Shown: positions 1-38,019 of the stretch, one piece after another
Layout: each line of letters begins with the position of its first letter
Position numbering within the stretch: position 1 is the stretch's first letter
NCBI GenBank assembly: GCA_028823105.1
Contig: JAPKCC010000021.1
Location: 1 to 38,019 of the forward strand
DNA from: Phycisphaerales bacterium
GTDB lineage: Bacteria; Planctomycetota; Phycisphaerae; Phycisphaerales; SM1A02
Length of the DNA stretch: 38,019 nucleotides
Reading direction: 5' to 3'
Program-made: the position numbers and the translations under genes
Notes under the pieces: model-generated
What the model was told of the DNA's origin: nothing
Databases searched by the model: none
The model's input: only the letters and a program-made list of their open reading frames with translations

Positions 1-186
1 GTGCACGTGATTGCTCATCAGGGCCACGCCGTAGAGCCGAGCGGTGTGCTTCGGTAGCGAACGACGGAGCGCATCGAGAACCACCGCCCGCGCTTCACGA
101 CTCCGAAGATCGAAGGCGCGGTTGTTGCACCGAACCGTGACGTGATACGCGCAGCGAGCCCGAAAGCGACGGCGAGGACGAGGCAT
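1..186 (-). CDS. REP-associated tyrosine transposase (Y1_Tnp, IS200-like), N-terminal part cut by window edge
   Basis: Sixty-two codons are visible before the window edge. The N-terminus is arginine-rich (MPRPRRRFRARC) and runs into a YHVTVRCNNRAF segment, matching the 'YHVTxRGNNR' first strand of Y1 transposases. The visible part ends exactly in the SNHVH motif, the HUH-type metal-binding His pair of IS200/RAYT enzymes. The catalytic tyrosine would lie beyond the edge. An AAGGA sits about 8 bases before the ATG, which supports this start. RAYTs are usually single-copy, domesticated relatives of IS200 transposases that act on REP palindromes. The gene lies 33 bases downstream of the oxidoreductase stop on the same strand, so it may be read through from it. 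An IS200 transposase proper cannot be excluded without the C-terminus. Confidence 0.82.
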   Translation of the reverse strand, partial: MPRPRRRFRARCAYHVTVRCNNRAFDLRSREARAVVLDALRRSLPKHTARLYGVALMSNHVH

Positions 187-219
187 GGTGGCATTCCTTG
201 ACCCGTGCCTCGAAAGAGC

Positions 220-2421
220 TCACTCCGCAGGTGCCGGCGAGAACGCCTCGACCAGCACCGGAATCGACTTGAATGCCGGCGTGCGGGACGACCGGTCGAT
301 GGCACGGGGCACCAACCGATTGGCTTCAGGGTAGTACATGCATGCACAGCCGCGAGCGATGTCGTAGGGGCGAGCGACGACTCGCATCGAGTCGATTTCA
401 CTGGTGACTTCGACGAGTTGATCAGGCTCGATCCCGCGGGCCGCCATGTCGTCGGGATGAAGCAGCACCACGTCGCGGCGATCCTGGCCGCGGTAGAGAT
501 CCTCCTCCTCGTAGACCACGGTGTTGAACTGCCCCTCGCTGCGAACGGTCATCAGCACCAGTTCGTCCTCGTGACGATCGACCCGCGGAATTGAGACCGG
601 TTGGAAGGACGCCCGACCGGACTCGGTGGGGAACGACGGCTCGTGGAAGATGCGGCCATCGATCGTGAACTCACGGCTGGTCTCATCGATTTCGTCGATG
701 GCTTCGTACCCCGGGACGATGCGGGCGATCGCGTGACGGATCGTCCGATGGTCACGCATTTCGTCCCAGTCGATCGGCGTCTCGCCCGGCAGGTCGGCGA
801 CGATCCGGGAGGCGAGATCGGCGATCACCTCGACCTCACTGCGAGGCCCTTCATGACGCGCCGGGCCGCCGTCAGAGATACGGACGAAGTTGAACATAGA
901 CTCCTGGGTGGTCCGCTGCGACTCCTCGTCACGGGCGAGTACGGGCAGGATGATGGTCTCGCGGCCGAGCCCGCAGCAGTGCCCAGTATTGAGCGTCGTC
1001 GAGAGATGCACCAGCGTGCCGATTCGGCCGAGATCACGGCTGGTGGCGACCGCGTCGGGATTTGAGCCGAACAGGTTGCCACCAAGGCAGACCGCAACGT
1101 CGATGCCACCTTCCGCGGCACGTTCGATACACGCCATGGTGTCGAGGCCGGCCGACGTCGGAAGGGTCACGCCGAAGTGCGACTGAAGGTTGTCGAAGAC
1201 CGCCTTCTTGAGCGTCGGCGTCACACCCATTGAACCGATCCCCTGAACGTTCGAATGCCCTCGCAGCGGAAGCAGACCGGCACCCGGTCTACCAACCATG
1301 CCACGAAGCAGTGCCAGTGCGGCAATCGCTTGGACATTCTCGACGCCATGTGTGTGGTGCGTGATCCCCATCGTCCACGCGAAGATCGTCCGCTTGCTCT
1401 TTAGATAAACCTCCGCCGCGGCTTCGATCTCGTGGCGATCAACGCCGCTGGCCGCTTCGATGGTCGCCCACTCGGCAGAATCGATTATCGCGCGATACGT
1501 CTCATACCCTTCGGTGTGATCGCGAACGTATGCCTCGTCGACGCCGCCGCGCTCGAGCACGACCTTCGCGATGCCGGTGAGGAGCGCGATGTCGCCGCCG
1601 ATGGTCGGCATGAGATACCGGTCGGCGATGCGGGTTCCGAAAAGCAGACTCCGGACGTCGCTCGGCACCTTGAATCGCTCGAGTCCGAGTTCTTTGAGTG
1701 GATTCACCACCACAATCTTGCCCCCACGACGTTTCAGTTCCATCAAGGTCCGCATGAAACGAGGGTGGTTCGATGCCGGGTTGCCACCGATGAGAAAAAG
1801 CGTGTCGCACTGATCGACATCTTTGAGATCGAGGCTTGCGGTACCACTTCCGGTGACACTGGCCAACCCCACCCCGGAAGCCTGGTGGCAGTAGAAGGAG
1901 CAGTTGTTGACGTTGTTGGTGCCCCAGAGGCGGGCGACCATCTGCAACAGGAATCCGGCCTCGTTACTCGAACGTCCAGAGAAGTAGAAAAAGGATCGAT
2001 CGGGACGGGTCCGTTGAAACGCGCCGCCGATCCGGTCCATCGCCTCGGCCCATTCGATCGGCCGGTATCGGTCGTCGAGCGGGCCGGAATAGAGCGGCGT
2101 GGTGATGCGGCCTGCGGACTCGAGCTCGCGAGACGATAGCGAGCGCAGTTTCTCGTGGTTGTACTCGTCGAAGAACCGCGGCTCGATGCGACCCGCCATG
2201 TCGGCGACCATCGCCTGCAGTGACTTTTTGCAAACTTCGGGGAAGTGACCCGTCTCGTTGACCATGCCCCCCGCTTGGCCGCCCATTCCGAGGGCACAGG
2301 TCTTGCAGGCGTTGTGAGTCCGCATCGCCTTCCAGAGTTTGAAAATACCGCCAGCCTCCCGGCCCTTCTTGACGGTGTACCAGATGGCGGGGAATCCTCC
2401 GCCTGCGGTGAGTCGCTTCAT
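220..2421 (-). CDS. FdhF/YdeP-family molybdopterin-dependent oxidoreductase
   Basis: A 733-residue protein of the formate-dehydrogenase-alpha-like family typified by E. coli YdeP. Near the N-terminus (about residues 39-53) is a CKTCALGMGGQAGGM segment; the family keeps an iron-sulfur-type Cys cluster here in place of the full four-Cys motif of FdhF. The molybdopterin-binding core follows, including the NCSFYCHQASGVGL region and IGGNPASNHPRF. The C-terminal molydop-binding domain begins around VLMTVRSEGQFN. The natural substrate of the family is not settled; YdeP has been linked to acid resistance. I start at residue 31 of the longer frame because the family's N-terminal homology (KRLTAGGGFPAIWYTVKKG) begins there; no strong ribosome site marks it, so a start at 2511 remains possible. 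The length is normal for the family. It is divergent from the TM2 gene. Confidence 0.88.
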   Translation of the reverse strand: MKRLTAGGGFPAIWYTVKKGREAGGIFKLWKAMRTHNACKTCALGMGGQAGGMVNETGHFPEVCKKSLQAMVADMAGRIEPRFFDEYNHEKLRSLSSRELESAGRITTPLYSGPLDDRYRPIEWAEAMDRIGGAFQRTRPDRSFFYFSGRSSNEAGFLLQMVARLWGTNNVNNCSFYCHQASGVGLASVTGSGTASLDLKDVDQCDTLFLIGGNPASNHPRFMRTLMELKRRGGKIVVVNPLKELGLERFKVPSDVRSLLFGTRIADRYLMPTIGGDIALLTGIAKVVLERGGVDEAYVRDHTEGYETYRAIIDSAEWATIEAASGVDRHEIEAAAEVYLKSKRTIFAWTMGITHHTHGVENVQAIAALALLRGMVGRPGAGLLPLRGHSNVQGIGSMGVTPTLKKAVFDNLQSHFGVTLPTSAGLDTMACIERAAEGGIDVAVCLGGNLFGSNPDAVATSRDLGRIGTLVHLSTTLNTGHCCGLGRETIILPVLARDEESQRTTQESMFNFVRISDGGPARHEGPRSEVEVIADLASRIVADLPGETPIDWDEMRDHRTIRHAIARIVPGYEAIDEIDETSREFTIDGRIFHEPSFPTESGRASFQPVSIPRVDRHEDELVLMTVRSEGQFNTVVYEEEDLYRGQDRRDVVLLHPDDMAARGIEPDQLVEVTSEIDSMRVVARPYDIARGCACMYYPEANRLVPRAIDRSSRTPAFKSIPVLVEAFSPAPAE

Positions 2422-2548
2422 GCATCTAAGGATACCCGGAGCACCCCGGCACGCTTCCCCCTCGACCCGTCCGGCAAGAAGATGGCAGAATGGCATCGCC
2501 TCGACCACCACACGCCGAACTCACCATTCACCCGCTCGGGAGCTCTTC

Positions 2549-2782
2549 ATGAAATCGACCGGCACCTCGTACCTGCTCTGGCTTCTCTGCTTCGTGGGCG
2601 TCTGCGGCATCCACCGGCTCTACAACGGGCGAATCATCACCGGCGTGATCTGGCTGCTCACCGGCGGCCTCTTCATGATCGGCCAGATCATCGATCTGTT
2701 CCTGATTCCCGGGATCGTCGACCGCGCCAATGCGGAATTCGCTCGAGACGTTCGAAGCATCGATCGATCACAACAGGGCTGA
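2549..2782 (+). CDS. TM2 domain-containing small membrane protein
   Basis: A 77-residue protein made almost entirely of a TM2 domain. Transmembrane segment 1 covers about residues 6-20, the short turn GIHRLYNGRIITG matches the family's G-x-HRFYxG signature, and segment 2 covers about 30-55, followed by a charged tail. The domain occurs in many bacterial membrane proteins and its role is unknown. A GGGAG lies 7 bases before the ATG, which fixes the start and rules out the longer upstream frame. It stands alone: the oxidoreductase diverges from it on the left and the VCBS gene converges from the right. Confidence 0.85.
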   Translation: MKSTGTSYLLWLLCFVGVCGIHRLYNGRIITGVIWLLTGGLFMIGQIIDLFLIPGIVDRANAEFARDVRSIDRSQQG

Positions 2783-2826
2783 TCGAGGCCGGCACGTGAT
2801 GGGCGGTGATCCCGAGGTCTTCGAGA

Positions 2827-4515
2827 TCAACCGGTCCACTCGACGAGCATGATGCCGAGATCGGCGCCGTTCACGGTGCCGGAACCGTTGAAGTCGGCGG
2901 TGCCGGGCCCGCCCCACTGGGCGAGCAGAAGCCCGACGTCGGCGCCGTTCACGAGGCCGTCACCGTTCAGATCGGCGATGGAGCCGCAGGTGCCGGCGGT
3001 CTCGAAGTCGACGGTTTCACCGACCCCGACGTTGCCCGCACGATCCTCGGCTCGGACGAAGTAGGTCACGAGGCTGCACGGATCGACCGCGGGAATCTCA
3101 CCCCGCCACACCGAGTTGCCGGACCAGTCCATTTCCATTGCGACCTCGCGGCTGCCGTCGACCGTGTAGACGAGTTCAATCGACCGCGGATAGAAGCCAC
3201 GATCAGAGGTGTACTGGTCGAAGACCCCGGTGCGGACCACGAAGGGGCCGAGTTCGTCGCCAACCGGCACGACGACGCTGGTTCGGCGGACGTCGGGATC
3301 GATGTCGTCGACCGGACCAGTGTTCATATAGATACGGTTCTGGAAGTTGCCGCCTTCGCCCTGGGCGGTGACCAGATCCGGACGGCCGTCGTCGTCCACG
3401 TCGGCGAAGCCGATGTCGAGCGAGGCGTCGGTGATGGGGCTCATCATGTTCGTCTGCTGGGTGAAGAACGCCCGCCCGTTGTTCCGGTAGAAGCGATCCT
3501 GACTTGAGAAGAGGGCGGCGACCACAAAGTCGAGGTCGCCGTCCATGTCGAAGTCGATGAACTTGGTGTCGTTGTCGTCCGAGGTCGGGTTGGGCGAGAT
3601 CTGGCTGGAGATGTCGGTCCAGACCGTCCCGGTGCCATCGTTCAAGAGCAGCAGTTCGCGATTGCTGGAACCGGAATTCGCCCCGAGCAAGTCGAGGTTC
3701 CCGTCACCGTTGCAGTCGCCGGTGTCGTAGGAGTAGCAACTGCCGTCGGTGGGGAGGCCCGACTGCAGGCGACTGAACATGCCCGACCCGTCGTTGAGCC
3801 AGAGCTGGCTGCCGCCGTTGTTGGTGCTTCGGCTCCCGATGTGAAGGTCGAGATCGAGGTCGCCGTCGGCATCAAAGAAGTGACAGTCCTGTTGATCACG
3901 AATGATTTCGTTCGGCGTCAGTTCCGCGGTGGCATCGGTGAAGAAGCCCGAGCCGTCGTTGAGGTAGAGCACGGGGGCGCCGTTGGACCCGAAGCGGCTG
4001 CTGGTACCACTGTGACAGAAAGCGATGTCGAGATCGCCGTCGTCGTCGACATCCGCGAACTGGCCGCGTGCCGAAGAAAGTCGCTGTGATGGAAGGCGTG
4101 CGAAGTCGTAGTCGAAGAAGCCGTTACCGTCGTTGATGAGCAAGACCGGGGTGCGGTAGAAGTCGTTGGCCAGAATCATGTCCTGATCGCCGTCTCGATC
4201 GACGTCGCCGAATTCGACCCCGCGATACCAACCGATGGTCGGCACCCTCGCCGCCGATTCATCGCTGAAATGGCCGGTGCCATCGTTGATGTAGATCTTG
4301 GCTCGGAGCGCCGCACCTGCAGAGGAGTATCCCTGCCCGTCAGCGAATGCGATGTCGAGATCGCCGTCGTTGTCGATGTCGCAAAACGACAACTGATTGC
4401 TGTAGTCCGACTGCACCGGAAAACGGGCTGCGGTTGCATCGACGAACTGCTGCGCCTCCGCAGAGGTGGACATCAGAACGCAGACAGGGACGATCAACAG
4501 GGGAAGGCGACGCAT
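2827..4515 (-). CDS. Secreted VCBS/FG-GAP repeat protein with dockerin-like C-terminus
   Basis: A 562-residue exported protein. The signal peptide is residues 1 to about 21 (MRRLPLLIVPVCVLMSTSAEA, cleaved before QQF). At least seven FG-GAP/VCBS calcium loops of the D-x-D-x-DG-D-D type follow (FCDIDNDGDLDIAF, FGDVDRDGDQDMIL, FADVDDDGDLDIAF and others), predicted to fold as a beta-propeller. A beta-sandwich-like region follows, and the protein ends with two dockerin-like calcium loops (DLNGDGLVNGADVG and DFNGSGTVNGADLG). The ATG is chosen for the signal peptide and a GGAG 6 bases upstream; the frame extends 44 codons further without support. The partner of the dockerin-like ends in planctomycetes is not established. 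Its function is probably surface adhesion or binding, but nothing here shows a ligand. Confidence 0.87.
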   Translation of the reverse strand: MRRLPLLIVPVCVLMSTSAEAQQFVDATAARFPVQSDYSNQLSFCDIDNDGDLDIAFADGQGYSSAGAALRAKIYINDGTGHFSDESAARVPTIGWYRGVEFGDVDRDGDQDMILANDFYRTPVLLINDGNGFFDYDFARLPSQRLSSARGQFADVDDDGDLDIAFCHSGTSSRFGSNGAPVLYLNDGSGFFTDATAELTPNEIIRDQQDCHFFDADGDLDLDLHIGSRSTNNGGSQLWLNDGSGMFSRLQSGLPTDGSCYSYDTGDCNGDGNLDLLGANSGSSNRELLLLNDGTGTVWTDISSQISPNPTSDDNDTKFIDFDMDGDLDFVVAALFSSQDRFYRNNGRAFFTQQTNMMSPITDASLDIGFADVDDDGRPDLVTAQGEGGNFQNRIYMNTGPVDDIDPDVRRTSVVVPVGDELGPFVVRTGVFDQYTSDRGFYPRSIELVYTVDGSREVAMEMDWSGNSVWRGEIPAVDPCSLVTYFVRAEDRAGNVGVGETVDFETAGTCGSIADLNGDGLVNGADVGLLLAQWGGPGTADFNGSGTVNGADLGIMLVEWTG

Positions 4516-4719
4516 CCGGAACTCCAAGGGTGGCGGGCGAACGATGGTGACGATCGACGAACAGACAGACGGACCAACCGGAGCGGCGAGACGCTCGAGA
4601 ACTTGACCGAAGAACCCAATCCTGACCCCGCCTCGATGGCGACGCAATGCCGAGCGACGCTACGGGGCGAGAAACAGCACTCCGCCCCCGATATCTACAG
4701 GTTCCCGGACCATAAATAG

Positions 4720-4764
4720 CATGAATGGCCTGAATCGCCTGAACTGCATGAACGACATGAATGA
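4720..4764. repeat. Imperfect 9-bp tandem repeat, five units
   Basis: Five consecutive 9-mers of the form CMTGAAnnn (for example CATGAATGG, then CCTGAATCG), each differing by a few bases. The repeat is noncoding as far as can be seen and lies about 205 bases upstream of the VCBS gene start. Confidence 0.7.
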
Positions 4765-4891
4765 AGTTTGGTGGTGTGAGCGGGACCTGTGGGGACACCA
4801 ACGGGCGGTGATGTCGACCAATCTCGATCGATCTTGATCTATGTGGGGTCCGTGCACCAATCCCTGATTGAGCAGTAAAACATCCTTGAAC

Positions 4892-4932
4892 AAACACCCT
4901 GCAAGCGGACTTCACGTCCGCCTGTGTTTTTT
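4892..4932 (+). terminator. Rho-independent terminator with no upstream gene
   Basis: The hairpin has an inner stem GCGGAC/GTCCGC with loop TTCAC, extended by AAACAC/GTGTTT, then six T residues on the plus strand. It resembles the terminator at 5608-5640 in sequence. What it terminates is unclear; a small RNA or decayed gene upstream is possible. Confidence 0.6.
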
Positions 4933-5019
4933 CAAGAGGCACTGCGGCCACGTTGGCGTACCCTGTTAGTTAATTGTTCCGACACCGAAGAAGACACGAC
5001 GACTTCCGGAGGCACGTTC

Positions 5020-5571
5020 ATGAGATTCACTCACACCACCCTCGCGTTCTTTGCGGCAGCGCTTCTAACTGCAAGCGCATCTGCGCACATTTTTCTGAAC
5101 TCGCCCAACGGTGGTGAGGAGTTGCCTTCCGGCGGTTCATTCCAGATCGAATGGGAAATTGCCCAATCGCACGAAACCACGAGTTGGGAACTCTATTACA
5201 GCACCACCGGAGCAAGCGGCAAATACATCCCGATCGACCTGGACATTCCTCCGGGAGATATCGAACTGGGTGCGATTCACACCTATGCCTGGACGGTTCC
5301 CTCGTCGATTGAAATTGGCAGCGACCTCTGGGTGATGGTTGTGCAGGTCAACTTTGAATACCAGGACTTCTTCGACAGGTCCTTTGAGCCGGCGGTTGTT
5401 GTTGCGAATCCGTGTCCGGGCGACTTCAACAACGACGGCGAAGTGAACGGCGGCGACTTGGGCGGCTTGCTTGCGGCCTGGGGCACCGAAGCCAACGATT
5501 TAAATGGCGACGGCATCTGCAACGGCGGCGACCTCGGCCTGCTCTTGAGTCTCTGGGGTTCGTGTCCGTAG
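5020..5571 (+). CDS. Small secreted Ig-like protein with two dockerin-like repeats
   Basis: A 183-residue exported protein. The signal peptide is residues 1-22 and ends in ASASA. Residues about 27-110 start with [18 protein letters not shown] and end with YAWTVPSSI, which fits the Kre9/KNH-like Ig fold often found next to sorting domains in environmental bacteria. The C-terminus carries two dockerin-like loops, [14 protein letters not shown] (about 135-148) and [14 protein letters not shown] (about 160-173), each followed by a hydrophobic helix ending in W-G. GGAGG lies 8 bases before the ATG, and the frame further upstream has no signal peptide. A strong terminator follows 36 bases after the stop, so it is monocistronic. 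The function is unknown; it is probably a cell-surface or extracellular binding protein. Confidence 0.85.
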
Positions 5572-5607
5572 ACCTGATTCAAAACGCAACAACCAAAGAA
5601 CACACCT

Positions 5608-5640
5608 GCAGGCGGGCAATTGAGCCCGCCTGCGTTTTTT
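5608..5640 (+). terminator. Rho-independent terminator of the dockerin-like gene
   Basis: Perfect 10-bp stem GCAGGCGGGC/GCCCGCCTGC, loop AATTGA, then G and six T residues, 36 bases after the stop at 5571. Confidence 0.9.
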
Positions 5641-5706
5641 CATCGAAGCGTGGATCACCTTGTTGGTGGTCCGAGGATCCTCAACCGCGGTACACGGGGA
5701 TTGTCG

Positions 5707-6242
5707 ATGGCAGAGAACAGGCATGAGGATCACTCGCGGGATGGGAGTACGCATGCCCAGCGCGTCCACGATGTCTTCATCGGGCGCTCGACCTTCCCGA
5801 AAGCGAACGAGAGACGTTCATTCGGACCCAGTGTGGCGAGGACAACTCGCTCCAACAGGAGTTGAAGAGCCTCCTTGCGCAACGTGGTGGTACGAGTGAC
5901 GATGCAGACGGTTCCGCCTCAGGCGCAGCGGCAGTTCAAGAGATTGCCACCCTGCATTGGCTCAATCGCACGATCGGTGGAATCACCATTCGCCGGTTGA
6001 TCGGCGCCGGCGGTATGGGATCGGTCTTCGAAGGAGTTCAGCAGTCGCCAAGGCGGACGGTGGCGGTCAAGATTCTTCGAGACGCCATTCCCTCGAAGCG
6101 AGCCTTGCGGCGTTTCGAGTACGAGGCCCAGACCCTGGCTCGGATGGAGCACCCGGGCATCACCAAGGTCCATGCGATCGACGTCGCCGATGAACACGGG
6201 ATCAAGATTCCCTACTTCGTCATGGAGCTATCTAAACTATAG
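5707..6242 (+). pseudogene. Broken Ser/Thr protein kinase gene: N-terminal frameshift and loss of the catalytic C-lobe
   Basis: From the ATG at 5707 one frame reads to HAQRVHDVFIG (about 5752-5784). The expected continuation RALDLPESERETFIRTQCGEDNSLQQELKSLLAQ lies in another frame (from about 5781) and then runs uninterrupted to 6242. Together they match the N-terminal region and kinase N-lobe of planctomycete Pkn-type kinases. The glycine-rich loop GAGGMGSVFEG, the VAVKIL lysine and the helix-C glutamate are present. The protein stops just after the hinge (PYFVMEL), so the HRD catalytic loop, DFG and activation segment are all missing. No C-lobe sequence is found before the next gene. The second frame alone could start at the TTG at 5862 (126 residues). 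A kinase of this shape cannot be catalytic; I call it a remnant. A sequencing error could explain the frameshift but not the truncation. Confidence 0.75.
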
Positions 6243-6319
6243 ATCTATCTGAATCGTGGCCTTCCCCTGATTGACGCCACCGCCCGCTCATTGGTTCCTC
6301 GGATTGCACGATGCGTCGA

Positions 6320-7453
6320 TCAATCCTCGCTCGCGGCCCCAATCGTGGGGCGGACATCGCAATTGGTGTGTAGAGCCAGGAACGCCTCGGCGCGTTCTCG
6401 GGCAAACGCCGCGCATCCGTCCTGCTCCTCGTCGAAACCATCTCCCGTGCCCCCCGAGCGAAGGGACCACTCCAATCTTGGATCGAGGGGGAGTAGTTGA
6501 AGACCATCGATCGGACCATCCGGGGCGATCGTCAACTCATGGTGTTCGTTTAAGTGAAACGGCAGTTCGAGGTAGGCGTGTTCGAAGAGACCGTCGGTCG
6601 AGACCTCCGGAAGATCATTACGGCCGACGGACAACCGGACCGCGACGCCGATGGCCCCCATCGACGCCGTATCGAAGCGGACTCGATTCCCCGCAAAGCC
6701 GGGGTCGAGCTCGATCGTCCCCGACCAACCATCTGACTCGATGGTCCACGCGAGCTCGACCGGACGGTGATTGCGGCACCAGTCTTCGAGATCACCAATG
6801 GAGTTCACAGATTCTGCCAGAGTCAGCCGCCCCTGCAGGTGCGCGGTCGCAAGACCGTTCGGTGTTGTGATGGTCACCTTCGATCCTTCGCGGATCCGGT
6901 ATGACCGATTGATCTCCACCGAACCCGGACGGTCGCCGGTCCACAGAACGACCTGTGGCGGCGTTACCTCTTCGAGGGTCACCGCAAAGTCGAACTCTGT
7001 TCCGGGCCCGAACGGTGACCAGGCGTTCTCACCCCAGGCGACCTCTCGACCGCAGAGCTCCTCCCAGACCACCGAAGCAAACTGGAACGGGATCAACTGC
7101 CGGAACTCCCTCCAGATATCTCGAACCCGGTCCCAGTTATTCCCCTCGCAGGCCAGTCTCGCCTCGGCGGCGAGTAGGGAAAATCGCGCGATCCGATCGG
7201 GCAGGTCGACACAGGTGGGATCGTCCGGATTGAGGCAGCACCGAAAGTGCCAGGCCTGCACCGCAGTCCCGCCGGCACGCACGACGTCGCAGTAGGAATC
7301 TTCGCAATCGACCATGCACCCGCCTATGCCCGCGGCGAAGGCCGTTGCAAGAGATCCGATCGCCACTCCGGCGAACGATCGACGAACCGACCGAACACTC
7401 GATGCCTGCCCTAAGAAATATCTCGTCCCCTTCGCTCCACTTGAATTCAACAT
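6320..7453 (-). CDS. Putative exported lipoprotein, unknown function
   Basis: A 377-residue protein I do not recognise. An arginine-containing N-terminus (RSVRR, about 21-25) is followed by a hydrophobic stretch ending in AGIGGC, with Cys46 in a lipobox-like position, so it is probably a lipoprotein. It is cysteine-rich just after that (Cys50, 55, 72, 73, 81). The rest is largely beta-strand in character, with alternating polar and hydrophobic residues and segments such as AWTIESDGWSGTIELDPG. The start is set by AAGG 7 bases before the ATG at 7453; the 75 extra upstream codons are arginine-rich and unlikely to be translated. It faces the broken kinase gene tail to tail. Confidence 0.7.
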   Translation of the reverse strand: MLNSSGAKGTRYFLGQASSVRSVRRSFAGVAIGSLATAFAAGIGGCMVDCEDSYCDVVRAGGTAVQAWHFRCCLNPDDPTCVDLPDRIARFSLLAAEARLACEGNNWDRVRDIWREFRQLIPFQFASVVWEELCGREVAWGENAWSPFGPGTEFDFAVTLEEVTPPQVVLWTGDRPGSVEINRSYRIREGSKVTITTPNGLATAHLQGRLTLAESVNSIGDLEDWCRNHRPVELAWTIESDGWSGTIELDPGFAGNRVRFDTASMGAIGVAVRLSVGRNDLPEVSTDGLFEHAYLELPFHLNEHHELTIAPDGPIDGLQLLPLDPRLEWSLRSGGTGDGFDEEQDGCAAFARERAEAFLALHTNCDVRPTIGAASED

Positions 7454-7634
7454 CGCAAAACCTTCCGAAAGCGCCCCCGGCGAATTCGATTCCGAAACCT
7501 CTACGCGATTCGGATCCGCCTTTCCCAAGTGATGATCGTACGACCGCGGAGACGCGGTTCGGAGAAGCGTTGCGGAAGTTCTGGGAGAAGAAGTGCAGTG
7601 TCGCGGCGCTCCGCGTAAATGAGCGACCGCATCC

Positions 7635-7673
7635 AAAAGAACACCCCCGCCTCGGCTGGAGGCGGGGGTGTTC
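7635..7673 (-). terminator. Rho-independent terminator of the 23-residue-repeat gene
   Basis: Perfect 14-bp stem with left arm 7639-7652 and right arm 7660-7673 around a 7-base loop. Four A residues on the plus strand give a short T-run after the hairpin on the minus strand. It begins 20 bases after the stop at 7694. Confidence 0.82.
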
Positions 7674-7693
7674 ATCACAGAGATGTTTCTAGT

Positions 7694-8254
7694 TCACTCC
7701 GGGATCTCTGACGTTGAAGCGCCGCGTTGATCGAACGTCTCCACGTATCCGCCACGGACGCCCTTGTAGGTGCCGATCTTCACCAGAGTCCCACCCTGGC
7801 CGTTCTGCGTCTTGACCATTCCTTCTCCCTCGACTGTCGTACCCAGCTGCACCAGAATCTGACCCTTGCCGTTCTGAGTCTTGACCACTCCTTCTCCACC
7901 CACCGTCGCAGAGATCGCCACCAGCGTTCCACCCTTCCCGTCTTGAGTCTTGACGAATCCATTTCCCTCGGCATTCGCGGTGAGGGTTACCAGAGTCGCA
8001 CCCTGACCGTTCTGCGTCTTGACGAATCCGAACGTCTCACCGTCGTGCTCCACCGAATTCAGTAGCACCATCACCTTGCCGTCGTCATTCACTACTTCGA
8101 ATCTCTTCGCTTGCATGACCTCGGGGACCGACGGGGAATGCGTCGCTGCCAGCAGTCCACCGACGACGATGACCGCACCAAGTGCCAGATTCCAACGACG
8201 CTGATGGCGGACCTGCTGCTCAAGTGCTTCCATTCGTTGTGCCGTGCTGTTCAT
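7694..8254 (-). CDS. Membrane-anchored protein with four 23-residue tandem repeats
   Basis: A 186-residue protein. A short cytoplasmic, coiled-coil-like start (residues 1-20, RMEALEQQVRHQRR) precedes one transmembrane helix (about 22-38) and then an outside domain. From about residue 53 (FEVVNDDGKVMVLL) a beta-type repeat builds up, followed by four units spaced exactly 23 residues apart that begin at 76, 99, 122 and 145. Each carries a G-x-VKTQ(N/D)G(Q/K)G core followed by a strand such as TLVTL. A decayed fifth unit is GYVETFDQRG. The regular spacing suggests a beta-solenoid. The start ATG begins the N-terminal coiled segment and has AAGGG about 10 bases upstream. No family name comes to mind; the location is probably periplasmic, type II membrane-anchored. 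The gene is flanked by an 8-bp tandem repeat upstream and a terminator downstream. Confidence 0.82.
   Translation of the reverse strand: MNSTAQRMEALEQQVRHQRRWNLALGAVIVVGGLLAATHSPSVPEVMQAKRFEVVNDDGKVMVLLNSVEHDGETFGFVKTQNGQGATLVTLTANAEGNGFVKTQDGKGGTLVAISATVGGEGVVKTQNGKGQILVQLGTTVEGEGMVKTQNGQGGTLVKIGTYKGVRGGYVETFDQRGASTSEIPE
7754..8029 (-). repeat. Four 69-bp in-frame coding repeats
   Basis: These DNA repeats encode residues 76-167 of the membrane-anchored protein. The units differ by scattered substitutions but keep the GTCAAGACxCA core encoding VKTQ. They look like old internal duplications. Confidence 0.8.
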
Positions 8255-8276
8255 TGATTTCTGACCCTTGTTGGAG

Positions 8277-8316
8277 ATGGATGGTTGGATAGATGGATAC
8301 ATGGATACATGGATGG
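8277..8316. repeat. 8-bp tandem repeat, five units
   Basis: Five consecutive 8-mers of the ATGGATAC type, two of them identical, lying 23 bases upstream of the start of the 23-residue-repeat protein and so probably in its leader or promoter. Confidence 0.75.
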
Positions 8317-8379
8317 CAAGAGCCTCGAGTGCCCTTCGGCCAAGGAGTCGACGGTGTCCGCGGCACGTCAAGATCGGGT

Positions 8380-10011
8380 TTAGCGGATGAATCGCATCCG
8401 ACCGATATCCGGCACGACGGAATACCCCGTACCTTCGATGCGGTTCGGGGCGGGGAAGTAGACGCACCACGCCTTGCCAACCAGCAGATCTCGATGCACG
8501 ATGAACGGTGCGTCGTCACCCGTCGCATCAACGGCCAACGGGTGCGGCCGTCCCCAGTACCGGGAATCGCGGCTCGCGCCGGAGTTGTCACCGAGCATGA
8601 GGAATTGATCGGGTCCGAGCTTCGCCGGATCGAGCGGATCGGTGGCAAAGAGCATCCCATCGATGCGTTCGCCATTTGCCGCTGCCTGCTGCCGGGTATC
8701 CAGCCGTCCGGCCTTGTAGTAGAGGTCACGGTCGACCCGTACCCCACGAACCGTGAACGGAGAACCTTCGAAATTCCAGGCCATCCGAGGCCGCCGGATC
8801 TCGGCGCCCGCAGGATTTGCTCGATATCGCTCGAGATCGAAGGCGTCAAAGGCGTTCTCAAGGCGAGTCATCGGATCCCACTCGTACTCGAGGCTCACCA
8901 CGTCTTCGCCCCCCACGGCGATGACCATCGATTGATCGATGTGGGCGAATTCGACCTCGAGTAAGCCACCCGGACCGGGTTCGAAGGCTCCCGACACTTG
9001 ATCGATCGAACGACCGTCGGCGTCGAACATCTCGACCTTCGCCGTTGCCCCTTCGAGACTGAAGACGAATCGATGTCCTCGAGTCGTGAGTTCTAGGGAG
9101 GTCTTGAAACGCTCGCCATCGTTGGGAAGGATCGCTGCGGCGACCCGGAGGTCGGACACGGGATCCACATCGCGGAGGCTCAGTCGACGCTCGCCGCGAA
9201 GCGGTGGATATCGGTAGACGTTGTAGGCGTTGAAGTCGTCGATCGGGAGTTGATCTTCCGCCCAGTCGAGTCGAGTGGGCTTCTCAGAGGAGAACGACCA
9301 GTCTCGCGTGTCGGCGATCTTCCAATCCGACGCGGTGGACGGCGATGGCTTGAACGGCGGGCCGTCGAATCGCCGCTTGATCCGCGTCTCGACCGCGCCA
9401 GCATCAAGCGGGACGTAGTTCGAGTCGTAGACCGGCTGCCAGACCGCCTCCTGGATGTACCGGGGCCGACGGGCGATCCGAAAATCGGACGGACCACCGT
9501 CAGGGGGTGCGGTGAACACGTCTCCGTCAGCGAGAAGGACCTGCTCGCCACCTCGTCCGACGAGCCGCTTGATGTAATTCTGGCTCGGCCCGATCGGATC
9601 GACGGGGTTCTTGAAGACCACGACGTCCCAGCGATCCGGCTCAAAGAACTCGTAGAGGTACTTGAGGACCAGCACACGATCGCCCATCCGAATATTGCCG
9701 AGCAATTGATACCCGGGCATGAGCCCGATGGCTCGATCCTCGCTGATCATGGGATCGAAGATCGGGAGCGTATTTTGGGGATTCTCGCTCACCCCCCGGC
9801 GTAGATTCGTCGGATCGAAGGCATACTCGTATCCGGTGTCCGGCGTCTGAAATCGAACATGCTCGCCCATCAGCGTGGGGGCCATCGAACCGGTCGGGAT
9901 CACGAAACCCTCGATGACGAACCCCCGGAACGCGAGCGCAATCGCGAATGCCACCAGTAGCGACTGGATGGTCTCGGGAATGTCGGTCTCTCGTTTCGAA
10001 GCCTGGCTCAT
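8380..10011 (-). CDS. lepB: Signal peptidase I with large insertion
   Basis: A membrane serine protease that removes Sec/Tat signal peptides outside the cytoplasmic membrane. One N-terminal transmembrane helix (about 16-36) leads to the catalytic serine, Ser42 in PTGSMAPTL. The general-base lysine is Lys148 in NYIKRLVGRGGE. The conserved GDNSGASRDSRYWG box is at about 474-487. At 543 residues it is nearly twice the usual bacterial length. The excess is a block of roughly 290 residues between the lysine and the GDNS box, with a jelly-roll-like stretch (about 300-375, for example TSLELTTRGHRFVFSLEG). All catalytic residues are intact. The gene is divergent from gmk, with a candidate leaderless promoter 9 bases before its ATG. 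Confidence 0.93.
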   Translation of the reverse strand: MSQASKRETDIPETIQSLLVAFAIALAFRGFVIEGFVIPTGSMAPTLMGEHVRFQTPDTGYEYAFDPTNLRRGVSENPQNTLPIFDPMISEDRAIGLMPGYQLLGNIRMGDRVLVLKYLYEFFEPDRWDVVVFKNPVDPIGPSQNYIKRLVGRGGEQVLLADGDVFTAPPDGGPSDFRIARRPRYIQEAVWQPVYDSNYVPLDAGAVETRIKRRFDGPPFKPSPSTASDWKIADTRDWSFSSEKPTRLDWAEDQLPIDDFNAYNVYRYPPLRGERRLSLRDVDPVSDLRVAAAILPNDGERFKTSLELTTRGHRFVFSLEGATAKVEMFDADGRSIDQVSGAFEPGPGGLLEVEFAHIDQSMVIAVGGEDVVSLEYEWDPMTRLENAFDAFDLERYRANPAGAEIRRPRMAWNFEGSPFTVRGVRVDRDLYYKAGRLDTRQQAAANGERIDGMLFATDPLDPAKLGPDQFLMLGDNSGASRDSRYWGRPHPLAVDATGDDAPFIVHRDLLVGKAWCVYFPAPNRIEGTGYSVVPDIGRMRFIR

Positions 10012-10020
10012 CGGATCCGT

Positions 10021-10026
10021 ACTGTA
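10021..10026 (-). promoter_or_regulatory. Candidate -10 element of lepB (leaderless)
   Basis: TACAGT on the minus strand, 9 bases before the lepB ATG, with no Shine-Dalgarno sequence between. No convincing -35 was found. Confidence 0.35.
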
Positions 10027-10126
10027 CCCGCCTGATCCACCGATCGGCCGGGGTCAAGCTCCGGGAAATCGAGCCCAGGGTTGCGGATGACCCGTCGAAA
10101 CTCCCAACGAACCCCTGACACCTCGG

Positions 10127-10132
10127 TAAAAT
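10127..10132 (+). promoter_or_regulatory. Candidate -10 element of gmk (leaderless)
   Basis: TAAAAT lies 6 bases before the gmk ATG, which would put the transcription start at or next to the start codon. There is no ribosome-binding site and no clear -35. Confidence 0.4.
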
Positions 10133-10138
10133 CCCGTG

Positions 10139-10882
10139 ATGGTCCCGCTGCCCATGCCACCCGACTCGAGTGATCCACCCACCTCGCCGCTTCCGCCCGA
10201 AGAATCGGGGGGACCGCCTGCGACGTCATCGTCGGAGCCACCGAATTCCTTCATGCCCGATCCGGGAGAATCGCCGGAAACGCCCGCAAGTTCTCGCGGA
10301 CTCCTTCTGGTGGTGAGCGGGCCCTCGGGCGTCGGGAAGACGACCATCGTCCATCGAATCATCGACCGATTCAACGGCATCTTCAGCGTCTCTGCGACGA
10401 CCCGAGAATGCTCGAGCCACGAGACCGACGGCGTCGATTACTTCTTTCTCGACGACCCATCGTTCCAACGCTGGGTCGACGAAGGGCGTTTTCTCGAATT
10501 CGCACAAGTGTTCGGACGGTCCTCCTACGGGACACCGAGAGGTCCGGTCGAAGATCGGCTCCGAGAAGGCCGGCTGGTGGTGCTCGACATCGACGTCCAG
10601 GGCGCGATTCAGGTGCGGGCCAGCGAACCCGATGCCTTTGGCGTGTTCATCCTCCCCCCTGATGAGGACGAACTCCTACGACGCCTGCGAGCCAGAGGCC
10701 GCGAGGATGAGGCGACGATCGAACGACGATTTGCTGAAGCGAGGCACGAGATGGCGACCGCTCGCACCTGCGGTGCCTACGACGCTTTCGTCATCAACGA
10801 TGACTTGGAACGGGTCGTCGAAGAGACCGTCGGGTTGCTCGATTCCCGGCTCAAGGGTGGACCCTCCGACTCGGGACGCTGA
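10139..10882 (+). CDS. gmk: Guanylate kinase with proline/serine-rich N-terminal extension
   Basis: A 247-residue enzyme that phosphorylates GMP to GDP with ATP in the cytoplasm. The P-loop GPSGVGKT is at 61-68. The GMP-binding region follows with SATTRECSSHETDGVDYFFLD, then the YGTPRGPVE segment and DIDVQGAIQVR. The domain is complete to the end. The first 52 residues are a Pro/Ser/Glu-rich extension not found in the roughly 205-residue family standard. A later start at Met39 (MPDPGESPETP) would remove most of it. I keep the ATG at 10139, rather than the GTG one codon earlier, because a -10-like TAAAAT sits 6 bases upstream. It converges on tmk with 10 bases between stop codons; the nucleotide-kinase pairing may be coincidental. 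Confidence 0.92.
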   Translation: MVPLPMPPDSSDPPTSPLPPEESGGPPATSSSEPPNSFMPDPGESPETPASSRGLLLVVSGPSGVGKTTIVHRIIDRFNGIFSVSATTRECSSHETDGVDYFFLDDPSFQRWVDEGRFLEFAQVFGRSSYGTPRGPVEDRLREGRLVVLDIDVQGAIQVRASEPDAFGVFILPPDEDELLRRLRARGREDEATIERRFAEARHEMATARTCGAYDAFVINDDLERVVEETVGLLDSRLKGGPSDSGR

Positions 10883-10892
10883 ATCCACCTGC

Positions 10893-11540
10893 TCAGCCCT
10901 CCGGCACGCTCAGGTGGGATTCAAGCCCCGCAACCAAGGCCCGAAAGACCGAGTCTGGATCGGCGGTAGCGTCGACCACGAGATGCCGATCGGGCGCTCG
11001 CTCCGCCTGTGCGAGATATCCCTGCCTCACTCGCCGGTGAAATTCCGACCCCTTCAACTCCATGCGGTCGAGTTCCGCGGGAAGCCGTCCCGCCGCAGTG
11101 GCTTCGTCCACATCGAAGATCACGACCAGATCAGGTTCGCATCCCCGGGTGGCGACTCGACCCACGGCCATGATCTCCTCGGGATCAAGCCCCCCGGCGG
11201 TCCCTTGATAGGCCAGGGTCGACGAGATAAACCGATCCGCAAGCACAAATCGACCGTCCGCGAGCGCGGGGCGGATCCGCTCATCCATCAACTGCGATCG
11301 ACTGGCCATGTAGAGCAACATTTCGCATCGAAGATCCATCTCTTCGTATCGCGGGTCGAGCAGCACCCCTCGGATCGCCTCGCCGATCGGCGTCCCGCCC
11401 GGCTCCCGGACTTCAACCGGAATCACACCATGATCGCCGCAGAAGCTCGTGAACTTCGCCAATTGCGTCGACTTTCCGGATCCATCAGGACCATCGAAGA
11501 CGATGAATCGGCCGGCGAGAAGTTGGGTCCAGTCTTGCAT
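10893..11540 (-). CDS. tmk: Thymidylate kinase
   Basis: A 215-residue cytoplasmic enzyme converting dTMP to dTDP. The P-loop FDGPDGSGKST spans residues 15-25. The conserved REPGGTPIGEAIR motif (dTMP-binding region), ADRFISSTLAYQGTAGG (the DR(F/Y)-type motif) and the VIFDVDEATAAGR segment follow. Length and motif order are normal for the family. The ATG at 11540 begins the homologous region; the reading frame continues 199 codons upstream into an antisense shadow of the next gene and is not believed. A TATTTA hexamer 6 bases before the ATG on the minus strand suggests a leaderless transcript. Confidence 0.93.
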   Translation of the reverse strand: MQDWTQLLAGRFIVFDGPDGSGKSTQLAKFTSFCGDHGVIPVEVREPGGTPIGEAIRGVLLDPRYEEMDLRCEMLLYMASRSQLMDERIRPALADGRFVLADRFISSTLAYQGTAGGLDPEEIMAVGRVATRGCEPDLVVIFDVDEATAAGRLPAELDRMELKGSEFHRRVRQGYLAQAERAPDRHLVVDATADPDSVFRALVAGLESHLSVPEG

Positions 11541-11546
11541 CGGGGC

Positions 11547-11552
11547 TAAATA
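11547..11552 (-). promoter_or_regulatory. Candidate -10 element of tmk (leaderless)
   Basis: TATTTA on the minus strand, 6 bases before the tmk ATG. No Shine-Dalgarno sequence is present. Confidence 0.35.
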
Positions 11553-11638
11553 TGACGGCCCACGCCATGATCGGCAACCCGGATAGCGCCAGAAGTTGTG
11601 GATTGACCATCGAACGGGCGACCAGCCGTCCCGACGAC

Positions 11639-11644
11639 TACCAT
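11639..11644 (+). promoter_or_regulatory. Candidate -10 element of the zinc-ribbon/NeuD pair (leaderless)
   Basis: TACCAT lies 7 bases before the ATG at 11652, with no ribosome-binding site between. Confidence 0.33.
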
Positions 11645-11651
11645 CGGCCCG

Positions 11652-12158
11652 ATGCACGTGGATGTCCGGACTCAGGACGGGACCCGCCTCGGTCGCGTCG
11701 AGATCGATCAGGCGACGCGACCGATACGCGTCCGCCCCAGCGATGCCGACCGGGACATCTTTTTGGAGTGGGACAATGCCACGGACGACGCCGGCCACCT
11801 TCGGGCCTGTATCACCTGCGGCGACCACCATCTCTACCGGTCGCGATCCCTTCCGCAAGTGACCCCCTTCGTCGCCTTGATCGCGCTCGCGGGTGCGACC
11901 GTGAGCCTGTTGGGCTTCGCGACGAGCCCCTGGATCCTCAGCCTGCTGGTGGTCGTGCTGGTCATCGACATCGGCGTCCTCGTCTTTGCCCGGACCCGCC
12001 TGGTCTGCTATCGGTGCGGTTCCATGTACGGAAACCTGCCGATCGCCCGATATCACCGAAGCTGGGATCCGTCCGTCGCCGAACGAATCTCCAACGACAC
12101 GCACACCCCGGCGATCTCCAAGCGCCTCGACCGTCATGATCGGGAAGGCTCCTCATGA
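11652..12158 (+). CDS. Small membrane protein with paired CxxC motifs, unknown function
   Basis: A 168-residue protein I do not recognise by name. A soluble N-terminal part contains CITC (Cys53, Cys56). Two adjacent transmembrane helices follow (about 71-90 and 94-113). A second pair, CYRC (Cys119, Cys122), comes just after the second helix. The four cysteines flanking a hairpin of membrane helices could form one zinc or metal site on the cytoplasmic face. The C-terminus is polar (RYHRSWDPSVAERISNDT). Its stop overlaps the start of the NeuD-like gene (ATGA), so the two are translationally coupled and probably function together or share regulation. Confidence 0.75.
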   Translation: MHVDVRTQDGTRLGRVEIDQATRPIRVRPSDADRDIFLEWDNATDDAGHLRACITCGDHHLYRSRSLPQVTPFVALIALAGATVSLLGFATSPWILSLLVVVLVIDIGVLVFARTRLVCYRCGSMYGNLPIARYHRSWDPSVAERISNDTHTPAISKRLDRHDREGSS

Positions 12159-12793
12159 ACGAACATGGTGAACTCGTGCTCTTCGGTGCCGGCGGTCACG
12201 CCGCCGTGGTGGCGGATGCCGCAGTCGCGATGGGCTTCGTACTGGTTGGCGTCGTGGACGCGATGCGTCCCGTCGCCGATGGGCGACCTCCCTTCGGAGG
12301 CGTGCCCTGGCTTGGTTCGCCCGAGGATCCGGATCCCTCCCTGGACGAACTACTCGGCCGTGGCGCCAGGATCCATGCGGCGATCGGCAATGCGGGGCTC
12401 CGTCGTCGATGGCTCGGCAACCATACCGGCCATGTCGCCAGCATTATTCACCCGACGGCAACCGTCTCGCCATCTGCGACGATCGGCAAGGGTGTCTTCA
12501 TCGGTCCCCGCGCCGTCGTGAACGCCCGGGCGGTGATCGGCGCGGGCACAATCGTGAACACCAGTGCCGTGCTCGAACACGACGCTCGTACCGGCGAGTA
12601 CTGCCACCTCGCGCCGGGCGCCATCGTGCTGGGAAATGCCGGGGTGGGCGATCAGGTTCTGGTGGGATCGAACGCCACCATCCTCCCCGCCATCACGATC
12701 GGGCATCGCTCGACGATCGGCGCGGGGAGCGTGGTCACCAACGACCTTCCAGACGATGTTCGCGCCTTCGGAAATCCCGCCCGGAACCACTGA
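12155..12793 (+). CDS. NeuD-like sugar O-acyltransferase (left-handed beta-helix)
   Basis: A 212-residue acyltransferase of the sialic-acid O-acetyltransferase NeuD family (relatives include PglD and PerB). An N-terminal Rossmann-like domain opens with LVLFGAGGHAAVVADAA (about residues 7-23). Hexapeptide repeats follow from about residue 100, forming a left-handed beta-helix (HPTATVSPSATIGKGVFIGP, AVIGAGTIVNTSAVLEHDARTGEYCHLAPGAIVLG). The ending FGNPARN is typical. Such enzymes transfer an acetyl or related group from CoA to an amino sugar during surface-glycan synthesis; the sugar cannot be read here. It overlaps the upstream membrane protein by four bases. No other glycan genes are close, which is unusual for this family. 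Confidence 0.88.
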   Translation: MNEHGELVLFGAGGHAAVVADAAVAMGFVLVGVVDAMRPVADGRPPFGGVPWLGSPEDPDPSLDELLGRGARIHAAIGNAGLRRRWLGNHTGHVASIIHPTATVSPSATIGKGVFIGPRAVVNARAVIGAGTIVNTSAVLEHDARTGEYCHLAPGAIVLGNAGVGDQVLVGSNATILPAITIGHRSTIGAGSVVTNDLPDDVRAFGNPARNH

Positions 12794-12826
12794 ATCACGG
12801 CGACCCGAGCCGAGTTCTGCCGATCA

Positions 12827-13795
12827 TCAAAACGGCATTGACCAGGCGACCAGCCTCGCGGCGGGAACGACGATCAAGAGCAGGAGCCCCCACGCTGCAA
12901 GATGGATGAGCGCGATCCGATCGCGGAGTTTCAGGATCAGCATGCTTCCGCCCACCACGACCCCCACACCGACGAGCAGGTGAGTCATCGTCTGAATCAG
13001 ACCAGAATCGATCGGGATCAACCTCGCCAACGCCGCCACCGCGACAACCGCGGCGACTCGTGAAAGCACGCCGATCACCGATCCAAAAGGCCGGTTCTCA
13101 AGCCAGGCGGCGAGTCGAAGCGCGATCATGCCACAGCCGATCACCACCGCCGACGCAACGAGAAATTGGATGACCGCCAGCAGCCGCACCTTGATCAACG
13201 GCGCGTCCAGCGTGAATTTGCCGTCGCTGTTGCGGAAATGACCATCTTCACTCGGGAAGAGCGACGACCAACCGGCGATCAACGCGAACATCATCACCAG
13301 CGCCGCTGCCGCGGTGATGATCGACCAGAGCCGGTGGTTCGATCGAGGCATGATCGCCCCTTCGACCTCTTCGGACGCTCCTTCCTCGGAATCGACGATG
13401 GCGAACCGCCCACCGCCGTGCTTCGACTTCTCCTTCGTCTTCGTCTTGCCAAGGCGCGTATTCGAGACGAGGTCGTATCCACACGCCAGACAGACGACCT
13501 GATCCGAGCCTGGCATGGGTTCCCCGCACACCGGACAGGCCAGCGGGGTCGGCACCGGATCATCTGCGGCCACGATCCCGATTTCTTCGGTCTCATCTCT
13601 CTCATCGGTCTCATCAATCTCATGGGTCGAGCCGGTCGAGTCGTCCGACGTCTCTGACCGATCGTTCGGGATTTCCGCCGACTTCGGTGTCTCGGGCGCA
13701 TTCTCCGAAGGCACGGGATCCAATTCGTAGGATCCCTCCTCGGAATTTGGCTGCTTCGTCGGCTCGGCGTGTTCGTCGGGATTCTGTGGGGTCAT
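12827..13795 (-). CDS. Zinc-ribbon membrane protein, unknown function
   Basis: A 322-residue protein. The first 80 residues are acidic and low-complexity (Pro/Glu/Asp/Ser/Thr, including an encoded 9-bp repeat giving DET/DER units at about 60-70). A zinc ribbon follows: CPVC at 87-90 and CLAC at 102-105, ending GYDLVSNTRLGK, a pattern common in planctomycete membrane proteins. Four or five transmembrane helices occupy roughly 155-180, 205-230, 240-260, 265-290 and 295-315. I choose the ATG at 13795 because an AGGA sits 8 bases upstream; ATGs at 13804 and 13831 are in frame and cannot be excluded. The gene is tail-to-tail with the NeuD-like gene. Its function is not known. Confidence 0.75.
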   Translation of the reverse strand: MTPQNPDEHAEPTKQPNSEEGSYELDPVPSENAPETPKSAEIPNDRSETSDDSTGSTHEIDETDERDETEEIGIVAADDPVPTPLACPVCGEPMPGSDQVVCLACGYDLVSNTRLGKTKTKEKSKHGGGRFAIVDSEEGASEEVEGAIMPRSNHRLWSIITAAAALVMMFALIAGWSSLFPSEDGHFRNSDGKFTLDAPLIKVRLLAVIQFLVASAVVIGCGMIALRLAAWLENRPFGSVIGVLSRVAAVVAVAALARLIPIDSGLIQTMTHLLVGVGVVVGGSMLILKLRDRIALIHLAAWGLLLLIVVPAARLVAWSMPF

Positions 13796-13909
13796 GTACG
13801 ACATCCTGACAGGAACCCCTGCATTCGTCATCTCCGACGCCCGGTATCCGACCGAATCCCGCCCCCCCCCGTGCAATGCGAGATGGCTGTTTTGTTATCT
13901 TCCCCCCAA

Positions 13910-14752
13910 ATGAAAAATGAGAATTCTCTGTTCCAGATGCCATTCTGCACGGCCTTGGCGTTTCTGATCACTGGCCACGCCGCCGCCGCAGTTCCGTCGA
14001 TCTCGTCACTGATCTTCGATGCTCCGAACGTCGTGGGCATCTTCGCCGACGACGACCAGGCCACTCCTCTGGAGGCCGAAGCGACGACGGTGCCGAAGTC
14101 TCCGTGGTCCAGCACGATCGGCGCGGGTCTGAGTTACAGCCAGACTGACAACGTCAACGTCGGCGCCAACTTCAACGGCAGCTTCGCGCGAAATGATGAG
14201 AACTCGAAATGGGAAACCAGCCTCAAGTACATCTACAACTTCGATGACAACGAGGTTAAGGACAACTTCGGCGTGATTCAGACTAGTTTCGAGCGGCTTC
14301 TCGACGATCACCCGAAGTGGCTCTGGTTCACTCAGGCGAGTTTTCAGTACAACGAAACCGAAGCGTACAAGACGAGAACCAAGGCTTTCGGAGGCCTGGG
14401 TTTTCTGGTGTCTCGATCCGACGATCTAAAACTGCTCATCAAGGGTGGTCTCGGTGCCTCCAAGGACCGGAACGGCGACAGCGGCATCATCCCGAGATCA
14501 CTCGTCGGCTACTCCGTCGACTGGGCGATCAACGATCTCGTGAGGCTGACCTCGGAGGGCTCGATCGAGAACGACATCGGCGCGTATTCTGAGTATCTGA
14601 CGGTCCTCGAATTGAAGTTGACGGTCAAGGTGAGCAAGATAAATAACCTCGGCCTCTACCTCACCCTTCGTGACGAGTACGACAGCAACCCGGCCCTCGG
14701 CGACAGTTGGAACCAGGTCTGGTTGACCATGGGCCTCAGTTATTCGTTTTAA
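13910..14752 (+). CDS. DUF481 family outer-membrane protein, first of a tandem pair
   Basis: A 280-residue protein. The signal peptide lies within residues 1-28 (PFCTALAFLITGHAAAA). The mature region matches the DUF481/YdiY salt-induced outer-membrane family: alternating strands with aromatic residues, the WETSLKYIYNFDD and FTQASFQYNETEAY segments, and a terminal aromatic strand (VWLTMGLSYSF) as in beta-barrel proteins. The start at 13910 is provisional: no ribosome site is visible, and an ATG at 13937 would also leave a signal peptide. The next gene is a clear paralogue that shares the KYIYN, SYQYNETE-like, LRDEYDS and final phenylalanine segments. The gene faces away from the zinc-ribbon gene. 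No ligand or transported compound can be inferred. Confidence 0.82.
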   Translation: MKNENSLFQMPFCTALAFLITGHAAAAVPSISSLIFDAPNVVGIFADDDQATPLEAEATTVPKSPWSSTIGAGLSYSQTDNVNVGANFNGSFARNDENSKWETSLKYIYNFDDNEVKDNFGVIQTSFERLLDDHPKWLWFTQASFQYNETEAYKTRTKAFGGLGFLVSRSDDLKLLIKGGLGASKDRNGDSGIIPRSLVGYSVDWAINDLVRLTSEGSIENDIGAYSEYLTVLELKLTVKVSKINNLGLYLTLRDEYDSNPALGDSWNQVWLTMGLSYSF

Positions 14753-14861
14753 ATTCCAGCCAAAGAATCCGTTGTGGATATTCCGTCGACCCGGCTTCGA
14801 ATCTCCGAGACTCGCGAGAATCGGACCCTTTGCTCTTTCACTTCCTTCCGGATGACACACC

Positions 14862-15683
14862 ATGGATCCTGTCACACTGCTGACCGCCGCCGCGATTCTC
14901 GCGGTCCCCGCCCCCATTGCCCCAACCGACCTTCTTCCCCCGAGCACCGTCGTCCCGACCACGACCGCGCTGATGCTCGGCCTCGCGCAGGATGCCAACG
15001 CCGCGGATCCTGCCGTCGAGGAGAAAAGTCCTTGGACCGGAACCGTCGGCATGGGCCTGACCGCAAGCCGAACCAACACGAACACCCTCGGCTTCAACTT
15101 CAACGCCAGTGCGTCGCGGGCTGATGACATGTCCAACTGGGATTCGAGCCTCAAGTACATCTACAACAAGGATGACGGCTCGATCAAGGACAACTTCTTC
15201 ATCGTGCAGACTGAATACGACCGGCTCTTCGAAAAGGGAAGCGACTGGAACTGGTTCGCCCAGGGCAGTTACCAGTACAACGAAACCGAGACCTATCGGC
15301 AGAGGCTGAAGGCCTTCGCCGGCCCCGGTTACTTCATCTCCCGCACGGAAGACCTCACGTGGAATCTGAAGGCTGGTGCCGGTGCCACTTGGGACGATCA
15401 AGGTTCGGAGAACGGCTGGACAGCTCGATCAGTCGTCGGCACAAATTGGAAGTGGCAGATTCGAAAGGGAATCAACTTCCAGGGATCCGCCGAGATCCAG
15501 AACAGTGTCCAAGACTTCGACAGCTATCTCGCAGTTCTGGAACTCCGAGTGAACGTGGCATTGGAGATGATGGAGAACCTGAACCTCTACTTCTCACTTC
15601 GGGACGAGTACGACAGCACTCCCGGATCCGGTGGGACGTGGAACTCGATGTGGATCACCATGGGCTTCTCGTACGGCTTCTGA
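14862..15683 (+). CDS. DUF481 family outer-membrane protein, second of a tandem pair
   Basis: A 273-residue paralogue of the gene upstream, separated by 109 bases. The N-terminal hydrophobic region (about 1-22) is followed by a linker with a possible cleavage site near AQDANAADP. It shares with its neighbour SPW.GT.G.GL..S, WDSSLKYIYNKDDG, FAQGSYQYNETETY, LELRVNV, YFSLRDEYDS and the aromatic end WITMGFSYGF. An outer-membrane beta-barrel is the expected fold. The start at 14862 has only a weak CGGATG upstream, so expression may be coupled to the first gene. A perfect hairpin terminator 26 bases after the stop ends the pair. Confidence 0.83.
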   Translation: MDPVTLLTAAAILAVPAPIAPTDLLPPSTVVPTTTALMLGLAQDANAADPAVEEKSPWTGTVGMGLTASRTNTNTLGFNFNASASRADDMSNWDSSLKYIYNKDDGSIKDNFFIVQTEYDRLFEKGSDWNWFAQGSYQYNETETYRQRLKAFAGPGYFISRTEDLTWNLKAGAGATWDDQGSENGWTARSVVGTNWKWQIRKGINFQGSAEIQNSVQDFDSYLAVLELRVNVALEMMENLNLYFSLRDEYDSTPGSGGTWNSMWITMGFSYGF

Positions 15684-15709
15684 AGCCGCGAGCGCACTCA
15701 GGAAGAACA

Positions 15710-15756
15710 AAGAACCGGAAGTGGCCGATGGCCACTTCCGGTTCTTCTTGATTTCC
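15710..15756. terminator. Bidirectional hairpin terminator between the DUF481 pair and the YggS-type gene
   Basis: Perfect 17-bp stem (15710-15726 with 15730-15746) and 3-base loop. On the plus strand it is followed by CTTGATTT, and on the minus strand by a T-rich tail. It serves the converging genes on both sides. Confidence 0.85.
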
Positions 15757-15818
15757 GTTGCTTCGTCGCGGACATCGCCGGGAGATCCGGGCGTCACCGC
15801 ACGAGTTAGATTTTTTCT

Positions 15819-16625
15819 TTAATCGAGATCCGGCTCGTCTTCGCCGCTCTCCACCACGGGATCGCCGACGATCGCTTCGCCGATTCGCACCAGGTTGGCG
15901 CCGCATTCGATGGCGGTCTCAAAGTCGTTACTCATCCCCATGGAGAGGATGTCGATCCGATCGGACTCTCGAATGAACTTGCGAACGTCCTCGAAGACTT
16001 CGTGGCATCGTTCGAAGGTGTTCCGAACCAACGCCTCATCCTCGGTATCGGGCGCCATGCACATGAGGCCGCGGACCCGGACGTTCAACATCGAACCCAT
16101 CTGATCCACCAGATGCCGAACCGCCGGGGCGGCGATGCCGCTCTTCTGAAGCTCGCCGAAATTCACTTCGATGAGCACCTCGGTGACTCGATCCCGCTTC
16201 GACGACTGGATCTGAATCTCCTCGGCAAGTCGCAGGCTGTCGACGGAGTGGATCAATCGGCAGGTCTCGGTCGCCTTCCGAACCTTGTTCCGCTGCAATG
16301 CGCCGACCATGTGCCAGAGCGGACTCTCGGGCGCTGACCGACCACTGGATCCCGGATGTTCGACGATCCGTTCCCGGTATTCATCGATCTGGGCGGCGCG
16401 GGCGGCCAGTTGCTGGACCCGGTTCTCGCCGAAATGCCGGTGCCCGAGGTCGAACAACTCCCGGACCAGGTCCATCGAGGCCTTCTTGGTGACCGCGACC
16501 ACGATGATGTCCTCCGGGCGACGACCGGATCTCCGGGCCGCCTCTCCGACCCGTCGGAGGACGTCTTCGTAACGATCCTTGAGCATCGGGGAGTTCTCAA
16601 TTCGGGGGGCGGCGTCTGCGGGCAT
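15819..16625 (-). CDS. YggS/PLPBP-family pyridoxal-phosphate homeostasis protein
   Basis: A 268-residue single-domain alanine-racemase-like TIM barrel that binds PLP and maintains vitamin B6 and amino-acid balance, with no known catalytic reaction. The PLP lysine is in VVAVTKK (Lys47). FGENRVQQ, the family's HMVGALQRNK (usually H.IG.LQ.NK), SVDSL, EVNFGELQKSG, MCMAP and SMGMSNDFETAIECGANLVRIG follow in the normal order. The ATG at 16625 is chosen because a TACCCT hexamer lies 6 bases upstream on the minus strand; a later ATG at 16586 begins the strict homology and is possible. The C-terminus is acidic. It is divergent from gpmI. Confidence 0.9.
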   Translation of the reverse strand: MPADAAPRIENSPMLKDRYEDVLRRVGEAARRSGRRPEDIIVVAVTKKASMDLVRELFDLGHRHFGENRVQQLAARAAQIDEYRERIVEHPGSSGRSAPESPLWHMVGALQRNKVRKATETCRLIHSVDSLRLAEEIQIQSSKRDRVTEVLIEVNFGELQKSGIAAPAVRHLVDQMGSMLNVRVRGLMCMAPDTEDEALVRNTFERCHEVFEDVRKFIRESDRIDILSMGMSNDFETAIECGANLVRIGEAIVGDPVVESGEDEPDLD

Positions 16626-16631
16626 GGTTGA

Positions 16632-16637
16632 AGGGTA
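16632..16637 (-). promoter_or_regulatory. Candidate -10 element of the YggS-type gene (leaderless)
   Basis: TACCCT on the minus strand, 6 bases before the ATG at 16625. No ribosome site is present. Confidence 0.3.
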
Positions 16638-16723
16638 GCCATCGCAACGGTCCCACCGCAACTACGATCAAGGGAACCGGTGGCTTCTGAGGGTTCATCC
16701 GGGCGGAATCGCCCGGTCGAAGA

Positions 16724-16729
16724 TAGTCT
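16724..16729 (+). promoter_or_regulatory. Candidate -10 element of gpmI (leaderless)
   Basis: TAGTCT lies 6 bases before the gpmI ATG, with no Shine-Dalgarno sequence between. Confidence 0.33.
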
Positions 16730-16735
16730 CCAAGC

Positions 16736-18379
16736 ATGGATGAGAACCCCCTTGAGATTCTGCCTGAGAAAGGGCCCGCGGTCTTGGTAATCCGTGATGG
16801 ATGGGGACGAAACCCCCATCCCGAGCAGGCGGACTTCAACGCCGTTCTTCAAGCCAAGACTCCGATCGCGGATGAAATCGAAGCTACTTGGCCTTCCATG
16901 CTCATTCGCACCAGCGGCAAGGATGTGGGACTCCCGGTCGGCGAAGACGGCCCCGTGATGGGCAACTCGGAGGTCGGCCATCAGAATATCGGGGCCGGAC
17001 GAATCGTCGATCAGGAACTGATGCGGATCACCAACTCGATCCAATCTGGCGAGTTCTTTGAACGAGACGCCCTTTTAGACGCCTTCGCCCATGCAGAATC
17101 AACTGGTGGAAACGTCCACCTTTTGGGCCTGGTGAGTGACGGCCTCGTCCACAGCGACCTCAACCATCTCGTCGCCCTCCTCGAAGCGGCCGGGCGGCGA
17201 GGGTTTCCCGCGGATCGCGTGCTCATTCATGTGATCACCGACGGTCGCGACACCGCTCCCACTGGCGGTTTGAGCTACCTCAAGGAACTTCAGCAGGGCA
17301 TCGACGCCCATGGGATCGGCCGAGTGGTCTCCGTGATGGGGCGATTCTGGGCCATGGATCGGGATCATCGCTGGGATCGCGTCGAACCGGCCTATCGCTG
17401 CCTGACCAGTCTGACCGAGCGACGGTATGACGACGCTGCGGCGGCGCTCGCCGCGTACTACGCGAATCCCAGCGAACCGTCCCGCCACGGAGACGAATTC
17501 GTTGAACCAGCGGGCATCGGACCGGACGACGCCGCGATCGCCGCGACCCGGATCAGCGATGGCGATTCGGTGATTTTCTTCAACTTCAGAGGTGACCGTC
17601 CCCGGGAGATCGCCAAGGCGTTCACCCTCGACGACGACGCCTGGTCGGCCGTGGAACAAGGCGGCTTCGATCGCGGCAGGCGACTTGAGAATCTCCGGTT
17701 CACCGGCATGACCCGGTACCAATCCGGACTGCCCATGGAGGTCATCTTTGAGAAACCACCGCGACTGGAGGACATTCTCGGCGAGACGATCGCCAAGGCT
17801 GGACTCACCCAGTTCCGCTGCGCCGAGACGGAGAAATTCCCGCACGTCACCTTCTTCTTCAATGATTACCGGGAGCAACCGTTTCCCGGCGAGACCCGGA
17901 CGATCCTTCCGAGTCCGACCGAAGTCAGCACCTACGACCAGAAGCCGGAAATGAGCGCCGACGGCGTCTTGTCTGCGGTTCTCCAACGACTGTCCGCGAA
18001 TGACTGCGAACGACTCATCGTGGTGAACTTCGCCAACAGTGACATGGTCGGACACACCGGCAACCTTGAGGCTGCGATCGCCGCCTGCGAGAAGGTCGAC
18101 GAATGCGTCGGCCGAATCATCGATGCGACGCTCGCCCGTGGAGGAGGACTGATCGTGACCGCCGACCATGGCAATGCCGAGCAGATGTGGAATTTCGAGG
18201 CCGATTGCCCGCAGACGGCGCATACCAACTTCGACGTTCCGCTCCATGTCATCGGCAAACCGTGGCGGAACCGAAGCCTTGCCACGGAAGGACGACTCGC
18301 CGACATCGCGCCGACGCTTCTCGCCATGCTTGGCCTCCCTCGACCATCCGCGATGACCGGGCGGAATCTCCTTCGCTGA
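16736..18379 (+). CDS. gpmI: 2,3-bisphosphoglycerate-independent phosphoglycerate mutase
   Basis: A 547-residue glycolytic and gluconeogenic enzyme that interconverts 3- and 2-phosphoglycerate using two manganese ions and a phosphoserine intermediate. The metal aspartate is Asp21 in RDGWG; the more usual residue before it is Leu, Met or Ile. The nucleophile is Ser78 in VMGNSEVGHQNIGAGR. HVITDGRDTAPTGG, FFNFRGDRPREI, the FANSDMVGHTGN metal-site motif and VTADHGNAEQM all follow in order. It is slightly longer than the usual 510 or so residues. The next gene starts 11 bases after its stop with its own ribosome site, so they form an operon. Confidence 0.95.
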   Translation: MDENPLEILPEKGPAVLVIRDGWGRNPHPEQADFNAVLQAKTPIADEIEATWPSMLIRTSGKDVGLPVGEDGPVMGNSEVGHQNIGAGRIVDQELMRITNSIQSGEFFERDALLDAFAHAESTGGNVHLLGLVSDGLVHSDLNHLVALLEAAGRRGFPADRVLIHVITDGRDTAPTGGLSYLKELQQGIDAHGIGRVVSVMGRFWAMDRDHRWDRVEPAYRCLTSLTERRYDDAAAALAAYYANPSEPSRHGDEFVEPAGIGPDDAAIAATRISDGDSVIFFNFRGDRPREIAKAFTLDDDAWSAVEQGGFDRGRRLENLRFTGMTRYQSGLPMEVIFEKPPRLEDILGETIAKAGLTQFRCAETEKFPHVTFFFNDYREQPFPGETRTILPSPTEVSTYDQKPEMSADGVLSAVLQRLSANDCERLIVVNFANSDMVGHTGNLEAAIAACEKVDECVGRIIDATLARGGGLIVTADHGNAEQMWNFEADCPQTAHTNFDVPLHVIGKPWRNRSLATEGRLADIAPTLLAMLGLPRPSAMTGRNLLR

Positions 18380-18390
18380 GGATCGAATCG

Positions 18391-18951
18391 ATGAGAATCG
18401 TCTTCGCAGGAACCCAATCGGTTGGAAAGACAACGCTGGTCGAGGATCTGCACGCCGCGTGCCCGGTGTTCCGGGTCGAGGAGGAACCGATTCGCGCCGT
18501 GGCACGCGCCACCGGCGAGCCACCGCCGGCCATTCCGACCCGGCGGGCGGAACGAAGGCTCGTGGCGTACGGGCTAGAACGACTGGCCGCGACCAGGCCC
18601 GGCGATCACGTGCTCTTCGACCGATCGCCACTCGACGCCTTCGCCCATGCGATCCTGTCGATGGAGGTCGGGGGCGAGATCGATCCGGCATTCCTCGCCG
18701 AACTCCGCCCCCGGGTCCGGGAGGCGTTGGCCAACGCGGACCTTGTGGTCTTCGTCCCACTGGAAGACAACGTGGGGAATCGAAACGACGGCTTCCGCTA
18801 CCTCGACGAATCCAATCGTCGTCGGGTCGACGGGATATTGAAGGACCTGCTCCTGCCTTCGGGGCGCCTTGTCCTCGCGCCGGTGATCACCGTCCGTGGT
18901 GATCGTTCCACGCGGGTAGATCAGGTCCGCACATCGATCGCTGATGCGTGA
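18391..18951 (+). CDS. AAA_28-type P-loop ATPase/kinase-like protein
   Basis: A 186-residue protein with a P-loop at residues 7-14 (GTQSVGKT), a Walker-B-like strand VLFDRSPLDAFAHA, and a following helical region with DLVVFVPLED. This arrangement matches the small AAA_28 ATPases, which resemble the kinase domain of NadR and deoxynucleoside kinases. The substrate is unknown. TGAGGA 7 bases before the ATG overlaps the gpmI stop and fixes the start; the longer upstream frame is an antisense-like shadow. It is probably co-transcribed with gpmI, though I know of no link to glycolysis. Confidence 0.82.
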   Translation: MRIVFAGTQSVGKTTLVEDLHAACPVFRVEEEPIRAVARATGEPPPAIPTRRAERRLVAYGLERLAATRPGDHVLFDRSPLDAFAHAILSMEVGGEIDPAFLAELRPRVREALANADLVVFVPLEDNVGNRNDGFRYLDESNRRRVDGILKDLLLPSGRLVLAPVITVRGDRSTRVDQVRTSIADA

Positions 18952-18957
18952 CTCGCC

Positions 18958-18963
18958 TATAGA
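18958..18963 (+). promoter_or_regulatory. Candidate -10 element of the HD-domain gene (leaderless)
   Basis: TATAGA lies immediately before an ATG at 18964 and 9 bases before the ATG at 18973. A start of transcription about 6-9 bases downstream would exclude the first ATG. Confidence 0.38.
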
Positions 18964-18972
18964 ATGCCGATC

Positions 18973-19545
18973 ATGCCTTCCATGACACGCATGACACCGG
19001 ACCAAGCCCGCACTCTGATGCACGACTGGGTCGCCAGCGAATCGCTGCGTGGCCACATGGAGGCGGTTGCCGCCTGCATGTCCGCCCATGCCGCGATCCA
19101 CGCTCCCGAAGACGCCGACGAGTGGGAGGTCGCGGGGTTGCTGCACGACTTCGACTACCAGAAGCATCCCACCGAGGCCGAGCATCCCTTCATCGGGGTT
19201 GAATATCTTCGCTCGAGAGGAGACGTGAGCGAGCCGATTCTCCAAACCATCCTCGGACACGTTCTCTACTCCGACGTCGAGCGGGACACCCCAATGGCGA
19301 AGCATCTCTTTGCCTGCGATGAACTCGCTGGTTTCATCGTCGCCTGTGCAAAGGTCCGCCCGAACGGTATTGGCGACCTCAAATCAAAGAGTGTCAAAAA
19401 GAAACTCAAGGACAAGAAGTTCGCTGCCGCGGTCAGTCGCAGTGACATCGAAATCGGCATTCAAGAACTCCGCGTCGATCAGACCGAACACATCGATCGC
19501 TGCATCGATGCCATTCGATCCGCCGCCGACCGAGTCGGCTGCTGA
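18973..19545 (+). CDS. HD-domain hydrolase family protein
   Basis: A 190-residue protein with an HD/HDIG-type metal-dependent phosphohydrolase fold. His28 in RGHMEAVAACM is the likely first metal ligand, and LLHDFDYQKHP (His58-Asp59) is the signature HD pair. HPFIGVEYLRSRG, ILGHVLYS and DELAGFIVACAKVRP complete the family's pattern, seen in widespread uncharacterised bacterial hydrolases of this size. It is cytoplasmic; the substrate (nucleotide or phosphoester) is unknown. Three in-frame ATGs crowd the start. I prefer 18973 because a -10-like TATAGA abuts the one at 18964. It lies 21 bases after the P-loop gene. Confidence 0.83.
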   Translation: MPSMTRMTPDQARTLMHDWVASESLRGHMEAVAACMSAHAAIHAPEDADEWEVAGLLHDFDYQKHPTEAEHPFIGVEYLRSRGDVSEPILQTILGHVLYSDVERDTPMAKHLFACDELAGFIVACAKVRPNGIGDLKSKSVKKKLKDKKFAAAVSRSDIEIGIQELRVDQTEHIDRCIDAIRSAADRVGC

Positions 19546-19784
19546 GCAGGAAATTCTTCGAGGAATCTCGATGTCCTACCCCCGAAGACCCGAAGGGACG
19601 GTGGCCGATTCCTGCCGCCTTCCTCCCCAACACTGAGGGCGGTCGGTTCCGGAGTCGGCCTCGAAGTCCGGATGGAATTCGGCGACCACGGCGAAAACTG
19701 ATGACCTCGAACGCCCTTTTGATCGCGTTCAGGGGTCGTTGAGGCCTGATCGTCGGAAGGATCGATCCCCTCACGAAGGCCGGA

Positions 19785-19790
19785 TACAAT
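19785..19790 (+). promoter_or_regulatory. Candidate -10 element of der (leaderless or very short leader)
   Basis: TACAAT lies 9 bases before the der ATG. The CCTCCT between is not a ribosome site, since it has the anti-sense polarity. Confidence 0.42.
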
Positions 19791-19799
19791 CTTCCTCCT

Positions 19800-21299
19800 A
19801 TGTCTCTTCCAAGAATCGCCATCGTCGGCCGACCGAACGTCGGCAAGTCGAGCCTCTTTAACCGCCTTGCAGGTTCCCGAGTCTCGATCGTCGACCCGAC
19901 CCCCGGGGTGACCCGGGATCGAGTGAGTCGTTTCGTCGAGATCAGACCTCCGGTCGAACTCGACGGCGCCGTCTCCCGCTACGCAGAGATCGTCGATACG
20001 GGCGGGTTCGGAGTCTATGCCGCAGAAGGGGCGAGATTCGACGACGTCGGTGCAGACCTCTCGACCCTCACCAAACACATCGAAGCGCAGATCGAACGTG
20101 CGGCCGAGGAGAGCGATCTCATCCTCTTCGTCGTCGACGCGCAAGCGGGTCCTACCCGACTCGACGAAACGATCGCCGGAATGCTCCGGACGTCGGGGCG
20201 ATCGGCGAAGGTCGTGGTGGTGGCGAACAAGGTCGACAGTGATTCATGGGAGGCCGATGCCATGGAGTTCGCGGCGCTCGGCCTGGGAATCCCCGAGATC
20301 ACCAGCGCCAAGTCCGGCTTCAAGAAGCGTATTTTCTTCGAGTTCATCTGGAATCGAATCGACCCGGCTTCCGCACTGCACATCGATCCCGAGATCAAAC
20401 TCGCGATCGTCGGGCGACGGAACGCCGGCAAAAGCACGCTGGTCAACGCCATGGCTGGTGACGAGCGGGTTATCACCAGCGAGATCGCCGGGACCACCCG
20501 CGACGCGGTCGACGTGCAGGTCAGTATCGGAGATCGAACCCTGACCGTGATCGACACCGCCGGCCTCCGAAAGAAAAAGAGCTGGTCGGATCAGATCGAG
20601 GCGTACTCGCACCAACGGACCATTGATTCCCTCGATCGTGCCAACGTGGTCTTCATGATGATCGACGCCACCCAGCCGATCAGCCAGATCGAGAAGAAGC
20701 TCGGCAAGGAAATCGTCGATCGATTCAAGCCGGTTGCGATCGTCCTCAACAAGTGGGACCTGACCAAGGACGACCTCGTCCTCGAGGACTACCTCGAGTA
20801 TCTAGAACAAGAGCTTCCCGGCCTCGGATATGCCCCGATCATCCGCATGACCGCGACCGACGGCGAAGGCGTCCGTCCGGCCCTCCGGATGGTGCTCAAC
20901 TTGTTCGAGCAGGCCAGCCACCGGGAATCCACGGGGCGATTGAATGCGGTCTTCAAGGAGATCCTGGATCGTCGAGGACCCAGTTCCCGGCTCGGAACCC
21001 GGGCCAAGATCCTCTACGTCAGCCAGGTCGCGATTCACCCGCCCACCATCGTTTTGGTGGTCAACAAGCCCGACTTATTCAAGGGCGGCTACGAGCGGTA
21101 CATCCTGAACCGGCTGCACGAGGAACTTCCCTACAGCGAAGTTCCGATCCGGCTGATCTTCAGCCAACGCAAACGCCTCGACCTCTCTGAATTGAAAGCC
21201 GGCGGAAATCGCGCTGGTGGCTCGGACACCGAGGAGGTCAGCAGCCTTGAGGGATTTGATTCCGGAGACCTCCCCGACGAAGGCGACGACCAGATCTGA
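19800..21299 (+). CDS. der: Ribosome-assembly GTPase Der (EngA)
   Basis: A 499-residue essential GTPase with two G domains in tandem and a KH-like C-terminal domain, acting in maturation of the 50S subunit. G domain 1: P-loop GRPNVGKS (10-17), TPGVTRDR switch, DTGGFG, NKVD (143-146) and the SAKS G5. G domain 2: GRRNAGKS (205-212), AGTTRDAVD, DTAGLRKKK and NKWD (317-320). The KH-like domain follows from about residue 370 (GRLNAVFKEILDRRGP). The C-terminus has a short acidic tail. Motifs and length are normal. A strong terminator follows 41 bases after the stop. Confidence 0.95.
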   Translation: MSLPRIAIVGRPNVGKSSLFNRLAGSRVSIVDPTPGVTRDRVSRFVEIRPPVELDGAVSRYAEIVDTGGFGVYAAEGARFDDVGADLSTLTKHIEAQIERAAEESDLILFVVDAQAGPTRLDETIAGMLRTSGRSAKVVVVANKVDSDSWEADAMEFAALGLGIPEITSAKSGFKKRIFFEFIWNRIDPASALHIDPEIKLAIVGRRNAGKSTLVNAMAGDERVITSEIAGTTRDAVDVQVSIGDRTLTVIDTAGLRKKKSWSDQIEAYSHQRTIDSLDRANVVFMMIDATQPISQIEKKLGKEIVDRFKPVAIVLNKWDLTKDDLVLEDYLEYLEQELPGLGYAPIIRMTATDGEGVRPALRMVLNLFEQASHRESTGRLNAVFKEILDRRGPSSRLGTRAKILYVSQVAIHPPTIVLVVNKPDLFKGGYERYILNRLHEELPYSEVPIRLIFSQRKRLDLSELKAGGNRAGGSDTEEVSSLEGFDSGDLPDEGDDQI

Positions 21300-21340
21300 G
21301 CTTCGCGACTGCGACCGACACCTTCGCGCGAGAACACAAG

Positions 21341-21381
21341 ACGCCGCGATTCGCCTTAGAGGCGAATCGCGGCGTTCTTTC
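21341..21381 (+). terminator. Rho-independent terminator after der
   Basis: Perfect 15-bp stem (21341-21355 with 21361-21375), loop TTAGA, followed by TCTTTC. It also insulates der from the lanthipeptide precursor gene that converges on it. Confidence 0.85.
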
Positions 21382-21454
21382 ATAGAAGCAACCGGCGATG
21401 ACGGTCCGGAGTTCCCTCGGAGCAAGCGCTCTCAGGAAGACCCTATTTCGGCTA

Positions 21455-21778
21455 CTACGGCGCGCAATTGGGGCAGGTCGAGGCGACAGCGAAGGACGTA
21501 TTGCACTTTGGGTCAAAGCTTCCCTGTGCCAGTGCGCCACCTGCCGCGGACGAAAGCTCTGCGTCCGAAAGCTCCCTGGTATTCGTCGGGGCGGTAGGCA
21601 GTGTGATATGCACGCAGTTATCGGCGTTCTCAACCACCTTGACGTCCACGCCTTCAGGGACGGGCATGCCGCGTTCCTTGAGCACGGACGCGGGGTCGGC
21701 CATGAACCGGGCCTTCAATGCGTCGTCTTTCCAGCAGGCGGCGAACAGTTCGGCGAGTTTGTTTTGTTGTTCAGTCAT
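21455..21778 (-). CDS. Lanthipeptide precursor with nitrile-hydratase-like leader (NHLP family)
   Basis: A 107-residue RiPP precursor. Residues 1-81 match the NHLP leader class derived from nitrile hydratase alpha: LFAACWKDDALKARFMADPA, then VLKERGMPVPEGVDVKVVEN, then NCVHITLP, then LSDAELSSAAGG. Cleavage is expected after Gly80-Gly81 by a C39-type double-glycine protease. The 26-residue core (82-107) contains Ser87, Thr94, Ser95, Ser100 and Thr101 as dehydration candidates, and Cys92, Cys102 and Cys105 as thioether donors; it ends TCPNCAP. The divergent LanM starting at 22062 is the obvious modifying enzyme, and the pairing of NHLP-type leaders with LanM is known from other bacteria. The ribosome site is weak. 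The product would be a new class II lanthipeptide with up to three rings. Confidence 0.88.
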   Translation of the reverse strand: MTEQQNKLAELFAACWKDDALKARFMADPASVLKERGMPVPEGVDVKVVENADNCVHITLPTAPTNTRELSDAELSSAAGGALAQGSFDPKCNTSFAVASTCPNCAP

Positions 21779-22061
21779 ATGAGATTCAGATTCCAGATCG
21801 AGTAGGAAAGGAAGAGGACGGCGGGGTCAAACATGGACTGGCCTCTTCGGACCGCACGTCCACACTACGGGCACGCCTAAAAGGAGGTTCGTCCTCGCCA
21901 CTATAACGCTCTTTAAAAAACGCAAAACACGCAAAACACGCAAAATAGAAAAGGCCCTCGTGCTCCACGCACGCAGCGGATTATCATGTCGGTCTTGATT
22001 GACGCGATTCCAAAGCGTCGTGCCCACCCCAGCCCTCGGAAGCCCTCGGAGAAGAAGAACC
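21779..22061. promoter_or_regulatory. Divergent control region of the lanthipeptide locus
   Basis: This 283-base spacer must hold the promoters of both the precursor and lanM genes. It contains three direct 9-bp repeats (ACGCAAAAC type, 21920-21946) in a locally A-rich stretch. A small GAGG/CCTC hairpin lies near 21883-21894. I cannot assign -35/-10 pairs with confidence. No regulator gene is adjacent. Confidence 0.45.
21920..21946. repeat. Three 9-bp direct repeats upstream of lanM
   Basis: Three consecutive copies of ACGCAAAAC (the last ends in T) in the divergent promoter region. They could be a binding site with about one-turn phasing, or a simple slippage repeat. Confidence 0.75.
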
Positions 22062-25000
22062 ATGTCGAGCATTCACAATCCACCGGCCGATGTTTTGGTC
22101 AACCAAGGTGACCTCGCTGAAATAGTGATCCCCGGCGCGATGGATCTGCCCGAACGGATCAAGTTGTTCCGTTCGCGCCCGGATCTCTTCTCGGAAAACC
22201 CTCAGGAAGCGGCGAGGCGTGAGACGACGTGGATTCAAGCCCTCGCGGCCGACACACGCGGCCTTGAGATGCGACTGCAGGAACTCGGGATCACGCCTTC
22301 CGAACTTCCCTTGATTCTCGGCGATGTCCGACGAGGCGATCTGGAAGCGCCATCGTGGTGGTCGATCTGCGAAGAAGTGCTTGCCCAACCGCGCCACGAG
22401 GATGACGAATCACTCCCCACGAGGACGTACCTCACACCCGTCGGCGTTGAATCCGACGATGACATGCCGATCCCGTTCGAACATATCTTCTGCGGCTGGA
22501 TCGACGTCGCCACCGACCGACTTCGCGCCCAGGTCCCGGATCTAGACACGATCATCGGGTCGACCGTCCTGCGGAAGGAACAAAGAGGCCTCCTCGAGAA
22601 CCTCACCCTGATCGCACGCAACATCCTGCTGGAGCGATTCGCGCTGGCAAAGGCATCCGCCTACGACTCGAACGATCTGCTGGCCGGACTCCTGTCGTCG
22701 ACCCCGCCTCGGGATCTTTATTGCAAGATCGTCCGGGAGTCGATCGCCGATGGGACCGCCGGATTGATGGAAACCTATCCCGCATTCGCTCGACTGATCG
22801 CGACGCGGGTCGAATGCTGGGTGAGAACCCTCGCGGAGTTCGCGGAGCGACTCGACGCCGACGGCGAGGAACTCGAGCGGGTCTTCTCTCCCAAATCGAA
22901 ACTCGGCGCCCTCGTCGGCGGCGGGCGTGGAATCTCCGACAGCCATAACGGCGGCCGCGCGGTGGTCGTGTGCAAGTTCGAGAACGGAACTCGCATCGTC
23001 TACAAGCCCAGGTCGATGTCGATCGATGTCGCATGGGTCGGGTTGGTCGCGTTCTTCAATTCCAAAGTCGAAGAAGACGCGAGACTGCTCCCGCTTCAAG
23101 TGATCGATCACGGGCTCTATGGATGGATGGAATTCGCCGACCGAAAAGCCTGTCGGGATACGACTGAACTTCAAACCTTCTATCGACGCATGGGGAGCCT
23201 TCTGGGTCTGGTCCACATGCTCCAAGGGAATGACTTCCATCTCGAGAACGTGGTGGCAGCCGGTCCAAATCCGATCGCCATCGACCTTGAGACCATCTCG
23301 GTCGGTGACCCGATGGTCGATCTTCAGGGACAGGAACCTGATCCTGCGACCGTCAAAGTGGAGAAGTCGGTGCTTCGAGCCCTCCTCCTCCCCTCTGTCA
23401 TGGCCATGAGGGGGCGGGATGGAGTTCGAAATCTCGGCGCGGTCGGCGTCGAAGTCGCTGCCGAGAAAGGTGTGGGAAAAACGCACCGAAGAATGAGCCA
23501 GATCAACACCGATTTCCAACGTTGGATCAAGGTGGATGGCCAGGATCCGGAGATGAAGATTTCCGAACAATCGAGACCCATCCTCGAGAATGGAGATGCA
23601 GTCGATTCGGAGCACTATCGGAGTGACGTCGCCGAAGGCTATCGCATCGCCTACCAGTCGATCCTCGAACATCAGGATGAATGGCTCGCACCGGACGGCC
23701 CGCTTGCACTCCTCGACGATGCCTGGGGACGAGTGCTCAATCGTGCCACCAATGTCTATTACCGATTGTTTCTGGAGACCTGCGGTTCCTCGCTGTTGAA
23801 GTCCGGCGTCGACCGCTGGATCCACGGGCAGAGATTCCGCGTCGGATCGACAGAAACATCGGACCGCGATCCGAAGATCCTCGAGATCTATGACGCCGTC
23901 GTGGAAGTCGAAGAGAACGCCTTGACTCGTGGAGACGTGGCCTACTTCATCGCCAGAGGATCCGGTCTCGAGTACCACGCGCCCGACTATCGCACGGGCG
24001 AGTCGACGAAGATCCCGAAAGCCCTCCTGAAGAATTCCGCGGCGGAGGCTGCTCGAATGCAGATCTCGAGGATGGGCAAGGACGATCTGGATCTCCAATT
24101 CCGCCTCATCACCTCGAGCTATCTCACGGCCCAGCTGGCGACCGAAGGTTTGCATCTCGGCGACGCTCCGAAAGTTGACGCGGGCTCGGAGCCCCCCGAA
24201 GCCACCAGAGATGCCACGGATGATGAAGTCCGAACCTGGGTGCGGGACAACCTCGCGACCCTTGAATCGCTCGCGATTCGCGACGGTGACAAGGCCAACT
24301 GGATCGACGCGGAGATGGACGTCATGTCCGAGACCGCACGTCCGGCCGCACTTGCAGCGGGCTTGTATACGGGGAGAGGTGGCCTCGCCCTGCTCTTCGA
24401 GAGGGCCTATCGATGTTTCGGTGACGCCGATCTGCTGCGAAACGCCAAGGCCGCCGTCCAACGCGAACTCTCCCTCTTGGAACATGGCGACTCCTCGGCG
24501 ATCGGAACGCTCTTCGCCCTCGAGGGCCCTTCAGGCATGGGGCAGCGGGCCGGCGTGCTCGCCGCGTTCTGGGCGATCGGGCGGCACGAAGGAGGCGGCC
24601 GCCATCGCGACATGGTTCACGCCCTCCTCGATGGAATCACCGATCGAACGATCAAGTTGGACGACTCGTTCGATGTGATCAGCGGTGCTGCTGGGCTCAT
24701 GCTCCTGATGATGGGCATGAAGCGGGAGGATCCGTCCTTCGATCACCAGGAACTTCTGATCCGGCTTGGCGAACATCTCAACCGACACACCGTGCAGATC
24801 GACGGGACAGGATGGCAGATGGGCGGAAAGATGAAGCGGCCGTTGAACGGCTTCGGCCACGGGCGAGCGGGTAGCGGACTGGCCCTCCTCGAGGTCGGAA
24901 CACACCTCAACCGACCGGACTTTCGCGATCTCGGTCTGGCGGCGCTTCGAGCCGAACACGAGATGCGACGCAACGACAATGGCTCGGAAGGATGGCCGGA

Positions 25001-25439
25001 TCTCCGAAGCATAGCGATTGGAAGTCCTCTTCCAACGGGACCATACTTCAACGCGTGGTGCGCCGGAGGCGAAGGAATCGCCCTTTCCCGCGCCGCAGCG
25101 CTGGAGTACACGGATGAGTCCTTCATCCGTGAAGATCTCGATGTCGCGATCGACCAGATCAGTCGCCTAGAGAAAACCGCCCCGAGCCACGGAAGGAGAA
25201 GGCACCTCTGCTGTGGCACCAGCGGTCGAGCCGAGATGTTCTTCTCATTGGCCAAGATCCTCGATCGTGATGACCTCGCGGCGACCGGCCGGTCCGTCTC
25301 CCGCCGAAAACTGCCGCCGGCCTACACCGCGCCGGAAACGACGGGCCTGTCACTCCTTCAGGGTCTGCCTGGAGAGATCTGGACTCACCTCTCGTCTCTT
25401 CAAAAGGACGATTCGCACTTGCTCCTACTTCGCATGTGA
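22062..25439 (+). CDS. lanM: Class II lanthipeptide synthetase LanM (CCG-type cyclase)
   Basis: An 1125-residue bifunctional enzyme that phosphorylates and eliminates Ser/Thr in a precursor core, then closes thioether rings with Cys. The N-terminal dehydratase half (DUF4135, about 170-600) has the kinase-like YKPRS lysine (about 315), the NDFHLENVV catalytic loop (Asp391, His393, Asn396) and IDLETI (Asp408, Glu410). The C-terminal LanC-like half (about 765-1110) has LYTGRGGLALL, GFGHGRAGSG with His933, WCAGGEGI with zinc ligand Cys1000, and HLCCGTSGRAE with Cys1050-Cys1051. Most LanMs have Cys-His-Gly at the last site; Cys-Cys-Gly is the ProcM-type variant. The start is set by GGAG about 11 bases before the ATG at 22062; 21 upstream codons are unsupported. 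The precursor gene diverges from it. No transporter is next to it. Confidence 0.94.
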   Translation: MSSIHNPPADVLVNQGDLAEIVIPGAMDLPERIKLFRSRPDLFSENPQEAARRETTWIQALAADTRGLEMRLQELGITPSELPLILGDVRRGDLEAPSWWSICEEVLAQPRHEDDESLPTRTYLTPVGVESDDDMPIPFEHIFCGWIDVATDRLRAQVPDLDTIIGSTVLRKEQRGLLENLTLIARNILLERFALAKASAYDSNDLLAGLLSSTPPRDLYCKIVRESIADGTAGLMETYPAFARLIATRVECWVRTLAEFAERLDADGEELERVFSPKSKLGALVGGGRGISDSHNGGRAVVVCKFENGTRIVYKPRSMSIDVAWVGLVAFFNSKVEEDARLLPLQVIDHGLYGWMEFADRKACRDTTELQTFYRRMGSLLGLVHMLQGNDFHLENVVAAGPNPIAIDLETISVGDPMVDLQGQEPDPATVKVEKSVLRALLLPSVMAMRGRDGVRNLGAVGVEVAAEKGVGKTHRRMSQINTDFQRWIKVDGQDPEMKISEQSRPILENGDAVDSEHYRSDVAEGYRIAYQSILEHQDEWLAPDGPLALLDDAWGRVLNRATNVYYRLFLETCGSSLLKSGVDRWIHGQRFRVGSTETSDRDPKILEIYDAVVEVEENALTRGDVAYFIARGSGLEYHAPDYRTGESTKIPKALLKNSAAEAARMQISRMGKDDLDLQFRLITSSYLTAQLATEGLHLGDAPKVDAGSEPPEATRDATDDEVRTWVRDNLATLESLAIRDGDKANWIDAEMDVMSETARPAALAAGLYTGRGGLALLFERAYRCFGDADLLRNAKAAVQRELSLLEHGDSSAIGTLFALEGPSGMGQRAGVLAAFWAIGRHEGGGRHRDMVHALLDGITDRTIKLDDSFDVISGAAGLMLLMMGMKREDPSFDHQELLIRLGEHLNRHTVQIDGTGWQMGGKMKRPLNGFGHGRAGSGLALLEVGTHLNRPDFRDLGLAALRAEHEMRRNDNGSEGWPDLRSIAIGSPLPTGPYFNAWCAGGEGIALSRAAALEYTDESFIREDLDVAIDQISRLEKTAPSHGRRRHLCCGTSGRAEMFFSLAKILDRDDLAATGRSVSRRKLPPAYTAPETTGLSLLQGLPGEIWTHLSSLQKDDSHLLLLRM

Positions 25440-25756
25440 CCGCCCCAGAAGCAGCGGCGCGAACTGGCGCCGACCAGGCAGGCGAGATGATCGCTGCGAT
25501 TGGTCGAGATGCTGCGAGAATCGATCGGAATCGTTGCGGCCCTCGGGTATGATTTGGATTCAGATGCGTGTTACACCCGGATCACCTGTCGAGCGGTGTT
25601 CCGGGGCCTAAAAAACCCGCTCGACGACATCCTCAGCCGTCCATGATCCTCATGGATCCTCATTGATCCTCATCGGCCTTGGCTCTCCTGCCAGTGCGTG
25701 TGGTGAATCGATCCCTAGTATGGCTGTGTGATGCCTTCATCAGGAACGCATCCACC
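25440..25756. other. Spacer between lanM and the PSP1 gene
   Basis: 317 bases with no convincing gene. It holds a four-unit 10-bp repeat at 25641-25680 and a TAGTAT hexamer at 25717-25722 that may serve the PSP1 gene. A 45-codon frame at 25509-25646 is visible but lacks a ribosome site and a leader-like sequence. No clear terminator for lanM is seen. Confidence 0.5.
25641..25680. repeat. 10-bp tandem repeat, four units
   Basis: Four 10-mers of the CATGGATCCT type, with changes in the first and last units. It ends 76 bases before the PSP1-domain start codon. Confidence 0.72.
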
Positions 25757-27187
25757 ATGTCTATTTTTCCACTTCCCGTCTTCGAAGAAGATGCCGATCC
25801 CGCCAAACGGGATGCGATCTCCGACGAAGAGCGGTACGCCAAACTCGAATCCCCTTCGACCATCGTGGTGCGGGTTGGCTCCATGCGACGCGTCGCGGAA
25901 TACCCGTACAGCGGCGACGCCAAGCCCGGATGCGGATCCAAGATGGTCGCTCGGACGCATCGCGGTACCGAACTCGTCGAGATGCTCACCACCACCTGCC
26001 CAAATTCAGGTTGTGGCAAGGCCGTCACTCGAGCGGAGATGCTCGACTACATCAAGGCCTCGGGCGGGAAGGACTATCCCTTCCGGACCGATGGACAAAT
26101 CCTCCGGGTCGCGACCATCGAGGACCTGAACCAGTGGTCGGCCTTGAAGTCGCTCACCCTCGAGAAAGTCAAGTTCGTTCGCGGCCTCATTGAGGAGCAC
26201 GCCCTCGATATGAAGGTCGTCGACGTCGAGCCGATCCTGGGTGAAGAACAACTGACCATCTATTACATGAGCGAGGATCGGGTCGACTTCCGAGTGCTTC
26301 TCAAGAGCCTGGCGACCGAGTTCAGCGCTCGCATCGAGATGCGACAGGTTGGCGGTCGAGACGAAGCCCGCCTCGTCGCGGACTACGAGAAATGCGGCCA
26401 GCATTGTTGTTGCAAGAACTTCCTCAAGGTGCTGAAACCGGTCTCGATGCGGTCTGCGAAGGTCCAGAAGGCAACGCTTGATCCGCTGAAGATCTCGGGG
26501 CGATGTGGCCGGCTCATGTGCTGTCTTCGCTACGAGGATCAGACCTACGACGATCTGAAGAAGCGACTGCCCCACCGGAAAACGCGGGTCGGGACCCCCG
26601 AGGGCCCGGGCATCGTGCTGGACAGCAAGATCCTCGTTCAGCTCGTCCTCGTCCAACTGGAGGAAGACGGGCGAGAGATTGCGGTGCCAGTTGAAGAGCT
26701 CTGCGATCCCGACAACTGTCCAACCAAGCCCGTGGAGCCGGATCCGTTCCGAGGTCTCGGACGGCCCGAGGTCGAAGAACGTACGAACGACAAGACTCGA
26801 AAGCGCGGCCAACGAAAGTCGCAGGAGGCGCGGCAGGCCGAACACAAAATCGACTCACAGGCGGAAGCCGCCTCGCAAGCCCCTTCGATCGGCGACGCTC
26901 CCACGGAAACCGAAGAGGATCCCGATCGCACCCGCAAGAAGCGCCGTCGCCGACGCCGCCGGAAGAGCGGTGGCGACGCCGGTGACTCCGGTGGTGCAGC
27001 GACCACCGATTCCGCGGCCGGAGGCGCCGAGGATCGTTCCGATGCTGGCCCGAGTCCCCAGAACGACGCCGCACCCCGGTCCGGCGATGGTGGTGGCGCC
27101 CCAAAGAAGAAGCGACGACGACGACGACGCAAGGGCGGTGGCGGCAATGACGGAAGTGAAGGCGGCGGTGGAAGCGGCGTCGAATGA
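25757..27187 (+). CDS. PSP1/RicT-like protein with arginine-rich C-terminal tail
   Basis: A 476-residue cytoplasmic protein. The PSP1 C-terminal domain lies at about 125-290: VKFVRGLIEEHALDMKVVDVEPILGEEQLTIYY, VDFRVLLKSLATEFSARIEMRQVGGRDEARL, then a cysteine cluster (KCGQHCCC, SGRCGRLMCCLRYE). In the RicT/YaaT family these cysteines help bind iron-sulfur clusters in the RicAFT complex, which affects RNA processing in Bacillus. An extra cysteine-bearing segment (CPNSGCGKAV) precedes it. The last 150 residues are low complexity, with two poly-basic blocks (RKKRRRRRRRRK and KKKRRRRRRK) between Gly/Ser/Asp-rich stretches, which may bind RNA. AGGAACG before the ATG supports the start. The gene overlaps the next one by four bases. 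Confidence 0.87.
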   Translation: MSIFPLPVFEEDADPAKRDAISDEERYAKLESPSTIVVRVGSMRRVAEYPYSGDAKPGCGSKMVARTHRGTELVEMLTTTCPNSGCGKAVTRAEMLDYIKASGGKDYPFRTDGQILRVATIEDLNQWSALKSLTLEKVKFVRGLIEEHALDMKVVDVEPILGEEQLTIYYMSEDRVDFRVLLKSLATEFSARIEMRQVGGRDEARLVADYEKCGQHCCCKNFLKVLKPVSMRSAKVQKATLDPLKISGRCGRLMCCLRYEDQTYDDLKKRLPHRKTRVGTPEGPGIVLDSKILVQLVLVQLEEDGREIAVPVEELCDPDNCPTKPVEPDPFRGLGRPEVEERTNDKTRKRGQRKSQEARQAEHKIDSQAEAASQAPSIGDAPTETEEDPDRTRKKRRRRRRRKSGGDAGDSGGAATTDSAAGGAEDRSDAGPSPQNDAAPRSGDGGGAPKKKRRRRRRKGGGGNDGSEGGGGSGVE

Positions 27188-28356
27188 CCGTTCGACCGAC
27201 TCCTGAAGACACGCTTCCTGCGTCGCCCGAAGAGATGATCTTGCTCGGCCGCCGATGGTGCCCGCAACGCCAGCGTGGTGTGCCGGTTCGAGTGATCGAT
27301 GATCGGATCGTGGATCTTCGAGTCCCGACCATCGCCCATCTCCTGCAATCGCCGGACCCTGTCACGACGGCGAATGATCATGCGCTGATTGAGACCGGTT
27401 GCTCGCTCGACGAGGCACTCCAAGCGATCGGTGATCGAAACCAGGTCCACCTTCTTCCGCCCGTCGACCTCCAACCGATCAAGGCGGCTGGCGTGACGTT
27501 CATCGAGAGCATGCTCGAACGAGTGATCGAGGAGGCGACCCACGGCGATGCCAGCCTCGCCACCGAAGCCCGCCGTCGGATTCTCGAGACCATGGGCCCG
27601 AATGTCGCGACGATTCGACCGGGTTCACCAGAAGCGATGCGTCTTCGAACGACGATGATCGAAGAGGGTCGCTGGAGCCCGTACCTCGAAGTCGGCCTCG
27701 GCGCCGACGCCGAGATCTTCACCAAAGCGAGCCCCCTGTCCGCGGTCGGAACCGGCATGCCGGTGGGTATCCGTCGGGACAGCGATTGGAACAATCCCGA
27801 GCCGGAAGTCGTCCTGGTCTGCGCCCCCGACGGTCGGATCGTTGGCGCGACGCTGGGAAATGACGTCAATCTCCGCGACTGGGAAGGCCGGAGCGCTCTT
27901 CTCTTAGGACGAGCAAAGGACAACCGAAGCAGCGCCGCGATCGGCCCGTTCATCCGCCTCTTCGATACGCATCTGGGCGGCGCATTCGATCTCGATGCGG
28001 TTCGATCCGAAACCCTGGCCCTCGAAATCGAAGGCCGCGACGATGGTTTCCGTCTTGAAGCCTCGAGCTCGATGGCGAAAATCAGCCGCGATCCCGCCGA
28101 CCTGGCCGCGCAACTCTTTGACTCGCATGACTGGCCGGACGGCGTGGTGCTCTATCTCGGAACCATGTTTGCGCCGACCGCTGATCGTCCTCGTGCCGAT
28201 GGCTCGATCGTCGCCGGCAACGGTTTCACCCACCGCGTCGGTGACCGGGTGAGGATCTCCAGCCCCTTGCTCGGCGGACTGCTCAACGAAGTGCAACTCT
28301 GCGAGTCGTGTCCTAGATGGACCGAGCGGATCACTGATCTCGTTGACGCGACCTGA
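27184..28356 (+). CDS. Fumarylacetoacetate hydrolase (FAH) family protein
   Basis: A 390-residue protein of the FAH superfamily, which hydrolyses, decarboxylates or isomerises 2-keto-acid derivatives using a divalent metal. The catalytic core lies in the C-terminal half. NNPEPEVVLV carries the paired metal-binding glutamates, and VGATLGNDVNLRDWEGRSALLLGRAKDNRSSAAIGPFI matches the G-N-D-V-x-x-R-x-x-E signature and following K. The ending VRISSPLLGGLLNEV is also family-like. Members near this type are often annotated as ureidoglycolate lyase-like or 2-keto-pentonate dehydratases; the substrate cannot be fixed here. It starts inside the PSP1 stop (ATGA), so the two are co-translated. Confidence 0.88.
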   Translation: MTVRPTPEDTLPASPEEMILLGRRWCPQRQRGVPVRVIDDRIVDLRVPTIAHLLQSPDPVTTANDHALIETGCSLDEALQAIGDRNQVHLLPPVDLQPIKAAGVTFIESMLERVIEEATHGDASLATEARRRILETMGPNVATIRPGSPEAMRLRTTMIEEGRWSPYLEVGLGADAEIFTKASPLSAVGTGMPVGIRRDSDWNNPEPEVVLVCAPDGRIVGATLGNDVNLRDWEGRSALLLGRAKDNRSSAAIGPFIRLFDTHLGGAFDLDAVRSETLALEIEGRDDGFRLEASSSMAKISRDPADLAAQLFDSHDWPDGVVLYLGTMFAPTADRPRADGSIVAGNGFTHRVGDRVRISSPLLGGLLNEVQLCESCPRWTERITDLVDAT

Positions 28357-28390
28357 TCCGATCCCCACCTGACGACTTCGGACGACTCCG

Positions 28391-28430
28391 AAAAAAGAAC
28401 ATGCCGGCCCCTCGCGAGGCCCGCATGGAC
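28391..28430 (-). terminator. Terminator after lpdA
   Basis: An imperfect hairpin (outer CATGC/GCATG, inner CCTC/GAGG, with a bulge and one mismatch) between 28400 and 28427. Six T residues follow on the minus strand. It lies 37 bases after the lpdA stop, and its stem may also stop the converging FAH transcript. Confidence 0.68.
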
Positions 28431-28463
28431 GATTGTTTGAGTTCGCAGAGACCTTCGCAACGG

Positions 28464-29945
28464 TCAGGCGTGAATCGCTCGACCTTCGGTGGCGAGCACC
28501 GCTTCGTGCATCGACTCGGCCATCGTCGGATGTGCGTGAATCGTCGAGATGATGTCTTCGGCGGTCGCTTCAAGCCGCTTGGCGAGACCCATCTCCGCGA
28601 TCAACTCACTGGCATCCGCACCGATGATGTGACATCCAATGATCTCACCGTACGGCTCGCTGGTGATCACCTTGACCAAGCCTTCGGTGTGGCCAGTCGC
28701 AATCGCCTTGCCGTGCGCCTTGAGCTGATAGGAACCGACCTTGTACTTGATGCCTTGTTCCTTGCACGCCCGCTCGGTCAGACCGACCGACGCGATCTGC
28801 GGGTTCGTATAGGTGCAGCCGGGAATGCCGTCGTAGTCGATGGCGACCGGCTTGTGGCCGGCCATCTTCTCGACCGCCAGCACGCCTTCCTCACTGGAGA
28901 CGTGGGCCAGCCACGGGGCACCAATGATGTCGCCGATCGCGAAGATTCCCGCCACGTTGGTCTGATAGGTGGGGTCGTCGGAAATCTTGGCATCAGTCAC
29001 GATGTGATCACGTTCGACCTTGATGCCGAGTTTCTCGTCAAAGAGACCGTCGAAACGGCCCTTCACGCCAATCGCGACGAGCACCACCTCGGCGTCGATC
29101 TCCTCGGTCTTGGATGCATCCTTGGCATCCGCGATCGTAATCTTCGCCCCGCCCTTGACGGTCTTGATGTCCTTGACGGTGGCACCAGTCTTGAACTTGA
29201 TGCCCTGCTTCTCGAACGCTTTCTTCGCGACCTTCGAAATGTCTTCGTCTTCAACCGGAAGAATGCGGTCCATCATCTCCACCACCGTGACGTCACAGCC
29301 GAACGCGTTCATGAAGTAGGCGAACTCCATGCCGATCGCACCGGAGCCGACGGCGACCATCGACTTCGGACAATGATCGATGGTCAGCAGTTCGTAACTG
29401 GTGAAGATGGTCTTTCCGTCGCTGGGTGCGAAGGGAAGCTGACGAGGCGCGGCCCCGGTCGCGATGAGCACGTGATCCGCGGTGATTCGACCTTCGGACT
29501 TTCCGCCCCCACCGTGGTAGTAGTCATCGTCTGCGGCGAGCACTTCAACTTCGCACGGCGTCCCGCCGGTCGCACCCTTCAGAATCTTCGCATGGCCTTC
29601 GTACTGGTCGACCTTGTTCTTCTTGAGCAGATAGCCAACGCCGTTGTTGAGCGTGCCGGTGATCTTGCGGCTTCGGCCGATGACCTTGTCCCAGTCGACG
29701 TTCACATGCTTGGGATCGATGTCGATCCCCCACTCCGCACCATGAACGATCGCTTCCTGATAGAGCTCGGCATTGTGGAGCAACGCCTTGGTCGGGATGC
29801 AGCCCCAGTTGAGGCAGACGCCGCCGAGTTTTCCGCGTTCGATGCAGGCGGTCTTGAGTCCGAGTTGGCCGGCACGGATCGCGGCGACGTATCCGCCAGG
29901 TCCGGAACCGATGACGATGAGGTCGTAATGCTTGGAGTCGGCCAT
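28464..29945 (-). CDS. lpdA: Dihydrolipoamide dehydrogenase (E3)
   Basis: A 493-residue flavoprotein that reoxidises the dihydrolipoyl groups of 2-oxoacid dehydrogenase or glycine-cleavage complexes with NAD. The FAD-binding GSGPGGYVAAIRAGQLG is at about 13-29. The redox disulfide is GGVCLNWGC (Cys44, Cys49). NAD-binding GSGAIGMEFAYFMNAFG, FAIGDI and the C-terminal catalytic His in HAHPTMAESMHEA complete the set. AAGGGA upstream of the ATG at 29945 fixes the start; the frame continues hundreds of codons upstream only as a shadow. No other subunit of a dehydrogenase complex lies nearby, so this E3 is encoded apart from its partners. It is somewhat longer than the usual 465-475 residues, owing to an insertion around ADDDYYHGGGGKSEG. 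Confidence 0.95.
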   Translation of the reverse strand: MADSKHYDLIVIGSGPGGYVAAIRAGQLGLKTACIERGKLGGVCLNWGCIPTKALLHNAELYQEAIVHGAEWGIDIDPKHVNVDWDKVIGRSRKITGTLNNGVGYLLKKNKVDQYEGHAKILKGATGGTPCEVEVLAADDDYYHGGGGKSEGRITADHVLIATGAAPRQLPFAPSDGKTIFTSYELLTIDHCPKSMVAVGSGAIGMEFAYFMNAFGCDVTVVEMMDRILPVEDEDISKVAKKAFEKQGIKFKTGATVKDIKTVKGGAKITIADAKDASKTEEIDAEVVLVAIGVKGRFDGLFDEKLGIKVERDHIVTDAKISDDPTYQTNVAGIFAIGDIIGAPWLAHVSSEEGVLAVEKMAGHKPVAIDYDGIPGCTYTNPQIASVGLTERACKEQGIKYKVGSYQLKAHGKAIATGHTEGLVKVITSEPYGEIIGCHIIGADASELIAEMGLAKRLEATAEDIISTIHAHPTMAESMHEAVLATEGRAIHA

Positions 29946-30290
29946 GGCGTCCCTTGGTATCTGGTCGTCGCCGGTTCGAGGCCACCTTCGAGGCCACTCC
30001 CGGCGGGGGGGTTCTGGGTCGAATGGAAGGCCGAACATTGTAACGGAGGTGGGGCTCCACACCGACGGGCGTGGCTCTGCGAATTCGGGGTCGAACTCCC
30101 GCCGGGAACCAACCATGAGATCACGCCAGCAGCCCGCGACCGGGAGCCCCCCGGAACGCCCGAAAACCAACCGAATGAGACACCTGAAACGGCCACCCGG
30201 AAGTCGTCGTGGACCGAAGTGGCGGTTGGGGCAATCGTGGCAAAAGTCAGTGGGAGGAAAGACCGATAGCCCGAGGGAGCCTGGAAGATC
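29946..30290. other. Divergent spacer between lpdA and the hybrid kinase
   Basis: 345 bases. I see no coding frame with a start and ribosome site. It contains a doubled TTCGAGGCCAC (about 29974-29995) and presumably the promoters of both flanking genes, but nothing specific can be assigned. Confidence 0.45.
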
Positions 30291-32279
30291 ATGCAAGCCG
30301 ACCCCCCCAACCAATTTGACGACCTCACCCGGACCAACGCCGTCGTCGGCCCCGGCGACGCGCCGCCAGCCGGCCGGAAGGCCAGTCGCCTGAATTCCGG
30401 TGGTACCCGATCTTCTCGCTCGATCGCCTGGCTGCTTGGCCTGAGATTCCGCCGGCCTACTTTGGTCCGGCTCTACGAGCGGGTCAGCAACCTCTGGTTG
30501 TTGCTCACGCTGGCCAGCGGCGTCGTCGCGGCCACCGGACTGACGTTCGAATCCGTGCTGGTCGCGGGCATCGGCCTTGCCTCGATGTTCACCGCAATGC
30601 TGGGGCTCTCCACTGATCTTCGACGCAGTCGACCGGAGATCGCCCGGGGCAGCGCCTGCCGGAGCGGCGGCGCTGGATGCTGGGCGTGGCGGCTCGCTGA
30701 TGGAACTGCCTGGTATGACCAATGCTTCCAGAGACTCATCGGTGACCCCGTCGGGACGGCGATCATCGAGGCAAGCCGTTTCGAAAACCTGCTCGGGCGA
30801 ATTCACGCCGATGACCTCGCCGAATTCCACTTTGCGGTCGACGCCACCATCGAAGGCGGCGCCGATCTCGACTGCACGGTGCGTCTCCGCACGCCCGACG
30901 GAGAGTGGCGATCGATCCGTCTCATCGGTGGCTACGATTCTGGATCGGCTGGCCAACCCGCATGCATCAACGGCATCGCCCTGCCGGAAGATCGCGACCG
31001 GGTCGCAAGCTCGCTCGCGAGCCGAACCGGTGATGACTTGCTCTGTGCGCTCAGTGACCAGTCGCAACTGACTCAGGACCTCGAACGGATCCGCATCGAT
31101 CTCGAAGTACGAAACGGACAACTGGAGGAAGCACGAGCTGCCGCCGTCGAGGCGACCCAGGCCAAGAGCGAGTTTCTCGCCAACATGAGCCATGAAATCC
31201 GAACGCCGTTGACTGCAATCATCGGCTTTGCAGACCTCCTCGCAGAAGACCACGGAGATCCCGATTCGAGAAATTCGATGCTGGAGACGGTTCGCCGAAA
31301 CGGTGAGCACCTACTCGCCCTAGTCAGTGAGATCCTCGATCTCTCGAAGATCGAAGCCGGGCGAATGGAAACCGACCGAGTTCCCACGGATGCGATCGGC
31401 TGCGTACGGGATGCGGCGGATTCACTCCGCGAGCAGGCCCGGGGGAAGGACCTCGAAATCAGGGTCGATATCTCCGAGCGGGTGCCACCGGCGATGTCGC
31501 TCGATCCGACCCGATTCCGGCAGATCGTCGTCAATCTTCTTGGAAACGCGATCAAATTCACGGAGACCGGCGGAATCACGCTCGAGCTGGACCACGAGCC
31601 CGACGGCGACGTCCTGACTCTTCGAGTCGTGGACACGGGGATCGGGATGGCCGACTCGGAGATGGACCGGATCTTCGAACCGTTCCGTCAGGCCGACGGG
31701 TCGACGACCCGACGGTTCGGGGGCACTGGACTCGGGCTTGCCATCTCACGAAGACTCTGCGAAATGCTCGGCGGAAGCCTCACCGTGCGGAGTCGATCCG
31801 GATTCGGTTCGACGTTCTCGGCCCAGGTGACCGCCCCTCCCGCCGTGGCCCCGATGTCCTTGGAAGGCACGGCCGAAGTTCCCCCCGGACTGCGAATTCT
31901 GCTGGCCGAGGACGGCCCGGACAACCGCCGGCTGATCGGACACCTCTTGGGCCGATTGGGCGCCCACGTCGTCGCCGTCGAAAACGGCCAAGAAGCCGTC
32001 GAAGCGGTGCAGAAGAGCGGGGATCGACCCTTCGATCTGGTCATCCTCGACATGCAGATGCCGATTCTGGACGGATATGACGCCGCCCGCCAGCTGCGAA
32101 ATGCTGGTCACGAGGTCCCGATCCTCGCCCTGACCGCCAATGCGATGCCTGGGGACCGCATGATCTGTCTGGAGGCAGGATGCAACGACTACCTCTCCAA
32201 GCCAGTTCGCCGAGACGATCTGGCGTCCAGCATCGCCAGGCTGTCCATCGCCATTCCTCGGTGGAAGAAGGCTGGATAG
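30291..32279 (+). CDS. Hybrid sensor histidine kinase with receiver domain
   Basis: A 662-residue membrane sensor. Two transmembrane helices lie at about 65-83 and 87-106. A PAS-like domain covers about 128-230 (WAWRLADGTAWYDQCFQRLIG, CTVRLRTPDGEWRSIRL). A coiled coil at about 258-292 leads to the HisKA domain, with phospho-His301 in FLANMSHEIRTPLTAIIG. The ATPase domain has the N-box NLLGNAIKF (Asn419), DTGIGM and FGGTGLGLAI. The receiver (about 535-650) has LLAEDGPDN, the phosphoacceptor Asp587 in VILDMQMPILDG, and Lys637 in LSKPV. GGAAG before the ATG supports the start. No DNA-binding output domain is attached and no partner response regulator is adjacent. A phosphotransfer protein elsewhere may complete the relay. 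The signal is unknown. Confidence 0.93.
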   Translation: MQADPPNQFDDLTRTNAVVGPGDAPPAGRKASRLNSGGTRSSRSIAWLLGLRFRRPTLVRLYERVSNLWLLLTLASGVVAATGLTFESVLVAGIGLASMFTAMLGLSTDLRRSRPEIARGSACRSGGAGCWAWRLADGTAWYDQCFQRLIGDPVGTAIIEASRFENLLGRIHADDLAEFHFAVDATIEGGADLDCTVRLRTPDGEWRSIRLIGGYDSGSAGQPACINGIALPEDRDRVASSLASRTGDDLLCALSDQSQLTQDLERIRIDLEVRNGQLEEARAAAVEATQAKSEFLANMSHEIRTPLTAIIGFADLLAEDHGDPDSRNSMLETVRRNGEHLLALVSEILDLSKIEAGRMETDRVPTDAIGCVRDAADSLREQARGKDLEIRVDISERVPPAMSLDPTRFRQIVVNLLGNAIKFTETGGITLELDHEPDGDVLTLRVVDTGIGMADSEMDRIFEPFRQADGSTTRRFGGTGLGLAISRRLCEMLGGSLTVRSRSGFGSTFSAQVTAPPAVAPMSLEGTAEVPPGLRILLAEDGPDNRRLIGHLLGRLGAHVVAVENGQEAVEAVQKSGDRPFDLVILDMQMPILDGYDAARQLRNAGHEVPILALTANAMPGDRMICLEAGCNDYLSKPVRRDDLASSIARLSIAIPRWKKAG

Positions 32280-32387
32280 ACGTCCGTTTCGTTGACGATT
32301 CGACACCGGAGAACGTAGCATCTGCGATTCCCCTCGGTTCGGTGTGAGCCGACGACGGTTTAGGATCGAGAACGGCCGGAGCTTCGC

Positions 32388-33209
32388 GTGCGGACCGCCC
32401 TGATCAGTGACATCCACGGGAACCTTGAAGCCCTCGAGACGATCCTTGAGGACATTGGTCGACGAGGCGTCGACGAGACGATCTGCCTCGGCGATATCGT
32501 CGGCTACGGTCCCAATCCGATCGAGTGCGTTGATCTCGTCGCGGAGCGATGTTCGTGGAGCCTCATGGGCAACCACGATTTCGCGGTGCTCTACGAGCCG
32601 ACCAATTTCAACGTCGTGGCAAAGGACGCCGCCCACTGGACGCGCGACGTTCTGGAAGAGGCGGTTGAGAAGGATCCGGTCTCCGGCAACCGGCGCCTGG
32701 AATTCCTCAATCGAATCAAGACCCGAAAATGCCACGAGCAGATCTACACCTGCGTGCACGGCTCGGTGCGGAAGCCGATCAACGAGTATCTCTTTGATGA
32801 CGACATCCGGGACGACCCCGCGAAGGTCCGACGGATCTTCGAAATGATCGATGACCGTTGCCTCGTCGGTCACACGCACGTCCCTGGCGTCTTCGTCTAC
32901 ACCGAAGAGGACGGCCCGGACTTCATGCGACCGAGTTCGCTCGGCAACGAAGACCCCAGCGATCCGACGTTGATCGGGATCCATGAATTCCATCCCGACG
33001 AGAAAGCCATCGTGAATCCCGGAAGCGTCGGCCAGCCTCGAGATCAAAATGACCGGGCAAGTTACGCCATCCTCGAAACCAACGAGAATGCCCCGCACAG
33101 AGTCCTCTTCTATCGGCTCGAGTACGACATTTCCGCCGTTGCCGACAAGATCTACGCCATCGATCGTCTCGACGACTGGCTCGGTGATCGACTGTTCCAA
33201 GGCCGCTGA
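32388..33209 (+). CDS. YfcE/MJ0936-like metallophosphoesterase
   Basis: A 273-residue calcineurin-like phosphatase. The two-metal site is visible: SDIHGNLEAL (Asp8, His10), GDIVGYGPNP (Asp36), GNHD (Asn62, His63), VGHTHVPGVF and NPGSVGQPRD. The order and length match small bacterial phosphodiesterases of the YfcE/MJ0936 group. The biological substrate is unknown. The start codon is GTG at 32388; CCGGAG lies 7-8 bases before it, and TAGGAT at 32361-32366 could be the -10. So this gene, unlike several neighbours, has a leader with a Shine-Dalgarno sequence. It lies 69 bases upstream of yidC on the same strand. Confidence 0.9.
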   Translation: MRTALISDIHGNLEALETILEDIGRRGVDETICLGDIVGYGPNPIECVDLVAERCSWSLMGNHDFAVLYEPTNFNVVAKDAAHWTRDVLEEAVEKDPVSGNRRLEFLNRIKTRKCHEQIYTCVHGSVRKPINEYLFDDDIRDDPAKVRRIFEMIDDRCLVGHTHVPGVFVYTEEDGPDFMRPSSLGNEDPSDPTLIGIHEFHPDEKAIVNPGSVGQPRDQNDRASYAILETNENAPHRVLFYRLEYDISAVADKIYAIDRLDDWLGDRLFQGR

Positions 33210-33278
33210 GCCTCCCCTGCTCGAGGGCCGGGTACCGTCGTACCGCAGGCCGTCGACATCAACACCTTCCACTTCAAG

Positions 33279-35612
33279 ATGACACCCGAAACCCGCCGCC
33301 GCATCGTCACCAGCGTGGTCCTGCTCATCGCCAGCATTGTGCTGGTGATCGGCTTCCTTCGACCACAGGACTCCGAGGATCCGACGACCGGTGAAGAGGT
33401 CGCCGTGGCGACCACCGTTCCCGCGGAAACGACCGATCCCAAGGAAGTGCCGGTAACGGCAACCTCCGGAGAGGCGACCGTCGAACCTTCGACGCCAATG
33501 CCTTCCGCAGAGTCTCCGACTGAAGAACCAGAAGCCTCCAGCCCCCCACCGACGGAGACCGAAAAAGCGCCGGCAGTCGGTGACGGTGTGGTCTGGAACG
33601 CCCGGCCGAGCGGATCGCCGATCGACGTGACTCCCACGGATCTCGGCTCGCTCGACCCCGAGACGGATCGCTACCGGATCCGCTTCTCGACCGATGGGGC
33701 CGGGATCGATTCGATCGTCTTCAGCGACTTCTGGACGGAAGCCCGCCAGAAAAGGGCGGCCGCGGCCCATCGCCTGAACCCTTCGGCCACGCCCCTCCCC
33801 CCCGAATCAGATCGGTACGCCCTTCGACAGTCGGCGCTCGGTAGCAACGCCATCCCGCTGCTCTCCGCCGCCGGATTGAACATCAACGGCGAATTCGTCT
33901 CGCTCTTCGGAGGCGTCTGGTCAGAGGTCGAGTTGGGCACCTTCGCCACCGAGATCTTCGAAGAGGGGAGCGACACCGCCGGCTTCCGCGTGACCCGTCG
34001 TTTCGTCCTTGCGAAGAACGGCTACGACATCGCCCTCCAGCAGCGGATCGAGAATCTCACCGCGGAACCGGCCGACGTCCAGTGGGTCCAGTACGGCCCC
34101 GGCGACCTCGATCGTGATCGTGGCTCATTCATTGAAGTACGCCGCTTCCACTTCGGCTATCTGATGCCGATCGACCGAGATCCCACCCAGTCCAGCGTCG
34201 TCGCGAACGGACAGCTCTACGAACGCCAGGCGATTCTCGACGTGGTTGAGGAACGGAACGAGGCGGTTCGATCGGGATTGGACGGTAACGCCGGCGAATT
34301 CGACATCTGGCCGAACGAAACCAGTCGCGAGCAGGAACTGACCCTGAGCTGGTTCGGTGCCACCAATCGATACTTCACCCTCTGCGTGCACGCCCCCTTC
34401 GACGAAGCGACCGGGCGGACGTCCCGCTCGATCACGGAGAGCGTGCAGACGGTCTTCCCGAACGCCGATCTCACCGCCCCGGCCGATCGGCAGGTGTTGG
34501 TGACGGAGCTCTACGGACCGACCAAGACCATCGCCGCCGGATCGACCGCGGACTGGGACCTCGGTATCTACGCGGGCCCCCTCGAACGCAACATCCTCGG
34601 CGCAGGCGAGCCGTACACCTCCCTCAACATGCGGGCGCTGATCGTCTACCTGATGAGCGGGTGCTGCACCTTCTGCACGTTCACTTGGCTTGCAGACTTC
34701 CTGGTGGTCTTCCTCACCTTCATCCATGGCGTCACCTTCGACTGGGCGCTCGCGATCGTGATCCTGGTGTGCATCGTTCGGACGATCCTCCATCCGGTCA
34801 TGAAGAAGGGCCAGGTCCAGATGCAGCGGGTCAGCCGACTGATGTCCGAGCTGAAGCCCGAGATCGACGCGTTGCAGAAGAAGCTCAAGGGAGATCCCGC
34901 CAAAATGCAGGCGGAGCAGCGACGGCTATTCATGGAGCGTGGCGTGAACCCGCTTGGTTGCGTCGGCGGCCTTCTCCCGACCTTCCTCCAGATGCCGATC
35001 TGGATCGCCCTGTACGCGGTGCTCTTCTTTGCCTTCGAACTTCGACAGCAGGAAGCATTCTTCGGCGTCTTCCAGTTGCTCCCCGACGTGGTGGTCGGAA
35101 ACGCCACCGTCTTTGGCCAATTCCTCGGTGATCTGAGTCGTCCCGACCACTTCGTCGAGTTCGGAACCCCCGTCAACATCTACATCACCAAGTTGACGGG
35201 TATCAACGTTCTCCCCTTGATGATGGGGTTCATCTTCTACGTCCAGCAGAAGTACATGAGCCCGCCGCCCAGCCCGAGCATGACCGACGAACAGAAGCAG
35301 CAGCAGAAGATCATGAAGATCATGATGGTGGTGCTCTTCCCGGTGATGCTCTTCCAGGCACCAAGCGGCCTGACGCTCTACATCCTGACCTCCAGCTCGA
35401 TCGGGATCATCGAAGGCCGACGCATCCGCAAGCTCGTCGACAAGATGGACTTCTCCGCGAAGCCCATTCCTGAGAAGACGAAGAAGGCCGGATCGGGCAA
35501 GACCAAGGATCGCATGGCCCGGATGTACGCCGAGAAGCTCGCCGAAGCCAAGGCGAAGCGTGATCGGAAGGCCAAGGGTCCGCCGAAGAACTACAAGAAG
35601 CGAGATCCGTGA
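33279..35612 (+). CDS. yidC: Membrane protein insertase YidC
   Basis: A 777-residue inner-membrane insertase, longer than the 540-residue E. coli protein. TM1 is about 10-26 (VTSVVLLIASIVLVIGFL). A Pro/Glu/Thr-rich linker (about 27-105) leads to a large periplasmic beta-domain (about 105-440). From about 450 the conserved YidC/Oxa1 domain follows: the hydrophobic hairpin, ILHPVMKKGQVQMQRVSRLMSELKPEIDALQKKLKGDPAKMQAEQ (cytoplasmic helices), then LGCVGGLLPTFLQMPIWIALYAVL and later membrane segments. The tail is basic (KAKRDRKAKGPPKNYKKRD), suited to ribosome contact. No ribosome site is visible before the ATG. The gene overlaps mnmE by four bases, and this order is widely conserved in bacteria. 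Confidence 0.94.
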   Translation: MTPETRRRIVTSVVLLIASIVLVIGFLRPQDSEDPTTGEEVAVATTVPAETTDPKEVPVTATSGEATVEPSTPMPSAESPTEEPEASSPPPTETEKAPAVGDGVVWNARPSGSPIDVTPTDLGSLDPETDRYRIRFSTDGAGIDSIVFSDFWTEARQKRAAAAHRLNPSATPLPPESDRYALRQSALGSNAIPLLSAAGLNINGEFVSLFGGVWSEVELGTFATEIFEEGSDTAGFRVTRRFVLAKNGYDIALQQRIENLTAEPADVQWVQYGPGDLDRDRGSFIEVRRFHFGYLMPIDRDPTQSSVVANGQLYERQAILDVVEERNEAVRSGLDGNAGEFDIWPNETSREQELTLSWFGATNRYFTLCVHAPFDEATGRTSRSITESVQTVFPNADLTAPADRQVLVTELYGPTKTIAAGSTADWDLGIYAGPLERNILGAGEPYTSLNMRALIVYLMSGCCTFCTFTWLADFLVVFLTFIHGVTFDWALAIVILVCIVRTILHPVMKKGQVQMQRVSRLMSELKPEIDALQKKLKGDPAKMQAEQRRLFMERGVNPLGCVGGLLPTFLQMPIWIALYAVLFFAFELRQQEAFFGVFQLLPDVVVGNATVFGQFLGDLSRPDHFVEFGTPVNIYITKLTGINVLPLMMGFIFYVQQKYMSPPPSPSMTDEQKQQQKIMKIMMVVLFPVMLFQAPSGLTLYILTSSSIGIIEGRRIRKLVDKMDFSAKPIPEKTKKAGSGKTKDRMARMYAEKLAEAKAKRDRKAKGPPKNYKKRDP

Positions 35613-37090
35613 ACCCGGCCGATGGGGCCACGATCGTCGCGACCGGGACGCCACCCGGACGCGGAGCCAGGGCATTGATCAGATGCTCCGGCATGGGGAT
35701 CCTCTCGGAACTCGATGGCCTTCTGCTCGGCGCGGCAACGGATGCCGGTCGCCAGGGAACTCGAGGCATCTTCCCCGGCCGCCTGCGATTACCCGAGTGG
35801 CCCGCGGACGACGCGCGGTCGAATGGCCCCTCGGCCCAAGGCGAACTCTTCGTACCCTGCCTCGCGGCGATCTTCCCCGGCCCTTCAACATTTACCGGCG
35901 AAGATGTGCTCGAAGTCGAAGTGCCCGGTCATCCGACGCTGGTGCAGGCGATCAATCGCACGTTGATCAACCACTTCGAGCAGACCACGGGGGGCGCGAG
36001 ATCCGCAGGACCCGGGGAATTTTCCGCGAGGGCGTTTCTTGCCGGACGGTTGTCTCCCGCGCAAGCCTCGGGGATCGCCGACCTCATCGCGGCCGATCGC
36101 GATGAAGACCTCGAGGCCGCAGATCGCCTTCGCCAGGGCCCGGATGGCCACGCCTTGTCCGAAAGTGGAACTCGCCTGGCGGAAACCATCGCTCGCATCG
36201 AAGCTGGCATCGATTTCACCGATGAAGAAGACGTGGTGTCCTGCACCGCCGCTGAACTCCGAATCATGATCGCCTCGACACGGCGGGGCTTGGAGTCCAT
36301 CGCCCGCTGGACCTCGCTCGCTGGTCCAGCCCAACGAGATCGACCGGTCGTCGTCCTGGCGGGTCCACCCAACGCCGGCAAGTCCACACTCTTTAACGCG
36401 ATGGTCGGCGGCGAACGCGTCGTCGTCTCGCCGATCGCCGGGACGACCCGTGATCTGGTTCAAGCAGATCTCGACCTTGAATTCGAGGGCGATCGTCGTC
36501 GGATCCGACTGGTGGATACCGCCGGGCTTGGCGAATCTGATGATCCATTGCAGGACCTCGCCTCTGCTCGATCCCGAGCGGCGTTGGAGGAGGCCGACGT
36601 GGTGGTGTGGTGCCTCCCGGGTCATGCCGCCGAGGATGCGCGTCCTGCTCATCGCCTGGAGTTGGCTTCGGCCTCCGGCCGGTACCTCGACATTCGGACG
36701 AAGACGGACCTGGAGTCGATCGCCGACGCACCGGACGCCCGATCAGATGTTGCCCGAGTCAGCCTCCGGCCCGGGCGACCCGCCACCGGCCTCGACGATC
36801 TGAATGGTCGCCTGAGCCGGAAACTGGACGATTTGGCGGCTGGCGGCGATCGCCTGGCGAGCCGCGGGTGGCGACAACTTCAGACGGCGTCCGTCACCGG
36901 TGCCTTCGATGCCCTTGATGCCGTCGAAGTGCTCCTTGGAGACACCGCCAACGAGTCCGGAATCCCCTCACCGGAGATTGTCGCCGCCGAACTCCGGACC
37001 GCACTTGATGCGATCAGGCGTCTCGAAGGCGACGTCGACCCGGAGGAAGTGCTCGACCTGGTCTTCGGCCGCTTCTGCATCGGAAAATAG
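35609..37090 (+). CDS. mnmE: tRNA uridine-5-carboxymethylaminomethyl modification GTPase MnmE
   Basis: A 493-residue GTPase that, with MnmG, modifies the wobble uridine (U34) of certain tRNAs. The N-terminal formyl-THF-binding domain (1-125) includes GPSTFTGEDVLEVEVPGHP. A helical domain has RAFLAGRLSPAQASGIADLI. The inserted G domain has the P-loop GPPNAGKS (252-259), SPIAGTTRD and DTAGLGESDD; the usual NKxD guanine motif appears as TKTD. The protein ends with the catalytic-cysteine motif FCIGK (489-493), as required. The start is a GTG at 35609 overlapping the yidC stop (GTGA), so the two are co-translated. Confidence 0.95.
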   Translation: MNPADGATIVATGTPPGRGARALIRCSGMGILSELDGLLLGAATDAGRQGTRGIFPGRLRLPEWPADDARSNGPSAQGELFVPCLAAIFPGPSTFTGEDVLEVEVPGHPTLVQAINRTLINHFEQTTGGARSAGPGEFSARAFLAGRLSPAQASGIADLIAADRDEDLEAADRLRQGPDGHALSESGTRLAETIARIEAGIDFTDEEDVVSCTAAELRIMIASTRRGLESIARWTSLAGPAQRDRPVVVLAGPPNAGKSTLFNAMVGGERVVVSPIAGTTRDLVQADLDLEFEGDRRRIRLVDTAGLGESDDPLQDLASARSRAALEEADVVVWCLPGHAAEDARPAHRLELASASGRYLDIRTKTDLESIADAPDARSDVARVSLRPGRPATGLDDLNGRLSRKLDDLAAGGDRLASRGWRQLQTASVTGAFDALDAVEVLLGDTANESGIPSPEIVAAELRTALDAIRRLEGDVDPEEVLDLVFGRFCIGK

Positions 37091-37146
37091 CGTTGTTGCG
37101 AGCTCGCCAAATAGGCGAAGCCATCGCCGCATCTGCCGTATCCGCC

Positions 37147-37152
37147 TACAAT
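37147..37152 (+). promoter_or_regulatory. Candidate -10 element of the thioesterase gene (leaderless)
   Basis: TACAAT lies 8 bases before the ATG at 37161. No Shine-Dalgarno sequence is present. Confidence 0.42.
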
Positions 37153-37160
37153 ACGGCCAA

Positions 37161-37595
37161 ATGCCTCGAATCCGCCCCGTTCGTGAATCATCATTCGATG
37201 CTTCTCTCAGCCTTCGATCCCATTCGATCGAGGTCCGGGTTCGGTACTGCGAATGTGACCCCATGGGTGTGGTTCACCACGCCAACTATGCGATCTGGTT
37301 CGAGATGGGTCGAACGGAGATGCTTCGGTCACAGGGAGGCAACTACCGTGACCTCGAGACGGAAGGGCGATTTCTGGTCGTGGTCGATCTCGCCACCCGT
37401 TTTAAGAAGCCGGCTCGGTACGACGACGAACTGACCCTGACCACGCACTTGCTCGAAGCCACCCCCGCGAGGCTTCGGCATGGCTACGAGCTCACCAGGG
37501 GACAGACCACCCTCGCCACGGCGACCTCCTCGCTGGCCTGCGTCGACGGCAACGGCTCCCTGCAACCGATCCCAACTGGGCTTGAGGCCCGCTGA
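37161..37595 (+). CDS. YbgC-like acyl-CoA thioesterase (4HBT hotdog fold)
   Basis: A 144-residue hotdog-fold thioesterase. VRYCECDPMGVVHHANYAIWFEMGR (about 27-51) matches the 4-hydroxybenzoyl-CoA thioesterase/YbgC signature, including the catalytic Asp33 in DPMGVV and the HxxY pair. ATRFKKPARYDDELTLTTHL and the ending in a beta-strand follow the family. The likely substrates are short- or branched-chain acyl-CoA or acyl-ACP; which one is not visible. In many bacteria ybgC lies beside tol-pal, but not here. The start at 37161 is taken for the -10-like TACAAT 8 bases upstream and for length; the long upstream frame overlaps mnmE. Confidence 0.9.
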   Translation: MPRIRPVRESSFDASLSLRSHSIEVRVRYCECDPMGVVHHANYAIWFEMGRTEMLRSQGGNYRDLETEGRFLVVVDLATRFKKPARYDDELTLTTHLLEATPARLRHGYELTRGQTTLATATSSLACVDGNGSLQPIPTGLEAR

Positions 37596-37730
37596 GTCGG
37601 CGAGCACGGGAACGCGAGGCCGCGAGGCCGTCGACGGAATCATGCGAAGGAAGCCTACGACGCGGCTGACGCAGCGTCCGAGTAGTCAACCGAGCCGAAG
37701 CCGAGCCGAAGTGGTCACGAACGCAATGGC

Positions 37731-37770
37731 AAAAAAGAGAGAACGGTCAGCCTTGAAGGCTGACCGTTCT
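37731..37770 (-). terminator. Terminator of the PEP-CTERM gene
   Basis: A near-perfect palindrome (37740-37770, AGAACGGTCAGCCTT and its complement around a single G). On the minus strand it is followed by CTCT and six T residues. It lies 59 bases after the stop at 37830. Confidence 0.88.
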
Positions 37771-37829
37771 CGAAAGAGCTAGTGAGAGAGACTCTTCCGT
37801 CTCTATCAAGCGTCCTGAAGAATCAGGAC

Positions 37830-38019
37830 TCAGCGACGACGGCGTCGCATACCGACCAGACCAAGACCGGCAAGACCGGCAATGGCGGGCGAGGGAACCA
37901 CGATCAGGAGATCCTGGTTCGTGGCGTTCGTGCCGCCGAGCAGGGCACCGAAGTTGTTCCAGCCACCAGTGCCGAGAGCGTTGATCATCGCGGTCGCGTT
38001 GGTCAACACGTCGTTGCTG
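37830..38019 (-). CDS. Exported protein with PEP-CTERM-like C-terminal sorting signal (5' end outside window)
   Basis: Only the last 63 codons are visible. The body reads LTNATAMINALGTGGWNNFGALLGG. It ends with VVPSPA, a hydrophobic helix (IAGLAGLGLVGM) and five arginines, then stop. This is the layout of PEP-CTERM anchors (VPxP motif, transmembrane helix, basic cluster), in the VPSPA variant frequent in Phycisphaerae. Such proteins are exported and processed by an exosortase encoded elsewhere. The rest of the protein and its function cannot be seen. A strong terminator follows. Confidence 0.85.
   Translation of the reverse strand, partial: SNDVLTNATAMINALGTGGWNNFGALLGGTNATNQDLLIVVPSPAIAGLAGLGLVGMRRRRR

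Follow-up and report, generated by a model that had tools for sequence, protein, structure and literature searches.

The prochlorosins (ProcA/ProcM) of marine Prochlorococcus and Synechococcus are the standard example of one enzyme that makes many unrelated cyclic peptides. Here, we describe a locus that shares with them, as they are characterized in the published excerpts drawn on, a solitary CCG-type LanM, a conserved leader, a hypervariable core after a Gly-Gly site, and many precursors encoded away from LanM. LanM dN/dS is low in both (0.16 to 0.28 here by NG86; prochlorosin family median, 0.21 [PMC10027976]). According to the same excerpts, our locus differs from the prochlorosins in leader (NHLP [TIGR03793] instead of Nif11), host phylum (Planctomycetota), and precursor number (five to seven in the genome instead of dozens) and in having one conserved core linked to LanM.

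NHLP precursors with LanM-like enzymes have been reported in Azospirillum and Nostoc, including eight paralogues in Azospirillum sp. B510, and NHLP genes have been tied to the TIGR03794/03796/03797 exporter (Haft et al. 2010; PMC2887384). As excerpted from that study, those systems resemble ours in the TIGR03793 leader, hypervariable core, several paralogues, and LanM-like enzyme; there, however, the NHLP genes adjoin the LanM-like enzyme, whereas here LanM is accompanied by one precursor alone, and most precursors and the exporter lie on other contigs. NHLP-type leaders are also paired with LanM, as here, in roseocin-family and related class II lanthipeptides, but the roseocin-family LanMs carry CHG where ours carries CCG, and the CCG LanMs of that set, as excerpted, accompanied Nif11-type leaders (PMC10027976). 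A literature search returned no earlier description of such a system from Phycisphaerae among the matches listed; the novelty that an earlier note on this DNA had claimed for the lineage stands to that extent, and is narrowed by lanthipeptide clusters already predicted in print for other Planctomycetota, including one of class II, as far as the excerpts show.

The window (the whole 38,019-nucleotide stretch of DNA that was analysed) carries a precursor gene and a LanM gene, divergently oriented and placed between der and a PSP1 gene (Table 1). We consider it likely, judging from sequence comparisons, that the pair belongs to a class II lanthipeptide system in Planctomycetota that works like prochlorosin biosynthesis, but with NHLP leaders.

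Table 1. Coordinates of the precursor/LanM locus in the window
Feature	Position	Strand	Remark
Terminator-like hairpin (16 pairs) between convergent der and precursor ends	21341..21375		
der-to-PSP1 stretch with the pair, 4379 bp	21300..25678		
Predicted NHLP-leader lanthipeptide precursor, 107 aa	21455..21778	-	ATG 21778, stop codon 21455-21457
Precursor leader, 81 aa, C-terminal AAGG	21536-21778	-	
Precursor core, 26 aa	21458-21535	-	
Divergent intergenic region, precursor/LanM, 283 bp	21779..22061		
LanM, predicted class II lanthipeptide synthetase, 1125 aa	22062..25439	+	start ATG 22062
DUF4135 dehydratase domain: DSHNGG, KPR, GNDFHLEN, IDLET	22776..23954	+	
LanC-like cyclase domain: WCAG and HLCCG zinc-ligand motifs, CCG type	24360..25310	+	

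In profile searches, precursor residues 5 to 81 matched TIGR03793 leader_NHLP (68 bits; E value, 4.9e-19; cut-off, 50.9), and the nitrile hydratase alpha model PF02979 matched as well. Nif11-derived models gave no match to the precursor at E values up to 0.1, and the system is therefore not filed as a prochlorosin. The translated C-terminus reads ...LSDAELSSAAGG/ALAQGSFDPKCNTSFAVASTCPNCAP (slash, Gly-Gly site), with 3 Cys and 5 Ser/Thr in the core, so that score and translation bear out the NHLP leader, double-glycine site, and Cys/Ser/Thr core described in the earlier note. The linked core motif, GS[FW]D..CNTSF...S.C, is kept in four species; all 4 complete sequences retain the three Cys, and four Ser/Thr are identical. 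Its unmodified core has a calculated monoisotopic mass of 2599.15 Da, which four or five dehydrations would lower to 2527.11 or 2509.10 Da. The dN/dS values of cores (23 to 25 codons) were too noisy for use.

LanM was matched by TIGR03897 (521 bits; cut-off, 304), PF13575 (286 bits), and PF05147 (108 bits). The TTG at 21999, listed as its start, is probably not the real one, because the closest orthologues align from the ATG at 22062. The dehydratase signatures D.H.GG, KPR, GNDFH..N, and IDLET and the cyclase residues C1000 and C1050-C1051-G1052 were invariant across 14 LanM homologues; we take the former to be catalytic and the cyclase Cys to be zinc ligands. The gene is thus full length with both motif sets intact, as had been proposed from the letters alone. 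A LanM-like protein is reportedly the maturase in a study of a di-phosphorylated product. The formation of that product from its precursor by a sole maturase (PMC9259500, as excerpted) lends some plausibility to a degenerate or repurposed LanM that dehydrates or phosphorylates only and forms no rings, but we regard this as highly improbable here, given the invariant signature residues of both domains, the low dN/dS of LanM, and the retention of three Cys in the linked core across species. An alignment with LicM2 (PDB 6st5) spans the dehydratase residues and C1000, not C1050-C1051; a zinc-ligand role for the cyclase motif residues is described in PMC10783134 (excerpts).

The CCG motif was present in 15/15 LanM loci of the Phycisphaerae clade and is given as a mark of ProcM-type, substrate-tolerant LanMs in excerpts of PMC10783134 and PMC10027976. 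CCG LanMs were found in Proteobacteria too, which counts against our preferred reading. In a LanM tree built without ProcM or any other cyanobacterial LanM (none was among the 67 loci from the genome_contigs scan), the Phycisphaerae sequences formed one clade (support, 100) that joined proteobacterial CCG LanMs (97); a crude Gly-Gly open reading frame search in the neighbourhood of 10 of the 12 CCG LanMs from Proteobacteria returned no convincing precursor.

NHLP genes occurred in 24 of 151 family genomes, namely in 14/14 with LanM versus 10/137 without (Fisher p about 1e-13, uncorrected for relatedness), a favourable outcome of the co-occurrence search that had been suggested as a check. Two genomes scored as LanM negative (G009 and G016) had weak partial LanM matches (E values, 2e-4 and 9e-4). 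Genomes G118 (93% complete) and G042 (95%) each held one NHLP gene over the cut-off and no LanM, which weighs against the preferred reading. Neither the NHLP leader nor LanM had a match in 14 control genomes. The pairing is not a chance one, because curated cut-offs are passed, the control genomes are blank, and relatives carry the divergent pair too; the NHLP-leader class II pair claimed for a planctomycete was accordingly upheld, the relatives being named as Phycisphaerae metagenome-assembled genomes.

The earlier description as a two-gene locus proved too narrow: the genome has more precursors, an unlinked exporter operon, and the CCG motif reported for multi-substrate LanMs. Besides its one LanM, it encodes the five to seven NHLP precursors over several contigs, the further ones on C7 (GCGCGGTTNNCGYPHSILSLD), C76, C160, C131, and C30. 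Among 42 precursors from the genus whose cores do not exceed 45 amino acids (861 pairs), median identity was 0.73 in the leader and 0.13 in the core. The cores found in more than one species are few: the LanM-linked core, the C7 type, and some common to two genomes. Core statistics were taken from the 70 of 132 leader-domain rows that passed a completeness filter (leader start ≤2, end ≥80, 3' side uncut, no X), with the rest excluded. NHLP places left out include G006:C3, C8, and C22:84103; G038:C84, C108, C258, and C262; G067:C29; G082:C16; and G107:C87, as well as all those of G007, G042, G047, G069, G075, and G094.

These precursors bear on whether LanM may instead be dedicated to its adjacent conserved precursor, with the dispersed NHLP genes decaying or serving as substrates of other enzymes. 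The scarcity of recurring cores, the presence of truncated leader copies, and the 26 of 70 complete family precursors without Cys, which are therefore unable to form lanthionine alone and count against the preferred reading, fit such a pair. We nevertheless judge it unlikely, as dispersed and LanM-linked precursors have a common leader (41 of 81 positions invariant over nine precursors), the genome's own four complete cores (0/4 without Cys) and the C131 fragment carry both Cys and Ser/Thr, and a profile search found no DUF4135 match in the genome other than LanM. TfuA also speaks against other enzymes' substrates: it was found in 1/151 genomes and so does not explain the family-wide expansion of precursors.

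That one genome is our own, where contig C109 has a YcaO (TIGR00702, 148 bits; cut-off, 76), a TfuA-like protein (PF07812), and an NHLP-type HlyD (167 bits; cut-off, 156). NHLP leaders have been tied to azole-forming clusters (PMC2887384, as excerpted), and the YcaO/TfuA pair could in principle mature the NHLP precursors (azoline/thioamide), leaving LanM secondary or for one peptide. This is very doubtful: NHLP genes are in 24 genomes versus the single one with TfuA, the top YcaO model is of the thioamidation type (TIGR03266, 152 bits; cut-off, 365) rather than an azole-cluster model, and both ABC proteins alongside lack the PF00005 ATPase domain. With its location on another contig than the window precursor and the rarity of TfuA, the pair was rejected as main maturase.

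Returning to a prochlorosin-like system with NHLP leaders, an NHLP exporter operon lies on a separate contig (C82) and closes with a DUF7005 gene. Its exporter contains a C39 peptidase and does not adjoin LanM. Against the export models TIGR03794/03796/03797, HlyD passes its cut-off and the two ABC proteins fall short (821 versus 853 and 667 versus 709; 4 to 6% below the equivalog cut-offs), which counts against this reading. The class II features present are thus a bifunctional LanM, its signature residues, a Gly-Gly precursor, and an unlinked C39 exporter. In 8 of the 14 LanM genomes, the exporter operon is immediately upstream of LanM, with the DUF7005 gene between them; in C82-type operons of the window genus, the same gene is last in 5/5.

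From these features we infer LanM modification of linked and dispersed cores, the ring pattern, cleavage, export, and a biological role. The window precursor and its dispersed paralogues would all be bound, through their NHLP leaders, by the single LanM, whose DUF4135 domain would dehydrate Ser/Thr in the core and whose zinc CCG cyclase domain would add Cys thiols, closing (methyl)lanthionine rings. After Gly-Gly, the leader may then be cleaved by the C39 peptidase domain carried on the C82 exporter, and the peptide would exit via a HlyD/ABC/TolC channel. The LanM-linked core may be one product retained across species while most others turn over fast, and a small peptide library of the marine-cyanobacterial sort seems to be centred on the gene pair.

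More tentatively, marine Phycisphaerae might have evolved a combinatorial lanthipeptide library of their own, independently of cyanobacteria, in which a promiscuous CCG LanM is combined with NHLP leaders, precursor arrays occupy fixed chromosomal sites, recombination among near-identical leaders drives turnover of the hypervariable genes, the array end keeps a conserved leader stub of 19 codons and a hairpin, and the DUF7005 protein encoded between exporter and LanM is an undescribed part of the machinery. A second marine phylum with a similar arrangement, a different leader family, and one conserved enzyme-linked product would offer an independent comparison that could inform which enzyme features accompany tolerance of varied substrates, how leader families come to be exchanged, and whether a fixed product has a function that variable products lack.

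In the 283-bp intergenic region, a consensus scan found no sigma-70-like promoter, and the window had no Rfam match at gathering thresholds. The scan for terminator-like hairpins found one site versus a mean of 1.1 in shuffles. A viral or mobile origin was considered and rejected: relatives of the precursor and LanM were not confirmed in viral_contigs, and none were in PHROGs (E values up to 1e-3). Homologous loci that keep LanM but never an adjacent precursor had been named as contrary evidence; within the window's clade, a divergent precursor, or the truncated end of one, adjoins LanM in 6/6, and 3 of 14 LanM neighbourhoods overall (G006, G013, and G067) had no precursor within the stretch fetched. 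The assembly of the system could be traced through its empty site, its exporter in linked and unlinked form, and the co-travelling DUF7005 gene, features that also hint at a further component. The pair recurs in four same-genus relatives (complete and flanked by der and PSP1 in two, truncated at contig ends in the other two), and in three same-genus genomes the site is empty, with the aligned der and PSP1 ends about 200 to 270 bp apart.

The window shows, in split form, a probable lanthipeptide system whose genes lie side by side in other genera. The precursor leader ends in AAGG and is followed by the core ALAQGSFDPKCNTSFAVASTCPNCAP. ATG 22062, not TTG 21999, was taken as the LanM start because the closest orthologues begin there; LanM is therefore 1125 residues long, with a precursor-LanM gap of 283 bp. 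Signature residues of both LanM domains were invariant across 14 homologues, and LicM2 and CylM are its PDB relatives by sequence. Elsewhere in the window, two neighbouring plus-strand ORFs (13769-14752 and 14862-15683) look paralogous, sharing by eye SLKYIYN..KDNF and C-terminal stretches.

Positions of system components and leader stubs (C, contigs, of the source genome unless G-prefixed; G, other genomes; L, loci compared)
Feature	Location	Orientation	Details
NHLP-leader precursor, 107 residues	window, 21455-21778	minus	81-residue leader over TIGR03793 (NHLP) cut-off
LanM, 1125 residues	window, from ATG 22062	divergent from precursor	TIGR03897, 521 bits; DUF4135 and LanC-like domains
16-pair hairpin	window, 21341-21375		between der and precursor; der convergent with precursor
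HlyD	C82		TIGR03794, 160 bits (cut-off 156)
C39-peptidase ABC protein	C82		TIGR03796, 821 bits (cut-off 853)
Second ABC protein	C82		TIGR03797, 667 bits (cut-off 709)
TolC	C82		exporter operon
DUF7005 (PF22541) gene	C82, L022:14885-15958		after NHLP exporter
DUF7005 gene	L128, L129, L131-L137		between TolC and LanM
Source-genome stubs	C158:1430 (L026), C160:6375 (L020), C76:9180 (L021), C103:10000 (L035), C188:22705 (L036)
Stubs in relatives	G033:C47:16514, G062:C22:80781, G084:C4:351

The C82 gene order recurs in G033, G062, G084 and G100, away from LanM within the stretches examined, and each of the five window-type genomes has the DUF7005 gene after its NHLP exporter. In eight others (G006, G013, G028, G067, G076, G082, G089 and G129), exporter genes immediately precede LanM and share its strand; some of these stretches begin inside the operon, and that of G076 holds TolC only, with HlyD farther out. 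All eight (nine loci, two in G129) have in the TolC-LanM gap, about 1.1 kb long, a gene homologous to the DUF7005 gene of C82 (35-45% identical). Given the shared DUF7005 and exporter genes, the window genus has at C82 this very cluster minus LanM, and the DUF7005 gene is a conserved part of the system.

The region upstream of the C82 exporter (L022:4081-6451) holds a gene resembling JmjC_2 oxygenases and a weak match to sulfotransferase; homologues adjoin exporter or LanM in several relatives. The JmjC_2 gene adjoining the operon recurs in all four genus relatives, plus G076, G013 and G028. Both are possible tailoring enzymes.

A single DUF4135 match was obtained in the source genome (3.35 Mb in 194 contigs, 97% complete). 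Complete NHLP precursors occur on C112, within the window, and on C7, C76 and C160, and three more are cut by contig ends (C160, C131 and C30); since the cut pieces may belong to one another, the count is five to seven. The cores of these precursors are wholly unlike each other (GCGCGGTTNNCGYPHSILSLD, GGGHNTQHATICQRGNMVPCDMINIGGNKSPFS, RTLAPYFC, SQCPQMGMSCGL...). Two leader fragments form in-frame fusions to unrelated ORFs: at C158:3-338 (L026) the middle of a leader continues into an ORF of 111 aa that lies at a contig edge, and at C160:5571-6005 (L020) the start of a leader is attached to a 144-aa protein containing hydrophobic stretches.

Leaders of the genus precursors had a median pairwise identity of 0.73 and their cores one of 0.13 (861 pairs). 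Conservation across species stands out for two cores, that linked to LanM and that of the C7 type; a few others were found in two genomes. All four complete LanM-linked cores are identical at Ser6, Cys11, Thr13, Ser14, Ser19 and Cys21, with the third Cys kept but displaced by one residue in G084. Cys is present in 44 of 70 complete precursors, always with Ser/Thr, and absent from 26. LanM dN/dS was 0.16-0.28 in the window's group of five.

Full-length LanM was found in 14 of 151 family genomes. NHLP genes were present in all 14, versus 10 of the 137 without LanM (Fisher p ~1e-13, counting genomes as independent despite kinship). Five of those 10 exceed the NHLP cut-off: G120 (68% complete), G038 (85%), G107 (54%), G118 (93%) and G042 (95%), the last two weakening a strict LanM-NHLP pairing. 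A separate NHLP subfamily (G084:C15, L095; G100:C320, L102; G107:C93, L140; G038:C168, L123; G067:C19, L143) has tandem leader pairs, partly in one frame, and a conserved Cys-free core type at the end (YYxTIAKTGARSL); it is probably not a lanthipeptide. In G129, double-leader-like ORFs without Gly-Gly or core (C123:26733-27164, L129; C133:9790-10221, L128) lie directly downstream of each of two near-identical LanM copies.

The whole order der, precursor, LanM, PSP1 gene, FAH-like gene, lipoamide dehydrogenase and histidine kinase recurs in same-genus G084 and G100. In G033 it is split across two contigs, each ending in the precursor; in G062 the contig stops inside the precursor and der is on a separate contig. 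Between species, der is 92-96% and LanM 73-80% identical. In G129, G120 and G111, placed in the window genus, only ~200-270 bp separate the aligned der and PSP1 ends, and neither LanM nor precursor was matched in that interval. This gap is an empty site, which may reflect either insertion or loss of the pair. The LanM of G129 sits at another place (42-44% identical). G060 falls together with the window clade; its precursors are also divergent from LanM, and no exporter lies within the LanM stretch examined. Those relatives that carry a name are MAGs of Phycisphaerae or Phycisphaerales, e.g., Phycisphaera sp. TMED9.

Short leader stubs (MTEQKNQLASLFAACWSGD-stop or a variant of it) also occur at five places in the source genome, four followed by a GC-rich hairpin and the fifth cut by a contig end. 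Stub ORFs have nineteen codons ending ..AACWSGD or AAWLSGD before the stop, with such a hairpin after most; a copy with a broken frame lies at C10:11610. Two sites are common to species (C158 with G062:C22; C103 with G033:C47, the latter also matching G084:C4), with flanks 83-88% identical. Stub differences per 60 bases (C158/G062, 2; G033/G084, 3; C103/G033, 6) suggest conservation beyond the flanks for the first two pairs, but not clearly for the third. At three places (C76, G033:C47 and G084:C4) a precursor, complete or partial, lies before the stub, which suggests that stubs are array ends retained while precursors turn over; gene conversion among leaders would leave the same pattern.

LanMs of Phycisphaerae fall into a single clade (SH-aLRT 100), which connects with the proteobacterial CCG group (97). 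The CCG zinc motif occurs at all 15 loci of this clade and in twelve proteobacterial relatives; CHG occurs at three Pseudomonas loci and at the actinobacterial and Firmicutes loci with a readable motif. The LanM of a contig labelled Crocinitomicaceae (Bacteroidota; L151) also lies within the Phycisphaerae clade, which may reflect an error in binning. CCG is described as marking ProcM-like enzymes and proposed to aid promiscuity (PMC10783134); PMC10027976 gives prochlorosins as the sole example so far of a highly promiscuous CCG LanM. In the set of that paper NHLP leaders are paired with CHG LanMs, whereas the Phycisphaerae clade, including the window, has CCG. Several NHLP paralogues with LanM-like enzymes had already been described in Azospirillum and Nostoc (Haft et al. 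2010, PMC2887384), so the window system is not unprecedented in kind.

From known family roles, LanM would recognise the NHLP leader, dehydrate the core and then close thioethers; the C39 domain encoded at C82 would cleave after Gly-Gly, and the peptide would leave through HlyD/ABC/TolC. We infer that LanM may act on the dispersed precursors, because their leaders are shared, it is the only LanM found and it has the CCG motif.

Among the literature matches listed, in which subscription journals are thinly covered, none describes such a system in Phycisphaerae, and the accessible parts of PMC13101482, PMC11123730 and PMC10902248 name no Phycisphaerae lanthipeptide. For other Planctomycetota, predicted lanthipeptide clusters are mentioned in the introduction of PMC10805854, and tables list one in PMC11588811 and one of class II in PMC12639061; PMC9692418 has a predicted class V cluster.

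A further source-genome locus (C109:1-9451, L023) encodes YcaO, TfuA, NHLP-type HlyD, a C39-peptidase ABC protein, a second ABC protein and then a TolC-like protein. Neither ABC protein gave a PF00005 ATPase match at E up to 1e-3, and TfuA was found in one of the 151 family genomes.
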